DNA of 64,000 nucleotides from a bacterium (lineage in GTDB: Bacteria > BMS3Abin14). The translations under genes were made by a program, and so were the position numbers. How positions within the stretch are numbered: position 1 is the first letter of the stretch; every line of letters starts with the position of its first letter. Under the pieces are notes generated by a model, which saw only the letters and a list, made by a program, of their open reading frames with translations, was not told the origin of the DNA and ran no database searches. Positions 1 through 64,000 of the stretch are shown here, piece after piece. The DNA lies in NCBI GenBank assembly GCA_020350725.1, contig CP070719.1:2380616-2444615 (forward strand). The letters run 5' to 3'.

Positions 1-1
1 G

Positions 2-181
2 GCCCTCTCGGCAGAATACATGGTCCGTGAGGCAGGGTCCCTGGAAAATAAGGTCTATCCGGTTCCTGAGGACATCGATGCCGAGATCGCCAGGCTGAAG
101 CTCCACTCGATGGGTATGGAGATCGATGCCCTTACGGAGGAGCAGATCACTTATTTGAGCTCATGGGAGATGGGTACCTGA
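2..181 (+). CDS. ahcY: Adenosylhomocysteinase, C-terminal fragment (gene enters from the left edge)
   Basis: An open frame runs from the window edge to a TGA at 179-181 and encodes the last 59 residues of a longer protein. The tail ([20 protein letters not shown], then a helix with [19 protein letters not shown] and a final YLSSWEMGT) matches the C-terminus of S-adenosylhomocysteine hydrolase of the archaeal/Thermotoga-like short type, which ends near a SSW motif and not in the KPDHYRY tail. The enzyme splits S-adenosylhomocysteine into adenosine and homocysteine to recycle the methyl-transfer by-product. The start and the NAD-binding core lie outside the window, so catalytic residues cannot be checked. 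Confidence 0.8.
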
Positions 182-1027
182 TCCGACATAGCCGGGTCGG
201 GCACCCCCGTGGGGACGCGGGGAGAATAGAGTCCAGAGTCCAGAGGCCAGGGTCCAGAGGGGGCGGTTGGGTTCTTCGACAGGCTCAGGGCAGGCGCGGG
301 GACAAATGAGTCCAGAGTCCAGAGGCCAGGGTCCAGAGGGGGCGAGGGGGCGGTAATCTAGTTCCCGGTTCCCAGTTCACGGTTCACAGTTGGCGCCTGG
401 AATATGGAACCTCAGGCATGGGGGGCGGGACCTGGACATCAGACGCGGCGATGAGTCCAGAGTCCAGAGGCCAGCGTCCAGAGGGAGCGATGGGGTTCTT
501 CGACGGACTCCGTTCGACAAGCTCACGGCAGGCAGGGCAGGCGCGGGGACAAATGAGTCCAGAGGCCAGGGTCCAGAGGGGGAGCATGGGCGAGGGGGAG
601 ATGGGGCGAAAAGTAGTCTGTCATTGCGAACAGGAAACCGCGTAAAGCAGTCCCGGGAAATGCGGACGAGGGGACGCGGACACACGGAGACGCGGGGAAA
701 AAACCGAATCACTAATTACGAATCACAAATCACGGCGGTTCCCAACTGTGAACCGGGAACCGTGAACTGTGAACTGGTCTTCTCGAATCACAAATCACGG
801 CGGTTCCCAACTGTGAACCGGGAACCGTGAACTGTGAACTGATCTTCTCGAATCACGAATCACAGGTCACTCATCACGGAAGTTATATTTTTGATTTTGG
901 ATTTGCGACTTTGGATTGATCTTTCATCTCTAATTTCTAATGCTCTAATGCTCTGTTTTTACTGTGAACCGTGAACTTTCCTTTGGGATTTCCGTCTCCT
1001 CTCCCCTGATCTCTATGGGATCCTATT
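182..1027. repeat. Repeat-rich intergenic region with two families of short phrase-like repeats
   Basis: This 846-bp gap has no credible gene. Its first half holds four copies of a unit built from GAGTCCAGAG and GCCAGGGTCCAGAGGG, starting near 230, 308, 453 and 555. Each is joined to a TTCGACAGGCTCAGGGCAGG-like segment and to GCGCGGGGACAAATGAG. Its second half holds an almost perfect tandem duplication (see 721-850) and AT-richer phrases such as GATTTTGGATTTGCGACTTTGG and CTAATTTCTAATGCTCTAATG. Frames crossing it are arginine- and proline-rich artefacts of the repeats. The same phrases return in other gaps of the window. Confidence 0.85.
721..850. repeat. 65-bp tandem duplication
   Basis: Bases 721-785 and 786-850 are two head-to-tail copies of a 65-bp unit that differ at one position (GGTCTT against GATCTT near the end). 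The unit begins AATCACAAATCACGGCGG, continues with the phrases AACTGTGAACCGGGAACC and GTGAACTGTGAACTG, and ends in CTTCTCG. Partial copies flank it on both sides. The near identity suggests recent duplication. Confidence 0.92.
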
Positions 1028-1363
1028 ATGGCCAATGTTCTCACACGACTCCGATGCTCCTATCTCTACGGCAAGGCCAAAGGCAGGCTCAAGAAGAAAA
1101 AGTTCGACGAGGCACAGGCCTGCCTTGAGAAGATCCTGGCCTCGGCCGAGAAGGCCGATGACGATATTCTCCTCGCCCACGCCCATAAATTTCTGGCCGA
1201 ATTCTTCCTCGAGAGGGAAACCTTCCGAAAAGCCTGTCTTCACGCAGAGGAGAGCCTGACTCTTCTCTCGGGGTTGGGACATGGCGCGTCCGGGTATTCG
1301 CGGGAGAGAGGGGAGGTGGAACGGCTGTTGGAGAAGATCCCGAAAGGCCGTGCTGAGAGATGA
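1028..1363 (+). CDS. Small TPR-like helical protein of unknown function
   Basis: The frame encodes 111 residues. The middle (GKAKGRLKKKKFDEAQACLE followed by a second helix pair with LAHAHKFLAEFFLERETF and a third with ACLHAEESLTLLSGL) reads as two to three tetratricopeptide-type helical hairpins, with the small and aromatic residues spaced as in TPRs. No signal peptide or membrane segment is visible. It sits alone between the repeat-rich gap and the convergent lptG gene, and its ATG at 1028 has no strong ribosome binding site. The base pattern is coding-like and differs from the surrounding repeats, so I take it as a real gene. The partner and function are unknown. Confidence 0.6.
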   Translation: MANVLTRLRCSYLYGKAKGRLKKKKFDEAQACLEKILASAEKADDDILLAHAHKFLAEFFLERETFRKACLHAEESLTLLSGLGHGASGYSRERGEVERLLEKIPKGRAER

Positions 1364-1706
1364 ATAGGCTAATCCAAAATCCGAAATCCAAAAACAGTTC
1401 TAATTCCAAATCCCCTTACCGTTTCCACCGGTGTTTACACTCAAATCCGGGACCACTTCGCGTATTGTCTCACCCGTACGTATCCCTGATGGCACATCTC
1501 CCCTTCGCCGAGGGATAATATGCTCCCCTTTGCGAGATCTTTACCCTGAATCCTATGGGCCAAGGCAGACTGGCGGGCGGGTTAAGACAACCGCTTTCGG
1601 AGGTTCGCGGTTCAGAGGAAAACCCAGGGAGGAAAGGCGACTCCAGAAGATGTACCCATTTTGGATCCTGGATTTTGGATTAAATGTTAGGATCCCGACC
1701 GATGTC
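1364..1706. other. Intergenic gap between two convergent genes, with repeat phrases
   Basis: The gap starts and ends with dispersed repeat phrases (AATCCAAAATCCGAAATCC near 1370; TTTTGGATCCTGGATTTTGG near 1660). The middle (about 1500-1640) is not repetitive and has potential for RNA structure, for example an AACCGC...GCGGTT stem around 1587-1612. I could not match it to a known RNA family. No U-tract terminator is evident for either gene. Confidence 0.5.
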
Positions 1707-2798
1707 CTAGGTGAGACGAGGCGTTCGTTTGATGGCAAATCCGAGGACGCCAAGGACGGAGAACAGGACGTTGGCGCTCCAGGCCGAGACGACGGCAGGG
1801 ATCATTCCCGAGTCACCGAGGGACAGGGCGAGGGAGAGGAAGGACCAGTAGATAACGGTAATGGCTATACTGATGCCCATTCCCAACGGCGCGGCGCCCC
1901 TGACCGGGACCTGAAACCCGATGGGAAGGGCGATCAGTCCGAAGATCAGGGGGATAAGGGCAAGGGCGGCCCTGCTGTGCATCTGCACTTCATAAATATG
2001 GTAGGCGAGGCCGGAGTATTTCAGGTTTTCGATGTACCTGGAAAGCTCACCCCGGCTCATCTCCTCAGGTGTCCTTCTGACCTGGAAGAATTCCTCCGGT
2101 TTGATGCTGATAGGGGTTTTGATCCTCGCGGCGGGCTCCGAATAGGTCAGAAGGCCGTCTTCAAAATGTCTGATGATCCCGTTTTCCATAATCCATGTTC
2201 CATCCTCCCAGGTTGCGTTCGGAGCATCGATCCTCTTCGAGATCCTGGTGAGCCCTTTTCCGGAGAACTGGAGGATGGTGGGTTCGATGAGGAGGGTCCC
2301 GTCGAGCTCCACGTTTCGGATGTGGATCACCCGGTTGCTCTCCAGAAGCCAGATCCGATCGGTGCCGACGAGATGTGAGCCCGCTCCTTTGCCCTCCCGG
2401 GTGATGTCACGGCTCAACTTGAGGGTGGAAGGGGCGATCGTCTCTCCGACATAGAACGAGAGGAGGGAGACGGCGAACGATGCGGCGAGGAGAGGAAGGC
2501 CTATGCGGAGATCGCTGATGCCTGATGAACACAGAGCTCCAAGCTCGCGTGTCTGTTTCAGCCCCGTTATGGTCAACAGTGTTGCGATGAGAGAGGCCAC
2601 CGGCGCAATCTGATAGGCGATTGTCGGAAGTTTCAGGAAAAAGTGCATGGCAAGAGAGGACACCGGGATATCAAGGTCGGAAAGGCTCCATATCCTGAGG
2701 GAGATCTCGCTGACCAGGTATGCGAGGGCCAGCGCCGAGAGGGAGACGAGAAAAAGGGTGGTCCATTTTCTCATCAGATATCTGTCTATCCTGTTCAT
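1707..2798 (-). CDS. lptG: Lipopolysaccharide export permease LptG (YjgQ family)
   Basis: This is a 363-residue inner-membrane protein of the YjgP/YjgQ family, which with LptF and the ATPase LptB extracts LPS from the inner membrane and feeds the Lpt bridge. The layout is typical: an N-terminal cytoplasmic start (MNRIDRYLMRKW), a first transmembrane helix, two more at about residues 55-80 and 95-120, a periplasmic beta-jellyroll domain (about 130-270), and three C-terminal helices (about 275-360). The start lies 5 bases after the lptF stop, so the two are translationally linked. LptB and LptA/C are not in the window. The length is normal for the family. Confidence 0.9.
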   Translation of the reverse strand: MNRIDRYLMRKWTTLFLVSLSALALAYLVSEISLRIWSLSDLDIPVSSLAMHFFLKLPTIAYQIAPVASLIATLLTITGLKQTRELGALCSSGISDLRIGLPLLAASFAVSLLSFYVGETIAPSTLKLSRDITREGKGAGSHLVGTDRIWLLESNRVIHIRNVELDGTLLIEPTILQFSGKGLTRISKRIDAPNATWEDGTWIMENGIIRHFEDGLLTYSEPAARIKTPISIKPEEFFQVRRTPEEMSRGELSRYIENLKYSGLAYHIYEVQMHSRAALALIPLIFGLIALPIGFQVPVRGAAPLGMGISIAITVIYWSFLSLALSLGDSGMIPAVVSAWSANVLFSVLGVLGFAIKRTPRLT

Positions 2799-2802
2799 GT
2801 CC

Positions 2803-3972
2803 TCACGATGTCCCGGTTTTCTGCCCTGGCATGTTCCCTCGCCCGCCCTGCTTCCATGCGAAAGGAAAAAAAGCCCACACGGCCACGGCGGAAAGGACGA
2901 TATCGGGAAGCCAGGCCGCCAGCTGCGGGGATATTCTCCCCCTGGTTCCGAGTCTCGAGCCCAGGGAGAAGAGAAAGAAGCTGACGAGAAAGAGCAGAAT
3001 GCTGGACGAGAAGGCGTACGCTTTGCCGTGCCGTCGAGTGGATAAAGCCAAGGGGTATATAATAAAGGGGTATATCAGGAGGGTGACCGGTAGCGAATAT
3101 CTTCGATGCATCTCCATGTCTACTCTCGCGACGTCAGACCCTCTGCCCTCGGCCTGCCACTGCATGCCGAGTCTCTTCAATTCCTCCCTGTTGGATCCCA
3201 TCAGGATATGTTTTTTTTTGACGGCAACGCCAGGGTCGTCACTCTCGATGCGTGAGGTCAACTGATCGAACGCGGCGATCTTGTATCCCGGCTCGGTGGC
3301 ACTGAGAGGGTGGATGGTTCCGTCGCGGAGATCGAGGCGAATGTGGGATTCCCCCGCGGGAGACACCTCGACACTGCCCGAGATCGCCAGGACCAGGTCC
3401 GTTTCCCCACCGGGTCCCTGTCCCGCCAGGACCACTCCGCTCAGTTTACCCGCATCAGCCTTGTAGTCTCCGACCAGGAGGACGGAATTGGGGATGCCCT
3501 TGAAGAACGCCCCGGGTCTGAGGTCGTTGAGTATACGGTGTCTGGCTATCTGAATGGCTCTGTCATTGTAGGCCTTGAAACTGAGAGGTGTCAGGTGGAC
3601 GGTCGTCAGCAGGGTGACGCCGAAGGCAATGATGGAAGCGATCATGTAGGGGAAGAGGACAGACATGGGGGATATACCGGAGGTGAACATGGCCTGAAGC
3701 TCGTGGTCCCGTTGCATCTCTCCAAGGGTAGAGATCATGGCCATCAGAAAGGCGAGGGCAATGCTGTAGGACAGGAGCGGCGGGGCGAGGAGGAGGAAGG
3801 ACGTGATGAACTCACCCAAGTCTCTCGTCTGCGGCGCAAGAAGTTCAACCTGTCTTGAGGACCGGTCCATGAGAAGCAGGGATGTGAACACCATGATCCC
3901 CACTCCGAAGGAGGGCAGGAACCTGGAGAGGATGTATGTGACGATCCGGAAAGGCATTGCAATCGAATCCAC
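2803..3972 (-). CDS. lptF: Lipopolysaccharide export permease LptF (YjgP family)
   Basis: This 389-residue protein is the partner permease of LptG. It has an N-terminal helix (residues about 10-32, RIVTYILSRFLPSFGVGIMV), two helices around 60-120 that include the family motif LGEMQRDHELQAMFTSGIS, a periplasmic jellyroll domain in the middle, and three helices near the C-terminus. The motif (E near a glycine- and serine-containing loop) is the coupling helix region expected to contact LptB. Translation may start at the GTG at 3972 or at an ATG at 3957; neither has a clear ribosome binding site. It is first in the lptF-lptG pair, divergent from the CheW genes. Confidence 0.9.
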   Translation of the reverse strand: MDSIAMPFRIVTYILSRFLPSFGVGIMVFTSLLLMDRSSRQVELLAPQTRDLGEFITSFLLLAPPLLSYSIALAFLMAMISTLGEMQRDHELQAMFTSGISPMSVLFPYMIASIIAFGVTLLTTVHLTPLSFKAYNDRAIQIARHRILNDLRPGAFFKGIPNSVLLVGDYKADAGKLSGVVLAGQGPGGETDLVLAISGSVEVSPAGESHIRLDLRDGTIHPLSATEPGYKIAAFDQLTSRIESDDPGVAVKKKHILMGSNREELKRLGMQWQAEGRGSDVARVDMEMHRRYSLPVTLLIYPFIIYPLALSTRRHGKAYAFSSSILLFLVSFFLFSLGSRLGTRGRISPQLAAWLPDIVLSAVAVWAFFPFAWKQGGRGNMPGQKTGTS

Positions 3973-4184
3973 AGTCTAAAGGTCACGGTTCAGGGCAGAA
4001 AAGTCAATGATCCGCGGTCCGCTGACATAGTCTACATCACATTCACGGTCAGGTCGATAACCCCTTTGACGGTAAAGGGAAACCCATCGGATGTGGCAGA
4101 TCGGTAACATCAGTTGACGTGGTCGTTGGGTGGTGATAGGTTGCTGACAACATCGTGGATGAATCTTTCCATGCCGGGGTACAG

Positions 4185-4598
4185 ATGTCGGAACGGGTCG
4201 TTATCTTTCGCGTCGGAGACAATTATTTCTCCATCCCCTTCGCCCTTGTTGACGAGATTGTTGGGACGGAGAGGGTCTATGCCAGGGCTGAGATCCCCCC
4301 GGCTGAGATCCCTCAGGCAGAGGATGTTCAGGAGCTTGTCTCCACGAGATTCGGCTGGGCTCCGATCAGGGTCATCGACGCTGGAGTGACGATCAGGTCC
4401 AGGGATCAGATACTCATTCTTCAGAATGACGGCCGGGGAGGTGCTTTCCCGGTAGATCAGATCCTCGGAATAGAGGATATGCCCGAAGCGATGCCCTTTC
4501 CCCTGCCGGCGAGGAAGTGCACCAGCTTCCCCTTTACCGGGGTGCGCGTCTGGAAGGAGAGGATTGTTTTGGAACTTGACCTTTCCCAGTTGATTTAA
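4185..4598 (+). CDS. CheW-like domain protein
   Basis: The 137-residue product is a single CheW-like SH3-type beta-barrel domain (ERVVIFRVGDNYFSIPFALV at the start, then a strand pair around IRVIDAGVTIRSRDQILILQ). Such proteins couple chemoreceptors to CheA-type kinases or act as scaffolds. I chose the ATG at 4185 because GGGGT lies just upstream; a GTG at 4155 would add ten residues. Compared with a standard CheW it is diverged in the first half and lacks an obvious receptor-contact motif. It is followed after 23 bases by a second, more canonical CheW gene. No CheA or receptor gene is in the window, so the partner is unknown. Confidence 0.75.
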   Translation: MSERVVIFRVGDNYFSIPFALVDEIVGTERVYARAEIPPAEIPQAEDVQELVSTRFGWAPIRVIDAGVTIRSRDQILILQNDGRGGAFPVDQILGIEDMPEAMPFPLPARKCTSFPFTGVRVWKERIVLELDLSQLI

Positions 4599-4621
4599 TA
4601 AGAGTGTATGAGTTGTTCATT

Positions 4622-5050
4622 ATGGCAGATACGAGGCTGATCTCATTTACCTCAGCTGGTCAGGATTACGCCGTTCCGATAAGCGCCGTCCGGGAAGTCT
4701 TGCGGGTGGACAGGGTGGAGAGTGTACCCGGAAGCAGACCACCCTTGGAGGGCATCGTTATTTACAGGGAAAATCAGATACTGCCAGTATTCTCCCTGCC
4801 GCAGGTGTTGGGGGAATCCACCGAGGTAAAGGGCAACTTCGTGGTTGTCGTCGAGATCGAAGGCCATACCCTGGGTTTCCGGATCGAGAGGATCGGCGGG
4901 GTAGCCGATTATCCCTCAGCGGAGGAGATAGAGGAGTATACAGGAACCCTCAACGCTGTGCCCGGGGCCATTGACGGGTCATGGAAGAGTGGACGGGGAA
5001 CCCTCCTTCTTCTCCAGCTGGAAAGGGCCCTGGGCGATTATATCGCTTGA
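4622..5050 (+). CDS. cheW: CheW-like chemotaxis scaffold protein
   Basis: This is a small, soluble CheW-domain protein of 142 residues from the ATG at 4622 (148 from a GTG at 4604). The N-terminal strand pair LISFTSAGQDYAVPISAVREV, the central PLEGIVIYRENQILPVFSLP and the C-terminal GRGTLLLLQLERAL are the expected landmarks of CheW, which bridges chemoreceptors and CheA. It forms a tandem with the preceding CheW-like gene and precedes a stand-alone response regulator, so the three may serve one chemosensory or polarity pathway. That is an inference from order only. Short spacing suggests an operon. Confidence 0.85.
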   Translation: MADTRLISFTSAGQDYAVPISAVREVLRVDRVESVPGSRPPLEGIVIYRENQILPVFSLPQVLGESTEVKGNFVVVVEIEGHTLGFRIERIGGVADYPSAEEIEEYTGTLNAVPGAIDGSWKSGRGTLLLLQLERALGDYIA

Positions 5051-5135
5051 CGCCTTTTTTCCGAGGTAGATGGCCATTCCACGGCGTGCCCAACCCACCC
5101 GGTTCCCCTGACCCTTGAGGAGGGGAGGAAAAGAG

Positions 5136-6656
5136 ATGAAAAAGATCCTTGTTGCTGACGACAGCGTAACGATCCAAAAAGTTATAGCTCTGACCTTTGC
5201 CGAGGAACCCTACGAGATCCAGTCAGTGGGGAGTGGATCCGATGCTCTCGAGAAGATGAAACAGTGGCCTCCGGACCTTGTCCTCGCCGATGTCATCATG
5301 CCTCAGGTCAACGGTTATGAGCTGTGCAGGGCCATCAAGGAGAATGAGGAGACAAAAGATATCCCTGTGATCCTCCTTGCCGGGACTTTTGAGGCTTTCG
5401 ATGAAGAGGAAGCCAGGGCCGCCGGAGCCAACGATTACCTCACAAAACCCTTCGAGTCCGCCGAGTTGATCGAGAAAGTGAGGAATCTGACGGGGCCTGT
5501 CGTCGCTGCCCCACCCTCGGATACCCCAGCTCCTCCCGAGCCGGCCATCCCGGGACCTGAACCGGCCGCTGCGCCGGGACAGGAGAGTCCTCCCATCCTG
5601 GAGACGGTGCCTCCGATGGCCGCGGTTGGCACCGAAGGGAAGCCTCAGCAACCCATACAGGCCAGGGAAGCTGTTTCCGAGCCCGACATATGGGACATTC
5701 TCAGCGAAGCCGATGATCAGGTCACAGCTGAGCCTTCGTCTCCCTCTATCGGTCTTCTCGAGGAAGCGGAAGTCGTGGATTTCGGGACGTTCGAGGTGGG
5801 GCTCGACAGGGGAACGGAGGCGGCCGTGGACCAGTCCGAACCGGTTCCGTCCCCTGATGAGATCCAGGCCGGCGAGCCGTCCATGATACTCCAGGAGGAT
5901 ACGGCAGTTGTCGGCGAGGAGGAGAGAAGCAAAGTCGAGGAGAGGGAGAGGGATTTCTTCGGCTTTGAAACCGAGGCTGAAATCATCCCACCCGAGCTGG
6001 GCACCATGGAGGAGGCCATAGAGGAGATCACTTTCGAGGTCGAAGAGCCTGACGCGCCCGCGCAGCCTGAAGCGATCATCCCACCGGAACCCTCAATTGT
6101 CCTACCCGAACCCGCCGAACAAAGCCCGGAACCATCGGGGGAAACGGTGTCACCTGAAACCTATGCTCCCTCCGAGCCCGAGGTGCAATTGGATGTTCCG
6201 GGACCTGCGGCGGAGCATCTGGAGATGGGGGAAGGGATCCAGGAGGCCGGGATCGAGCTTCAGGAATCTCCCTCCGTACCGACGACACTCTCCGCCGTTG
6301 AACAGCCTGCGGCCGAGGTTCTACCGATGGAACCGGATCAGCCCTCGGAACCGGAGGAAAAATGGGACGTACCCCTTACCGTGGAGCCACCCGGTGTTGA
6401 GGAAGTGCCGGTTGTTTCGGAATCAAGCGATGAGGTGGCACCGGAGATACCGGAGGTCCCCCAGCCCGTCGGCGTGACGGAACCCCAACCTGCAGCGGCC
6501 GACACACGGGAAATTTCGGTCGATGACCGGCAGCTGGAGGATCTGGTGAAAAAGGCCGTGGAGGAGAGGGTCGAGCGGATTGTCTGGGAAGTTGTCCCTG
6601 AGCTGTCGGAAGTTCTCATCAAGGAAGCCATTGAAAAGATCAGGAGCGGATCCTGA
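5136..6656 (+). CDS. Response regulator with long acidic/proline-rich linker and a conserved C-terminal helix (RomR-like layout)
   Basis: The 506-residue protein starts at the ATG at 5136, after a strong GGAGGGGAGG-type site; a TTG at 5115 is less likely. Residues 1-120 are a receiver domain with acidic pocket DD near residues 8-9, phosphoacceptor D52 (ADVIMPQVNG) and the conserved K of YLTKPFES. About 130-460 is low-complexity sequence rich in Pro, Glu and Ala. The last 40 residues form an amphipathic helix with KKAVEERVERIVWEVVPELS. There is no DNA-binding or enzymatic output domain, so output is presumably by protein contact. The architecture resembles RomR, the polarity regulator of Myxococcus, but I cannot show homology outside the receiver. 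Confidence 0.85.
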   Translation: MKKILVADDSVTIQKVIALTFAEEPYEIQSVGSGSDALEKMKQWPPDLVLADVIMPQVNGYELCRAIKENEETKDIPVILLAGTFEAFDEEEARAAGANDYLTKPFESAELIEKVRNLTGPVVAAPPSDTPAPPEPAIPGPEPAAAPGQESPPILETVPPMAAVGTEGKPQQPIQAREAVSEPDIWDILSEADDQVTAEPSSPSIGLLEEAEVVDFGTFEVGLDRGTEAAVDQSEPVPSPDEIQAGEPSMILQEDTAVVGEEERSKVEERERDFFGFETEAEIIPPELGTMEEAIEEITFEVEEPDAPAQPEAIIPPEPSIVLPEPAEQSPEPSGETVSPETYAPSEPEVQLDVPGPAAEHLEMGEGIQEAGIELQESPSVPTTLSAVEQPAAEVLPMEPDQPSEPEEKWDVPLTVEPPGVEEVPVVSESSDEVAPEIPEVPQPVGVTEPQPAAADTREISVDDRQLEDLVKKAVEERVERIVWEVVPELSEVLIKEAIEKIRSGS

Positions 6657-6678
6657 GTTCATCGCCCATAGGCAATGG

Positions 6679-6716
6679 GAGGGCTTGGCGGGCAACCGTG
6701 AGCCCTCTTTCTGCTT
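6679..6716 (+). terminator. Rho-independent terminator after the response regulator gene
   Basis: GAGGGCT at 6679-6685 pairs with AGCCCTC at 6701-6707. An inner CGG-GCAA-CCG hairpin closes with a GNRA-type loop, and a broken U tract (TTTCTGCTTT) follows. It lies 23 bases after the stop at 6656. Confidence 0.65.
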
Positions 6717-6927
6717 TCTGGATCTTTTCAATGATCCTTTAGAAAGCTCTGACCGGGGATTTTCCTGGCGACGACCCCGTCAGCGAGGGATCCATCCCGT
6801 CCTTCGATGCAAATTCAGGCCACCCAGCACACAGGGCTGTTTCACGGGAAGGGGAATGCATACAGGTGACCGGTGAGCCGTTTTTTGCCCGATCCGCCCC
6901 GTTGCCGGGCTCAGATGAGGTGTCTGA

Positions 6928-9579
6928 ATGATTGGAAGTATGTCGAAACATTACGAACCTTCGAAATCTGAAAGGCATTGGTACAGAGTCTGGATGGAGA
7001 AAGGCTATTTCCACGCGGACGCTCTCTCCTCCAGACCTCCCTACAGCATTGTGATACCGCCCCCGAACGTGACCGGTTCCCTGCACATGGGTCATGCTCT
7101 GAACAATACCATCCAGGACATCCTGATCCGATACAGAAGAATGCAGGGATTCGAGGCTCTCTGGATGCCCGGAACAGACCACGCCGGAATCGCCACCCAG
7201 AATGTCGTCGAGAAGGAATTGGCCGGGCAGGGTATCGAGCGGAACAGTCTTGGCCGGGAAGATTTCATAAAGAGGGTATGGGCCTGGAAGGAGAAGTATG
7301 GAGGGGTCATCCTGGAGCAGCTCCAGAGGTTGGGTGCTTCCTGTGACTGGGAAAGGGAGAGGTTCACCATGGACGAGGGGCTTTCCCGCGCTGTGAGGGA
7401 GGTCTTCGTCCGGTTGTACAGGGAGGGTTATATCTATCAAGGCGACTACATCACGAACTGGTGCCCCAGGTGTCATACCGCCCTTTCCGACCTCGAGGTG
7501 GAATATCACGACAGAAAGGGGCATCTGTACCATCTGCGTTACCCCGCGGTGGATGGGAGCGGTGACGTAGTTGTCGCCACCACCAGGCCCGAGACCATGC
7601 TGGGCGATACCGCGGTGGCGGTGCACCCCGATGACGGCAGGTATACCCATCTCAGGGGACACAGTTTCAGGCTCCCCCTGACGAACAGGGAAATCCCTCT
7701 GATCACGGACGCCTATTGTAACATGGAGTTCGGTACGGGAGCGGTCAAGGTTACTCCGGCACACGACCCGAACGACTTCGAGATCGGCGAGCGCCACGAT
7801 CTGCCGAAGATCACGGTCATCTCCCTCGACGGAACGATGACCCACGAGGCCGGGGAAAATTATGAGGGATTGGATCGATACCTGTGCAGGGAGAGGGTGG
7901 TGGCGGATCTGAAGGAACAGGGCTGCCTCGAGGCAGTAGAGGATTATGACTATTCCGTGGGCCAGTGCTACCGATGCCAGACCGTCATCGAACCGATCAT
8001 CTCGAGACAGTGGTTCATCAGGATGAAGGACCTTGCCAGGCCCGGTATTGAGGCGGTAGAGGACGGCAGGATTGAGATCTACCCGGAAACATGGAAGAAG
8101 ACCTACTACGAGTGGATGAACAATATAAGGGATTGGTGCATTTCCAGACAGATATGGTGGGGGCACAGGATCCCGGTGTGGACATGCCCCGGATGTGATG
8201 AAATGATCGTGGATGTCGAGGAACCTGAATCCTGCCCCACCTGCGCCACGAAGGAGCTCCACCAGGAGGAGGATGTTCTGGATACCTGGTTCTCATCGGC
8301 CCTGTGGCCTTTTTCCACCATGGGATGGCCGGAGGAGAACGACACACTCAAGAGATTCTATCCGACGAGCTGTCTGGTTACCGGTTTCGATATCCTTTTT
8401 TTCTGGGTTGCCAGAATGATCATGATGGGCATGAAATTCATGGGGGACGTGCCCTTCCGTCACGTTTACATACACGCCCTCGTCCGCGATGCGGACGGAC
8501 AGAAGATGAGCAAATCAAGGGGCAACGTCATCGATCCCCTGGTGATGATCGATCGGTATGGTGCGGACGCCTTTCGTTTTACCCTCGCCGCCTTCGCGGC
8601 CATGGGGCGGGATGTCAAACTGGCCGAGGACCGGATCGAGGGATATCGTCACTTCGTCAACAAGATCTGGAACGCGTCCAAGCTCGTCCTCCAGTATGCC
8701 GGAGAGGTCAGCGGTGAGGAGATGGCGAACCCTGACGCGCCGGCAGATCTCCCTAACCGATGGATCCTGAGCAGGCTGTCCCGAGTCGTGGATTCGGTGA
8801 GGGATGCCTTTGATTCCTATCGGTTCAACGAGGCAGCGGGGGCCCTGTACCATTTCTTCTGGCATGAGTTCTGTGATTGGTACCTCGAGCTGGCCAAACC
8901 GTCCCTCTACGGTGACCAGGGCAAAGGACCCCTGAAGGAAACGTCCGTCACCGCTGCCCGGGTTCTCGAGACGAGCCTCCGGCTTCTCCACCCCATCATG
9001 CCGTTCCTGTCCGAGGAGATCTGGCAGAGGCTTCCGGTTGAGGGTGAAAGCATCATGTTCGCTCCCTTTCCGGAGGCGGACAGGGTGTTTCAGGACGCCG
9101 ACGCCGAGGAGGTCATGGCCACCGTCATAGAGTACATAACGGCCTTCCGCAACCTGCGGACAGAGATGGGCATCAAACCCTCCGAACGCGTCCCCGGCAC
9201 GGTGCTGTCGCAGGAAGCCGGTGTTGCGGAGGTCCTCCGGAATCACCAGCCGGACATCCTGCGTCTGGCCCGCCTGGAATCCCTGTCGTTCGACCGGGAG
9301 GGTGCAAAACCGGACGGAGTGGCCACCGCCGTCGTTAAGGGGCAGGTCCTTTTCATCCGGCCCGGAAGAGATATTGATGTTGAAGCGGAGCGGAGCAGAC
9401 TGCTCAGGGAACTGGAGAAGGTCACGGACGAACTGATGAAGGTTGACGGCAAACTTTCCAACACCCAGTTCCTGGAGAAGGCTCCTGCCGAAGTCGTCGA
9501 GAAGAATCGCGATATCCAGGCAGAGCTCAGCATCCTGAGGGAAAAACTGGAGGCCAACCTGGAAAGCCTTGGGGAGTGA
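6928..9579 (+). CDS. valS: Valyl-tRNA synthetase
   Basis: The 883-residue product charges tRNA-Val in the cytoplasm. Class I landmarks are present: the HIGH signature as HMGH at residues 53-56, an editing CP1 domain around 180-360 with TTRPETMLGDTAVAVHP, a tryptophan-rich WWGHRIPVW segment, and the KMSKS loop at 526-530. Zinc-type cysteine pairs occur near residues 410-440 (CPGC and CPTC). The C-terminal 65 residues form the usual coiled coil. The length is normal. The start at 6928 has GAGGT upstream; an ATG at 6940 is an alternative. The 270-bp leader shows no T-box features. Confidence 0.97.
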   Translation: MIGSMSKHYEPSKSERHWYRVWMEKGYFHADALSSRPPYSIVIPPPNVTGSLHMGHALNNTIQDILIRYRRMQGFEALWMPGTDHAGIATQNVVEKELAGQGIERNSLGREDFIKRVWAWKEKYGGVILEQLQRLGASCDWERERFTMDEGLSRAVREVFVRLYREGYIYQGDYITNWCPRCHTALSDLEVEYHDRKGHLYHLRYPAVDGSGDVVVATTRPETMLGDTAVAVHPDDGRYTHLRGHSFRLPLTNREIPLITDAYCNMEFGTGAVKVTPAHDPNDFEIGERHDLPKITVISLDGTMTHEAGENYEGLDRYLCRERVVADLKEQGCLEAVEDYDYSVGQCYRCQTVIEPIISRQWFIRMKDLARPGIEAVEDGRIEIYPETWKKTYYEWMNNIRDWCISRQIWWGHRIPVWTCPGCDEMIVDVEEPESCPTCATKELHQEEDVLDTWFSSALWPFSTMGWPEENDTLKRFYPTSCLVTGFDILFFWVARMIMMGMKFMGDVPFRHVYIHALVRDADGQKMSKSRGNVIDPLVMIDRYGADAFRFTLAAFAAMGRDVKLAEDRIEGYRHFVNKIWNASKLVLQYAGEVSGEEMANPDAPADLPNRWILSRLSRVVDSVRDAFDSYRFNEAAGALYHFFWHEFCDWYLELAKPSLYGDQGKGPLKETSVTAARVLETSLRLLHPIMPFLSEEIWQRLPVEGESIMFAPFPEADRVFQDADAEEVMATVIEYITAFRNLRTEMGIKPSERVPGTVLSQEAGVAEVLRNHQPDILRLARLESLSFDREGAKPDGVATAVVKGQVLFIRPGRDIDVEAERSRLLRELEKVTDELMKVDGKLSNTQFLEKAPAEVVEKNRDIQAELSILREKLEANLESLGE

Positions 9580-9706
9580 AGCAATTTATAACTGTGAACG
9601 GTGAACTGTGAACTGGTCTTTTGGATTTTGGACTCTGGATTCGTTTTTAAGCGTGAGATCTGGAATGGACCTCTGATCATGGATATTGGCTCGCCTGAGG
9701 GTACCG
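9580..9706. repeat. Short intergenic gap carrying dispersed repeat phrases
   Basis: Just after the valS stop, 9588-9650 reads as a chain of repeat phrases (AACTGTGAACGGTGAACTG, then TTTTGGATTTTGGACTCTGG) of the same family as at 721-850 and 1364-1412. The nadC ribosome binding site lies at the end of the gap. Confidence 0.8.
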
Positions 9707-10543
9707 ATGACCAACCTCCCGCCTCTCGTCAGCAAACTCATCGATATCGCCATTGAGGAGGACCTCGGCCCCGGAGACGTCACCACCAGGGCGCTCGGTC
9801 TGGAGGGTGATCACGTATCGGGGAGCATCATCGCCCGGGAGCCATGCGTCGTGTGCGGGCTGACCGTGGCCGAGACCGTCTTCGCCCGGCTGGACAGCGG
9901 CGTCGGTTTTGCCGCCCTCGTCGATGATGGATCGTATCTGGGAGGCGGAGAGACCATGGCCGAACTGGAGGGGCCGGCCTCTTCCATCCTTGCCGGCGAA
10001 AGAACAGCCCTCAATTTTCTCCAGAGGATGTGCGGTATCGCCACCCTCGCCCGTTCCTACACCGAAAAGGCAGCCGGGAGGGCGGTGGTCCTCGACAGCC
10101 GGAAGACGGTGCCCGGATGGAGGTGGCTGGACAAGCTCGCCGTCAGGACAGGCGGTTGCAGGAATCACAGAATGGGTTTATACGACGGTATCCTCATCAA
10201 GGACAATCACATAAAAGCCTGCGGAAGCATCTCCGAGGCGATCTCGAGGGCCAGGACGAACTCGCCGCCCGGAACCGCCCTTCTGGTGGAGGTCGATTCC
10301 CTGGAAGGGCTTCAGGAGGCTCTTTCCTCAGGGGTCGACACCGTCATGCTGGATAATTTCTCCCCGGAAGCCGTCGGACATGCGGTGGAGATCGCGGCCG
10401 GAAGAGTCCAGATAGAGGTCTCTGGCGGGGTGTCCCTGGAGAATATTGAGTCCTATCTTCAAACGGAGGGTATCCACTTCATCTCCGTGGGGGGGCTGAC
10501 CCACTCGGTCCGCGCCGTGGACATCAGTCTGGAGTTCCGGTGA
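9707..10543 (+). CDS. nadC: Nicotinate-nucleotide pyrophosphorylase (quinolinate phosphoribosyltransferase)
   Basis: NadC converts quinolinate and PRPP to nicotinate mononucleotide, CO2 and pyrophosphate in de novo NAD synthesis. The 278-residue protein has the N-terminal EDLGPGDVTT, the ERTALNFLQRMCGIAT helix, the substrate-binding DSRKTVPGWRWLDKLAVRTG with GGCRNHRMGLYDGILIKDNH, and the phosphate-binding VSGGVSLENI near the end. I chose the ATG at 9707 because GAGGG lies six bases upstream; an upstream TTG at 9686 would add seven residues. birA follows within 8 bases, so the two form a cofactor-metabolism operon. Confidence 0.96.
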   Translation: MTNLPPLVSKLIDIAIEEDLGPGDVTTRALGLEGDHVSGSIIAREPCVVCGLTVAETVFARLDSGVGFAALVDDGSYLGGGETMAELEGPASSILAGERTALNFLQRMCGIATLARSYTEKAAGRAVVLDSRKTVPGWRWLDKLAVRTGGCRNHRMGLYDGILIKDNHIKACGSISEAISRARTNSPPGTALLVEVDSLEGLQEALSSGVDTVMLDNFSPEAVGHAVEIAAGRVQIEVSGGVSLENIESYLQTEGIHFISVGGLTHSVRAVDISLEFR

Positions 10544-10550
10544 TTGAGTG

Positions 10551-11267
10551 ATGATCATCCATAGGCTCGGTTCAATTTCCTCTACAAACGATCTCCTGAG
10601 GGAGATGGCCGATAATGGTGCACCGGAATGGACCGCCGTTATGGCAGAAAACCAGACTGCCGGTCGGGGCCGGATGGGTAGAAAGTGGCACTCGCCTCCG
10701 GGAAATCTCTACCTGTCCGTGCTCCTGAGACCCGGGATGGAGTCCGGGGAACTGTCCAGGATGTCCCTCCTCATGTCCCTGGCTGTCTATCATGCCATCA
10801 GCCAGAAAGGCGTAACCCTCCGGTTGAAGTGGCCCAACGACATTCTCTGGAAAGGACGGAAACTGGCCGGCATCCTTCTGGAAGGGAAGACGATGGGTGC
10901 GGAGGTCATCCACGTGATCGCGGGCATCGGGATCAACCTCACCATGCCCCGGGAGACCCTCCCCGGGGATCTGGCTTCGCATGCCACCTCATTGGAGGAA
11001 GCCGGCATCGTCTGGAGCAGGGAGGAACTCCTCACCCGTCTGGAGACGGCAATGCGAAGGTACAGTCCTTCCATCCGGGGAATGGATTGGGAGCGTGCCA
11101 TGCGTGAATGGAGCCTGCACGCCGATTGGACCCGGGATTACGTCTTCATGGATGGGTCCCGCAGGGTGCTCGGCAGGCCGGTTGAACTCAACCGTGAGGG
11201 GCATCTGATCCTGGAGACGGATATGGGCCGGATCCCCGTACGGTCGGGCGATCTCGTGGAGATCTGA
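10551..11267 (+). CDS. birA: Biotin--[acetyl-CoA-carboxylase] ligase (no DNA-binding domain)
   Basis: BirA attaches biotin to the biotin carboxyl carrier protein through biotinyl-AMP. The 238-residue product starts directly with the catalytic domain: SISSTNDLL, the adenylate-binding GRGRMGRKW, LKWPNDILWKGRKLAGILLE, and a C-terminal SH3-like cap (about 190-238). It lacks the N-terminal winged helix of bifunctional E. coli BirA, so it is probably an enzyme only and not the biotin-operon repressor. A GTG at 10548 is an alternative start. It is closely packed behind nadC. Confidence 0.93.
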   Translation: MIIHRLGSISSTNDLLREMADNGAPEWTAVMAENQTAGRGRMGRKWHSPPGNLYLSVLLRPGMESGELSRMSLLMSLAVYHAISQKGVTLRLKWPNDILWKGRKLAGILLEGKTMGAEVIHVIAGIGINLTMPRETLPGDLASHATSLEEAGIVWSREELLTRLETAMRRYSPSIRGMDWERAMREWSLHADWTRDYVFMDGSRRVLGRPVELNREGHLILETDMGRIPVRSGDLVEI

Positions 11268-11502
11268 ACCGTGACGAAGAGATGGCTTTTATGCGGATGG
11301 CACAGGAGGGTCCCCCTTCAGACAGTGCTGCAAAGGACTGCCCATGAGAGTCGATGGGACTGCTGTGTTACAGACATCGGTCTCGCAGCGGCGTCCCGAG
11401 GATGCTACCCACAACGGATCACTGATCGCCCTTCGCGGCCGTTCCCCGACTGGACAATGGGAACTGTGAACCGCGTACCGGGAACTCCAAAGAGAGAGCG
11501 AC
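11268..11502. other. Intergenic gap with one repeat phrase
   Basis: A possible frame at 11271-11519 gives a peptide without any family feature and is not called. The end of the gap (11458-11485) holds the repeat phrase GGGAACTGTGAACCGCG, and AAAGAGAGAGCGAC just before coaX may serve as its ribosome binding site. Confidence 0.5.
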
Positions 11503-12294
11503 ATGGCCGGAAAATCTGATCGTAAGGACCTTCTCCTCTGCATCGATGTGGGAAACACCCAGACCGTGCTGGGGATATACAGGGCAAGGAACCTGCTGGC
11601 TACCTGGAGGATCCGATCGGACAGGGACCGGACGGCAGACGAGTACGGTCACCTCATCAATGACCTGCTGCGGGGAAAGGGGTTCGATCCGTCCACCTTG
11701 ATAGGCATATGCGTGTCCTGCGTCGTCCCGCCCGCGATCCAGGCCCTCGAGAAAATGGCGCATGAGGCTTTCGATATCAAACCTCTCGTGATAGGGCCGG
11801 GGATCAAAACGGGCATGCCGATAATGTACGACAATCCCCGGGAGGTGGGGGCCGACCGGATCGCCAATACGGTCGCCGCCTTTGAAAGGTACCGCAGGGC
11901 GCTGATCGTGATCGATTTCGGCACGGCCATCACGTTCGACGTCGTCTCGGAAAAGGGGGAGTACCTGGGTGGCGTTATATTCCCGGGTATTCAGATATCA
12001 CTCGACGCGCTCTTCCTCAAGGCCTCCAAGCTGCCGAGAGTGGAGCTGGAAAAACCCCCCGGCGTCGTTGGAAGGAACACCATCACCAGCATCCAGTCGG
12101 GGATCATCCACGGATACGTCGGTCTCGTGGACGCGCTGGTACTGAAGATCAGGGAGGAGATGAAGGTGGATCCGCATGTCGTCGCCACAGGCGGTTTTGC
12201 GGCCTTTATCGCGGAAGAGTCCTCGGTGATCAAGGAAGTGTTGCCCGACCTGACGCTGGAGGGATTGCGGATCCTCTTCGATCGGAACATGTGA
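11503..12294 (+). CDS. coaX: Type III pantothenate kinase
   Basis: CoaX phosphorylates pantothenate in the first step of coenzyme A synthesis. This ASKHA-fold enzyme is not inhibited by CoA and needs a monovalent cation. The 263 residues show the phosphate-1 motif CIDVGNTQTVLGIY near residue 12, the GADRIANTVAAFERY segment, the phosphate-2 motif IDFGTAITFDVV around 140, GGVIFPGIQIS, and the adenosine-motif ATGGFAAFI near 228. The length is typical. It sits downstream of nadC-birA, with which it shares a cofactor theme, but a 235-bp gap separates them. Confidence 0.96.
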   Translation: MAGKSDRKDLLLCIDVGNTQTVLGIYRARNLLATWRIRSDRDRTADEYGHLINDLLRGKGFDPSTLIGICVSCVVPPAIQALEKMAHEAFDIKPLVIGPGIKTGMPIMYDNPREVGADRIANTVAAFERYRRALIVIDFGTAITFDVVSEKGEYLGGVIFPGIQISLDALFLKASKLPRVELEKPPGVVGRNTITSIQSGIIHGYVGLVDALVLKIREEMKVDPHVVATGGFAAFIAEESSVIKEVLPDLTLEGLRILFDRNM

Positions 12295-12311
12295 GCTAGA
12301 ACTCTTTCGCC

Positions 12312-12339
12312 TTGACGCATTTTTCCGACGAATGATACT
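12312..12339 (+). promoter_or_regulatory. Probable promoter of the EF-G-like gene
   Basis: TTGACG at 12312-12317 and GATACT at 12334-12339 are spaced by 16 bp, 37 bases before the start codon at 12376, and GGAGG lies just before the ATG. The -35 is close to consensus and the -10 is fair. Confidence 0.45.
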
Positions 12340-12375
12340 TATACTGACCCTATACCGCTACGGAGGAGCCAACGG

Positions 12376-14454
12376 ATGAAGCAGGTGGAGATTGACAGGA
12401 TTCGAAACATAGCCATTATCGCGCATGGCGGAGCCGGCAAGACGTCCATTGCTGAGGCCATCCTCTTCAATGCCGGAGCCGTTAACCGTCTGGGGAAGGT
12501 GGAGGAAGGTAACACGGTTATGGATTTCCTGCCCGAGGAGACCTCAAGGCACATCAGCACAAGCTCCTCAACTGCCTCGGTGGATTGGAACGGCTACCGC
12601 ATAAACCTCGTCGACACACCCGGTTACCAGGATTTTATAGCGGATTCCCTGTTTGCCCTGAGAGTCTGCGAAGGGGTTCTTATGGTCATCAGTGCCGTTT
12701 CGGGGGTCCAGGTCCAAACGGAAAAATTCTGGAAAATAGCTTCCGAAAGGGCTATTCCCGGCATCGCCTTCATCAATAAGATGGACCGTGAGAGGGCTGA
12801 TTTCAAGAGATCTGTCTCCGATATCCAGGGGAAGCTCGGAGTCAACCCCGTCCCCCTCCAGATACCCATCGGTTCCGAGGCCTCCTTCAGGGGTCTCATC
12901 GACCTCGTGACCATGCGGGCCTACACCTACAATATGGACGGCACCGGAAGCTTTGTCGAGGAGGACATCCCCGACGAAATCAGGTCCGAGGCGGAAGAAT
13001 ACCGGGACAAACTGGTCGAGCACGCTGCAGAGGGGTCAGAGGAGCTCGTGGAAAAATATCTGGAGTCCGGTGAACTGTCGGAGACAGATATCCTCACCGG
13101 CCTTCGAGCGGGTGTCCTCGCCGGCGACATCCTGCCGGTCTTCTGCGGGTCGGCAACCATGAACGTGGGTGTCCGCAAGCTTCTGGACAGTCTGACCTCG
13201 CTCATGCCTTCGCCTCAGGACATGGGGAGCACCGGCGGCATCGACAAAGGAGGGTCCGCTGCCGAGCGAAAACCGTCCACTGACGATCCGTTTGCTGCGT
13301 TCGTCTACAAGACACTGGCCGATCCCTATGCCGGCAAATTAACCCTTTTTAAGGTGATCTCAGGCCGGCTGTCCGCCGACAGCGGCTTTTACAACGCATC
13401 CAAGGAAACCAAGGAGAGGTTCGGCAGCCTGTTCCTGCTCCAGGGCAAGAAGCAGGTTCCGGTACCCGAGGTAGGGGCCGGTCAGGTCGCGGCCGTTGCG
13501 AAACTCAAGGAAACGAGCACCGGAGACACTCTCTGTGATGAAGGGAGCCAGATCGTCTTTCCCTCGGTGGACATCCCCGAACCGGCCCTTTCCTACGCTA
13601 TTGCTCCGAAATCAAAGGGGGACGAGGAAAAGGTCAGCCAGGCGCTGGCAAGGCTGAGGGAGGAGGATCCCTCCATCAAGGTCCTCCGGGACGATCAGAC
13701 CAAACAGAACATACTTTCCGGGTTGGGACAACAGCACATCGAGGTGACTGTCGAGCGACTCAAGGAGAAGTTCGGTGTCGAAGTGGAGATGAGGGTTCCC
13801 AAGGTTCCCTACCGTGAGACCATCAAGGGCAAAAAGCAGCTCCAGAGCCGGTACAAGAAACAGACCGGGGGAAGAGGGCAATACGGAGACGTCTGGCTGG
13901 AGATAGAGCCGTTGCCCAGGGGATCCGACTTCGAGTTCGTCGACAGGATCGTCGGCGGCGTCGTGCCGAAACAGTATATCCCAGCGGTTGAGAAGGGTGT
14001 TCGGGAGGCCATGGCTGAGGGGGTTCTCGCCGGCTACCCCGTTTCCGATGTCAAGGTCACCCTTTATGACGGTTCCTACCATTCGGTGGACAGTTCGGAA
14101 ATGGCTTTTAAAATAGCCGCTTCGATTGGGTTCAAAAAGGGGTTTCTCGATTGTAAGCCGGTGCTCCTAGAGCCTATCGTTGACCTCGAGGTAACCGTCC
14201 CTGACGATTTCATGGGTGCGGTGATCGGTGATCTGAACTCCCGCAGGGGGAAGGTGGTGGGGATGGAGCCCCAGGGGGGGGAACAGGTGGTCAAAGCACA
14301 GGTCCCCATGGCGGAGATCCTGGCCTACGCGCCGGACCTCAGGTCCATGACAGAGGGACGGGCCTACTTCAGCACGAGTTTCTCACACTACGAAGAAGTT
14401 CCTGCACACCTTGCTGAAAAGATCATCGATGAGGCCAAGAAAGAGAAGGGATAG
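12376..14454 (+). CDS. EF-G-like translation GTPase (EF-G2 type)
   Basis: The 692-residue protein has the five-domain EF-G layout: GTPase domain (1-280), domain II (about 295-380), III, IV (SRYKKQTGGRGQYGDVWLEIEP, about 480-600) and V. It differs from canonical EF-G at two active-site motifs. The P-loop reads AHGGAGKT (16-23) where EF-G has AHIDAGKT. The switch II motif reads DTPGY (80-84), so the histidine that activates water for GTP hydrolysis is a tyrosine. These are features of the EF-G2 paralogue group, of uncertain role, so I do not call it fusA. NKMDRERADF (the NKxD motif) is intact. The SPOR gene follows after 3 bases. Confidence 0.88.
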   Translation: MKQVEIDRIRNIAIIAHGGAGKTSIAEAILFNAGAVNRLGKVEEGNTVMDFLPEETSRHISTSSSTASVDWNGYRINLVDTPGYQDFIADSLFALRVCEGVLMVISAVSGVQVQTEKFWKIASERAIPGIAFINKMDRERADFKRSVSDIQGKLGVNPVPLQIPIGSEASFRGLIDLVTMRAYTYNMDGTGSFVEEDIPDEIRSEAEEYRDKLVEHAAEGSEELVEKYLESGELSETDILTGLRAGVLAGDILPVFCGSATMNVGVRKLLDSLTSLMPSPQDMGSTGGIDKGGSAAERKPSTDDPFAAFVYKTLADPYAGKLTLFKVISGRLSADSGFYNASKETKERFGSLFLLQGKKQVPVPEVGAGQVAAVAKLKETSTGDTLCDEGSQIVFPSVDIPEPALSYAIAPKSKGDEEKVSQALARLREEDPSIKVLRDDQTKQNILSGLGQQHIEVTVERLKEKFGVEVEMRVPKVPYRETIKGKKQLQSRYKKQTGGRGQYGDVWLEIEPLPRGSDFEFVDRIVGGVVPKQYIPAVEKGVREAMAEGVLAGYPVSDVKVTLYDGSYHSVDSSEMAFKIAASIGFKKGFLDCKPVLLEPIVDLEVTVPDDFMGAVIGDLNSRRGKVVGMEPQGGEQVVKAQVPMAEILAYAPDLRSMTEGRAYFSTSFSHYEEVPAHLAEKIIDEAKKEKG

Positions 14455-14457
14455 ATC

Positions 14458-15681
14458 ATGGGAGACGACTTCGATCTTTTCCCCAAGAGGGAAAGCCTGG
14501 ATCCATTCTCCTTCGGCACCAAATCCAAGAAGGAGGAGGAGAAGGCAAAGGACGGCGACCGAGAGGACCTTCTTTTCGATGAGGAGTCCATTCAGGCGCC
14601 CTCCGAACCCACCTCATCCCCACGGCCGCCAAGCCCGGGTCGAGCCGATGAGGGAACCGCTAGAGACAAGGCAGTGACGGTGAAGGAGGACGCGGATGAC
14701 GTGTTCGGGGTGGACCGGGTCCTGGGTGGAAGGGACGAACCATCCATCAAGGGCCCCATACCTGACGATCAGTCGGGCTATGGCCTGCCGCCCAGGGGCG
14801 AGGAAACGGGCAAGGGGAGCCGTAAGACACCGTCACCATTTGTCACCATCGGGGGGGCCCTCCTCCTGATACTGGTGATCCTGTACGGAGTACTCACCTA
14901 CTTCCAGAAAGCAAAGAGGCCGTCCGCTCCGGTGCCCGCCGGGAGTGTAACGATGAGAGTTCCCAAACAGGCGGAAAAGCCGGTCGTTGATGAGCCTGCC
15001 CAGGCAGTTGTCGTCCCGGAAGAGGGCAGACCGGACGAGGCGCCTCCGGAAGCAGCCGGTCCGGAAGAAGCCCCACAGGAGGCTGTTCCCTCCCCAGGCG
15101 AGGGGCAGGAAACGGAACCGCCGCAGGTTGAGGTAAGCGAGGCCGTCTCCGAGGAGAAGCCCCCCGAGGAGCCGGAAGCACCAGCGGTGGCAGCTGCGCC
15201 ATTGGAACCCCCGGCGAGCAGCGAGGGGAGATACTCCGTGCAGGTCGGAGCCCTCATCCTGGATTCAAGCGTCAGGAATCTGGAAAAGAGGTTGTCAGGG
15301 ATGGGATATGACCCTCTGCTCAAGGAAGGTTCGACCAACGCCATGATGCATTTCCTCACGGTGGGGCCCTTCACCCAGACCGGGCAGGCCCAGGAAGCTA
15401 TGGGCCGACTGGGGAATGCCGGGATCGAGGGTAACCTCACGAGGCTTTCCGGCGGGCGAGCCTCCATCCAGGCGGGCAGTTACCTCCTGGAGAAGAACGC
15501 CAGAACGGTCATGGACAGGATACGCCAGATGGGATATCCGGTAAGGCTTTCCAAGGAGGAGACACGGATGCCCATGACGTTCGTCCGGGTGGGTTCATTT
15601 GAAACGAAGGACGAGGCCATGGACATGAGGACCGAATTGAAGGGGAAGGGATTTGACGCCATCATCGTCAAACTCCAGTAA
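14458..15681 (+). CDS. Membrane-anchored protein with two SPOR domains
   Basis: The 407-residue protein has a charged cytoplasmic part (1-125), one transmembrane helix (about 126-148, FVTIGGALLLILVILYGVLT), a long Pro/Glu/Ala-rich periplasmic linker (about 150-255), then two SPOR repeats (about 258-330, RYSVQVGALI; and about 334-407, RASIQAGSYL). SPOR domains bind septal peptidoglycan stripped of stem peptides, so a place at the division site or at a remodelling wall is likely. The two repeats differ considerably in sequence. It starts three bases after the EF-G-like gene and precedes the helical-repeat and GTPase genes, all in one direction. Confidence 0.85.
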   Translation: MGDDFDLFPKRESLDPFSFGTKSKKEEEKAKDGDREDLLFDEESIQAPSEPTSSPRPPSPGRADEGTARDKAVTVKEDADDVFGVDRVLGGRDEPSIKGPIPDDQSGYGLPPRGEETGKGSRKTPSPFVTIGGALLLILVILYGVLTYFQKAKRPSAPVPAGSVTMRVPKQAEKPVVDEPAQAVVVPEEGRPDEAPPEAAGPEEAPQEAVPSPGEGQETEPPQVEVSEAVSEEKPPEEPEAPAVAAAPLEPPASSEGRYSVQVGALILDSSVRNLEKRLSGMGYDPLLKEGSTNAMMHFLTVGPFTQTGQAQEAMGRLGNAGIEGNLTRLSGGRASIQAGSYLLEKNARTVMDRIRQMGYPVRLSKEETRMPMTFVRVGSFETKDEAMDMRTELKGKGFDAIIVKLQ

Positions 15682-15722
15682 GAACGGTCCCTTTCCCAGT
15701 CTGCCTGCCGTTCGCCGCAAGA

Positions 15723-16499
15723 ATGTCTGAAGGAAAAGACCGTAAGACATCGTTGGATATCAGGACCCTCAGGGCCCTTGTCGCCATGCTCTCCTCAGGG
15801 GATGAAGGGGAAAGGAAGGTGGCATCCCGGGGCCTGGAGAGGGCTCCGGCGGAGGACATCGTCCATCATCTGTCGGACTCCGATCTCCCCCTGGAGGTAA
15901 TGGAGTATTTTGCCCGCAACAGCTCGATCAGGTCGGAGTGGGTCGAGGCACTGCGCGCCAACCCATCCCTTCCGGATTCTCTCAGACATGAGATCGAAAG
16001 AGCCCCTTCGCCCCACAGTGGCCCGGAGAAGAACGAAGCAGCGGCCCAGGGCCACAGCGTCGGGGGCACTGTCAGCGACGAAAAGCTCTCCCTGGCCCAG
16101 GAGATCCAGCAGTTGACTGTCGGTGAGAAGATAAAAATGGCTCTCAAGGGCGACAAGGAAGCCAGGACCATCCTCCTGAAGGACACAAACCGTCAGATCT
16201 ATATGTCGGTGCTCGAGAACCCGGGGCTCAAGGAGAGCGAGGTGGAGATGCTGACCAGGAACACGTCGACCAATGCCGATATCCTGAGGGCTATAGGCAA
16301 GAACCGCGAATGGACTTCGAACAAGAATATCGTTAAGAACCTGGTTCTGAATTCGAAGACGCCTGTCGAGGTATCCATGAGATTTCTGCCGAGGATGTCC
16401 CTCAAGGATCTTGAGTTCATCGACAAGAGCAGAAATCTCCCGTCGGCGGTCCGGCTGAGTGCCAGAAGGCTTATCCTCCACAAGAAGAAAGGGCGGTAG
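15723..16499 (+). CDS. Helical-repeat protein of unknown function, next to a MglA-like GTPase
   Basis: The 258-residue product is soluble and almost all helical. The first third (TLRALVAMLSSGDEGERKVA, PLEVMEYFARNSSIRSEW) and the last half (EKIKMALKGDKEARTILLKD, NPGLKESEVEMLTRNTSTNA, NLVLNSKTPVEVSMRFLPRM) repeat a pattern of short helix pairs with asparagine-proline turns, like variant HEAT repeats. A charged, flexible stretch (about 95-125) separates the halves. I recognise no named family with confidence. The stop codon is three bases from the start of the MglA-like GTPase gene, so a functional pair such as a GTPase effector or regulator is plausible but unproven. Confidence 0.7.
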   Translation: MSEGKDRKTSLDIRTLRALVAMLSSGDEGERKVASRGLERAPAEDIVHHLSDSDLPLEVMEYFARNSSIRSEWVEALRANPSLPDSLRHEIERAPSPHSGPEKNEAAAQGHSVGGTVSDEKLSLAQEIQQLTVGEKIKMALKGDKEARTILLKDTNRQIYMSVLENPGLKESEVEMLTRNTSTNADILRAIGKNREWTSNKNIVKNLVLNSKTPVEVSMRFLPRMSLKDLEFIDKSRNLPSAVRLSARRLILHKKKGR

Positions 16500-16502
16500 C
16501 TG

Positions 16503-17912
16503 ATGCCGGTCTTTAACTACGCCGGGAAAGAGGTCAATGTCAAGGTGGTCTATTACGGACCGGGCCTCTCCGGAAAAACGACCAATATCCAGTACATCCA
16601 CGACAACATCAGGCCGGACCTGAAGGGTAAACTCGTCTCCCTGGCGACCCAGACCGACCGAACCCTTTTCTTCGATTTTCTCCCCATGGACCTTGGGTCA
16701 TTGGGCGGATACAAGATCCGGCTCCATCTCTACACGGTGCCGGGGCAGGTGCACTACAATGCCACCAGGAAGCTGGTCCTGCAGGGGGTGGACGGAATAG
16801 TGTTCGTGGCCGATTCCCAGAAGACCATGAGGGACGCCAACATCGAGAGCTTCCGGAACCTGAATCAGAACCTGGAATCCTACGGCAAGAGCCTGAAGGA
16901 TCTCCCTCACGTCATACAGGCAAACAAGAGAGACCTCCCGGATCTGGTCTCCATGGACGAGATCAATGCCCAGCTGAACCCGTTCGGTGCACCCCTGTTC
17001 GAAGCCACTGCCTCTGACGGCGCAGGCGTCCTGGACTGTCTCAGGACTATTCTCCGGCTGGTTATGGGGAAGCTGAAATACCAGTTTCCCATGGGTGCGA
17101 TGGGCGAGGAGCCGGCAGCGCCCGCCGGGGCAGGCGACGGAAGGGGCGGCCCCGCCACGGGGGTGGCCGCGGAAGGAGTTCCCGGGGCGAAACCGCTTGA
17201 CGGGGATGACGCGCACCCGGTCGGCGGTCCAGTGGAAGAGACGGACGGGATCTCCGAAGAGCCTGTTGGCCGGGTCACGGAAGCCCTTGAGGGTGGTGTC
17301 GAGGACGAGGCCGTGGATGAGCCCCCTCCTGATCAGGCGGCTGAGGACATTCGGGACGGTTCCGGACCCACGACAGGTGAAAATGGCGAAGCGGTCCTTT
17401 CCGTTTCCGCCCCGATCAGCGTAGACCTCTCGCCGGAGGTTCCCTTCTCCGGCTCGGATAGCGAAGTCGTCACGAGGGTGGACGTTCCCGGGCTCGGCGA
17501 AATTGAGGTCAAGGTGTTCATACAGGTCCGCCCTGTCGATGTCGACCCGGTCCGGGCCCCTTATGGGGCGGACGCCGAACCGGCAGCCGAGGCCGAGGAG
17601 GCATTGGTCGATCTCCCCGCCGAATCCCCGCCCCTGGACGGCGCTCCCCCTGACATGCCCTATATCGATGAGGAGCCACCCTCCTCTCTCGACCGGCCTG
17701 TGGAGGATCTCGGTGAAATGGGGGGAGAGATCATCGAGGAGGATCATGCCGCAGGTGAGCGTGAGGAGGAACCGGTTATTGACATCGAGGAAGTCTATGA
17801 TCCCAGTTATAAGGAGATAGAATTCTCGGAGGGGACCGCGGAAAACGAGTCCTCCGGAGGAAAGAAAGATAAATTGAAGGGGCTAAAGGGGTTTTTCGGC
17901 AGGAAAAAGTAA
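16503..17912 (+). CDS. MglA-like small GTPase with a long acidic C-terminal extension
   Basis: Residues 1-200 are a complete MglA-type Ras-like GTPase: P-loop GPGLSGKTT at 19-27, the TVPGQVHY segment at 78-85 in place of DxxGQ, and ANKRDLP at 140-146. MglA controls cell polarity and motility in Myxococcus. Here about 270 more residues follow, rich in Asp, Glu, Pro and Gly, ending in a basic tail (KKDKLKGLKGFFGRKK). Ordinary MglA stops near residue 195. A conserved-looking island at about 300-350 (VTRVDVPGLGEIEVKVFIQV) may be a small folded element. The gene follows the helical-repeat gene by 3 bases. No MglB-type GAP is nearby. Confidence 0.85.
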   Translation: MPVFNYAGKEVNVKVVYYGPGLSGKTTNIQYIHDNIRPDLKGKLVSLATQTDRTLFFDFLPMDLGSLGGYKIRLHLYTVPGQVHYNATRKLVLQGVDGIVFVADSQKTMRDANIESFRNLNQNLESYGKSLKDLPHVIQANKRDLPDLVSMDEINAQLNPFGAPLFEATASDGAGVLDCLRTILRLVMGKLKYQFPMGAMGEEPAAPAGAGDGRGGPATGVAAEGVPGAKPLDGDDAHPVGGPVEETDGISEEPVGRVTEALEGGVEDEAVDEPPPDQAAEDIRDGSGPTTGENGEAVLSVSAPISVDLSPEVPFSGSDSEVVTRVDVPGLGEIEVKVFIQVRPVDVDPVRAPYGADAEPAAEAEEALVDLPAESPPLDGAPPDMPYIDEEPPSSLDRPVEDLGEMGGEIIEEDHAAGEREEEPVIDIEEVYDPSYKEIEFSEGTAENESSGGKKDKLKGLKGFFGRKK

Positions 17913-17945
17913 GGACATCGGGAGCCGAGTGTTAAGGACAAAGGG

Positions 17946-17975
17946 GGCCCGCCATGCGGGCCTTCTGTTTTGAAA
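17946..17975 (+). terminator. Rho-independent terminator after the MglA-like gene
   Basis: GGCCCGC and GCGGGCC form a 7-bp perfect stem around a CAT loop, followed by TTCTGTTTT. It lies about 35 bases after the stop at 17912 and closes the EF-G-like to MglA-like gene run. Confidence 0.8.
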
Positions 17976-18342
17976 AGCAGGAGCCGGAATCGGGGGGGGA
18001 GGATCCAAAGACCTTAACGAAGAGGGGATTATGCGCCCCTGGCGCAGAGTGATCCGGAGTGATGTTCGGCCTTCAGGGTGTAATCGCCCGGCTCGGGTAA
18101 AACCGACGGCTTCTCCCTTTACCCTGCCAGGCCTCACAGATGATGTGGCCGATAGCCCGGGCCAGGTCGGATGTGGACGCGCGGGCTTCGGCAAAAGCCC
18201 TGAAGCGGACCGCGAAAAGACGTTTTTCGGGTCCGGTCGTGGGACTGAGCGGAGGTTCGTCCGACCCTTTGTCTTTCGGCCTTTGGGCTTTTGGTAGCCC
18301 TATAAGTAGGCATTTTGGCAAGCCTCTTGCTGACTGTCTTCC
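17976..18342. other. Intergenic gap of 367 bp upstream of comEC, content not explained
   Basis: I see no repeat phrases, tRNA or known RNA motif here. The minus strand stays open across about 18073-18300 and reads as a fairly balanced peptide (containing ARASTSDLARAIGHIICEAW), but it continues into the comEC region as an artefact and has no good start. Several short GC-rich hairpins are possible (GCGCCCCTGGCGC near 18032). It may hold the comEC promoter, though no clear boxes are visible. Confidence 0.35.
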
Positions 18343-20694
18343 ATGATCCTTTCGGGAAGGATTAGGGTTGATAACGGCAAACGGCCGCAATCCCTTCGGG
18401 CGGCCTTCCACCTTCCCGCCGTCCTCCTGGCTGCCGGTTTCCTCGCCGGGTCCCTTGCGGGAAGATCGTTGCCGGCCAGGACCCCTGTGCTCCCGGTGCC
18501 GGCCGGCTTGGCGGCCCTTCTTTCCGTCAAACATCCGACACCTGTCGGTCTGGCCGTGTGCGGTTTCACCTCAGGGTATATGCGGTCCGGCCTGGCAAGA
18601 GGGGACTCCGCCCTTCTGAGGGCTGAGCCTGTCGACGGGACTTTCGACGCCAGAGTCCTCTCCTCCTCTCCGGGCATGCACGGCTATCAGATGGTCAGGG
18701 TGAGAGTCCTTGGGGGTGGCCGCATCCGGCCTGTCACCATGTCCTTCGAGGGGCTGCTGGCCATTGGGGGCGACCGGCATCCGGAGCCCGGCAGCCGCAT
18801 CCGGTTTAGGTCCCGTCTTCGGCCCCTTGTGGGAGGAGGCTTCACACCCCGATACAGGGGGAATGTGGCCGCCGGTTCCTGGACCCTCCTCGCAGAGGGC
18901 GGTGGGATCAATGGTCTCCGAAACAGGATGGCGGGAAGGGTGGTGGGCCTGGCGTCCGGAAGCGATGACGCTTCCGCTGCGGGTGTCCTGGCCGCCATCT
19001 CCGCAGGGGAGAGATCCCTCCTCCCATGGCCGATGACCAGGGCCATGAGAAGGAGCGGGACGGCTCACCTCCTGGCCATATCAGGGGTTCATATAGGAGC
19101 TGTGGCGCTTTTCGTCCTGATCCTCTGCCGACCCCTGGCTGCCTCACTGTCATCGGGCACCCGGGTCAGGAGCATTTCTCTCCAGACCTCCATCCTTCAG
19201 CTCCTTGCCGGATGGTTCTATGTGGTCTGCGCCGGAAGCACCGTATCCGGAGTGAGGGCGATCCTGGTCGCAGGCCTCGTGGTATTGTCGTGCTGGGCTG
19301 ACAGGGAGAGTACGCCCGTCGTGCTCCTGTCCTGGTGCCTGCTGGCCTTCGGCACCTGTTCGAGCGCTGTGGAACCCGGCTGGGCCCTGGGGCTTTCCCT
19401 GTCGGCGTGCCTGGGGATTGTCCTGACCCTCGGCGGAAGGGACAACATCGTTGTCCGTCTGTTCAGGATCTCCTCGGCCGCATATCTGTTTACCGTCCCG
19501 CTTTCCGTTTTTCTCCTCAGGGGCATCGCTGTTCTCGGTCCCCTGACAAACGCTTTCCTCGCCCTTCCGTTCGCGTTCCTGTTGATCCCTCTGGCCGTCG
19601 CTGTGGATATCGCCGCCGTCGTCCACCCTCAGCTGGCATCGATCGTTTTCAGCCTCTGGATGGTGCCGGCCAAACCCACCCTGGGCCTTATCAGGCTCGT
19701 CGGTGATTGGAGGTGGGCTTTTGTCCCCCTCAACCTCTGGGGCTGCGCTGCAGCCGCTGCAGCTGCCGTTTTCGCCTGTTTCGCCTGGGTGAGGTGGAGC
19801 CGCTCCATGCAAGGGGCCATTGCCCTGCTCCTGCTCCCTGCCGCGGCCGGGTTGATAGGGCATCAGGTGGTCGAACGGGCCTCTTTCGACAGGATCGACA
19901 TCTGTTTTCCCGGCCTCGGGCAGGCGGACGGGACGATCATCCGGCAGGGGAAGACCGTTGTTCTCCTGGACGCGGGTCCACCGGGATCCCTTGCCGCCGG
20001 ACCGCCCATCGAGAGGTCCCTGAGGAATGAGGGAATCGGGGTGATCGACGCACTCATCCTGACCCATCCCCATCCCGACCACACGGGTGGGGCAGGTTCG
20101 CTGATCAGGAGCGGACGGGTGAGGAGAGTGGTCCTTCCGGTTTGCCCGGACGCCCGCGTTCTCTGGTCGGGGATCCTGAGGGACATCCCGAAGGATACCA
20201 CCGTTTCGTGGATCTCCCCCGGTGAGAGTTTTTACCTCGGGACCATGGTTTTCGAAGTGAGGGATAAGGGACCGGACGCCCGTCAGAGGCGCGCCAGGGT
20301 CAACGACATCTCACCCATACTCCTCCTGAGGTGGAGGAAATTCAAGGCACTCTTCTCCGGAGACGCCCCCTGGGCTTCGGTGGAACGGGCGATGGCCGGG
20401 ATCAGGGACCTGAACCTGCTGAAGATACCCCACCACGGGAGCGGAGCGGGTTTTCCACCCGCCGGGCTGGAAGATACACTGAGAGAGGCAACCCGAGGAG
20501 GCCTCCTTCTGGCCGTTTGTCCGGCGGTGAAGGACGGATCAAGGCACCTCCCGTCCCCGGTGGTCCTCGATTGGCTTCATCGTCAGGGCGTCAGGGTTGG
20601 CCTGACGGGGTTCGGGAGGGGAATCAGCCTCAGGTTCCCGCCGGGCGCGGACGGGCGGGAGGGCGTTCCTGTTGACAAGGAATACCTCTTCTGA
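18343..20694 (+). CDS. comEC: DNA internalisation competence protein ComEC/Rec2
   Basis: ComEC forms the inner-membrane channel for single-stranded DNA in natural transformation. The 783-residue protein has the three expected parts: an N-terminal membrane pair with an OB-like soluble domain (about 1-190), the polytopic competence domain (about 225-500) with the family motif HLLAISGVHIGAV near residue 240, and a C-terminal metallo-beta-lactamase-like nuclease domain (about 520-770) with HPHPDHTGG and a later HHGSG. The metal ligands are intact, so the nuclease part could be active. No other competence genes lie in the window. The next gene starts 53 bases later. Confidence 0.95.
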   Translation: MILSGRIRVDNGKRPQSLRAAFHLPAVLLAAGFLAGSLAGRSLPARTPVLPVPAGLAALLSVKHPTPVGLAVCGFTSGYMRSGLARGDSALLRAEPVDGTFDARVLSSSPGMHGYQMVRVRVLGGGRIRPVTMSFEGLLAIGGDRHPEPGSRIRFRSRLRPLVGGGFTPRYRGNVAAGSWTLLAEGGGINGLRNRMAGRVVGLASGSDDASAAGVLAAISAGERSLLPWPMTRAMRRSGTAHLLAISGVHIGAVALFVLILCRPLAASLSSGTRVRSISLQTSILQLLAGWFYVVCAGSTVSGVRAILVAGLVVLSCWADRESTPVVLLSWCLLAFGTCSSAVEPGWALGLSLSACLGIVLTLGGRDNIVVRLFRISSAAYLFTVPLSVFLLRGIAVLGPLTNAFLALPFAFLLIPLAVAVDIAAVVHPQLASIVFSLWMVPAKPTLGLIRLVGDWRWAFVPLNLWGCAAAAAAAVFACFAWVRWSRSMQGAIALLLLPAAAGLIGHQVVERASFDRIDICFPGLGQADGTIIRQGKTVVLLDAGPPGSLAAGPPIERSLRNEGIGVIDALILTHPHPDHTGGAGSLIRSGRVRRVVLPVCPDARVLWSGILRDIPKDTTVSWISPGESFYLGTMVFEVRDKGPDARQRRARVNDISPILLLRWRKFKALFSGDAPWASVERAMAGIRDLNLLKIPHHGSGAGFPPAGLEDTLREATRGGLLLAVCPAVKDGSRHLPSPVVLDWLHRQGVRVGLTGFGRGISLRFPPGADGREGVPVDKEYLF

Positions 20695-20747
20695 TAGTGA
20701 AATTGTTATTTTCCGTGTGTTCATTCCAATTCTCAGCCGGGGACATC

Positions 20748-22190
20748 ATGAGGAAAAACAGACTGCTTGTCGTCGATGACGATCGCTTCTCAAGGATCTT
20801 CTGCAGGCAGATTCTGGAAGAGGAAGACAGTTTCGAGATCGAAGAGGCGGTCGATGTTGATAGTGCCCTGGCGAGGATTCGGCGCGGCGGGATCGATCTT
20901 GTCATCTCCGACCTCGTCATGCCCGAAAAGTCAGGGCTCGATCTGGTGGAGAGTCTCCGCCTCGAATACCCCGAACTGAAGGTCATCCTCATCACCGGGC
21001 ACGCCACCATCGAGAGTGCCGTCAAAGCAATGAAACTCGGTGCCCTCGATTACATCCGCAAACCCCTCAATCCTGCGGAGTTCAAGGTCGTCGTATCCAG
21101 GGCCATCGATCAGCTGCGCCTGACGAGGGAGAATCAGGAGCTCAAGAACAACCTGAAACTCTTCGATGTGAGCAGCAGAATGACACGGATCATCGAGATC
21201 GAGGAACTCTACAACGTCATCTTCGATCTCATGCTCCAGGAGATCGGGGCCACCCGCGGCTTCCTCTATCTTGTCGACCAGGAGCAGGGGGAGTCCAGGA
21301 TCCTGATCTCGGAGGGTTTCGACCAGGAACTCAACGAGGACCTGGACAAACAGCTTTTCAAGGCCTACGGAAAGACCCTGTCCGATCTGACCGAACCGCA
21401 CGTGCCCCAACGGATCCGGCCCGTTGATGTCCGCTACAGATCATCATCTGATGCCATCCGGTCGGTTATGTTCATCCCCCTGAGAAACAAGAAGGACCTG
21501 GTGGGCATGGTTGTCTACTTCGATACAGAGAGAGAGGGTGCCTTTGACGAAAGCGCCCTGACAACCGCCGCCTTTCTCTGCAACCATGCCTGTACCGCCC
21601 TCGAGAACGCTCTCCTTTACTCCCAGGCCAAGGTCCTGACCATCACGGACGATCTGACCAATGTCTATAACTACCGCTATCTCAACAACATTCTGGACCG
21701 GGAGCTGCTCAGGGCACAGCGGCTGAACTCCTCCATGTCCGTCCTTTTCCTCGACCTTGACTCCTTCAAGAAGGTCAACGACCGCCACGGTCATCTCGTC
21801 GGCAGCAAGATACTGATCGAGCTGGCCGGCATTCTCAAAGAGGCCGTCCGGAAGGTTGACGCAGTGGCCAGATACGGTGGAGACGAGTATATCGTCGTCC
21901 TGACGGACACCTCCGCGGACGGCGCGATGATCGTTGCGGAGAGGATCAGGCAGATGATCGAGGACTACACTTTCCTTGAGCAGGAGAAATACTCAATAAA
22001 ATTAACGGTTTCTGTTGGTGTTGCGGCATACCCTGAGCACGCCAAGAGTAAAGTCGATCTCCTCCATCTTGCCGACGAGGCCATGTACAGAGGCAAATAT
22101 GGAAAGAAGAACGTCGTGTACATGGCCGTTCCCGGTCTCGCGGCCAAGGAATCCTCTCTCCACAGGGCTCTGGCCCAGGACTCTGAATAG
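20748..22190 (+). CDS. Response regulator with GAF and diguanylate cyclase (REC-GAF-GGDEF)
   Basis: The 480-residue protein couples phosphorylation to synthesis of cyclic di-GMP. Receiver: residues 1-125, with acidic pocket at 10-12 and phosphoacceptor D55. GAF-like sensor: about 140-300. GGDEF domain: about 310-465, with the active-site motif GGDEY at 377-381. The inhibitory I-site RKVD (368-371) lies exactly five residues upstream, so product feedback is expected. The fifth motif residue is Y and not F, which is common and active in this family. I chose the ATG at 20748, with GGGGAC just before it, over a TTG-type upstream start. hisS follows after 12 bases. Confidence 0.93.
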   Translation: MRKNRLLVVDDDRFSRIFCRQILEEEDSFEIEEAVDVDSALARIRRGGIDLVISDLVMPEKSGLDLVESLRLEYPELKVILITGHATIESAVKAMKLGALDYIRKPLNPAEFKVVVSRAIDQLRLTRENQELKNNLKLFDVSSRMTRIIEIEELYNVIFDLMLQEIGATRGFLYLVDQEQGESRILISEGFDQELNEDLDKQLFKAYGKTLSDLTEPHVPQRIRPVDVRYRSSSDAIRSVMFIPLRNKKDLVGMVVYFDTEREGAFDESALTTAAFLCNHACTALENALLYSQAKVLTITDDLTNVYNYRYLNNILDRELLRAQRLNSSMSVLFLDLDSFKKVNDRHGHLVGSKILIELAGILKEAVRKVDAVARYGGDEYIVVLTDTSADGAMIVAERIRQMIEDYTFLEQEKYSIKLTVSVGVAAYPEHAKSKVDLLHLADEAMYRGKYGKKNVVYMAVPGLAAKESSLHRALAQDSE

Positions 22191-22202
22191 GGATGAAATC
22201 CT

Positions 22203-23462
22203 GTGTCCGGCCTCATTAAGGCCATCCGCGGCTTCAGCGACGTTCCTCCCGAGGAAGCATGGAAGTATAATTATATAGAGGAACTTGCCCGAGAACATTT
22301 CCAGAAGTACGGATACCGGGAGGTCAGGCTTCCGGTGGTCGAGGCGACCGAGCTCTTCGCCAGGGGGATAGGAACAGCGACCGATATCGTGGAAAAGGAG
22401 ATGTACACTTTCCTCGACCGGAATGGGCAGAGCCTCACCCTTCGTCCCGAGGGAACGGCATCTGCGGTCAGGGCCTATCTGGAGGGTGGGTGGAAATCGT
22501 GGGGGGGCATCGCCAAGATCTTCTACACCGGTCCCATGTTCCGTTACGAGCGCCCTCAGAAGGGGAGGTACAGGCAGTTTTACCAGATGGGCCTCGAGGC
22601 CATTGGCGCAGGACACCCGGAAGTGGACGGCGAGGTTGTCGCACTCCTCCACAGGCTCTTCCTGAGGTTGGGGGTCGAGGACATCACCATACTTATCAAT
22701 TCCCTCGGCTGTCCGGTGTGCAGACCGTCCTACCGGTCCGAGCTCGTCGGCTTCCTCCAGGATCTCGCCGAGGAGCTCTGTTCGAACTGCAGGAAGAGAA
22801 TTGAAAAGAACCCCCTGAGAATCCTCGACTGCAAAGTGCCGACGTGCCGCGAAAATCTCTCCGATGTGCCGGTTATGATCGATCATCTCTGCGGGGAATG
22901 CAGCCATCATTTCGAACGGGTGAGGTACTGCCTGGACGGCCTGGACGTTCCCTACGCTATCGACCCGAAAATCGTCCGGGGACTGGACTATTACAACCGG
23001 ACCGCCTTCGAGGCCATCTGCGGGCGTCTGGGATCCCAGAACGCTGTGGCTGCCGGGGGAAGGTACGACGGTCTGGCGCGGGAAATAGGGGGTGATGTTC
23101 CCGGCATCGGTTTTGCCATGGGCATTGAACGTCTCCGGCTGGTCATGGAGTGGAAGGGCCTTCACATCCCCCTCCCGGAATTTTACGTCGCATCGGCAAC
23201 GGAAAACGCCAGGTTGACAGCCATGACGATCGCGGACAAACTTCGATCAATGGGCTCCCGGGTGGAGACGGATCTCGAGACCAGGAGCCTGAAAGCGCAG
23301 CTGAGAAGCGCCAATCGGATGAATATCAGGACGGTCGTCATTGTCGGTGACGATGAGATCGCCAAGGGTACCGTTATCTGCAAGGATTTTTCGAATAACA
23401 CGCAGCAGGAGATTCCCCTGGATGAACTGTTCAGCAAAACGGCTGCTGTGAACCGTCGTTGA
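22203..23462 (+). CDS. hisS: Histidyl-tRNA synthetase
   Basis: HisRS charges tRNA-His. The 419-residue class II enzyme begins with IKAIRGFSDVPPEEAW and shows motif 1 (GYREVRLPVVEATELF), motif 2 (FRYERPQKGRYRQFYQMGLE, near residues 117-137), the histidine-binding RGLDYYNRTAFEA around 260, motif 3 (GIGFAMGIERL) and a C-terminal anticodon-binding domain. The cysteine-bearing insertion (GCPVCRPSY to ILDCKVPTC) is the type found in many bacteria. The start is a GTG at 22203. It lies between two response regulator genes, and only 13 bases separate it from the next one. Confidence 0.97.
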   Translation: MSGLIKAIRGFSDVPPEEAWKYNYIEELAREHFQKYGYREVRLPVVEATELFARGIGTATDIVEKEMYTFLDRNGQSLTLRPEGTASAVRAYLEGGWKSWGGIAKIFYTGPMFRYERPQKGRYRQFYQMGLEAIGAGHPEVDGEVVALLHRLFLRLGVEDITILINSLGCPVCRPSYRSELVGFLQDLAEELCSNCRKRIEKNPLRILDCKVPTCRENLSDVPVMIDHLCGECSHHFERVRYCLDGLDVPYAIDPKIVRGLDYYNRTAFEAICGRLGSQNAVAAGGRYDGLAREIGGDVPGIGFAMGIERLRLVMEWKGLHIPLPEFYVASATENARLTAMTIADKLRSMGSRVETDLETRSLKAQLRSANRMNIRTVVIVGDDEIAKGTVICKDFSNNTQQEIPLDELFSKTAAVNRR

Positions 23463-23475
23463 AAGGAGAAATACG

Positions 23476-25140
23476 ATGTTGACGTCGGGTAGTCTCAAGA
23501 GTACGGGGCTGGCCAAGCTTCTGGAAGAGGCCAGCGGAAAACATTTTTCGGGGACTATTACCCTGAAGGGCAAGATGGGTCTCGCAACAGTCAACCTCAA
23601 GGACGGCAAGGTCGTTGATGTCAGGGAACCTCGCGTTCGAAGCCGTTTGGGCCGTTCCCTGGTCGACAGAAACCTCATCACCGAGAAGGAGCTCCAGGCG
23701 GCTCTCAACGTGCAGAAGGAGAGGGGAAAGGGCGTCTACCTCGGTGAGATCCTCGTCGACCAGGGGATCCTGGACAGGAATACGCTCGACGAATCCATGA
23801 AAAACGTCATCGAGGATTCTCTTATCCATCTCCTTGGCTGGGAGGAAGGTCTTTTCCGGACCGAGGAGAAGGACGACGTGGTCGGTGAGCCCGTCGGCAC
23901 CGCGTCCATCGAAGAGCTGATGAAAAGGGCCGATCAGCTGGCCACGGCAGTGGAGGAGGAGTGGGTTATCAACGAATTTCTCGCCGAGAGCGGAGGGCTG
24001 GAAGGGGTGAGAGGGGAAGTCCTTGAAGCCGTCCGCCGGGTCAGCATGAAGCTGCGGGAACTGAAACCGGAAAAGATCGTTCTCATGGTGGAGGACGAGA
24101 TGCTCATGAGGGAGATGTTCAAGGACAAACTGGAGAGCTTCGGTTTCGTCGTCGATGCCGTGGATTCACCCCAGAAGGCGCTGGAGAAGCTGTCCGAATA
24201 CGATATCGAGGGCAAGCTCCCCATTATCCTGTCCGATATGATCATGCCCACCCTGAGCGGAAAAGGCATTTTCGGCGGGCTCGAGCTTCTCGAGGAGGTG
24301 CAGAAAACACACAGCCATGTACCCGTCATCGTCAACACGGCCTACCCCGACAACACCGTGAGAAGACGCGCCCTGTTCCTCGGCGCCACGTATTACATCA
24401 ACAAGCCGGACAGGAAGGACGTGGCGCCGGACAGATTGGAGAGCCAGCTGAACCTGTTTATCGAAGAGGTGGCCCTCTGTATTCAGAATGTCATACAGCG
24501 CCACGAGATATACTACGAGAGGGAGCAGCAGAACATCCTGAAGGAGGAACTCCTGTCACAGCTCATCCAGTCGCGTGAGGAACTACAGAAGGTGGGTGAG
24601 ATCATTCAGCGGGACTCCAAGGACATAAGTTTCTTAAAAGAGACCAGCGATGTCATGGTCAGGGACAAGAGCCTGAGCAAGATGGCCGAGATCATCGTTC
24701 AGTTCGCTCTCAGGGAGATGGACCGGTGCGCCATCTTTCTTGTCCGCAAGGACAAGGTATCCGGATTTTTCGGGATGGACCGCCGGTCGGACGGAGACGA
24801 ATTCACGGAGAATGTGGCCAACCTGGTGTTCACCCTCGATGAGGCGCCCCTGTTTAAAAAGGTCGTCGGGGATCGAGCGAGGATCCTCAGGGAAGATCCC
24901 GAAACCGACCTGGGAGAAGCTCTGCTGAAGGCGCTGGGGGACCCCAACCCCAAACACACTGTGGTCATGCCTCTTCTGGTCCAGAACATGGTCGTCGCCG
25001 TGCTCTACGGAGACATCGTCCCCGGGGGAACCCCGCCCAGGGACATCGAATCCCTGGAGATCCTCCTCAATCTGGCTTCCATGTCCCTGGAGATCCAGCA
25101 GCAGCAGGCAGTTATTCAAAGGCTGCGGCAGCAGGCCTGA
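23476..25140 (+). CDS. DUF4388 (PATAN)-receiver-GAF signalling protein
   Basis: The 554-residue protein starts at an ATG with AAAGGAGAAA upstream. Residues about 1-160 are a DUF4388/PATAN-type region (SLKSTGLAKLLEEASGKHFS, LKDGKVVDVREPRVRSRLG, then a helix linked to VYLGEILVDQGIL), typical of deltaproteobacterial adaptor regulators. Residues about 199-330 are a receiver with phosphoacceptor D254 (ILSDMIMPTLSG). A coiled coil (about 335-390) leads to a GAF-like domain (about 395-545). No enzymatic or DNA-binding output is visible. The acidic pocket reads VEDE, as in working receivers. Function and partner are unknown; it follows hisS in a tight run. Confidence 0.85.
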   Translation: MLTSGSLKSTGLAKLLEEASGKHFSGTITLKGKMGLATVNLKDGKVVDVREPRVRSRLGRSLVDRNLITEKELQAALNVQKERGKGVYLGEILVDQGILDRNTLDESMKNVIEDSLIHLLGWEEGLFRTEEKDDVVGEPVGTASIEELMKRADQLATAVEEEWVINEFLAESGGLEGVRGEVLEAVRRVSMKLRELKPEKIVLMVEDEMLMREMFKDKLESFGFVVDAVDSPQKALEKLSEYDIEGKLPIILSDMIMPTLSGKGIFGGLELLEEVQKTHSHVPVIVNTAYPDNTVRRRALFLGATYYINKPDRKDVAPDRLESQLNLFIEEVALCIQNVIQRHEIYYEREQQNILKEELLSQLIQSREELQKVGEIIQRDSKDISFLKETSDVMVRDKSLSKMAEIIVQFALREMDRCAIFLVRKDKVSGFFGMDRRSDGDEFTENVANLVFTLDEAPLFKKVVGDRARILREDPETDLGEALLKALGDPNPKHTVVMPLLVQNMVVAVLYGDIVPGGTPPRDIESLEILLNLASMSLEIQQQQAVIQRLRQQA

Positions 25141-25373
25141 TCCTTTGACGGTGTCCGGAGCCCGCAGTCCCGGATTGGGCCATTGCGGATGATCTCGGGG
25201 TGCAGCCGTTGCGGCAAGATCTCGCAGGCTGCTTATTGGCCGGCACAGATCACACACAGCGGAAAACGACCGATAACCGGACAGGATCATGCGTGGTTCT
25301 TCCGGCGCCGACCGGACCAGGCTGTTTTCCTGATCGGCGAGGTCCGATCTTTACGGGAGGAAACGGCTGAGCC

Positions 25374-27167
25374 ATGACGTTAACGATAGAACACCTCGGA
25401 CAGTGGCAGCGTACCCACAACTGCGGTTCCCTCACCAGGGAGCATACAGGGGAAAAGGTCCTCATCATGGGCTGGGTCCTCCGCCGGAGGGACCATGGCG
25501 GACTCATCTTCGTGGACCTCAGGGACCGCTGGGGAATCACGCAGGTCGTTTTCAACCCTGAGAGGGACTCGGGGTCCCACCAAAAAGCGGAGGATCTGAG
25601 GTCCGAGTACGTGATAGCGGTCAGGGGTGAAGTCATCGGGCGGCCCCAAGGCATGGTCAATCGTGAGCTTCCAACCGGAGAGATAGAGGTCCTGGTGGAT
25701 GACCTCCGCATATTGAATTCGAGCCTGACACCGCCCTTCGCCATCGACGAGAGGGAGGGTCCCGAAGTTGCCGAGAATGTCCGATTGAAGTACAGGTACC
25801 TCGACCTTCGCAGACAGTCCCTCCGCGACAACATGGTCCTTCGCTCACTGGTCTCGAAGTGGGTCAGGGATTACTTCTATTCCGAGGGATTTCTCGAGAT
25901 TGAAACACCCTTTCTGACCAAGAGCACACCCGAGGGCGCCAGGGACTACCTTGTCCCCAGCCGGGTCAGCCCCGGCCGGTTCTACGCCCTGCCGCAATCG
26001 CCCCAGCTTTTCAAACAGCTTCTGATGGTCTCGGGTTACGACCGGTATTTCCAGATCGTGCACTGTTTCCGGGATGAGGATCTGAGGGCCGACAGACAGC
26101 CCGAATTCACCCAGATCGATGTGGAGATGTCCTTTATTACCAGGGATTGCCTGTTTGGGCTGATGGAAGGTCTCATGGCCGACATCTTTCCCAGGGCCCT
26201 CGGTATTGACGTACAGCGTCCCTTTCCGAGACTGACCTACAGCGAATCGATGGCGCGGTTTGGATTGGATCGTCCTGACACCAGGTTCGCGATGGAGCTC
26301 GTGGACCTGACCGGTCCTCTGGGAAGGTCGGATGCCAGGTTGTTTGTCGACACCGTTGACGGGGGAGGAGTGATCAAGGGCCTGAATGTCAAAGGCCAGG
26401 AGAGTATGTCCCGCAGGGAACTGGACGACCTTACCGAATTTGTATCCATCTACGGCGCCAGGGGTCTCGCCTGGTTCAAAGGGGCTCAGGACGGATGGAA
26501 GTCCCCTCTGGCCAAGTATATCGACGATGATCTGAGGGGAGAAATCGCTCAGGCCGCAGATTTCTCGGACGGAGATCTCCTGTTGGTGATCGCTGGATCA
26601 GAGGACCTGGTCAATGAATCCCTCGGCCAGCTTCGGGTTCATCTCGCCCAGAGACTGGGTCTTATCCCCGAGGATCAGTACCACTTCCTGTGGGTTGTCG
26701 ATTTCCCGCTCTTCGAATACGACAAAGACGCGGGGCGGTTCAATTCAATGCACCATCCCTTTACATCCCCCTTGGAGGAGGATATCCCGCTTCTCGCAAC
26801 CGATCCAGGGAAGGTGAGGGCGAGGGCTTACGACATGGTCCTGAACGGGGCTGAGATCGGGGGCGGCAGCATCCGTATCCACCGCGAGGACGTCCAGAGC
26901 AGGATCTTTAAACTCCTCAATATCGGGCCGGAGGAAGCCAGGGAAAAGTTCGGATTTCTCCTCGATGCCCTTCAATATGGAGCACCGCCGCACGGCGGGA
27001 TCGCCTTCGGGCTCGACCGCATCCTCATGATCCTGACCGGTGCCGAATCCATCCGGGACGTTATTCCCTTTCCGAAAACCCAACGGGCGACGTGTCTCCT
27101 GACCGATGCCCCGAGTCCCGTCGATCCCGACCAGCTCGTGGAGCTCGGGATTCGCCTGCGCAAGTAA
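25374..27167 (+). CDS. aspS: Aspartyl-tRNA synthetase
   Basis: The 597-residue class IIb synthetase charges tRNA-Asp. An N-terminal OB-fold anticodon domain (about 1-110, VLIMGWVLRRRDHGGLIFVD), the catalytic core with motif 2 FRDEDLRADRQPEFTQID (about 220-240), a bacterial GAD insertion (about 300-420), and motif 3 GIAFGLDRILMILTG near the end are all present. Bacterial AspRS is either strict for tRNA-Asp or also charges tRNA-Asn; the sequence alone does not let me decide. The GC-rich 233-bp gap before it shows no T-box or clear promoter. A GGAGG site precedes the ATG. Confidence 0.97.
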   Translation: MTLTIEHLGQWQRTHNCGSLTREHTGEKVLIMGWVLRRRDHGGLIFVDLRDRWGITQVVFNPERDSGSHQKAEDLRSEYVIAVRGEVIGRPQGMVNRELPTGEIEVLVDDLRILNSSLTPPFAIDEREGPEVAENVRLKYRYLDLRRQSLRDNMVLRSLVSKWVRDYFYSEGFLEIETPFLTKSTPEGARDYLVPSRVSPGRFYALPQSPQLFKQLLMVSGYDRYFQIVHCFRDEDLRADRQPEFTQIDVEMSFITRDCLFGLMEGLMADIFPRALGIDVQRPFPRLTYSESMARFGLDRPDTRFAMELVDLTGPLGRSDARLFVDTVDGGGVIKGLNVKGQESMSRRELDDLTEFVSIYGARGLAWFKGAQDGWKSPLAKYIDDDLRGEIAQAADFSDGDLLLVIAGSEDLVNESLGQLRVHLAQRLGLIPEDQYHFLWVVDFPLFEYDKDAGRFNSMHHPFTSPLEEDIPLLATDPGKVRARAYDMVLNGAEIGGGSIRIHREDVQSRIFKLLNIGPEEAREKFGFLLDALQYGAPPHGGIAFGLDRILMILTGAESIRDVIPFPKTQRATCLLTDAPSPVDPDQLVELGIRLRK

Positions 27168-27188
27168 AGGGGCCGGCATTGCCCCTTT
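27166..27188 (+). terminator. Perfect hairpin at the end of aspS, without a U tract
   Basis: AAAGGGGC at 27166-27173 pairs with GCCCCTTT at 27181-27188 across a 7-base loop. It starts inside the aspS stop codon. The following bases are AAGAGGCGG, so it would lack a U run on the plus strand. Confidence 0.5.
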
Positions 27189-27204
27189 AAGAGGCGGAAA
27201 AACC

Positions 27205-27233
27205 TTGACACCTCATCCCGACCTATATATAGG
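27205..27233 (+). promoter_or_regulatory. Promoter of the TCA-cycle cluster
   Basis: TTGACA (27205-27210, perfect consensus), a 17-bp spacer and TATAGG (27228-27233) form a sigma-70-type promoter. The same layout, box for box, precedes the isocitrate dehydrogenase gene at 42158-42186. The last two bases of the -10 box are the first two of the operator. Confidence 0.8.
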
Positions 27234-27253
27234 TATACAGTATACAGTATACC
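27232..27253. promoter_or_regulatory. 22-bp near-palindromic operator upstream of mdh
   Basis: The site consists of half-sites GGTATACAGTA and TACAGTATACC, which match as inverted repeats at 10 of 11 positions. It covers the end of the -10 box and the expected transcription start, a position typical of repressor sites. A second copy lies at the same place in the icd promoter (42185-42206). The regulator is not encoded nearby; a GntR-type protein is a guess from the TATAC half-site style. Confidence 0.75.
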
Positions 27254-27595
27254 CATAAATTATCCTGTGGCTGCGTTGGAAAACATAGTTCATTCAGGCT
27301 CGAAGGGGTCCTAATGCGGAGAGTTCCGCGGTCGCCCGCAAAACTGGAATAAGGGAAACTTGGCGCCTCTCTTTTCCGTTCCTTCCGGCGATCCCGAATG
27401 TGCAGTATCTCCCGAAAACCGGGCGGGGCGGGTCTCTATTGTTTCGCTCCGACAGAATGTGAAGTCCGACGCAAGGAAGGGGGAAGGGGCTGGAAAAGAG
27501 CGTCACGTTCCGGGCCAACGGACCTGAAAGCAAACGAGTCTCAGGTTCCATGTTCCAGGGGGAGCGCCACCTGAAACAGGACACTTTTTCCCTGA

Positions 27596-28564
<969 letters not shown>

Positions 28565-28596
28565 TGGACCTTGAAATTTGCTGACCGGAACATGCG

Positions 28597-28643
28597 GGGG
28601 AAGGCAGCCTTCGTGGTTGAAAGGCACGCCTTCCCCTTCTTTT
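28597..28643 (+). terminator. Hairpin with U-rich tail between mdh and the fumarase genes
   Basis: GGGGAAGGC (28597-28605) and GCCTTCCCC (28628-28636) form a 9-bp perfect stem; inner CCTT/AAGG pairs extend it, and TTCTTTTG follows. As it lies inside a run of TCA genes, it may be a partial terminator that lowers expression of the genes downstream of mdh, or the end of a separate mdh transcript. Confidence 0.7.
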
Positions 28644-28803
28644 GAAGCCATCCGCCCGGTCCGGGACGAGGCACTTCCGGTCAGTCGCCTGCCGGGGATG
28701 CGGCGCGGGTCCCTTCCCTGCAGCAGGGGCGGGGATAACGCTACCCCTGCCGCCGTCGACCGATGCGGGAACGATCCATTCAGGAGGAGGTGAGGGCGAA
28801 CCG

Positions 28804-29643
28804 ATGAGAGAGGTCAGCACCGAACAGATTACCACAGCCGTCAAAAAAATGGCCCTGGAAGCGGCATATGAGCTTGGTGATGATGTGCGAGCCGCCCTGA
28901 ACAGGGGACTCGATCGGGAGACGTCCCCCACGGGAAGGGATGTGATCAATCAGCTGCTGGAGAACGCCGATATCGCCAAAGAGGGTGAGTTTCCCATGTG
29001 CCAGGACACGGGCCTGGCGGTCGTCTTCGTGGAACTGGGGCAGGATGTCCATATCGTCGGAGGCGACGTCAACGAGGCGATCCAGGACGGTGTGCGTCAG
29101 GGGTATGAAGAAGGTTACCTGAGAAAGAGCGTGTGCCACCCCTTCACCCGGCAGAATACAGGCGACAACACGCCTGCCATCCTCCATTTCCGCATCGTCC
29201 CCGGCGACGGGATCAAGATCACCCTCGCCGGCAAGGGCGGCGGCAGTGAGAACATGAGCCGCGTTATGATGCTCAAACCCTCCGACGGCAAGGAAGGGAT
29301 CAAGGACTACGTTGTTCAGAGGGTCAAGGAGGCCGGTCCAAACCCCTGCCCCCCCATCGTGGTGGGTGTCGGCATCGGAGGGACCTTCGAGAAAGCGGCC
29401 CTTCTGGCAAAGGAAGCTCTCCTGAGGCCCCTTGGGGAGGCGAACAAGGACCCGGAGCTGGCCGAGATGGAGTCCGAACTCCTGGACAGGATCAACAAGC
29501 TGGGCATAGGCCCGGCGGGCCTGGGGGGGAGGACGACCGCTCTGGCAGTCAACGTCGAGATGATGCCGTGTCACATCGCCAGCCTTCCCGTCGCCGTGAA
29601 TATCAACTGTCACGCGCATCGTCACAAGGAGACGGCTATATGA
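28804..29643 (+). CDS. fumA: Fumarate hydratase class I, alpha subunit
   Basis: Class I fumarases carry a labile 4Fe-4S cluster and interconvert fumarate and malate; in this two-subunit form the alpha chain equals the N-terminal part of E. coli FumA. The 279-residue product has FPMCQDTGLAVVFVE, whose cysteine is a likely cluster ligand, HPFTRQNTGDNTPAI, the glycine-rich AGKGGGSENMS, GVGIGGTFEKAALLAKEAL, and a C-terminal MPCHIASLPVAVNINCHAHR with two more cysteines. I chose the ATG at 28804, which has GGAGGTGAGG upstream; a longer frame from 28642 lacks family similarity in its first 54 residues. The beta subunit follows. Confidence 0.93.
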   Translation: MREVSTEQITTAVKKMALEAAYELGDDVRAALNRGLDRETSPTGRDVINQLLENADIAKEGEFPMCQDTGLAVVFVELGQDVHIVGGDVNEAIQDGVRQGYEEGYLRKSVCHPFTRQNTGDNTPAILHFRIVPGDGIKITLAGKGGGSENMSRVMMLKPSDGKEGIKDYVVQRVKEAGPNPCPPIVVGVGIGGTFEKAALLAKEALLRPLGEANKDPELAEMESELLDRINKLGIGPAGLGGRTTALAVNVEMMPCHIASLPVAVNINCHAHRHKETAI

Positions 29644-29759
29644 AAAGGGAGCAGTCCCCCTTACCCAGGTCCCGCGTCCGGCGGCCGAGTGTGCCTCTTG
29701 ATCCCGGGCGATGGACCTTTGACGATCCGCCAGCAGGATAATTAACGAGGTTGTCTGCC

Positions 29760-30317
29760 ATGTCCGAACCGATCATATTGACCCCACCCTTGAAGGACGA
29801 GGATGTCGTCGGGCTCCGATCCGGCGACAGGGTCCTCATCACGGGAACGATATACACGGGCCGGGACGCCGCCCACAAGAGGCTCGTGGACCTGCTCCAT
29901 GAGGGGAAGCCGCTTCCCATTGACCTCGCAGGCCAGATCATCTATTTTGTCGGTCCGACGCCGACGAGGCCGGGAAAGCCCATCGGTTCGGCAGGCCCCA
30001 CTACGAGCTACCGAATGGATGCCTACTCTCCAAGCCTCATCCAACAGGGGCTGAAGGGGATGATCGGCAAGGGTTCCCGATCACAGGAGGTCATCGACGC
30101 CATGGTGCGGTACAGGGCCGTCTACTTCGCCGCCGTGGGGGGCGCGGCCGCCCTCATTTCCCGTCGCATAGAGTCCTCCCAGATCGTCGCCTACGAGGAC
30201 CTGGGACCGGAGGCGATACGAAAGCTTGAGGTCAGGGATTTTCCTGTTATCGTCGTCAACGACTGCGAGGGAAACGACCTGTACAGGGACGGCACAGAGG
30301 AATATGCCGTTAAATAG
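29760..30317 (+). CDS. fumB: Fumarate hydratase class I, beta subunit
   Basis: The 185-residue chain equals the C-terminal part of single-chain class I fumarase and completes the enzyme with the alpha subunit. Landmarks are the LRSGDRVLITGTIYTGRDAA segment, GPTPTRPGKPIGSAGPTTSY with substrate-binding serine and threonine residues, GMIGKG, YFAAVGGAAALISRRI, and the final FPVIVVNDCEGNDLY. The ATG at 29760 is preferred; a TTG at 29751 is possible. The gap of 116 bp after the alpha subunit is longer than within the rest of the cluster and holds no obvious signal. Confidence 0.93.
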   Translation: MSEPIILTPPLKDEDVVGLRSGDRVLITGTIYTGRDAAHKRLVDLLHEGKPLPIDLAGQIIYFVGPTPTRPGKPIGSAGPTTSYRMDAYSPSLIQQGLKGMIGKGSRSQEVIDAMVRYRAVYFAAVGGAAALISRRIESSQIVAYEDLGPEAIRKLEVRDFPVIVVNDCEGNDLYRDGTEEYAVK

Positions 30318-30424
30318 AACAAAGTGCTGAGAACCACGTTCCAGGAATGATGCTCTTGCCTTAATTCTCAATCCCTGGTTCCAGGCTCATAGCGCTGCAA
30401 CACTCAGGAAACGGAGGTCATCGG

Positions 30425-31594
30425 GTGAAGATCCACGAGTATCAAGCCAAGGAACTTCTGAGACAGTATGGCGTGCCCGTCCCGGACGGAGGTGTCGCCT
30501 TCACCTCCGAGGAGGCACGGGAAATCGCCGCCAGGCTGAACACCAGAGCGGTCGTCAAGGCCCAGATCCACGCCGGCGGGAGGGGCAAGGCAGGCGGTGT
30601 CCAGCTGGTGAGCACGCCCGATGAGGCGGCGAGCACAGCCGGTGAGCTCCTCGGGAAGTCTCTGGTGACCTACCAGACCGGCCCGGAGGGGCAGGTCGTC
30701 AGCCGAGTCCTCGTCGAGGGGGCGTTGGGGATTGCGTCCGAACTCTACCTGGGAATGGTGATCGATCGGGCAACCGAGAGGGTCGTCGTCATGGCCAGCA
30801 CGGAGGGGGGGGTTGAGATCGAGAAGGTTGCAGCCGAGACACCGGAGAAGATCCTCAAACAGTACGCCGATCCGGCGCTGGGATTGATGCCCTACCAGGC
30901 GCGCCTTCTGGCCTTCGGGCTCGGTCTCCAGGGAAAGACGGCGAGCGCAGCCGCCTCCTTCATCATGAAACTCTACCAGCTCTTCGTAGACAAGGACTGC
31001 TCCCTGGCCGAGATCAACCCCCTGGTCATCCTCGAGGACGGCGGTGTGATCGCCCTCGATGCGAAGCTCAACTTCGATGACAATGCTCTTTACAGACACC
31101 CTGAAGTCACCGACCTCAGAGACCTCACGGAGGAGGAACCCCTCGAGATAGAAGCATCGGAGTATGGACTCTCCTACATCAAACTCGACGGCAATGTCGG
31201 CTGCATGGTCAATGGAGCGGGTCTCGCCATGGCGACCATGGATATCATCAAGTTAGCCGGTGGCGAACCGGCCAACTTCCTCGATGTGGGCGGCGCTGCG
31301 AAGGAGGAGTCGGTGACCAACGCCTTTCGCATCATCCTGGCCGACGAAAACGTGAAAGCTGTCCTGGTGAACATCTTCGGGGGGATCGTTCGCTGTGACA
31401 TCGTGGCCCAGGGTGTCGTGAATGCCGCCAGGAACCTCGATGTCAAGGTGCCGGTCGTCGTCAGGCTGGAGGGCACGAACGCGGAGGAGGGACTGAAACT
31501 CATTGAGGAATCCGGCATGAAGTTCGTGACTGCTAAGGGGCTCAAGACAGCGGCCGAAAATGCTGTCAAGGCCGCCACCGGCCAGGAGGTCTGA
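30425..31594 (+). CDS. sucC: Succinyl-CoA synthetase, beta subunit
   Basis: This ATP-grasp subunit works with SucD to interconvert succinyl-CoA and succinate with substrate-level ATP or GTP formation. The 389-residue product begins [20 protein letters not shown], contains the nucleotide-binding [13 protein letters not shown], the metal-binding AEINPLVI and the succinate-binding [15 protein letters not shown] and [15 protein letters not shown]. The start is a GTG at 30425 with GGAGGT six bases upstream. A stop-to-start distance of one base links it to sucD. It lies in the TCA cluster directly before the 2-oxoglutarate oxidoreductase genes, whose product is succinyl-CoA. Confidence 0.97.
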
Positions 31595-31595
31595 G

Positions 31596-32468
31596 ATGAG
31601 CATCCTCGTGAACAGAGAAACCAGGGTCGTTGTCCAGGGTATCACCGGCCGGGAGGGGTCCTTTCACACGGAGCAGTGTGTCGCCTACGGAACAAAGGTC
31701 GTCGCGGGTGTCACGCCCGGCAAGGGCGGCGAGACCGCGAACGGGATTCCGGTCTTCAACACGGTGGCTGAAGCAGTTGAAAAGGAAGGCGCCAACGCAT
31801 CGCTTATCTTCGTCCCGCCTGCCTTCTCGGGCGACGCGGTCCTGGAATCGGCATCGGCGGGGATAGAGCTGGTGGTGTGCATCACCGAGGGGATACCCAC
31901 CGTCGATATGATCAAGGTCAAGGATGCCCTCAGGGGCACAGGCGTCAGGATGGTCGGCCCCAATTGCCCGGGCGTCATCACACCCGGTCAATGCAAGATG
32001 GGCATCATGCCGGGATTCATTCACATGGAAGGAAGGGTTGGGGTCATCTCCCGCAGTGGTACCCTCACCTATGAGGCGGTTGCCCAGCTGACCGAGCTGG
32101 GTATAGGCCAGAGCACCTGTATCGGGATCGGCGGCGACCCGGTCATCGGAAGCACATTTCTGGATCTCCTGCGGCTCTTCAATGATGATCCCGAGACGGA
32201 CGCGGTGGTCCTTATCGGTGAGATCGGCGGTTCCGCGGAAGAGGAGGCTGCCGAATACATCGGCCGGGAGATGAAAAAACCGGTTGTCTCTTTCATCGCA
32301 GGACAGACCGCGCCTCCCGGCAAGCGGATGGGCCATGCCGGAGCCATCATCGCCGGAGGCAAGGGAACCGCGGCCGAGAAGGTCTCGGCCCTGGAGAAGG
32401 CCGGTGTTATCGTCAGCAGCAGCCCAGCGGACATCGGCGCCAAAGTGGCCGAAGTCCTTGGTCTTTGA
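31596..32468 (+). CDS. sucD: Succinyl-CoA synthetase, alpha subunit
   Basis: The 290-residue alpha subunit holds the CoA-binding Rossmann domain ([20 protein letters not shown]) and the phosphohistidine site ([17 protein letters not shown] near residue 247). [12 protein letters not shown] and [14 protein letters not shown] are family motifs. I chose the ATG at 31596, where GGAGGTCTGAG precedes it; the sucC stop ends two bases upstream. A longer frame from 31560 overlaps sucC and is not needed. The ferredoxin gene korD follows after 13 bases. Confidence 0.97.
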
Positions 32469-32481
32469 CAGGGAGGATAGG

Positions 32482-32736
32482 ATGGCCGAGAAGGTTCGCC
32501 AGGAAGAGACGGAAGTCGCTCAATACGAGGAAAGGAAGATCGTCATCCTCCCTCGCCACTGCAAGGGCTGTGAGATATGCGTCCTTCTGTGCCCGGCCTC
32601 CGTTCTGGAGATGAAGGATTTCAAGGCCCATGTGGCCCGAATAGAGGATTGCACCGAATGCATGCTCTGTGAGATCCGATGCCCCGATTTTGCTATAGAG
32701 GTCTATCAATCGGGCAAGAAGGGGAAGGCGAAATGA
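32482..32736 (+). CDS. korD: 2-oxoglutarate:ferredoxin oxidoreductase, delta (ferredoxin) subunit
   Basis: The 84-residue protein is a two-cluster ferredoxin with the motifs CKGCEICVLLCP and CTECMLCEIRCP, enough for two 4Fe-4S clusters. In the multi-subunit 2-oxoacid:ferredoxin oxidoreductases this chain passes electrons from the catalytic core to free ferredoxin. It has a short charged N-terminus before the first cluster. The ATG at 32482 follows GGGAGGATAGG. Its TGA overlaps the korA ATG (ATGA), indicating translational coupling. Gene order korD-korA-korB is as in many anaerobes. Confidence 0.92.
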   Translation: MAEKVRQEETEVAQYEERKIVILPRHCKGCEICVLLCPASVLEMKDFKAHVARIEDCTECMLCEIRCPDFAIEVYQSGKKGKAK

Positions 32737-33866
32737 GCGGAAAGGAAGTCTTCTACCAGGGGAACGAGGCGTGCGCGGAGGGTGCCCTGTACGCCGGCTG
32801 CCGCTTCTTCGCCGGCTACCCCATCACACCCTCCACGGAGGTGGCCGAATTCCTCGCCAGGCGCCTTCCCCGGGTGGGTGGCGCCTTTATCCAGATGGAG
32901 GATGAGATCGCGGCCATGGCCGCTGTCATCGGCGCCTCCCTCGTGGGCAAGAAGAGCCTGACGGCCACCAGTGGACCGGGATACTCACTCAAGATGGAGA
33001 ACCTCGGGTACGCCTGCATTGCCGAGGTTCCCTGCGTCATCGTCAACGTGATGAGAGGAGGGCCGAGCACCGGCCTGCCAACGGGGCCCAGCCAGTCGGA
33101 CGTCATGCAGGCGCGCTGGGGCACGCACGGGGACCACCCGGCCATCGCCCTCGCTCCGGCATCGGTCCAGGAGATCTTCACCGAGACGGTAAGGGCCTTT
33201 AACATCTCCGAGCGACTGAGAACGCCTGTGTCTCTCCTGACCGACGAGATCATCGGTCACATGAGGGAGAGGATCATCATCCCTCCGGAGGGGGAACTGG
33301 AGATCTGGGACAGGCCACGTCCCACCGTCCCTCCTGAACAGTACAAACCCTACGATATAAGCGAGGGGATCATTCCGCCCATGGCGGATTTCGGTTCAGG
33401 CTATCGATACCATGTCACCGGTCTCAACCACGACGAGACGGGATTCCCGACCAACAAACCTTCTCTGGTTCAACCGGAGGAGGAGAGGCTTATGGCGAAG
33501 GTCACGGAGAACCTCGACATCCTGGAGAAGCACGAATACACCGAAAAGGAGGGGGCCAGGATCGGGGTGGTGTCCTTCGGTTCCTCGGCCAGGTCCTCCC
33601 GCGCCGCCATCGGCCTGGCGGCGGAAGCCGGGATCAAGGTCGACTTTCTCAGGCTCATCACCCTCTGGCCCTTCCCGGAGGATGCGGCCGTCCAGATGGC
33701 GGACAAGGTCGACACGATCATCGTACCGGAGATGAACCTCGGCCAGATGATCGAGGAGGTCCAGCGTTCCATCGCCGGCAGGGCCGAGGTCGTCGGCGTC
33801 AACAGGGCGGACGGAGAGCCCATCACCCCCGCCCAGATACTGGACAGGATCAGGGAGGTGGCCTGA
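32733..33866 (+). CDS. korA: 2-oxoglutarate:ferredoxin oxidoreductase, alpha subunit
   Basis: KorA is the large catalytic subunit for oxidising 2-oxoglutarate and CoA to succinyl-CoA and CO2 with ferredoxin as acceptor. The 377-residue product shows FYQGNEACAEGALYAGCRFF, AGYPITPSTEVAEFL, IQMEDEIAAMAAVIGASL, TATSGPGYSLKMENLGYA and GGPSTGLPTGPSQSD, all typical of this subunit. The enzyme is reversible and in principle allows reductive TCA flux. The KorA assignment over pyruvate or branched-chain homologues rests on the succinyl-CoA synthetase and other TCA genes around it. It overlaps korD and korB by a few bases. Confidence 0.93.
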   Translation: MSGKEVFYQGNEACAEGALYAGCRFFAGYPITPSTEVAEFLARRLPRVGGAFIQMEDEIAAMAAVIGASLVGKKSLTATSGPGYSLKMENLGYACIAEVPCVIVNVMRGGPSTGLPTGPSQSDVMQARWGTHGDHPAIALAPASVQEIFTETVRAFNISERLRTPVSLLTDEIIGHMRERIIIPPEGELEIWDRPRPTVPPEQYKPYDISEGIIPPMADFGSGYRYHVTGLNHDETGFPTNKPSLVQPEEERLMAKVTENLDILEKHEYTEKEGARIGVVSFGSSARSSRAAIGLAAEAGIKVDFLRLITLWPFPEDAAVQMADKVDTIIVPEMNLGQMIEEVQRSIAGRAEVVGVNRADGEPITPAQILDRIREVA

Positions 33867-34684
33867 TGACGTTCAACTACGATGAATATATCAGACCCGG
33901 TAAGCTCCCCCACATCTGGTGCCCCGGGTGCGCCCACGGCATCGTGATGAAGAGCATCATAAGGGCCATCGACCGCGTCGGTCTCGAAAAGGACAAGACG
34001 GTCATCGTGTCCGGCATCGGGTGCGCGTCCCGGATGCCGGGGTACGTCGATTTCAACACCCTGCACACGACGCACGGCAGATCACTGGCTTTTGCCACCG
34101 GTGTCAAAATGGCGGACCCGGAATTGAATGTCATCGCCGTGGCCGGCGACGGGGACGCTCTCGCCATCGGGGGGAACCACTTCATCCACACCTGCCGCAG
34201 GAACATCGACATCACCATGATCGTTTTCAACAACAACATCTACGGCATGACGGGCGGTCAGTTCTCCCCGACCACGCCCCACGGCAGGTTGGCCTCCACC
34301 ACGCCCTACGGCAACCCGGATTACGCTTTCGACGTCGTGGAACTCTCGATTGGCGCCGGCGCCAGCTACGTGTCCCGGAGCACGGCCTATCACGCCATAC
34401 CGCTGGAGAGGCAGATCGCGGACGGGATCGCCCACAAGGGGTTTTCGGTCATCGACGCTCTGTGCACCTGCCCCACGACGTATGGGAGACGAAACAAACT
34501 GGGAAACGCGACGGAGATGCTGATGTGGTTCAAGGACAACACGGTCGGCGTCAAGGCGGCCGAGAAGATGCCCCCCGAGAAATTGGAGGGAAAGATCCTC
34601 ACCGGGGTCTTCAAAAAAGAGGAAAAGCCCGAATACTGTGACGAGTACGCCAAGATCATCGAAAGGGTATCCGCCAAGGGCTGA
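33866..34684 (+). CDS. korB: 2-oxoglutarate:ferredoxin oxidoreductase, beta subunit
   Basis: The 272-residue beta subunit binds thiamine diphosphate. It shows HIWCPGCAHGIVMKSI near the start, SGIGCASRMPGYVDFNTLHT with HGRSLAFATGVKMA, the TPP-binding core AGDGDALAIGGNHFIH and NNNIYGMTGGQFSPTTP. One cysteine pair (CPGC) plus later cysteines may hold a 4Fe-4S cluster as in related enzymes. Start and korA stop share TGATG. The gamma subunit, which is needed for a full KorABCD, is not next to it but lies after the sdh genes at 38162. Confidence 0.94.
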   Translation: MTFNYDEYIRPGKLPHIWCPGCAHGIVMKSIIRAIDRVGLEKDKTVIVSGIGCASRMPGYVDFNTLHTTHGRSLAFATGVKMADPELNVIAVAGDGDALAIGGNHFIHTCRRNIDITMIVFNNNIYGMTGGQFSPTTPHGRLASTTPYGNPDYAFDVVELSIGAGASYVSRSTAYHAIPLERQIADGIAHKGFSVIDALCTCPTTYGRRNKLGNATEMLMWFKDNTVGVKAAEKMPPEKLEGKILTGVFKKEEKPEYCDEYAKIIERVSAKG

Positions 34685-34764
34685 AGGCAGGGCAGTGGAG
34701 GGCAGGCGGTCACCAATGTCCGTCTTCCTGCGCAACCAAACCCCATGATTTAAGGAAAGGTGCC

Positions 34765-35427
34765 ATGTCAGTGTTAAAAAGTGCGGTGGGAAGGAAAGTG
34801 ATAATGGCGGTGACCGGTTTCTTTATGGTCTTTTTCGTCCTGATGCACCTCCTCGGGAATTCGACCATATTCATCGGTCCGGAATGGATCAACTCATACG
34901 CGGAACACCTCCACGATCTTCCCGTGGTCGTGTGGCCTTTCCGCGGTTTCATGTTCGTCATGCTCTGCCTCCATGTCTTTTTCGGCATTACGCTGACCCT
35001 GGAGAACTGGGGGGCCAACCCCGGGAAATACGCCGTCTCGAAAAAGCTCAAGACCACCTTTGCCGGCAAGACCATGATCTGGACGGGACTTCTCCTTCTC
35101 GCGTTTATCCTGTTTCACCTGCTTCACTTCACCTTGAAGGTCGTCCCGGAGGTTCCCCAGGTGCTCGATGAACTCGGACGGTTCGATGTCTACACAATGA
35201 TGGTCGCCGGTCTCCTGAACAGGGTTGTGGCGGGGATCTATATCGCAGCAATGATCGTCCTGTTCCTTCACACGAGTCACGGCATCCAGAGCATCTTCCA
35301 GACCATTGGCCTAAACAACGAGAGGACACTGCCCAAATACAACCTGGCGGCAAAATTCCTGTCCGCTGTCTTTCTGATCGGGTTCAGTGCCATTCCTGTT
35401 CTCATCGTCACGTGGATCATTAGCTAG
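34765..35427 (+). CDS. sdhC: Succinate dehydrogenase/fumarate reductase, cytochrome b subunit
   Basis: The 220-residue membrane anchor has five predicted helices (near residues 10-32, 57-80, 110-130, 150-172 and 196-218). Histidines near the helix ends ([24 protein letters not shown]) are fit to bind two b hemes. This is the five-helix, di-heme type found in Geobacter, Wolinella and Bacillus, which works with menaquinone. Such complexes can act as succinate dehydrogenase or fumarate reductase. It starts the sdhCAB trio, 80 bases after korB, in the same direction. Confidence 0.94.
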
Positions 35428-35440
35428 AAGGGGGGAATCA

Positions 35441-37353
<1,913 letters not shown>

Positions 37354-37354
<1 letters not shown>

Positions 37355-38121
37355 TGAGCGAACATACTGCGCATGAGACGATGACCCTCAAGCTGATCGT
37401 CTGGCGCCAGAAAGGGCCCGATGAACCCGGCCGTTTCGAGACGTACCTCGCCAGGGACATCACCGAGCATCACTCCTTTCTGGAAATGCTGGATGTAGTG
37501 AATGAGGATCTTATCAGAGAGGGCATAGAGCCCATCGTTTTCGACCACGACTGCCGGGAAGGGATCTGCGGTACATGCTCGCAGGTCATCAACGGCCTGG
37601 CCCACGGGGGACAGACGAGGACCACCGTGTGCCAGCTCCACATGCGGAAATTCAAGGACGGCGACACCATCTACATCGAGCCCTGGCGGGCCAAAGCCTT
37701 TCCCATACTCAAGGACCTCATGGTCGACCGGAGCGCCCTGGACAGGATCATCCAGGCCGGAGGGTACGCCTCCGTCAACACAGGCGCGGCGCCGGACGGA
37801 AACGCCATTCTGATCTCCAAGGAGGACGCCGATTACGCCATGGATGCCGCCGAATGCATCGGCTGCGGCGCATGTGTGGCAGCCTGCCCGAACGGTGCTG
37901 CCATGCTCTTCACGGGCGCCAAGGTCTCCCAGTTCGCCTCTCTGCCCCAGGGCCGGGAGGAGGGCAGAATACGGGTGACCGGCATGCTGCAGGCCATGCA
38001 GGAGTGCGGCTTCGGCAACTGCACAAACCACTACGAGTGCCAGGCGGCCTGTCCGAAGGGGATCGACGTTAAGTTCATCGCGCGGCTCAACAGGGAATAT
38101 CTGAAAACCCTCTTCATGTGA
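37354..38121 (+). CDS. sdhB: Succinate dehydrogenase/fumarate reductase, iron-sulfur subunit
   Basis: The 255-residue subunit carries three clusters: a 2Fe-2S site (CREGICGTC and a fourth cysteine in TTVCQLH), a 4Fe-4S site ([12 protein letters not shown]) and a site near [17 protein letters not shown] that holds the third cluster. It passes electrons from FAD to the heme b anchor. The ATG at 37354 overlaps the sdhA TGA (TGATG). The order C-A-B is usual for this family. korC follows after 40 bases. Confidence 0.96.
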
Positions 38122-38161
38122 GCCGTGAGGTCTCCGGACAGGGCCGGTCAGGAGGATAAAC

Positions 38162-38698
38162 ATGTCCAATAGATACGAAGTGAGGTTGAGCGGTGCGGGC
38201 GGTCAGGGCCTGGTCCTGGGGGGCGTTATCCTCGCTGAGGCGGTCTCTCTATACGAGGGGAATAACGCCGTTCAGACTCAGTCCTACGGACCCGAGGCGA
38301 GGGGAGGGGCGAGCAAATCGGAGGTGATCATCTCAACAGAGGAGATCGACTATCCGAAGGCTACCCAGATAGACCTTCTCCTCTGTCTCACCCAGGAATC
38401 CTGCGACAAATATGTCGTTGACCTGAAAGAGGATGGCATCCTCATTGCGGACAGCCGCATGGTGAAAGACCTGCCCGAGGGAAACTACCGGATATACAAT
38501 CTTCCCATCATCGATACCGCGAAAGAGAAGGTTGGAAAGGTTTTTGTCGCCAACATCGTCGCCCTTGGCGCCATCGCCCACCTTGTCGATGCCGTCTCTC
38601 TTGCTTCCGTGGAAAAGGCGGTCCTCAAGAGAGTACCTCCGGGAACAGAGGAACTGAACAAGAAGGCCCTTAAGCTGGGATACGATCTGGTGGAGTAA
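38162..38698 (+). CDS. korC: 2-oxoglutarate:ferredoxin oxidoreductase, gamma subunit
   Basis: The 178-residue protein begins with RLSGAGGQGLVLGGVILAEA and has QTQSYGPEARGGASKSEV, the signatures of the gamma subunit of 2-oxoacid:ferredoxin oxidoreductases, which binds part of CoA. It is the missing fourth chain of the korDAB set at 32482-34684, displaced by three sdh genes. It is the last gene of the cluster and a strong terminator follows at 38737. Confidence 0.93.
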   Translation: MSNRYEVRLSGAGGQGLVLGGVILAEAVSLYEGNNAVQTQSYGPEARGGASKSEVIISTEEIDYPKATQIDLLLCLTQESCDKYVVDLKEDGILIADSRMVKDLPEGNYRIYNLPIIDTAKEKVGKVFVANIVALGAIAHLVDAVSLASVEKAVLKRVPPGTEELNKKALKLGYDLVE

Positions 38699-38736
38699 AG
38701 ACGCTCCGCGCAGGGCGGATTCAATGATGCGGGCCG

Positions 38737-38761
38737 GGGACGCTGTCAGCGTCCCTTTTTT
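38737..38761 (+). terminator. Strong Rho-independent terminator at the end of the TCA cluster
   Basis: GGGACGCT (38737-38744) and AGCGTCCC (38748-38755) form an 8-bp perfect stem with a 3-base loop, followed by six T residues. It ends the cluster 38 bases after korC. Confidence 0.92.
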
Positions 38762-38788
38762 GACGGGCGAGGAAAAAACTGGTTTAAT
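38760..38788 (+). promoter_or_regulatory. Promoter of rubrerythrin, sharing bases with the terminator
   Basis: TTGACG (38760-38765) overlaps the U tract of the preceding terminator; 17 bp later TTTAAT lies at 38783-38788. The rubrerythrin start is 69 bases further downstream. Confidence 0.55.
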
Positions 38789-38856
38789 TGTCAGGGTCAG
38801 ACACGGGGCGAAAGGGATATGAGCGAGTTTTGATAACCGTGGGGAGGAGGAAGTCA

Positions 38857-39351
38857 ATGAGCAAGACAGAGGACAATCTCAAGGAGGCTTTTGCAGGGGA
38901 ATCGCAGGCCAACAGGAAATACCTCGCCTTTGCGAAAAAAGCTGATGAGGAGGGGTATCCCCAGATCGCCAGGCTGTTTCGGGCTGCTGCCGAGGCCGAG
39001 ACCGTCCACGCCCATGCCCACCTTGAGGTATTGCATGGGGTTGGATCAACAGAGGAAAACCTCAGGGAGGCCATCGGGGGAGAGACGCACGAGTTTACGA
39101 GCATGTACCCGGACATGATCGAGCATGCCAAAGCAGAGGGCAACAGCGCCGCTCAGATGAGTTTCCAGTATGCGAACGCGGTGGAAAAGATCCACGCCAG
39201 GCTCTACCAGGCGGCGCTGGATGGAATGGGCGACCTGGCCGAGGTTGACTACTACGTCTGCAGCGTCTGCGGCAACACAGTGGAGGGTGAAGCTCCCGAC
39301 AAATGCCCCATTTGCGCCGCACCCAAGAGCGCCTTCATGAAGATCGACTGA
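38857..39351 (+). CDS. rbr: Rubrerythrin
   Basis: Rubrerythrin reduces hydrogen peroxide in anaerobes. The 164-residue product has the four-helix diiron domain with paired glutamates (AFAGESQANRKYLAFAKKAD; AAAEAETVHAHAHLEVL; AIGGETHEFTSMYPDMIEHA) and a C-terminal rubredoxin-like domain with CSVCG and CPICAAP. Ligand spacing looks normal. The ATG at 38857 has GGAGGAGGAA upstream; a longer frame from 38788 starts inside the promoter. It is transcribed alone, and its presence supports life with low or occasional oxygen. Confidence 0.96.
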   Translation: MSKTEDNLKEAFAGESQANRKYLAFAKKADEEGYPQIARLFRAAAEAETVHAHAHLEVLHGVGSTEENLREAIGGETHEFTSMYPDMIEHAKAEGNSAAQMSFQYANAVEKIHARLYQAALDGMGDLAEVDYYVCSVCGNTVEGEAPDKCPICAAPKSAFMKID

Positions 39352-39532
39352 TTGAAACACAAGGATATGGTCTAAAGGGGTTCCGGCCACTGAGTGGATC
39401 GGCTCCGATCACAGGTGGGGGGCCTGCCGCACCTGAACGCAGCCGGCGATATCATTCTGCTTCTGAGTGCGGGATCCTCCATAATCCCATTCCCGGGCGT
39501 CCGTTGCGCAAACGAACCGGCAGGATGCCGGG

Positions 39533-40273
39533 TCATCTCCATCCCTGCTTCGCGAAGCTGTTGTGCCTTCTCAGGCAATGGACAATCTCGCTCAGTGACG
39601 CCGGGCTGAGGATCTCCTTTTCGACAAAATATTCCCCTATGGGGCGCTGCAGCCAGCGCTGAAACCCCAGAACGGCGTTGCGCTGGAAGGAGTTGAGATA
39701 TCCCAGGCGCACGGCCGACTCACCGAACCTCTCACCCATGGAACGACGGCAGAGGACCTCGCTGACCTGATCGCCGGCAAGGTAGCTCCACATCCTGGTT
39801 ATCCGGCCAAAGGAAGGACGCTGATCCCGTTGCCAGGCGATCGACTTGACGAGTGAGCCCCAGGAGATGTTGCCGGAATAGTAGAGGAACTGACCCAGAA
39901 GCAGCTCCCTGCGGGGCAGGCTGCCCCGCCAGTAGTGGTCAAAATGTCCGGAAGACGGGTCCTCCGATCCGACGGTGCCCCCGGCGAAACGCTGTCCATT
40001 AACCGACATTCTAAGGTGCCCACCCCTGGAGAGGAAGTCTGTGATCCTGTGGTAAGCCTGGCCGACGTCCTTGAACCTCTCGGTCAGTTCCGATTCGCTC
40101 AGACCCAGCAGGCTGGCTCTGTCGGGATGGAGCTCCAGGGCCTTCCTGCGGTAGGCTTCCCTGAGCTTGACAATGTGCAGAGAACTCAGGAACCGGTCCG
40201 TTATCTCCAATCCGGGTCCGAACAGGGTTCGGAAGGCCTCGACGACCTCCATGTGATCGCAATGGTCCTTCAA
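39533..40273 (-). CDS. J-domain protein with a C-terminal domain of unknown function
   Basis: The 246-residue protein has a J-like helix pair near residues 30-75 with the diagnostic HPD (LREAYRRKALELHPDRA), so it may stimulate a DnaK-type chaperone. The C-terminal part (about 115-240) has LLGQFLYYSGNISWGSLVKSI and YLNSFQRNAVLGFQRWLQ with FVEKEILS, a pattern I recall from uncharacterised deltaproteobacterial J-domain proteins and not from DnaJ. There is no zinc-finger or substrate-binding region. The start may be a TTG at 40273, after GGGAGGATC, or an ATG at 40252. It is divergent from the uracil-DNA glycosylase gene. Confidence 0.75.
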   Translation of the reverse strand: MKDHCDHMEVVEAFRTLFGPGLEITDRFLSSLHIVKLREAYRRKALELHPDRASLLGLSESELTERFKDVGQAYHRITDFLSRGGHLRMSVNGQRFAGGTVGSEDPSSGHFDHYWRGSLPRRELLLGQFLYYSGNISWGSLVKSIAWQRDQRPSFGRITRMWSYLAGDQVSEVLCRRSMGERFGESAVRLGYLNSFQRNAVLGFQRWLQRPIGEYFVEKEILSPASLSEIVHCLRRHNSFAKQGWR

Positions 40274-40481
40274 GAGATCCTCCCTGTACCGGACCGGGAC
40301 CGGAAAAAGGGTCCGAAAGCGGAAAAACCGTCAACTGCAACTCAATGGTTACAGTATATTGTTAAATAATCGGATCTATGTCAAGATGCCATCGCACCGC
40401 AGGCGGTGCCACACGGGAAGGAAAATCCTCTCCTTGGCACTGGGTCCCGCCGGGTATGCAAGCCTCATCGGAGAGGGAAAC

Positions 40482-41201
40482 ATGACATCCGCTCTCGTCC
40501 AGATATCGAGAGACCTTGCCGGGTCTCTTGCCGAATTCCGGACTCCCGCCGGCGTCTCGTACATCTGTAACCCGCTCGATTATGCCAGGGAACCCCATGA
40601 ACTGTATCTTGAACGCTATGGCGGGCCGCCCAAGGAGGTAGTTCTCCTGGGAATGAACCCGGGGCCATGGGGGATGGCCCAGACGGGGGTGCCGTTCGGT
40701 GAGGTCACCGTGGTTCGGGACTGGCTGCACATAGACGGTGCCGTGACCCGACCAACCGTATCGCACCCCAAGAGGCCGATAGAAGGATTTCAGTGCACGA
40801 GACGCGAGGTCAGCGGAAGCCGGCTGTGGGGTTGGGCGAAGGGTAGATACCCTTCGCCCGGGGCCTTCTTCAGCCGATTTTTCGTCGCCAACTACTGCCC
40901 CCTCGTCTTCTACGATGCCGACGGGAGGAACATCACCCCCGACAGGCTTCCCAGGGAGGCGAGGAACCGTCTTTACCCGGCCTGCGATGAAGCTGTTGTC
41001 CGTCTTGTAGACCACCTGGGAGCGAAATGGGTATTGGGAGTGGGACGGTTCGCTGCAGACCGGGCGGCCGAGGCCCTGGCCGGGATGGATGTCCGAACCG
41101 GCCGTGTCACCCACCCCAGTCCGGCGAACCCGAGGGCGAACCGGGGGTGGGAGATCTTGATGGAGCTTGAACTGAAGGAGCTTGGCATTGAGATCCCATG
41201 A
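40482..41201 (+). CDS. Uracil-DNA glycosylase of the SMUG1 type
   Basis: The enzyme removes uracil from DNA. The 239-residue product has SMUG family motif 1 GMNPGPWGMAQTGVPFGEV (from residue 57) and motif 2 HPSPANPRANRGW (from H211), and the intervening HPKRPIEGFQCTRREVSGSR matches the SMUG loop. Motif 1 has the asparagine used for catalysis in SMUG1. SMUG1 is best known from animals, and bacterial versions are scattered (for example in Geobacter). The ATG at 40482 follows GGAGAGG; the upstream frame to 40359 lacks family similarity. It is divergent from the J-domain gene. Confidence 0.9.
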   Translation: MTSALVQISRDLAGSLAEFRTPAGVSYICNPLDYAREPHELYLERYGGPPKEVVLLGMNPGPWGMAQTGVPFGEVTVVRDWLHIDGAVTRPTVSHPKRPIEGFQCTRREVSGSRLWGWAKGRYPSPGAFFSRFFVANYCPLVFYDADGRNITPDRLPREARNRLYPACDEAVVRLVDHLGAKWVLGVGRFAADRAAEALAGMDVRTGRVTHPSPANPRANRGWEILMELELKELGIEIP

Positions 41202-41412
41202 TCTGAGGGGACGACCACGGGATGGCGGGAGGGATTGATAAGGGGAGAGTGACCGGGTCCAGGTTCCAGGTACCGAGTTCCAGCTTTGAATCGGGAACAG
41301 TGAACTGTAAACTGTGAATCAGTCTCAAACGAATCCCGGCGGTACTCCGACCCTTCGGCACGCTCAGGGCAGGCTGTGAACCGTGCCCCGGGAACTGTGA
41401 ACGGTATTAATC
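41202..41412. repeat. Intergenic gap filled with dispersed repeat phrases
   Basis: From about 41258 to 41405 the sequence is a chain of family phrases: GGTCCAGGTTCCAGGTACC, GGGAACAGTGAACTGTAAAC, the CCTTCGGCACGCTCAGGGCA segment and GGGAACTGTGAACGG. These are the same motifs as in the 182-1027 region. Confidence 0.85.
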
Positions 41413-41928
41413 GTGTCCGGATCTGTCGTCTACGCCACAAAATACGGTTCCACTGAGGAGTATGCCCTCCTCATGGCCGAAAAGCTCGGCATACGGCCTC
41501 TGAGGGCCTCGGAGGCGGCCTCTGAGGCCCTGAAGGGAGCCCGTTACCTTGTCCTGGGCAGCCCCATCTATGGGTATTCCGTCCTGCCCGAGATGGAGGA
41601 TCTCCTGTCTCAGTGCGGTGAAATTATAAAGGACATACCGACCGCCGCCTTTGTTGTCTGCGGTGATACCCTGTGGAACCCGAAAGCGGGAGAGGGGGGA
41701 CACAGGAACCTGGTCAAACTCACCGATCTCCTGCCTGCAGCCCCCTTTGCCACCGCCGTCCTGGGCGGCCGAATGGTCATGGATCAACTGGACGACGAGG
41801 ACGAACCCCGGATCCGGGCTTTCTACGAGCGGATCGGCAGAGAGCCGACGGGGTTTGACAGGATGGAACTGGAGAAAGTGGACCCGTTTGTGGCGGAGAT
41901 AAAGCAGTACCTAGTGTCTGGAGTCTAG
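41413..41928 (+). CDS. Flavodoxin-like protein
   Basis: The 171-residue product begins VVYATKYGSTEEYALLMAEK, a flavodoxin-type FMN phosphate loop, and continues LVLGSPIYGYSVLPEMEDLL and AAFVVCGDTLWNPKAGEGGH, which suits the flavodoxin fold. It resembles the HemG/menaquinone-dependent protoporphyrinogen oxidase branch. The start is a GTG at 41413 with a poor ribosome binding site, and a repeat-filled gap precedes it. It may be an electron carrier or a quinone-linked oxidase; no neighbouring gene points to a pathway. Confidence 0.75.
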   Translation: MSGSVVYATKYGSTEEYALLMAEKLGIRPLRASEAASEALKGARYLVLGSPIYGYSVLPEMEDLLSQCGEIIKDIPTAAFVVCGDTLWNPKAGEGGHRNLVKLTDLLPAAPFATAVLGGRMVMDQLDDEDEPRIRAFYERIGREPTGFDRMELEKVDPFVAEIKQYLVSGV

Positions 41929-42157
41929 TTTCTGGTGGTTAGGAGCGTGAAAAATCAGAAGAGAGGAAGTCTCTCTTAGCATATGCGATAGGACTTGCGG
42001 TTACCTAATATACAGTAAAATCCGGACTCGGGTTTGGGCGCGGCATTCTGCCTTCATTACAGGGCAACGGAGAGAAAAGCGTTCACGGGATTTCAACTGA
42101 ATACCAACTGCAGAATACTGACTCCTTTTTCATTTGACCTTTCAGGTTGAAAAACCA

Positions 42158-42186
42158 TTGACAGAACCGCCACCGGCGGATATAGG
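42158..42186 (+). promoter_or_regulatory. Promoter of isocitrate dehydrogenase
   Basis: TTGACA (42158-42163), a 17-bp spacer and TATAGG (42181-42186) repeat exactly the box arrangement of the mdh promoter. Transcription would start about 180 bases before the icd ATG. Confidence 0.8.
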
Positions 42187-42206
42187 TATACTGTATATTG
42201 TATACC
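42185..42206. promoter_or_regulatory. 22-bp near-palindromic operator upstream of icd
   Basis: Half-sites GGTATACTGTA and TATTGTATACC match as inverted repeats at 9 of 11 positions. Position relative to the -10 box is the same as at mdh (27232-27253), and 19 of 22 bases are identical between the two sites. Confidence 0.75.
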
Positions 42207-42376
42207 ACGAGGGTCCCAGCACACTGGAAATCTGTCCGGAACAGTACAGTAGTACACTAGAACACCCGTATGTTTAGCGGAGTTGAAGTGCATCAGATTG
42301 CTGTACTATTGCACTCCTGCACTCATGCACCGGTTTATTCTGCTTAAATCGCATTGATATATTTAGGAGGCAAACC

Positions 42377-44614
42377 ATGAGTACAAAGACACCGAAAATC
42401 AGTTGGACCTTAACTGATGAGGCTCCCATGCTGGCCACCTACTCCCTTCTCCCTATCCTGCGGACCTTTACACAGGGGTCGGGCATCGAGGTTGAACTGA
42501 GGGACATCTCCGTAGCCGGCAGGATCCTCGCGAACTTCCCGGATAATCTTACCGCGGAGCAGAAGATCCCGGACGAACTGGCCGCCCTGGGCAAACTGGC
42601 CCTGACGAAGCACGCCAACATCGTCAAATTGCCCAATATCAGTGCCTCCATCCCACAGCTCAAGGAAGCAATCAAGGAGCTCCAGGACCAGGGCTATGAC
42701 GTTCCGGACTACCCGGAGGAGCCGAAAAACGATGCCGAGAGGAAGATCAAGGAACGCTACGCCAATGTGCTTGGCAGTGCGGTTAACCCCGTCCTGAGGC
42801 AGGGTAACTCTGACCGACGGCTTGCCGGCGCGGTGAAGCAGGCGGCAAGGAACCATCCCCACAGGATGCGCGAGTGGAAGCCCGATTCCGGGACCCACGT
42901 GGCGACCATGAGGTCCGGCGACTTCTACTCCAACGAGAGATCCACCACCATGGCCGAGGCGACAGATGCGAGGATCGAGTTCGTCGACGACAGCGGCCAG
43001 GTCACTGCTCTCAAAGAGAGCCTGCCCCTCCAGGCCGGCGAGGTTGTTGACGCCACCTTCATGAGTAAGAAAGCCCTCGTTAAATTCTTCGAAGAGCAGA
43101 TCGAGGACGCGAAAGCCAAGGATGTTCTTTTCTCCCTCCACATGAAGGCCACTATGATGAAGATCTCCGATCCCATCATCTTTGGCCACTGCGTCAAGGT
43201 CTTCTACCGGGATGCCCTCGAAAAGCACGCCGAGACCCTGGAGGAACTGGGGTTTGACCCCAATAACGGTATAGGCGATCTGTACAACAGGATCCAGAGG
43301 CTGCCCGAGGACATAAGAGCCGAGATCGAGGCGGACATCCAGGCCGTGTACGAGAAACGGCCCAGATTGGCCATGGTGGACTCGGACAGGGGGATCACCA
43401 ACCTCCACGTGCCCAGCGACATCATCATCGATGCCTCCATGCCCCCCATGATCCGTGACGGCGGCAAGATGTGGGGTCCGGACGGCAAGACCTACGACTG
43501 CAAGGCAACCATTCCGGACCACAGTTACGCGGGTCTCTACGACGAAGTAGTCAAGAACTGCGTAGCAAATGGCGCCCTCGATCCCACTGTCATGGGTTCC
43601 GTACCCAACGTGGGCCTCATGGCCCAGAAGGCAGAGGAGTACGGGTCCCACGACAAGACCTTCGAGGCGCCGGGAGACGGCACCATCAGGGTCGTGGACG
43701 GCTCCGGCAGCGTCATCCACGAGAGCCGGGTCGGAGAGGGGGATATCTGGCGCTGTGTAACGGTCAAGGACGAGCCCATCAGGGACTGGGTCAAGCTGGC
43801 CGTGACAAGAGCACGGGCCACCGGCTGGCCTGCTGTGTTCTGGCTGGACAAGAACAGGGCTCACGACGCCCAGCTGATAAAGAAGGTCGATCAGTATCTG
43901 AAGGAGCACGATACCGACGGCCTCGAGTTCCACACCATGGCCGTGGCCGAAGCGGCCAGGTTCTCCGTGGAGCGGATGCGGGCAGGCGAGAACACCATCT
44001 CGGTGACCGGCAACGTCCTGAGGGACTACAACACGGATCTTTTCCCCATCCTCGAGGCCAACACCAGCGCCAAAATGCTCTCCATCGTGCCCTTGCTGAA
44101 GGGCGGCGGCCTCTTCGAGACCGGCGCGGGAGGGTCAGCGCCCAAGCACGTCCAGCAGTTTGTCAAGGAGGGTTACCTCCGGTGGGATTCCATCGGTGAG
44201 CTCCTCGCCCTGGCAGAGTCGCTGAGGCACCTGGGCAAGGTCATGAACAACGAGAAGGCCATCGAACTGGCCGAATCGGTTGAAGCTGCCAACGCCAAGT
44301 GGCTGGAGAACAACAGAGCCCCCGCCCGGAAACTGGGCGAGATAGACAACCGGGGCGGCCACTTCTACTTCGCCCTCTACTGGGCCCAGGCCATCGCAGA
44401 GCAGGCCAAGGACCCGGACCTCAAGGCGCGCTTTGCCAGGCTGGCGCAGGAACTGGAGGAGAACGAGGACAAGATCAACGAGGAACTCATCGGCGCCCAG
44501 GGCCAGCCCCGGGACATTGGAGGCTACTACCATCCCGATCACGAGAAGACGGAGAAGGCCATGCGCCCCAGCGCAACTTTCAATGCCATCCTGGACGGAT
44601 TCGCGGCGGGGTAG
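42377..44614 (+). CDS. icd: Isocitrate dehydrogenase, monomeric NADP-dependent type
   Basis: This enzyme oxidises isocitrate to 2-oxoglutarate, the substrate of the KorABCD complex. The 745-residue length and the sequence ([20 protein letters not shown] at the start; [65 protein letters not shown]-like [14 protein letters not shown]) identify the large monomeric IDH, unrelated in sequence to the dimeric enzyme. Monomeric IDHs are usually NADP-specific. It is a single-gene unit with its own operator and a strong terminator. Confidence 0.96.
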
Positions 44615-44660
44615 GATCCGTTTGACTCTGAGACCCGGGGACGGGGAGAAAACAGCACCG

Positions 44661-44694
44661 AAAAAGCTCCTGCATTTTGCAGGAGCTTTTTTTT
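44661..44694 (+). terminator. Strong Rho-independent terminator of icd
   Basis: AAAAAGCTCCTGCA (44661-44674) pairs with TGCAGGAGCTTTTT (from 44678) around a 3-base loop, and eight T residues end the structure. The A-tract and U-tract make it work in both directions. Confidence 0.95.
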
Positions 44695-44811
44695 GGGATC
44701 CGAGATTTACCTCCTGGATCCCGGATTGCTCTTTGACCTGAACGCGCAACAGCGGATTCTCGATCCCTGCCCCGTGTTCTCAGCACTCAGCACATAGCCC
44801 CTAGCACTATC

Positions 44812-45213
44812 CTAATTCACGTCCTTCTCCCTTCTCACTTCCGCCCCGTATCTCACATACCTCACCGTTCTCTCGGGGCGTTCCGTGACTTCGCCGAGGA
44901 AGTAGACGAACACGGAAAGGACCAGGGAGAAGAGGATGGCCCACCAGAAACCGTCCACCGTAAAGCCCGGCACGACAGCGGCCGCCAGGAGGACCATGAG
45001 GGCGTTGAGCACGAAGGTAAACAGGCCCAGGGTCAGGATGGTCAATGGCAGCGTGAAGATGAAAAGGACAGGGCGAAGAGATCCATTGGCCAGGCCCAGG
45101 ACGGCGGCCGTGACCAGGGCGGAGAAGATCCCGTCAAGGCGAACTCCCGGCAGGATATAGGCGGTGATGCCTATGGCGAGGGCATAGATGAACCAGTTGA
45201 TCAGGAAGCGCAT
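44812..45213 (-). CDS. Small membrane protein of the YvlD/phage-holin-4 family
   Basis: The 133-residue protein has four predicted helices (about residues 5-22, 30-48, 55-78 and 85-108), a short loop with PVLFIFTLPLTILTLGLFTF typical of the DUF360/YvlD family, and a charged C-terminal tail. In other bacteria the family is linked to envelope stress but its activity is not known. It is not evidence of a phage here. An AT-rich block with a possible TATAAA box lies just upstream on the minus strand (45235-45290). It is convergent with icd and its terminator. Confidence 0.8.
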   Translation of the reverse strand: MRFLINWFIYALAIGITAYILPGVRLDGIFSALVTAAVLGLANGSLRPVLFIFTLPLTILTLGLFTFVLNALMVLLAAAVVPGFTVDGFWWAILFSLVLSVFVYFLGEVTERPERTVRYVRYGAEVRREKDVN

Positions 45214-45355
45214 GTTTTGCTCAACAATCTGATAAAAAACCTTTAAAACATTAATTTATAGCTAAAACTTAAAGTTATACGTAAGACAGCAAAACGGCAC
45301 GTTGCCTCGATCCAGGGCCAGGTCTGGACTCTTTCCAGACACGGGACTCCAGACA

Positions 45356-46690
45356 CTATTTCAGGTATCCCCACTCCTTCAGCCGCCCTCTGGCATATGT
45401 CGCGTTCTCACCGCTGTCGACCTTTTTCAGGTAGCGGACATAGTGATCGGCGGACTCTTTCCTGTTGCCCATCTTCTCCAATGAGAATCCCTTGTAGAAG
45501 AGGGTGTTGGGATTTCCAGGCAGGACCTTCTCGTAGCCGGAAAAGCTTTCAAAAGCGCTGCCGTAATCCTTCAGCCTCAACCGGGCAATCCCCATGACGT
45601 GGAGGGCCTGGGGTTCGGTGGGATAGGCAGCGGTGGCATCCTGGGCGAATTTTGCGGCAGACGCAGGCCGGTCCAGGGCCAGCTGGCATTTGGCCATCAT
45701 GAGCAGGCCCGCATAATCGCCAGGGGCGTGACGAAGGGCTTCCCCGTAATGGCCCTCCGCCTCAGTGTATCGTTTTCTCATCATGGATCGATCACCCTCC
45801 TGCATTCCCTCGATGGCAGCCTTCTTTGCCCGAAGCGGAGCCGTACGGTCCATGTAACGCTCCCTATGTACCGGCAGGTTCCTCGATGAACCGGGCAGGG
45901 TGTTCCGCTTCCGAAGCGAATCCCTGTATCGCTCGTCGCTCATGGGATGGCTGGCGAACATCAGTTCGAGGGCGTTGGGCCTTTTTTTGTGCAGGCTGCG
46001 GAGCATGTCCATGAGATCCGTGTGCCCTTGCGGTCCGTAACCGGCAGCGACCATGTAATCCATGGCAAGGGAATCGGCCTCCCGTTCATTGTCCCTGCTG
46101 TACTTCGCCAGCAAAGCCCCGGCGGCGATGGTACCCAATCCCGCCGCCAGGCTCGCGTATTTCTCATTCTCTCCCCCGGCGTATGCGGCGACCCCGGACA
46201 CGATGAGGGACGTCAGGACTCCCTTGCTCATGCGCTGAGCCGTGTGCCGGGCATTGACGTGCCCCAATTCGTGGCCGATAAGGGCCGCCAACTCGGCCTC
46301 GCTGCCCAGGCCGACCAGGATGCCCCGGGTAATGCCGACACTGCCCGCCGGGAACGTGTAGGCATTGACGTAGGCCGCGTTGAGGGGGACGAAACGGTAG
46401 GGAATGTCCGACCGATGGCTGACACCGGCAAGGGCACGGCCGACGGAGGAGACGTATTCCACCAGGGCCGGATCCTGGACCTGTCCGTAGTCCGAGGAGA
46501 ACTGATGGGGATGGTTGACGCGATCCAGCTCCGCCTCCTCCCTCTCGGACACCAGCATCAGCTGAGACCTTCCCGTGACCGGGTTGACGGCGCAGCCCAC
46601 GAGGACCGTGGTATACGAAAGGGCGGCAAATCGGATGAATTGTCTGCGGGTCAGACCGGCTATATCAATGTGTCGACAGGAATATTTCAT
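45356..46690 (-). CDS. M48 family metalloprotease lipoprotein with C-terminal TPRs (BepA-like)
   Basis: The 444-residue protein carries a zinc-protease domain with HELGH at 140-144 and the third ligand in NEREAD (E204). The C-terminal 150 residues are TPR-like, the layout of BepA, which degrades or assists outer-membrane proteins in the periplasm. The N-terminus has both a twin-arginine stretch (TRRQFIRFAA, 14-23) and a lipobox (VLVGC, C33), so export as a lipoprotein, perhaps through Tat, is likely. The start at 46690 lies downstream of the NtrY-set leader in the opposite direction. Function is inferred from family. Confidence 0.9.
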   Translation of the reverse strand: MKYSCRHIDIAGLTRRQFIRFAALSYTTVLVGCAVNPVTGRSQLMLVSEREEAELDRVNHPHQFSSDYGQVQDPALVEYVSSVGRALAGVSHRSDIPYRFVPLNAAYVNAYTFPAGSVGITRGILVGLGSEAELAALIGHELGHVNARHTAQRMSKGVLTSLIVSGVAAYAGGENEKYASLAAGLGTIAAGALLAKYSRDNEREADSLAMDYMVAAGYGPQGHTDLMDMLRSLHKKRPNALELMFASHPMSDERYRDSLRKRNTLPGSSRNLPVHRERYMDRTAPLRAKKAAIEGMQEGDRSMMRKRYTEAEGHYGEALRHAPGDYAGLLMMAKCQLALDRPASAAKFAQDATAAYPTEPQALHVMGIARLRLKDYGSAFESFSGYEKVLPGNPNTLFYKGFSLEKMGNRKESADHYVRYLKKVDSGENATYARGRLKEWGYLK

Positions 46691-46989
46691 CCGCGGACCT
46701 TCAGTCGAGGTTGGGTTGGAAAATTCGATAGGGAAACATCCGTATTATGGATCATGACCTATGGGATCCGACTTTATGTCAGGACTTTCCTTTCCCATCA
46801 GTTTACCTCTCTTTGGAGGAAACAGGAAAGGGGAACATCTCCTTTCCATCCCGCGATTCCCCGATTTCCAATCTCCAATTTCCAATGTCTAATGTCTGAT
46901 TACCTAATCTCTATACCCCATTTCCCTGTGTGGCAGAAATACAACACAATTTTCTTGTTGTCACCGTCCGGAGTGATATAATCGCGAGG
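46691..46989. other. Divergent intergenic gap with repeat phrase
   Basis: The right part (46855-46915) is the repeat phrase CCGATTTCCAATCTCC, TTTCCAATGTCTAATGTC and TGATTACCTAATC. The rest holds a possible AT-rich promoter for one of the two divergent genes, but I cannot name boxes with confidence. Confidence 0.5.
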
Positions 46990-47580
46990 ATGTACGCCCT
47001 CCGGAACAGATATTCCCTGCTGCGCCTGATGGTTCTGAGCCTTCTGACCCTGGGAATCCTGGCGCCCCCCCTCCCGGCCGAAGGTGTGGATCCCTTTATC
47101 CGGTCCATTCAGCTCAGAGAGGGCAACGGGTCGATTTTCCTTTCGGCGGAACTGGACGCTCAGCTGGGCGAGGAGCTCAAGGAAGCCGTGAGAGGGGGTG
47201 TTCCCCTGACCTTCCGTTTCAGGATCAGGCTGACACGGGAGGGATCGATCCTCGGCGAGAAGATGCTGAGAAGCGAGGAACTGATTCACACCCTCCAGTA
47301 CAACCCCGTCAAGCAGTTCTACGTATTTACCGGAGAGGGGTACGGTTCAGCGTTCGAGAGGACGACCAAGGATGAGGAAGAGGCATTTTACTGGATGACC
47401 AATCTTACGGATTGGCCCCTCGTCTCCCTCGATGAGCTCAAGCATAGAATACGGTACAGGGTCCGGGTCATGGCAACCCTCCGCTCGGTGGAATTGCCCT
47501 CGGTCCTCGGTTACCTGTTTTTCTTCACCACCATATTCAATAAGGAAACGGGATGGAAAGAGCTGGACTTCAGCTACTGA
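46990..47580 (+). CDS. Exported DUF4390 protein
   Basis: The 196-residue product has an N-terminal signal peptide (residues about 1-30, a hydrophobic LLRLMVLSLLTLGILAPPLP) and a domain with GNGSIFLSAELDAQL, FRFRIRLTREGSI, QYNPVKQFYVFTGEG and LGYLFFFTTIF, which fits DUF4390. Its role is unknown. It lies 12 bases before the NtrY-type kinase gene, an arrangement I associate with deltaproteobacterial genomes, so it may be a periplasmic or membrane sensor part of that system. The ATG at 46990 is chosen because the longer frame runs into the repeat phrase. Confidence 0.8.
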   Translation: MYALRNRYSLLRLMVLSLLTLGILAPPLPAEGVDPFIRSIQLREGNGSIFLSAELDAQLGEELKEAVRGGVPLTFRFRIRLTREGSILGEKMLRSEELIHTLQYNPVKQFYVFTGEGYGSAFERTTKDEEEAFYWMTNLTDWPLVSLDELKHRIRYRVRVMATLRSVELPSVLGYLFFFTTIFNKETGWKELDFSY

Positions 47581-47592
47581 TCCGGAGTTGAC

Positions 47593-49800
47593 ATGAGATT
47601 GTCGTTTCCGAGATTTGCCGATAACAGGAGCAGGATGATCGCCGTGGCGATCATCCTGGTATTCATCTTCCTCCTGATCTTCCTCGGCGACCGTTATGGT
47701 GATGTCAGGTCAGATGATCCCCGGGGGGGCAATCTCTTTATCTTCTTCCTTATCAACATCAACCTCCTGCTCCTGACTGTCCTGATCGTTCTCCTGACGA
47801 GGAACGCGATCAAGCTCATCTATGAAAGCCGCCGGAGGACCTTCGGTTACCGCCTCAGAACGAGGCTTGTCGTGATCTTCGTCGGGTTCTCCCTCGTTCC
47901 CACCCTTCTCCTTTTTTACGTGGCGACCGGGTTCATCAACGACAGCATTGAATACTGGTTTCACCTCAACCTCGATCGGGTGGTTGAGGGTTCTGTGTCC
48001 ATTTCCCAGGACTACTATTCCACTATGACGGAACGGGTCAAGATCCTGGCGCAGAGGGTAAGCGACCGGATCGGTGTCCTCGAACCGGATGAAAATATAC
48101 TGGAGATCTTTGAAAACCTGAGGAGGGACTACGCGCTGTCGAGCATAGAGATCTACGATGCGGAAGGACAGAGCCTGGTCCGGGCCTGGGACGGTATCAG
48201 CCCACAGGATATCACGGGCAGTCAGGGCGGGCTCGTCCAGAACGCCATCATCGGCAGGGTCGTTGACAGCATCGTCCGTGTCGACAAGGGAGAACTCGTC
48301 AAAGGTGCGGCCCCCATCGCCACGAGGGAAGGGCAGGGTGCGGTTGTCGTATCCATCCACCTGACGGAGACAGTGAGGACAAAGGCGGACCTCATCACCG
48401 AAACCTACCGGGAATACACCGAGATGAAGCTGCAGAAGGGGCCGATAAGGGCAAACTACCTGGCCTATCTCCTCCTCCTGACGATGCTGATCCTCTTCTC
48501 GGCCTCATGGTTGGGTTTTTACATTGCCAGGGGAATCACGGTTCCAATCGGCCTTCTGGCGGAAGGAACGGAAAGGGTCGCGTCAGGGGACCTGAGCACC
48601 CGGGTCAATATCCAGGCATCGGATGAGATCGGCGTACTGGTGCAGGCCTTCAACCGGATGACGGAACAGCTCCAATCGGGCAGGTCCGATCTGGAAGCCG
48701 CCCACGAGGATCTGCGGGTCGCCTACGCGATCAACGAAGAGAGGAGGGCCTACATCGAGACGGTCCTCCAGAACATCGGAGCGGGAGTGGTGACCATCGA
48801 CATGGCAGGCAGGATAACGACCTTCAACAACGCGGTGGAGAATATCTTCTCCATCCGGGCGGAAGAGGTATTGGGAAAGCGTTACGACAGGCTCCTGAGG
48901 CCCGAACACGGCAGGATCCTCGAGCGGATTCTGAATGAACTGGAGAAGGGCAGGAGAAAAAACGTTCGAAGAGAGGTTCCCCTCGTCTTCAGGGGCGCCG
49001 CCATGGTGCTCTCGCTGAACGTCAGCGCCCTCGAGGACCCCGAAGGGGAAACCATCGGCTTCGTCATCGTTTTGGAGGATATGACGAAGCTGGTCAACGC
49101 CCAGAAAAAAGCCGCCTGGTCAGAGGTGGCCAAACGGATCGCTCACGAGATAAAGAACCCTCTGACGCCCATTAAGCTCTCGGCGGAGAGGATCCGGAGA
49201 AAATTCGCCGAACAGGGCGACAAGGACGTTATCAGGGTCGTCCGAGAGAGCACCGACTCGATCATCCGCGAGGTTGACGCAATGAGGAACCTCGTGGACG
49301 AATTCTCCCGTTTTGCCCGATTGCCGGTGATCCGCTCCGTTCCCAACGATCTCAACGAGGTGGTCCAGGAGGCTCTGGGACCCTATCAGGAAGGACATGC
49401 GGTAGGGAGAAAGATCGACCTGCATCTGGAAGCCGGGCTTCCCCAGGTCAGCTTTGACAGGGAACAGATGAAGAGAGTCCTCGTTAACCTCATTGAGAAT
49501 GCCGTTCGTGCCATTCAGGATCGCGGCGAAGGTGGCGTAGAGGTCTCGACCGGCCTCCTCGGGGATGAGGGCATGGCGGCCGTCGTCGTCGCCGATGAGG
49601 GTGTAGGCATTCCACTGGAGACGAGGGAGAGGATCTTTGACCCCTATTTCAGCACCAAGAACGACGGAATGGGGCTGGGATTGGCCATCGCCATGCGGAT
49701 TGTGGAAGAACACGGCGGGACGATACATTTCGAGGAGAATAACCCGAGGGGAAGCACCTTCGTCGTGAAGATCCCGGTTGATGTCGAGCGGAACGTATAA
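47593..49800 (+). CDS. NtrY-type sensor histidine kinase
   Basis: The 735-residue kinase has four membrane helices (about 15-32, 48-69, 91-113 and 290-315) with a large extracytoplasmic sensor between helices 3 and 4, a HAMP domain (about 316-368), a PAS domain (from about 385), the HisKA domain with the phosphorylated H518 in AHEIKNPLTPIKLS, and an HATPase with DEGVGIP and GMGLGLAIAMRIVEEHGG. This is the NtrY architecture (nitrogen, redox or envelope signalling in various bacteria). The NtrX-type regulator follows 75 bases later. The input signal is unknown. Confidence 0.92.
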   Translation: MRLSFPRFADNRSRMIAVAIILVFIFLLIFLGDRYGDVRSDDPRGGNLFIFFLININLLLLTVLIVLLTRNAIKLIYESRRRTFGYRLRTRLVVIFVGFSLVPTLLLFYVATGFINDSIEYWFHLNLDRVVEGSVSISQDYYSTMTERVKILAQRVSDRIGVLEPDENILEIFENLRRDYALSSIEIYDAEGQSLVRAWDGISPQDITGSQGGLVQNAIIGRVVDSIVRVDKGELVKGAAPIATREGQGAVVVSIHLTETVRTKADLITETYREYTEMKLQKGPIRANYLAYLLLLTMLILFSASWLGFYIARGITVPIGLLAEGTERVASGDLSTRVNIQASDEIGVLVQAFNRMTEQLQSGRSDLEAAHEDLRVAYAINEERRAYIETVLQNIGAGVVTIDMAGRITTFNNAVENIFSIRAEEVLGKRYDRLLRPEHGRILERILNELEKGRRKNVRREVPLVFRGAAMVLSLNVSALEDPEGETIGFVIVLEDMTKLVNAQKKAAWSEVAKRIAHEIKNPLTPIKLSAERIRRKFAEQGDKDVIRVVRESTDSIIREVDAMRNLVDEFSRFARLPVIRSVPNDLNEVVQEALGPYQEGHAVGRKIDLHLEAGLPQVSFDREQMKRVLVNLIENAVRAIQDRGEGGVEVSTGLLGDEGMAAVVVADEGVGIPLETRERIFDPYFSTKNDGMGLGLAIAMRIVEEHGGTIHFEENNPRGSTFVVKIPVDVERNV

Positions 49801-49875
49801 CCCGGATAATCCCGGAAATGGGCCGCTAAGCTCATATCAGGTGGTTACCCAATGATCCAGAGAGGGAAATAGAAG

Positions 49876-51267
49876 ATGAAACTGGACGGAGGCCTGATCC
49901 TGGTGGTGGATGATGAAAAGAGGGTGCGGGACAGCGTCAGGGTCATTCTTGAGGACGAGGGTTTCTCGGTCCTGGAAGCTCAGGACGGCGAAACGGCCTT
50001 CACCAGGATCGCCATGGAAAGCCCCGACGTGGTCCTCCTCGATATCTGGATGCCAGGGATCGACGGACTCGATGTCCTCAAGGTCATAAAGGAACAGGAT
50101 GAAAGCCTGCCCGTCGTCATCATGTCCGGGCACGGGAACATCGAGTCGGCCGTGAAGGCCACAAAACTGGGGGCCTACGATTTCCTTGAAAAACCTCTAT
50201 CCATAGACCGCTTGACCCTGGTCCTGCGCAACGCCCTCAATCAGAGGAACCTGCTGGAGGAGAACCGTGCCCTCCGTGACGCGCAGGAGACGGGCAGGGA
50301 CCACATCGGCGGGACCTCGCCGGCCATCAGGGATATTCTGGAACACGTGGAGGTCGTGGCGCCGACGAACGCTTCCATCCTGATCACCGGGGAGAACGGG
50401 ACGGGAAAGGAGCTTCTGGCCAAAGAGATCCATGCAAAGTCCAGAAGGCGCACGGGTCCCTTTGCTGCGGTGAACTGTGCCGCTATCCCTGAAACGCTTA
50501 TTGAGAGCGAGCTGTTCGGTCACGAGAGGGGAGCTTTTACCGGGGCTACCTCCAGAAAGATGGGCAGGTTCGACCTCGCCCATAATGGGACACTTTTCCT
50601 TGACGAGGTGGGGGACATGAACGTGGCCACGCAGGCGAAGATCCTCCGCGTCCTGGAGGAGAAGGCCTTCCAGCGGGTGGGAGGAAACCGGGATATAGTG
50701 ATCGATGTCCGGATCATTGCGGCGACCAACCGCGATCTTGAGGAGATGATCCGGGAGGGGACCTTCAGAGAGGACCTCTATTTCCGTCTCAACGTCTTCC
50801 CCTTTTACCTTCCACCCCTGAGGGAAAGAAGGGATGACATCCCCAGCCTTCTGGAGAAGTTCCTTCGGGATTACTCCCTGCTTTACGGCAAAAAGGGAAT
50901 CGTCTTCTCACCGGCGGCGCTCGAGGCGTTGAGGGGCTATTACTGGCCCGGTAATGTCAGGGAACTTCGAAACGTGGTCGAGAGACTGGTGATCCTCGCC
51001 CGGGAGGACACGATCGACCTCGATCTGATCCCTCTGTCCATCAAGGAGACGGAACCACCGGAGGCGCCGCAGGTCCTCCACGACGACCTGCCCGATTATC
51101 GTAAAGCGAAGGAGAGGTTCGAAAGGGAGTTCCTGTCCAGCTGGCTGGCGAAGAACGACTGGAACATTACCAAGACCTCCGAGCAGGTCGGCCTGGAGAG
51201 AAGCAATCTCCACCGTAAGATCAAGCAGCTCGGGCTGATCAATCCCGAGAAGGGGAGTCGGGTATAA
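49876..51267 (+). CDS. NtrX/NtrC-type sigma-54-dependent response regulator
   Basis: The 463-residue regulator has a receiver with phosphoacceptor D56 (LLDIWMPGIDG), an AAA+ domain with Walker A GENGTGKE at 172-179, the GAFTGA loop at 219-224 that contacts sigma-54, Walker B LFLDEVGD, and a C-terminal Fis-like helix-turn-helix (WNITKTSEQVGLERSNLHRK). All functional motifs are intact, so it should activate sigma-54 promoters on phosphorylation by the preceding kinase. No clear sigma-54 promoter stands out in the window. The aminopeptidase start overlaps its stop (TAATG). Confidence 0.94.
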   Translation: MKLDGGLILVVDDEKRVRDSVRVILEDEGFSVLEAQDGETAFTRIAMESPDVVLLDIWMPGIDGLDVLKVIKEQDESLPVVIMSGHGNIESAVKATKLGAYDFLEKPLSIDRLTLVLRNALNQRNLLEENRALRDAQETGRDHIGGTSPAIRDILEHVEVVAPTNASILITGENGTGKELLAKEIHAKSRRRTGPFAAVNCAAIPETLIESELFGHERGAFTGATSRKMGRFDLAHNGTLFLDEVGDMNVATQAKILRVLEEKAFQRVGGNRDIVIDVRIIAATNRDLEEMIREGTFREDLYFRLNVFPFYLPPLRERRDDIPSLLEKFLRDYSLLYGKKGIVFSPAALEALRGYYWPGNVRELRNVVERLVILAREDTIDLDLIPLSIKETEPPEAPQVLHDDLPDYRKAKERFEREFLSSWLAKNDWNITKTSEQVGLERSNLHRKIKQLGLINPEKGSRV

Positions 51268-52373
51268 TGAATCCCGCCGGAGACCTGAGAGAGGCGGTCC
51301 GGTCACTCCTGGAGGACAATCTGGGGCTCAGGAGAGGGGAGCGTCTCCTGCTCCTCGGTGACCACGGCGAGGACGTCCCGGAGGTGGATCTGGCGGCTGA
51401 TGTGTCCGGCATCCTGGCCGACCTGCATCCCGAGACTACCGCTTTGATATACCCTTCCACGGGCAGGAGCGGCATCGAACCGCCCAAGGAGGCATGGGAG
51501 GCTGCCTTCGGACCGGAGGCGGTCTCCCGTTTCGAGGAGGGCGGGCTTCTGGATCGCCTTATCGGCAAGAGGGCGGACGGTGACGACCTGGCCAGAGCGG
51601 AGGAGATCGCGGCCGTTTCCGATGCCGTGGACGCTGTTGTTGCCCTGGCCTACCATTCCACGAGCCACACGTTGTTCAGGAGGCTGCTCACTGTCTCCTC
51701 CGGGGTCAGGTACGCCAGCATGCCCCATTTCCACCGGGACATGTTCTTTGGATCCATGAGGGTAAACTGGCATGAACTGGCCCTGTCCACCAGAACCCTC
51801 GCCCGGGCCATGGAGGGTGTGGACCATTTCGAGATAGGGTCAGGCAACGGAACGTCGCTGACCCTGTCCGCGACGGGAAGACATCTGAAGACGGACGACG
51901 GGATCCTCACCGAACCGGGGGCCTGGGGTAATCTTCCCGCCGGCGAGGTCTTCCTGGCCCCACTTGAGGGGACGGCGGAGGGGATCCTGGTCCTGGAGTG
52001 GGGACCGTCGGCAAAGCTGTCGTCACCCCTCACCGTCGAGATAAGGGCGGGACGGGCGGTTTCCGTGTCCGGGGAGAACGGAGATACCGTCCGATGGCTC
52101 GAGGGACTTCTGGCGGCCCACCCGGAAAACAGAAACGTTGCCGAACTCGGCATCGGCACCAATCCCAGGGCCACCCGCCCGGACAGCATCCTGGAATCGG
52201 AGAAGATCCTCGGTACCGTCCACGTCGCTTTCGGCGACAACCACAATTTCGGCGGTAAGGTCGTCGCGCCGTTCCATCTGGACTTCGTCGTCTACGGGGC
52301 GACCCTGGTGGCGGTCTGGGAGTCCGGTGGCGGGCGGAGGGTCATCCTCAGTGAAGGAGATCCGGGCTGGTGA
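51267..52373 (+). CDS. M29-like aminopeptidase
   Basis: The 368-residue protein resembles thermophilic aminopeptidases of the M29 type (leucyl aminopeptidase T-like): SHTLFRRLLTVSSGVRYASM, VDHFEIGSGNGTSLTLSATG, LPAGEVFLAPLEGTAEGIL and a C-terminal HVAFGDNHNFGGK with a histidine and aspartate pair (HLDF) suitable for metal binding. It would cleave N-terminal residues from peptides with divalent metal. It starts inside the stop of the NtrX-type gene, so it is part of that operon, though the link in function is unclear. No signal peptide is seen. Confidence 0.85.
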   Translation: MNPAGDLREAVRSLLEDNLGLRRGERLLLLGDHGEDVPEVDLAADVSGILADLHPETTALIYPSTGRSGIEPPKEAWEAAFGPEAVSRFEEGGLLDRLIGKRADGDDLARAEEIAAVSDAVDAVVALAYHSTSHTLFRRLLTVSSGVRYASMPHFHRDMFFGSMRVNWHELALSTRTLARAMEGVDHFEIGSGNGTSLTLSATGRHLKTDDGILTEPGAWGNLPAGEVFLAPLEGTAEGILVLEWGPSAKLSSPLTVEIRAGRAVSVSGENGDTVRWLEGLLAAHPENRNVAELGIGTNPRATRPDSILESEKILGTVHVAFGDNHNFGGKVVAPFHLDFVVYGATLVAVWESGGGRRVILSEGDPGW

Positions 52374-52587
52374 CAGGAAACCTCCAATGTCCAGCGTCCA
52401 GGGTCCAACGGGGATTTCTTCGTTTCGGAGTACCGGGATGTCGACGGAAGAGGGGAAGGCCTTAAACCGCGGCAGAGTTAAAAGGGGATCACCCTGTGGA
52501 TCCTGGATTATGGTCTGAATCCCTGAAACCTGAGATCTGGAACCGCTTGCAATAAACGAACCCGGGGGGGAAGGAAAGGAGAATGTC
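52374..52587. repeat. Intergenic gap with repeat phrases
   Basis: ATGTCCAGCGTCCAGGGTCC at 52388-52407 belongs to the GTCCAG repeat family, and ATCCTGGATTATGGTCTG and CCTGAAACCTGAGATCTGG at 52500-52540 resemble the other phrases. A GGAAAGGAG ribosome binding site precedes the next gene. Confidence 0.7.
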
Positions 52588-53733
52588 ATGAAGGCGAGAA
52601 CATCCCGTTTGTTGATCGGCCTGATCCTCATCGGCACATTGGTCAGGCCGTCCGCGGCTGAAGCGGCCGAACCCTACCGAATAGGGGCTGCGTTCGCTCT
52701 CACGGGCCCGGCGGCCATGATCGGCGATCCGTCGGCCAAGATCGCCGAGATGCTCCTGGATGAGATCAACGCTTCCGGCGGCGTGGGCGGACATCCCATC
52801 GAACTGATCACCTACGATACGGCGTCGGATCCAACCAAGGCCGTCACCGTCATCCGTCGGCTGGTTGAGAAGGATAATGTCCTCGCTGTGATCGGCCCCA
52901 CGACCACAGGATCAGCCATGGCATCGATAAAATTCATCCAGGATAGTGAGATCCCCATGGTGGCCTGCGTGGGCGGGTCCCCCGTGGTTATCCCGGTGAA
53001 GAAATGGGTCTTCAAGACCCCCCAGACGGATATTCTCGCCGTGGAGCGGCTCTATGACTATTTCGCCCGGGAAGGGATCAAGAAGATCGCCCTGCTCACC
53101 TCAGCCGGCGGGTTTGGGGATTCGGGGAAAAAGGCTCTCCAGGCCCAGGCGGTTCCCCTTGGGTTCACCGTGGTCGCAGACGAAAGGTATAACGACAAGG
53201 ACACCAACATGACCGCTCAGCTGACCTCGATCCGGGGGACGGACGCCCAGGCCATCGTCGTCTGGGGCGTAGGACCCGCTCCGGCCATCATCTGCAAGAA
53301 CGCCAAGCAGCTGGGTATCACGACTCCCATTTTCATGAGCCACGGCCTTGCCGATCCCAGCTTTATCAAGCTTGCCGGCGATGCCGCGGAAGGCGTCATG
53401 ATGCCTGCCAGCCGCTTCATTGTTGCGGAAAAGCTGGCCGACGAAGACCCCCACAAGGCCTTCCTGGTCAAGGTAAAGAGGACTTACGAAGGGAAATACG
53501 GTCCCGTCAGCACCCACACGGGATACGCCTACGATGCACTCAGGATCATCGAGATGGCCCTCAAGGAGGCCGGAGGGGATCGTGCCAAGCTCCGGGATGC
53601 CATCGAAAGGACCCGGAATTACATAGGGATCAATGGGACATTCAACATGTCGGCGGAAGATCACAACGGTCTGACGAAGGATTCCCTCATCATGGTCAAG
53701 GTTGAAAAAGGAGATTGGGTGATTGTGCCCTAG
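52588..53733 (+). CDS. ABC transporter substrate-binding protein (branched-chain amino acid type)
   Basis: The 381-residue exported protein has a signal peptide (about 1-27, LLIGLILIGTLVRPSAAEAA) and a periplasmic-binding fold of the LivK/type I family (IGAAFALTGPAAMIGDPSAK; INASGGVGGHPIELITYD; GPTTTGSAMASIKFIQD; HTGYAYDALRIIEMAL). Such proteins bind branched-chain amino acids, aromatic acids or amides. No permease or ATPase genes follow. Instead its end overlaps iorA, so its ligand may be an aromatic acid or amino acid used by the indolepyruvate oxidoreductase. This is inference from neighbourhood. Confidence 0.9.
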   Translation: MKARTSRLLIGLILIGTLVRPSAAEAAEPYRIGAAFALTGPAAMIGDPSAKIAEMLLDEINASGGVGGHPIELITYDTASDPTKAVTVIRRLVEKDNVLAVIGPTTTGSAMASIKFIQDSEIPMVACVGGSPVVIPVKKWVFKTPQTDILAVERLYDYFAREGIKKIALLTSAGGFGDSGKKALQAQAVPLGFTVVADERYNDKDTNMTAQLTSIRGTDAQAIVVWGVGPAPAIICKNAKQLGITTPIFMSHGLADPSFIKLAGDAAEGVMMPASRFIVAEKLADEDPHKAFLVKVKRTYEGKYGPVSTHTGYAYDALRIIEMALKEAGGDRAKLRDAIERTRNYIGINGTFNMSAEDHNGLTKDSLIMVKVEKGDWVIVP

Positions 53734-55606
53734 ACAGACCCGTCACCCGCTACCGCGGGAGGAATTCAGGCTTCTCCTGGGAAATGAAGCCATGGCCCAG
53801 GGGCTCTATGAGGAGGGGTGCCGGGTGGCTACTGCCTACCCCGGCACCCCTTCCACCGAGATCCTCGAGGCGCTGTCGGCGTTCAGGGCTCCCGATCTTC
53901 ACCTGGAATGGTCGGTGAACGAGAAAGTAGCCCTCGAAGTCGCCTGTGCAGCCAGCTACACCGGCCTTCGGACCGCGGTGATCATGAAGCAGGTCGGGCT
54001 CAATGTCGCCCTTGATCCCCTGATGAGCCTTGCCTACACAGGTGTTGTCGGCGGCATGCTGGTCATCGTCGCCGACGATCCGGGCCCGCATAGCTCCCAG
54101 ACAGAGCAGGACACGAGGCTTTTCGCTATGGCGGCCGGACTTCCGGTTCTTGACCCCACGACGCCCGAGGATGCCAGGGAGATGGTCAGCCTGGGCTACC
54201 GTATCTCGGAGAGATACCGTTTGCCGGTTATCCTGAGGCCCCTCCTCCGGATCTGTCACTCCCGTGCGCCGATACCGCCCCCGGGGGAGAGAAAGACGGG
54301 CCCGGGTCCCGAATTCCGCAAAGAGGTCGATCGCTGGGCGGCGACGCCGAGACATCGCCTGGCTCTCCACCGTGAACTCAATGAAAAGCTGAAAAGGATG
54401 ACCGTCTCCAGAGAATGTCTGGGTGCATACAGGTACCTCTGCGGCGAGAAAGGCACTTCAGGCCTGGCTGTTGTCGCTTCCGGCGTTCCGGCATCCTATG
54501 CTCTGGACTGTCTCCGGGAATGGGGCCTGGACGGGATCGTGCCCCTGGTCTGCGTAAAAATGCCCTATCCCTTCAACCGGGAGCGGGTGGCCGCAATGGT
54601 CGGATCGGATCGGAAGGTCCTCGTTCTGGAGGAGACCGGGCCCTTCGTCGAGCTCATGCTCCGCGGACGTCTGAACGTTTCCGGGAGGTACGACGGCACG
54701 GTTCCGTCGGAGGGCGAGATGACGTCCGACACCGTTGCCGCTGCTCTCAACAGGGCTCTTTATTCGACCGGGACCGGACGGGTTGCCCGGGCCGAAACGC
54801 CCATAGAGACGGAAGCGCCCGGAAGGGAGGGAGACGGTTACAGTGAAACCCCTCCCGTCCTCTGCGCGGGATGTCCGCACAGGACGTCCTTTTGGGCTCT
54901 GAAGAGTGAGATGCCGCGGGGCATCTACGCCGGGGACATCGGGTGCTATACCCTGGGCCGGTCCCTCGGCGCGGTGGACACCGTCCTCTGCATGGGCGCA
55001 TCCATATCCCAGGCGGCAGGATTTTACTGGGCATTCAGGCAGGGTAAGGGTCACAGACAGCCCGTCGCGGCCGTTATCGGTGATTCCACCTTCTACCATT
55101 CAGGTATTCCGGCGCTGGTCAACGCCGTACAGCAGGGCGCGTCCTTCGTCGTGATGATACTGGACAACGGTACCACCGCCATGACGGGCGGTCAACCGAC
55201 ACCCGGCACGGGCACATTGGCAGATGGCGGCAGGGGCGTTGCCGTACCTCTGGAAGACCTCGTCAGGGGCTGCGGAGTCACAGAGATGTGGATTTCTGAT
55301 CCCCTGGATTACGATGGATTCGTCGCCGATCTGCGGCAGGCCGCAAGAACGGCGATGGAGGGCAAAATGGCGGTCATCATCAGCCGGTCTCCCTGCGTCC
55401 TGGAGATCGGGCAAAGGCAGGGACCGGTTCCTGAGCTGGACATGGGTCTGTGCAGCGAATGCAGAGTGTGCATGGACGTGTTCGGCTGTCCGGCGATCGT
55501 CCAGGAGGGTGATGAGATCAGGATCGCAGAGGAACTCTGTCCCGGATGCGGCGCGTGCGTCGCGGTGTGCCCAGTGGGGGCCATCAGGCCGGGGGAGCCT
55601 GAATGA
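53723..55606 (+). CDS. iorA: Indolepyruvate ferredoxin oxidoreductase, alpha subunit
   Basis: IorA with IorB oxidatively decarboxylates aryl pyruvates from Trp, Phe and Tyr to aryl acetyl-CoA with ferredoxin as acceptor. The 627-residue product has LLLGNEAMAQGLYEEGCRVA and AYPGTPSTEILEAL at the N-terminus, a thiamine-binding core (AGCPHRTSFW; GDIGCYTLGRSLGAVDT; GDSTFYHSGIPALVN; LDNGTTAMTGGQPTPGTG) and a C-terminal ferredoxin domain with cysteines in CSECRVCMDVFGC and CPGCGACVAVCP. The start is a GTG at 53723, overlapping the substrate-binding protein gene by 11 bases. iorB overlaps its end. Confidence 0.95.
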   Translation: MCPRQTRHPLPREEFRLLLGNEAMAQGLYEEGCRVATAYPGTPSTEILEALSAFRAPDLHLEWSVNEKVALEVACAASYTGLRTAVIMKQVGLNVALDPLMSLAYTGVVGGMLVIVADDPGPHSSQTEQDTRLFAMAAGLPVLDPTTPEDAREMVSLGYRISERYRLPVILRPLLRICHSRAPIPPPGERKTGPGPEFRKEVDRWAATPRHRLALHRELNEKLKRMTVSRECLGAYRYLCGEKGTSGLAVVASGVPASYALDCLREWGLDGIVPLVCVKMPYPFNRERVAAMVGSDRKVLVLEETGPFVELMLRGRLNVSGRYDGTVPSEGEMTSDTVAAALNRALYSTGTGRVARAETPIETEAPGREGDGYSETPPVLCAGCPHRTSFWALKSEMPRGIYAGDIGCYTLGRSLGAVDTVLCMGASISQAAGFYWAFRQGKGHRQPVAAVIGDSTFYHSGIPALVNAVQQGASFVVMILDNGTTAMTGGQPTPGTGTLADGGRGVAVPLEDLVRGCGVTEMWISDPLDYDGFVADLRQAARTAMEGKMAVIISRSPCVLEIGQRQGPVPELDMGLCSECRVCMDVFGCPAIVQEGDEIRIAEELCPGCGACVAVCPVGAIRPGEPE

Positions 55607-56157
55607 CGGGGGAGGGGATGTCGTATGACGTAGTCCTAGCCGGAAGGGGGGGACAGGGAGTCCTGTTCCTCTCCCGGGTCATGGGTGAGGCGGCCCTTCG
55701 GCAGGGATTGGCGGTCCGGACCACGGAGACCCACGGCATGGCCATGCGAGGCGGCTCGGTCCTCTGCTTTGTCAGGATCGGATCGGGCAGGGGACCTCTC
55801 TTTCGAAAGGGAACGGCGTCCCTGCTCATCGCCCTCCACGTTTCAGAGTTGGAATTGGGGAGACCGTATCTTGCCCCGGAAGCGTCCATTATCGTGAACA
55901 CCCCGAACCGGGCGGGTGGACGGGGCGGGCAGATCCCGATCGATGCCGACACCCTGGCGACGACGGCTGGAAATGCCCGGTCGGCCAACCTGGTGCTGCT
56001 GGGAGCGGCCTGCACCCTGGACGGGTTTCCCCTGAAGCCGGAATCCGTCGCGTCGGTGATCATGGAGAAAGGGCCCGAAAATATGCGGCCGGTCAACCTC
56101 GAGATATTTCGACTGGGGGGACAAAGGCCAACGACCGATGTCCAAAATCCCAGGTAA
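55603..56157 (+). CDS. iorB: Indolepyruvate ferredoxin oxidoreductase, beta subunit
   Basis: The 184-residue gamma-type subunit begins VVLAGRGGQGVLFLSRVMGE, then TTETHGMAMRGGSVLCFVRI, with the glycine-rich and RGG motifs of this family. It completes the enzyme with IorA. The ATG at 55603 overlaps the iorA stop (ATGA); an ATG at 55618 is an alternative. A 154-bp gap to the phenylacetate-CoA ligase gene follows. Confidence 0.92.
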   Translation: MTGEGMSYDVVLAGRGGQGVLFLSRVMGEAALRQGLAVRTTETHGMAMRGGSVLCFVRIGSGRGPLFRKGTASLLIALHVSELELGRPYLAPEASIIVNTPNRAGGRGGQIPIDADTLATTAGNARSANLVLLGAACTLDGFPLKPESVASVIMEKGPENMRPVNLEIFRLGGQRPTTDVQNPR

Positions 56158-56311
56158 ATGCTTTAACCGGGGCGGAAACGGAGAGGATCGAGCCAGCCAC
56201 GGAGAACACCGAATCAGGTTCAGGGTACGAACAGCTTTCACCGCGTCATTGTGGCCGGGACCGCAGCTCAGGTGGCAGCACGGCAATCTCAGCACTGGAA
56301 AGGAATCGAAC

Positions 56312-57583
56312 ATGTATCAGCCCGAAATGGAAGCCCTGTCCAGGGAAGGGCTCCACCGAAAGCAGGTCGAGGGGCTGCGCCGGACGGTGTCACGGATAAG
56401 GGATCACAATCCCTCCTATCACCGGAAGATCGGCGGGATCGACCCCGACGGGATAAGGGATGCAGGTGACGTCGTCCGATTTCCCTTCATGACCAAGGAC
56501 GACCTGAGGGAGGCCTATCCCTTCGGCTTCACATGTGCGCCGAAGGACCGGTTTGTCCGCTTCCATATGAGTTCCGGAACCACGGGGACACCGATCCTCA
56601 ATCCCTACACGGTCTCGGACGTCCACCAGTGGGAAGACATCATGGCTCGATGCTTCACTGCTGCCGGGGTCGGTGCGAAGGACGTGGTCCAGATAACCCC
56701 CTCCTTCGGCCTGTTCAACGGCGGATTCGGCTTTCACTATGGAGCAAGCCGCCTGGGATCCTTCATCGTTCCCATCGGTGCCGGACGGACGCACCTGCAG
56801 CTTCAGTTTATCAGGGACCTGAAGACGACCTGTCTGACAGCCATTGCTTCCTATCCTCTGCGCCTGATGGAGGTGGCGAGGGAGAAGGGATTCGAATGGA
56901 CCACCACCGATCTCAAAGTGGGGATATTCGGGGCTGAAGTGTGGAGCGAGGAGATGCGTTCCCGTATAGAACAGGAAATGGGGATCGAAACGTACGACAT
57001 CATCGGCATGACGGAGACCGGCGGAGTGGGTATGGGGCTCGATTGTCCTGCGAGAGAAGGCATTCACGTCTGGGAGGACCACTATCTGGTGGAGATCGTC
57101 GACCCGGCGGGGGACGGGGTGGTTCCTGACGGCCAGGAAGGGGAGCTGGTGGTTACCACGCTGACCCGGGAGGGGCTGCCCCTCATCAGGTACAGGACCA
57201 GGGATATCACCTCCGTGATCTCCAGGGACAGGTGCGGCTGCGGCAGGACGCACCTTCGGATCGCGCGGATCACGGGACGCACCGACGATATGGTAAAGAT
57301 CAAGGGTGTTAACTTCTACCCAAGGCAGGTGGAATCCCTCTTCATGGGTCAGCCGGGAACCGGGACCGATTATCTCATCGAGATCGACCGGTTAGAGGGA
57401 GCCGACAGGCTAAGAATACTGGTTGAAGTGGAGAAACCCGATGATAAGGGCCTGACGGCCAAGCTGAACGGCATCCTTCACGACTTCCTTGGTTTCGGGG
57501 CTGACATCGTGCTGGTTCCCCTGGGAGGGATCGAGAAAGGTCCCGGCAAGGCGGTCAGGGTAGTGGATAGGCGGGACTCCTGA
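56312..57583 (+). CDS. paaK: Phenylacetate-CoA ligase family protein
   Basis: The 423-residue adenylate-forming enzyme has the P-loop-like HMSSGTTGTPILNPYT, AAGVGAKDVVQITPSFGLF, a YDIIGMTETGGVGMGLDC segment (adenylate-binding), RYRTRDITSVI, a C-terminal GRTDDMVKIKGVNFYPRQVE and the late lysine in EKGPGKAVRVVD. It turns aryl acetates to CoA thioesters with ATP, or runs in reverse to make ATP. In this cluster it may process the aryl acetyl-CoA or free acid made by IorAB. I start at the ATG at 56312 with AAGGA upstream; a longer frame from 56138 overlaps iorB. Confidence 0.93.
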   Translation: MYQPEMEALSREGLHRKQVEGLRRTVSRIRDHNPSYHRKIGGIDPDGIRDAGDVVRFPFMTKDDLREAYPFGFTCAPKDRFVRFHMSSGTTGTPILNPYTVSDVHQWEDIMARCFTAAGVGAKDVVQITPSFGLFNGGFGFHYGASRLGSFIVPIGAGRTHLQLQFIRDLKTTCLTAIASYPLRLMEVAREKGFEWTTTDLKVGIFGAEVWSEEMRSRIEQEMGIETYDIIGMTETGGVGMGLDCPAREGIHVWEDHYLVEIVDPAGDGVVPDGQEGELVVTTLTREGLPLIRYRTRDITSVISRDRCGCGRTHLRIARITGRTDDMVKIKGVNFYPRQVESLFMGQPGTGTDYLIEIDRLEGADRLRILVEVEKPDDKGLTAKLNGILHDFLGFGADIVLVPLGGIEKGPGKAVRVVDRRDS

Positions 57584-57686
57584 GTGCCGGCCGCAGGGGA
57601 CGGGATGGGACCGGTGCACTCGAGAACACCCTCTCGAAATGAACCTTCAGGCTTGCTTTGCGGGAACCCCGACTTATCATGGGTGT

Positions 57687-58706
57687 ATGAGAAAACCGTC
57701 AACCGGCAGAAAACTATTCTGGAATTTTTATTCAATTACAATAGCTTGTAGTGTATTTTTTAATGTTTTGTGTGAAGTGAGCTTCGCCTCCGGCGGCGCC
57801 GCTGAACCGGTTCGAATGCTGGGGGACCACATCCGACTTCTCCTCGCCGACGACGGTGAGGGACACAGGGTTCCGGACACGGTCCAGTTCCTGGATGAGG
57901 GAGGGACCGTCATCCGCTCCGTTCCGGTTTTTCCCCCGGCTGCCCTCAGAAGAGGCCAGGTGCGGACGTTCCTCTCACCGAAGGGGGAATTTCTGGGCAT
58001 TTTTACCGTCTATACGCTGGGCGATGAGGCAGGAAGACAGGGGAATTTTTCACTCTATGACCGAAAGGGAGCGGTTCTCTGGCAGGAGACGGAGAACAAT
58101 GTCACTGGGATCGACCGCCTGACCAGGAGGAGATGCTATCCCCGGGACGACGGATCGGTGTGCCTCTTCTTCCCCGAGGAGGGGAAGTGGGAGATCCACG
58201 ATCGGATGGGCAGGGACGTAGGCTCCCTTCTCCTCGACCCATGGCGCCGGGAGAGCGGTGATGTCCGCTGGTCGGAAGTCTGGGAGCCGGAGAGACGGTA
58301 TGTGGCACTGGCGCGGTCAATGAGGGACAATTCCCTGTACGAGCTGTCCTACATTGACATCGATGCCGGCAGGCTTCTCTGGACCGTCAGGGAGAAAGGC
58401 CGCGGCGGGAATGTGCTGGGATTTTTTCCGGACAGCGGGGTGATCCTCGTCGGTGAGTCTTCCGGTGGTGATGACAACCCTTCCCTCAGCGCGTTCGGTA
58501 CGGACGGCCGCAGCCTCTGGAGCAGAAAGGTCAAGGGACCCGTTCAGGTATCGGGGGCGGACGACCGGCCCGGCGTCCTCCGCATTGAATATTTCGAGGT
58601 CGACACCGCTTCCTTCGGAGCGGAGGCGGGGCAGTGGAGGAGAGCCGCCGGGTCAGAGCTGGTGGACGCGCGAACGGGGGAGATCATAGAGTCAGATCAC
58701 AGGTAG
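57687..58706 (+). CDS. Exported protein of unknown function, possible beta-propeller
   Basis: The 339-residue product has a signal-like N-terminus (residues about 1-33: a basic KPSTGRK then a hydrophobic WNFYSITIACSVFFNVL). The rest is beta-rich with repeating strands that end in short turns (FLDEGGTVIRSVPVFPPAAL; GNFSLYDRKGAVLWQET; YIDIDAGRLLWTVREKG; AFGTDGRSLWSRKVKGP), as in WD40- or PQQ-type beta-propellers, but I cannot assign a family. The bases at 57710-57775 are unusually AT-rich. It lies between paaK and a terminator, in the same direction as paaK, with no clear link. Confidence 0.65.
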   Translation: MRKPSTGRKLFWNFYSITIACSVFFNVLCEVSFASGGAAEPVRMLGDHIRLLLADDGEGHRVPDTVQFLDEGGTVIRSVPVFPPAALRRGQVRTFLSPKGEFLGIFTVYTLGDEAGRQGNFSLYDRKGAVLWQETENNVTGIDRLTRRRCYPRDDGSVCLFFPEEGKWEIHDRMGRDVGSLLLDPWRRESGDVRWSEVWEPERRYVALARSMRDNSLYELSYIDIDAGRLLWTVREKGRGGNVLGFFPDSGVILVGESSGGDDNPSLSAFGTDGRSLWSRKVKGPVQVSGADDRPGVLRIEYFEVDTASFGAEAGQWRRAAGSELVDARTGEIIESDHR

Positions 58707-58732
58707 GAATCCAAAACCCTGAATCCAGGAAA

Positions 58733-58768
58733 AAGCCGGGCAGGCGATCCGCCCGGCTTCATGCTTTT
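58733..58768 (+). terminator. Rho-independent terminator after the exported protein gene
   Basis: AAGCCGGGC (58733-58741) pairs with GCCCGGCTT (58751-58759) across a 9-base loop, followed by CATGCTTTT. It is weak in its U tract but has a 9-bp perfect stem. Confidence 0.7.
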
Positions 58769-58793
58769 CACTTTGTACCTCGTACGATGCACT

Positions 58794-58834
58794 CATCGTG
58801 GAGTGGATAAGAGCGTATAACTCACTCCACGATG
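58794..58834. repeat. 12-bp perfect inverted repeat at the end of the lipoprotein gene
   Basis: CATCGTGGAGTG (58794-58805) and CACTCCACGATG (58823-58834) are exact reverse complements across 17 bases. The right arm covers the last codons and stop of the minus-strand gene at 58822. On that strand the structure could act as a terminator-like hairpin, though it has no U run. Confidence 0.75.
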
Positions 58835-59793
58835 TACGGCATCCCCCAGGCACCTGAATTGTAGGGAGCGTCCTGCTCCATGAAGGCGGCGGCGTCGATG
58901 ACGTCCACAACGGCGAAGTGTCGTCCGGCGTGGGGACCTATGGTGTATGTCCGTGAGTATGTCCCGTCGCCCGCCACGGCGTCCCCATTGGTGCCGTCGT
59001 CGAACATGAGATCCCGCGTCATTCCGCCCAGGATGGTGTGGGCGGGGCGATGGAGAAAGACGAATTCAGCCGGCGTCCAGACGGAATCGTCCGTCCTCAC
59101 GATGTCGGCCTCCACCAGGACCTCCTCGCCGGACAGGAATGTCGGGATGCCTTCGGGGACCGAGTACAGTGACGACGGACTGTCGGTGCTCCAGACCAGC
59201 TCTCCTCCGGAGTAGACCCGGATCCGGCTGATCCAGACCGATTGCCGCGGGTCGTCCGTCAGGGAGATGTCCACGGGGGAGATGGCGGTGAGCTTCCAGC
59301 CCCAGGGTTTCTTGACGAATTCCGCGTGTCGGACCGCAGTGTCAGCCAGGGGCACGCCCCACAGGACGAGGACGCGCCCGATATCCCTGGCGACGTGGAA
59401 GCCGCCTGCGGCAAAGTGCGTGACGGTGACCGTGGCGGTGTTATCGACGACGGAGATGTCGTAGTCCTTCTGAAGACAGTCCACACCGCCCCTCCACCAG
59501 AACACGGGCAGTTCTGCGGTCCCCCCGATGGCTCCTGCCGACGGAGCCGATACGGCGGCCTGTGCTGCCGCGGCCGCACGGCTCTCCTGATCCTCATCCG
59601 TTCCCGTCAGATGGAAGGTGAAGAAGGAATCCGATTCAAGGGCGGCCGCAATGGCCGCCTCATCGGGCGAGGAAACCCCCATGGATCCCGGACCGGAGCC
59701 GCATCCGGCGAGGATCGATAACAGGAATCCCCCTGCGGCAAGGGCCGATACCCGGTACCGCCATGCCCCTTTGCATTCCCGATAACTCCTCAT
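58822..59793 (-). CDS. Lipoprotein of unknown function
   Basis: The 323-residue product has a lipoprotein signal (residues 14-31, lipobox ILAGC with C31). The first half (about 40-180) includes an alanine-rich stretch and a domain with DISVVDNTATVTVTHFAAGG and FVKKPWGWKLTAISPVDISL. The second half is beta-rich, with MFDDGTNGDAVAGDGTYSRT, a pattern found near the ends of secreted proteins with an Ig-like or choice-of-anchor fold. I do not recognise a family. It stands alone between the inverted repeat and speE. The start at 59793 has no clear ribosome binding site. Confidence 0.75.
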   Translation of the reverse strand: MRSYRECKGAWRYRVSALAAGGFLLSILAGCGSGPGSMGVSSPDEAAIAAALESDSFFTFHLTGTDEDQESRAAAAAQAAVSAPSAGAIGGTAELPVFWWRGGVDCLQKDYDISVVDNTATVTVTHFAAGGFHVARDIGRVLVLWGVPLADTAVRHAEFVKKPWGWKLTAISPVDISLTDDPRQSVWISRIRVYSGGELVWSTDSPSSLYSVPEGIPTFLSGEEVLVEADIVRTDDSVWTPAEFVFLHRPAHTILGGMTRDLMFDDGTNGDAVAGDGTYSRTYTIGPHAGRHFAVVDVIDAAAFMEQDAPYNSGAWGMPYIVE

Positions 59794-59972
59794 CGCAGGC
59801 CTCCCATCCCATGATGGTCCGAATGACGTTATCTTTAAGGTTCAGACACCGGGGGAGGGAAAAGGTTTAAGGGAAGTGCAGAATAACGTGTACAGAAGCC
59901 GGAAGCTCGGGGGTTGATCGATTTACCGTGACCATACGAGGTCATCTGCGTGTAACCTGCCGGAAGAGTCAG

Positions 59973-60872
59973 CTAAATAACGATCAGCGGTTTCCCGTCC
60001 CGTATGACCCTGCCTACCTTTCCCCTGTTCTCCTTCTGATATTTCGGCTGGTTGAACATGGCGGGAAGATAGCCGGCGTCCAGGAATCTGAGACCGCCCT
60101 TCAGAGACGCCAGACGCTTGCTCCTCTCACCCTCGGGGACCTCCGGGGGCAGCTTTCCCAGGGAAGCCAGGGTGAAGCCCCAATTGGAGGCAAAAGACGG
60201 TATAAAGGCCTCATAGGGGGCGACGCGGCCGAAAACCCTCTCCATTGTGACGGTAATGGAGTGGAAAGGCAGGGAGTAGATCAGGGACGGGCAGCCCGCC
60301 TGGGTGACCAGGACGCCACCCGGTTGCAGCCGGTCGCGGCAGAGCTCATAGAACTCCTGCGTGAAGAGGAGATAGGAGGGACCGTCGTCCACCGGTTCGG
60401 AGAGGTCGAGGACGATGACGTCGTACCTCTTTCCCTCTTCGTCCAGGACCGCCCTGGCATCCATGTGGACGAGGCGGAGCCTGGGATCCTCGAAAGCTCC
60501 CTGGTGCCAGGAGGTCAGATATCTTCTGCAGATATCCACCACCTCCTCGTCCAGGTCCACCATGACCACCTCCTCGACGGTGGGATGCCGGAGGACCTCC
60601 CTCAGCGTCGCCCCTTCCCCTCCGCCGGCGATGAACACCGACCTGGGTCCGGGATGGGCCAGCATGGCGGGGTGAACAAGGGCTTCGTGATAGATGAACT
60701 CGTCCGCTTGGGTGGACTGAACCTTGCCGTCCAGAATGAGACACAGACCGAAAGAAGCCGTGTCGATCAGCCTGATCTGTTGATATTTGGATTGAAAGGA
60801 GGCGATCTCACTCCGGGGCACGAGGAAAAAACCGGAATCGTCCGTCAACCGATCCAGGATCGTGTTCTCCAT
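59973..60872 (-). CDS. speE: Spermidine synthase (polyamine aminopropyltransferase)
   Basis: SpeE moves an aminopropyl group from decarboxylated S-adenosylmethionine to putrescine. The 299-residue product has an N-terminal beta domain (LIDTASFGLCLILDGKVQST), the active-site ADEFIYHEALVHPAML, the nucleotide-binding FIAGGGEGATLREVLRHP, VDLDEEVVDICRRYL, and the catalytic DLSEPVDDGPSYLLF, which matches the DxxDP-type region though with E for D. The length is normal. It is divergent from the tetR gene. A speD or speA gene is not present, so the decarboxylated substrate must come from elsewhere in the genome. Confidence 0.92.
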   Translation of the reverse strand: MENTILDRLTDDSGFFLVPRSEIASFQSKYQQIRLIDTASFGLCLILDGKVQSTQADEFIYHEALVHPAMLAHPGPRSVFIAGGGEGATLREVLRHPTVEEVVMVDLDEEVVDICRRYLTSWHQGAFEDPRLRLVHMDARAVLDEEGKRYDVIVLDLSEPVDDGPSYLLFTQEFYELCRDRLQPGGVLVTQAGCPSLIYSLPFHSITVTMERVFGRVAPYEAFIPSFASNWGFTLASLGKLPPEVPEGERSKRLASLKGGLRFLDAGYLPAMFNQPKYQKENRGKVGRVIRDGKPLIVI

Positions 60873-61082
60873 GGGTATTCTCCCTGTCGCTGGTTAGGGT
60901 GGCGGCCTCCGGAGGCCGGAGGACAGTATACTGCAAACCGGTAACCGATGACCAGAGAGCTTCCAGCCGTGACCCGGGTCATCCGGGCCCTCAGGACCCC
61001 CTCATCGGCGACCGACGGTCTTTGGCCGATCCGGCATAATCCACCGCCCTGCCGGCCATCTGTGCCGGGAGTGACAAAGATG
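60873..61082. other. Gap between speE and the efflux operon
   Basis: The segment holds a palindrome CAGTATACTG (60926-60935) about 55 bases before the speE start, with TATACT in position for a -10 box on the minus strand. Nothing else stands out before the tetR promoter. Confidence 0.4.
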
Positions 61083-61111
61083 TTGACTTTATGACTGTTT
61101 GGTCATATTAT
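61083..61111 (+). promoter_or_regulatory. Promoter of the tetR-type efflux operon
   Basis: TTGACT (61083-61088) and TATTAT (61106-61111) are spaced by 17 bp. Both operator palindromes overlap this promoter, and the regulator start is 32 bases downstream. Confidence 0.8.
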
Positions 61112-61126
61112 GACCGTCCAGTCATA
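61090..61126. promoter_or_regulatory. Double palindromic operator of the TetR-type regulator
   Basis: Two 18-bp imperfect palindromes, TATGACTGTTTGGTCATA (61090-61107) and TATGACCGTCCAGTCATA (61109-61126), lie one base apart. Each is built from TATGAC and GTCATA half-sites, and together they form a larger palindrome centred on 61108. They cover the spacer and -10 box, so binding should block transcription. Confidence 0.88.
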
Positions 61127-61142
61127 AAAGGCGGTGATATCC

Positions 61143-61760
61143 ATGTCAAGTGCCATATCGATGAAGGAAATCGAAAAAAGGGCCAGGAAACAGGCCCTCC
61201 TTGATGCGGCCCATGACCTGTTCGCGAGGGTGGGCTACGACGGCACCACCATCGAGGCTATCGCCCAGCGCGCAGGGATGGCAAAGGGCTCCTTCTACCT
61301 CCACTTCAGCAGCCAGGAGGAGATCTTCCGGGCTCTCATCGATGAAATCGGTGACCGCATTATCGTCGAGATGCAGATGACCGCGGCATCGGAAAACAGC
61401 CTCGAGGAAAAACTGACGGGCTTAGGTGAGGGCATCCTCCGCTTTCACCTCGACTCCAGCCATCCGTGGATGTTCATTCTCATGGAGAAGGGGATCGATC
61501 GCCATGAGGTCATGGAGCATTTCTTCGTCAAGAGGAAGAAGGTGATGGATATCATCAACGGCGTGCTCGTCGAATCCATCGAAAGCGGAGAGATCGTCCG
61601 GGAGGAGCCGGACCGTCTCTCGTCGCTGTTCCTTGGCTGCATCAACGGAACGGTCGTCCGGGGATGCTGCATGGGAGAGGAGCTCGAACCCCGGGAGGAA
61701 GCGGCCTGGTTGGCGAAGCGTTTTCTGGAAGGGGTTCTTCTGCCGGGGGGCAACCGTTGA
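61143..61760 (+). CDS. TetR/AcrR-type transcriptional repressor
   Basis: The 205-residue protein has a typical TetR N-terminal domain (KRARKQALLDAAHDLFARVG; HTH TTIEAIAQRAGMAKGSFYLH followed by FSSQEEIF) and a divergent ligand-binding C-terminal domain (about 70-205). It precedes efflux genes and its promoter carries a double palindrome, so it likely represses itself and the efflux operon until a ligand is bound. I start at the ATG at 61143, with AGGCGGTGA upstream; a GTG at 61134 is possible. Its stop codon overlaps the start of the TolC-type gene. Confidence 0.93.
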   Translation: MSSAISMKEIEKRARKQALLDAAHDLFARVGYDGTTIEAIAQRAGMAKGSFYLHFSSQEEIFRALIDEIGDRIIVEMQMTAASENSLEEKLTGLGEGILRFHLDSSHPWMFILMEKGIDRHEVMEHFFVKRKKVMDIINGVLVESIESGEIVREEPDRLSSLFLGCINGTVVRGCCMGEELEPREEAAWLAKRFLEGVLLPGGNR

Positions 61761-63055
61761 TCGATTATATCCGTCCCCTCCTGCTGATCCTCCTGTTATG
61801 CCACGCCCTGCCGGTGTCGGCTGTTGCGGGTGAAGGCGTCCTGTCCCCTCGGGAGGCCTACCTCCTGGCGCTGGTCAACAACGAGGACATACGGGTGGCC
61901 GCGGAAGATCTGAAGCAGGGCAGACTGGTCAGGAAACAGGCCTATTCCGTTCTTTTGCCGACCCTCACCGCCACCGCCGGCTATTCGAAGCTGTATTTCT
62001 CGGATGACCTGGAAGTGGAGAACCGGGCCTACGGGGTGTCGCTGAACCAGATGATCTACCATGGCGGGCGGGCTTTCATAGCCCTGAAGGGCGCCGAAAT
62101 GACCATCGCTGCGGCGGAACACGGTCTGGCCTTTGCCCGGTGGAGCGTCCTCATGGACCTCCTGGTGCGGACCTATTCCGCCCTTTCCTCCGAGGATCTT
62201 CTCAGGCTTGAGGATGAGCGCATTGAACGGGTGTCGGAGCAGCTGCGCTCGGCCTCAACCAAGTTCGAGATCGGCGAAGCCGCCAAGACGGATGTCCTCG
62301 CGGCAAAGGTTGCCGTGGCCACTGCCAGGAAAGACCGGGTTGAGGCCCAGAAGAACCTGGTCCTCGCCAGGAGGAGTCTCGGGGACCTCATCGGAATGGG
62401 CGGCCCGATCAGGGTAACGATGCCACCGGATGTCCCGGTTCCAGAGGCTGAGCTGGAGGAGCTGACGAGGATCGCCCTGGAGGAGCGCAGGGATCTTCTC
62501 CAGGGACGGGAGCTGGTCCGTGTGGTCGAGCAGGAGGCGAAGGAGGCGGCCAGCAGGAACCGGCCCGAAGTGGATCTTTCCGCCTCCCATACCGAATATT
62601 CCGATGAATCGCCTTTCGCCCCGGAAAGCCAGGTGTCCCTGGACATCACCTTCCCCCTGTTCCAGGGGGGACTGGTCAAATATCAGTCTCAGGAGGCCCG
62701 ATCAAGGGTTCTTCAGGCCGAGCTTGTTCTTCAAAAGAGGATAAAAGAGGTGGCCTTCGGGGTAGAGGAAGCATTCAGGGAATACGGTTCCCTCGTGGCG
62801 CAGAAGGAACTCATCGAAACGAGCCTCGAAAATGCCCGGGAGAACTACAGGCTGGAGAGGATCCGTTTCGAGCTTGGTGACGCGACGAACCTGGACGTCC
62901 TCGTCGCCCAGGGCGGTCTCTCGAGTGCTGAAAACCAGGCCGTCCTGCACCGGTATCGGACCCGTCTGGCAAAGGCGGCCTTACTTTTCTCCATCGGCAG
63001 GATGACCCCGGACGCCCTCGGTATCGCTGTCGACGAGGAGGTGCTGGAAAAATGA
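61757..63055 (+). CDS. TolC-type outer membrane efflux protein
   Basis: The 432-residue product has a signal peptide (about 1-25, IDYIRPLLLILLLCHALPVS) and two homologous halves of outer-membrane factor repeats (about 30-210 and 240-420), with helical hairpins such as IERVSEQLRSASTKFEIGEA and IRFELGDATNLDVLVAQGGL. It forms the outer-membrane channel of a tripartite efflux pump. The start is a TTG at 61757 that overlaps the tetR stop (TTGA), which would couple the translation of the two genes. GGGGGG lies just upstream. The next gene's ATG overlaps its stop. Confidence 0.92.
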   Translation: MIDYIRPLLLILLLCHALPVSAVAGEGVLSPREAYLLALVNNEDIRVAAEDLKQGRLVRKQAYSVLLPTLTATAGYSKLYFSDDLEVENRAYGVSLNQMIYHGGRAFIALKGAEMTIAAAEHGLAFARWSVLMDLLVRTYSALSSEDLLRLEDERIERVSEQLRSASTKFEIGEAAKTDVLAAKVAVATARKDRVEAQKNLVLARRSLGDLIGMGGPIRVTMPPDVPVPEAELEELTRIALEERRDLLQGRELVRVVEQEAKEAASRNRPEVDLSASHTEYSDESPFAPESQVSLDITFPLFQGGLVKYQSQEARSRVLQAELVLQKRIKEVAFGVEEAFREYGSLVAQKELIETSLENARENYRLERIRFELGDATNLDVLVAQGGLSSAENQAVLHRYRTRLAKAALLFSIGRMTPDALGIAVDEEVLEK

Positions 63056-64000
63056 ACAGGCCCACCCGCAGACATGTCGCGATCGCCTCGGCCGTCCTTT
63101 CGATCATTCTGACAGCTTCCCTCACCGGGTGCGGCAGGGACGGACGCAGCGAAGGCCCCGGATCCAGCAACGATCAGGGGCCGAATGAAGTCAGGCCGAA
63201 AAACGTCGTCGTACAGGTCACCACGCTGGAAACCGTCGAGGAAACCCTGACCCTGCCCGGCACCGTCGAGGCATGGGAAGACCTGACGCTTTCCCTGGAG
63301 CAGTCCGGTACGATCAGGTGGATCGGTCCCACGGAAGGAGACAGCCTTGCCGCGGACGAACCTGTCATCCGGATCGATACGGACACCCTGGAGAGCGAGC
63401 TGGACAGGAAGCAGACCGAGTACGACCTGAAGAAGAAGAATCTGGACCGGGTGGAATCGCTCTTCAAGGAGGAGCTTGTCAGTCAGAAGCAGTATGACGA
63501 CGCGCGTCTGGCCTTTGAGGTGGCGAAAGTGGACCTCACCCAGTCCAGGATCGATCTCGAGAAGAGCACCCTGAGGAGCCCCATTGACGGGATCCTGGAC
63601 CGGCTGCTGGTCGACCGGGGGGAATACGGAACCGTGGGAATGGCCGCCGCCGTCGTGGTCCAGATCGACAGGCTCAAGGTGATCGTGGATGTCCCTGAGA
63701 AGGACGTCCCCCATACCGCCGTGGGGCAGAAGGTCACAGTGCTGCCCGCCGAGGTGAAGGGAGTGGACGGCCTGGGGGTGACGGGAAGGATCATCCACGT
63801 CGGATACAAGGCCGACCCGATCACGCGGACCTACAGGACCAAGATCGAGATCACCAACCCGGGCCGCCGATACAGACCGGGGATGATCGTGCGTATTCGA
63901 TTCGTCAGGCGGGTTCACGAAAATGCGCTCGCCGTGCCGCTCTACGCCATCGTCGACAGGGAGGGTGAGAAGTTCGTGTTCGTGGTGGAGAACGGAGTGG
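63052..64000 (+). CDS. RND efflux membrane fusion protein (runs past the right edge)
   Basis: The visible 316 residues form a periplasmic adaptor. There is a lipoprotein signal with LTASLTGC (C27), a first beta-barrel/lipoyl half (LPGTVEAWEDLTLSLEQSGT and RWIGPTEGDSLAADEPVIRI), a helical hairpin (about 105-160, LKKKNLDRVESLFKEELVSQ), the second lipoyl half (LRSPIDGILDRLLVDRGEYG), and a beta-barrel with VDVPEKDVPHTAVGQKVTVL. The ATG overlaps the TolC-type stop (ATGA). An RND pump gene would be expected next, outside the window. Substrate is unknown. Confidence 0.92.
   Translation, partial: MNRPTRRHVAIASAVLSIILTASLTGCGRDGRSEGPGSSNDQGPNEVRPKNVVVQVTTLETVEETLTLPGTVEAWEDLTLSLEQSGTIRWIGPTEGDSLAADEPVIRIDTDTLESELDRKQTEYDLKKKNLDRVESLFKEELVSQKQYDDARLAFEVAKVDLTQSRIDLEKSTLRSPIDGILDRLLVDRGEYGTVGMAAAVVVQIDRLKVIVDVPEKDVPHTAVGQKVTVLPAEVKGVDGLGVTGRIIHVGYKADPITRTYRTKIEITNPGRRYRPGMIVRIRFVRRVHENALAVPLYAIVDREGEKFVFVVENGV

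Follow-up and report, generated by a model that had tools for sequence, protein, structure and literature searches.

Many-theme heptamer arrays mixed with a self-nesting 23-base insertion in the intergenic DNA of a bacterial chromosome

Results

The repeats in the intergenic DNA of this bacterium are best described as a mixture of many-theme heptamer repeats that morph into one another, a 23-base insertion that nests in itself, and further dispersed blocks. The best explanation, to which we assign a probability of about 0.6, is that the arrays are near-neutral, slippage-born minisatellites that were secondarily dispersed as composite blocks. An earlier note on this DNA had seen in it one family of short, phrase-like repeats. 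The dispersed phrases are real, but the heptamer arrays and the 23-base insertion are different things, and octamer arrays and other blocks accompany them; the organising 7-base period was absent from that note.

Period seven in intergenic DNA

The window, i.e., the whole 64,000-nucleotide stretch that was analysed, covers positions 2,380,616-2,444,615 of a single scaffold of 2,777,163 bases (the 2.78-Mb chromosome of genome G000). Together with 58 random 20-kb stretches of the same chromosome it forms a sample of 1.22 Mb. Genes were called by a simple in-frame hexamer model, and the resulting 208 kb of intergenic DNA were compared with the 1.02 Mb of coding DNA.

Intergenic DNA matches itself with a frequency of 0.323 at lag 7, 0.310 at lag 14, 0.292 at lag 21 and 0.275 at lag 28, over a background of about 0.27, and the coding DNA of the 1.22-Mb sample presents no lag-7 peak, its self-match staying at 0.249. 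The search for local arrays yielded 549 at lag 7, including 37 assembly gaps (N runs), which leaves about 510 in the 208 kb of spacers. Lag 8 yielded 166 raw and about 130 after gap removal, and most other lags yielded 38-70 raw, of which gaps are a large share, and about 10 without them. Once gaps are removed, non-coding DNA holds 2.7 lag-7 arrays per kb, versus 0.04 for lags 5, 10, 11 and 13. As in heptameric simple sequence repeats (SSRs), the 7-base tandem unit is over-represented in comparison with other unit lengths, and the arrays are mainly intergenic. Genes show no clear period-7 excess (37 segments in 1.02 Mb of coding DNA, five times the amount of spacer DNA, versus 19-25 for periods 5, 8 and 10), which agrees with the earlier observation that the phrases keep out of genes.

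A weaker period-8 population exists alongside the heptamers, represented in the window by GGGGCGAG (336-352), GGACGCGG (664-698) and TCTAATGC (936-954). Coding DNA presents a small excess at lags 21 and 42 over other multiples of three, perhaps from heptad-repeat proteins. Of 50 assembly gaps (100 N) in the chromosome, 29 have a repeated 14-mer within 100 bases, versus 85 of 1978 random positions; the assembly thus breaks at repeat mosaics. The same motifs occur in independently assembled genomes of the family, and the copies are therefore neither confined to this contig nor an assembly error.

Composition of the window

All nine intervals in which the phrases had been noticed hold period-7 runs beyond dinucleotide shuffles (p 0.001-0.002 each, 1000 shuffles), and the phrases do recur: across the genome, TTCGACAGGCTCAGGGCAGGC has 68 matches at up to two mismatches and GTGAACNGTGAACNGTGAAC has 46 copies, with none for the backwards control of either. 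No part of the window matches an Rfam RNA family at the gathering score.

The features below are given on the plus strand unless otherwise stated. The first mosaic opens with arrays of GAGTCCA (TGGACTC on the other strand) at 228-257 (lag-7 score 17; TRF period 7), 308-336 and 453-481 (both by lag-7 score and TRF), a short one at 555-576 (lag-7 score), and a GTGAACN array read on the minus strand at 361-391 (lag-7 score). Among these lie a 23/24-base copy of the mini-element, TTCTTCGACAGGCTCAGGGCAGGC, at 272-295 and a nested one at 496-542, in which the outer TTCTTCGACGGACTC...AGGGCAGGC encloses a 23-base copy, CGTTCGACAAGCTCACGGCAGGC, at 511-533. A degenerate copy of the dispersed ATTGCGAACAGGAAACCGCGTGAAGCAAT block (615-655; its consensus has 59 hits in the 1.22-Mb sample) is followed by the octamer array at 664-698 and by an AATCACN array at 707-733. 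In a 65-base tandem duplication at 719-863 (TRF; 2.2 copies, 97%), each copy includes an AATCACN and a GTGAACN array, with GTGAACN arrays at 744-776 and 809-841 (both by lag-7 score and TRF) and a further AATCACN array at 846-877. A morphing array that passes from TTTTGGA-type to TCTAATT-type units (887-941) and the octamer array at 936-954 complete the mosaic.

Further along, an AATCCRA array at 1371-1393 is matched by its inverted form, TGGATYY, at 1662-1681. The valS-nadC junction (9580-9706) holds a GTGAACN array at 9590-9615 and a TTTTGGA/TGGACTC array at 9619-9642, and a GGGAACT/GTGAACC array lies at 11451-11485. Arrays of the GGTTCCA type (41255-41281) and of GTGAACN (41288-41318) are followed by a mini-element copy, CCCTTCGGCACGCTCAGGGCAGGC, at 41351-41374, with TGTGAACC directly after it. 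The remaining arrays are CTCAGCA (44779-44805), YAATNTC (46861-46900) and GTCCAGN (52383-52407).

Heptamer themes and array growth

The units of 491 arrays fall into 45 clusters, the largest being GAGTCCA, GTGAACN, AATCACN, TGGATTT, AGAGATT and CAGTATT, with YAATNTC among the further themes. The tandem pairs GTGAACNGTGAAC and AATCACNAATCAC occur 94 and 127 times in the sample, and their backwards patterns once and twice. Many long arrays morph from theme to theme while the 7-base phase is retained, as in TATCACA TATCCCT TAGCACT TAGGACT CACCTCT CAGCTCT CAGTTAG TACCTGG AACGTGG, which has near copies at other loci.

In arrays of at least 42 bases, the identity between units at a distance of one to five units is 0.72, 0.62, 0.56, 0.50 and 0.49. 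A simulation in which each step duplicates one random unit and mutates 6% of sites (0.06 substitutions per site) yields 0.73, 0.63, 0.58, 0.54 and 0.51, whereas a single expansion followed by mutation yields an identity that is flat with distance. Hence, the greater likeness of neighbouring units points to stepwise duplication with mutation and not to a one-off expansion. The same fall with distance is found in the relative G003 and in the arrays of other phyla. A GAWY core common to the heptamer arrays of all phyla was considered and abandoned, as it has 177 occurrences versus 61 for its mirror in the family and 29 versus 27 in other phyla.

These values are clear signs of stepwise growth, which probably proceeds via copying slippage. 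The pattern supports this origin well, and from it we infer the physical slippage step. Single 7-base (or 14-base) units would duplicate repeatedly during DNA synthesis, most plausibly by primer-template slippage, and substitutions would accumulate meanwhile, such that units drift along an array and themes grade together with the 7-base phase intact. The preference of bacteria for seven-base tandem repeats has been a question since 2007, and, to our knowledge, polymerase slippage over a 7-base footprint is the sole mechanism offered for it. Loss of mismatch repair was rejected as a contributing cause, given that MutS-type genes are present; their presence counts against the slippage explanation.

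Array formation might instead depend on an error-prone SOS polymerase cassette (lexA, dinB/imuB-like, dnaE2) that copies with slippage and errors, an account we consider very improbable. The genome does have the three consecutive genes (lexA, a Y-family polymerase of the dinB/imuB-like type, and a dnaE2-like polymerase; L041:5566-10662, about 765.6-770.7 kb of G000:C1), and array-rich relatives have the cassette too. In genus g4 the cassette is absent (G003) or fragmented (G009), dnaE2 likewise, and among well-sampled genomes the array density is lowest in G003, at 0.97 versus 1.3-4 per kb, the densities of G001, G009, G010 and G011 being based on 1-2 kb of spacers each. This is, however, one loss in one genus, and the theme-wide heptamer pattern has 90 matches in G003 versus 82 in G007, which keeps the cassette. 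Arrays persist without it, and the SOS polymerase is thus weak as a required factor.

The 23-base element

The consensus of the element is [C]CCTTCGACAGGCTCAGGGCAGGC, with a constant core, TCGACARGCTC, and the tail CAGGC. The preceding base is C in all 39 well-matched copies, and no target duplication beyond one base was found: there is only the C before each copy and the C at its end. Ten copies are nested in another copy, always at GGCTC^AGGG, and two loci (L045 and L075) are apparently triply nested. Two outer types contain the nested pair, which hence arose more than once or was spread by gene conversion. Seven copies interrupt heptamer arrays whose flanks rejoin in 7-base phase, versus 0-1 at other phases. 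Judged from the sequence, the element is clearly a precise insertion that nests in itself. It is separate from the arrays and inserts after a C; other copies of itself and the joints between heptamer units are among its sites.

Its complementary 4-base arms co-vary (CCCT/AGGG, CCGT/ACGG, CCCC/GGGG). A stable hairpin was nevertheless rejected, since the predicted folds (-0.9 to -3.3 kcal/mol) are no better than those of shuffles. The earlier description of several phrases as near-palindromic hence holds for some blocks and is not general. Some unrelated genomes are also rich in the core (29 copies in G016, 18 in G042), and a search of open-access papers for its 14-base cores found no published name for the element.

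Dispersed blocks and the search for an enzyme

Many spacers share composite blocks that are 50-76 bases long. In the GCGGTTGTCATTGCGAACAGGAAACCGCGTGAAGCAATC block (window 615-655; 59 sample hits), two inverted repeats, GCGGTT/AACCGC and ATTGC/GCAAT, are interleaved and may form a pseudoknot-like structure. The CCACAGAGGACCACAGAGGCGTCCCTTGAGACGCC block (26 hits; L068, L060, L050) forms a short hairpin and often lies beside copies of the 23-base element. A 76-base block, AAGTACTAAGTGATATGTGATAAG... (27 hits; L038, L046, L049, L050, L035), forms an imperfect hairpin with heptamer-phased arms (fold z -3.4).

Given that one theme occurs at dozens of loci, which is beyond slippage alone, a dispersal step is needed, and finished blocks would be copied into new intergenic places. 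A stronger version of this idea, nearest to the view of the earlier note, is that the arrays are themselves mobile: an enzyme would insert array blocks, and slippage would be their later decay. The recurrent composite blocks, the heptamer-phased hairpin, the precise insertion of the 23-base element and the empty site at valS-nadC described below all speak for such mobility. The blocks, however, have no constant ends, length or target duplication, and the order and number of their units vary. We regard mobile arrays as unlikely, and the results for enzymes add to the case against them.

No RVT_1 domain was found in the genome, and telomerase-like or retroelement templating of the arrays was rejected on this ground. 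Two Y1 transposase genes of the TIR-flanked type are present (L217:1360-2350 and L216:1200-1910). The former resembles the TIR-flanked class described in PMC3733652 and is bounded by GGGGTCGCATCTTGCCTTTTAACC inverted repeats (GGGGTCGCATCTTGCC ends), unlike the 23-base element; the latter is separated from one copy of that element by about 200 bases that include an assembly gap. G007, a 98% complete genome, has 35 copies of the core and no Y1 gene. Mobilisation of the 23-base element by a RAYT was thus rejected: the Y1 genes have other ends, and G007 has the element without them. The founding element with an enzyme that had been proposed as a target of search is therefore not borne out by either the reverse transcriptase or the Y1 results.

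Placement and turnover among relatives

Array density is highest between convergent genes (3.2 per kb) and lowest between divergent genes (2.1 per kb). There is no preference for start codons, as 12% of arrays lie within 30 bases of a start and the median distance is 209. Both results fit the view that the repeats are not a promoter element.

Among 92 junctions shared with G003, 18 bear an array here, and 15 of these 18 have none in G003. Overall, the array-bearing junctions show no significant excess of length over those of G003 (p 0.33), which counts against the best explanation. The junction with the array at 11451-11485 measures 235 bp here versus 24 bp in G003. At valS-nadC, the two genes abut or overlap in six relatives (G001, G003, G004, G007, G009 and G010), and two arrays are present here; the junction reads as a clean empty site for array gain. 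After window position 52373, GTCCARN-type arrays are found in four genera (G000, G002, G011 and G006), with other themes or none elsewhere. Comparison of gene junctions with relatives shows that heptamer arrays turn over between genera. Gain at junctions that are empty in relatives, along with the 50-76-base blocks at many loci, accords with the description of the repeats as spreading or shuffling.

Family members share the period of seven and have their own themes, e.g., GAACNTT in G003. Twenty other families pooled present no period-7 excess (z 0.9), and scattered genomes of many phyla do carry heptamer arrays, among them Scytonema, Anabaena, Luteirhabdus and Alcanivorax, the last two with morphing heptamers. 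No core is common to the themes of these phyla.

By analogy with a described case, the arrays could be sites at which a protein that binds RNA or DNA acts on the adjacent gene, which we hold to be improbable. The occurrence of GTCCARN after the same gene in four genera would fit this, as would the orientation of GTGAAC arrays in same-direction spacers, which favours the sense strand by 43 to 18 (p 0.002, five tests). This lean is not predicted by plain neutrality and counts against the best explanation. Variation is also uneven over the seven unit positions (z 6.5-10), yet the neutral stepwise model reproduces equal unevenness, and positional conservation was dropped as proof of selection. Binding sites are further opposed by the density peak between convergent genes, the small share of arrays near a start, the 15 of 18 junctions that are unshared with G003, and the 45 theme clusters, which are ill-suited to one binding protein.

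Returning to slippage-born minisatellites, arrays would be tolerated mainly in longer spacers, and they turn over between genera, so that most copies are probably without function. Function of the arrays is doubtful, and their near-neutrality is what these patterns suggest.

Comparison with known repeats

Cyanobacterial STRR comprise several heptamer themes per genome, the described units being TAACTGA, GGGGATT and GGGGACT. The repeats studied here share the presence of several themes, and morphing arrays occur at some of the cyanobacterial loci we examined, but tandem dimers of those three units are absent from the 1.22-Mb sample and the themes are family-specific.

Heptameric SSRs of bacteria include the long SSRs of Mrazek (2007) as well as GGGAATC in Xanthomonas and GGGGAYT in Nostoc (PMC4692102). 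Slippage as the source of the heptamer excess, which we adopt above, is a proposal of Mrazek (2007; cited in PMC4692102 and PMC4679880). Shared with these are degenerate, over-represented 7-base intergenic units that occur on both strands and differ between related species. The difference is that many themes coexist here within a single genome and shade into each other; dimers of GGGAATC, GGGGATT and GGGGACT number zero in the 1.22-Mb sample. The TAACTGA repeats of Beggiatoaceae, proposed as protein-binding arrays for the neighbouring gene, have one dominant exact unit, and most sets lie within several bases upstream of start codons (PMC4679880). The likeness is in tandem, mostly intergenic heptamers with a scattered phylogeny and no known mechanism, whereas the present arrays have many themes, no start-codon preference and no TAACTGA tandem dimers in the 1.22-Mb sample.

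REP sequences moved by RAYTs are defined by a GTAG- or CGTC-type tag beside a palindrome (PMC3733652). REP/BIME mosaics resemble the present ones in their short intergenic repeats, complementary arms, mosaic arrangement and scatter over phyla, but the 23-base element has neither tag, its arms are of 4 bases, its fold is weak and no RAYT gene is linked to it. With MITEs the element shares precise insertion, nesting and a non-coding nature, yet it has only 23 bases, inverted ends of at most 4 bases and a target duplication of at most one base. What is new relative to known heptamer repeats is the many-theme, morphing form and the self-nested 23-base element. Part of the material belongs to a described kind, the bacterial heptameric repeats.

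Significance

The hundreds of many-theme arrays, with a measurable stepwise signature and with other themes at the same junctions of relatives, allow the slippage idea to be tested through comparative genomics. The 23-base element, with its nested copies, belongs with the smallest insertions that leave so clean a footprint, and no enzyme could be assigned to it. Tentatively, and at rather long odds, the family may possess an active generator of 7-base units that works by error-prone, stepwise and largely sequence-independent copying, along with an enzyme-moved, self-inserting 23-base element, the two together rebuilding its intergenic DNA.
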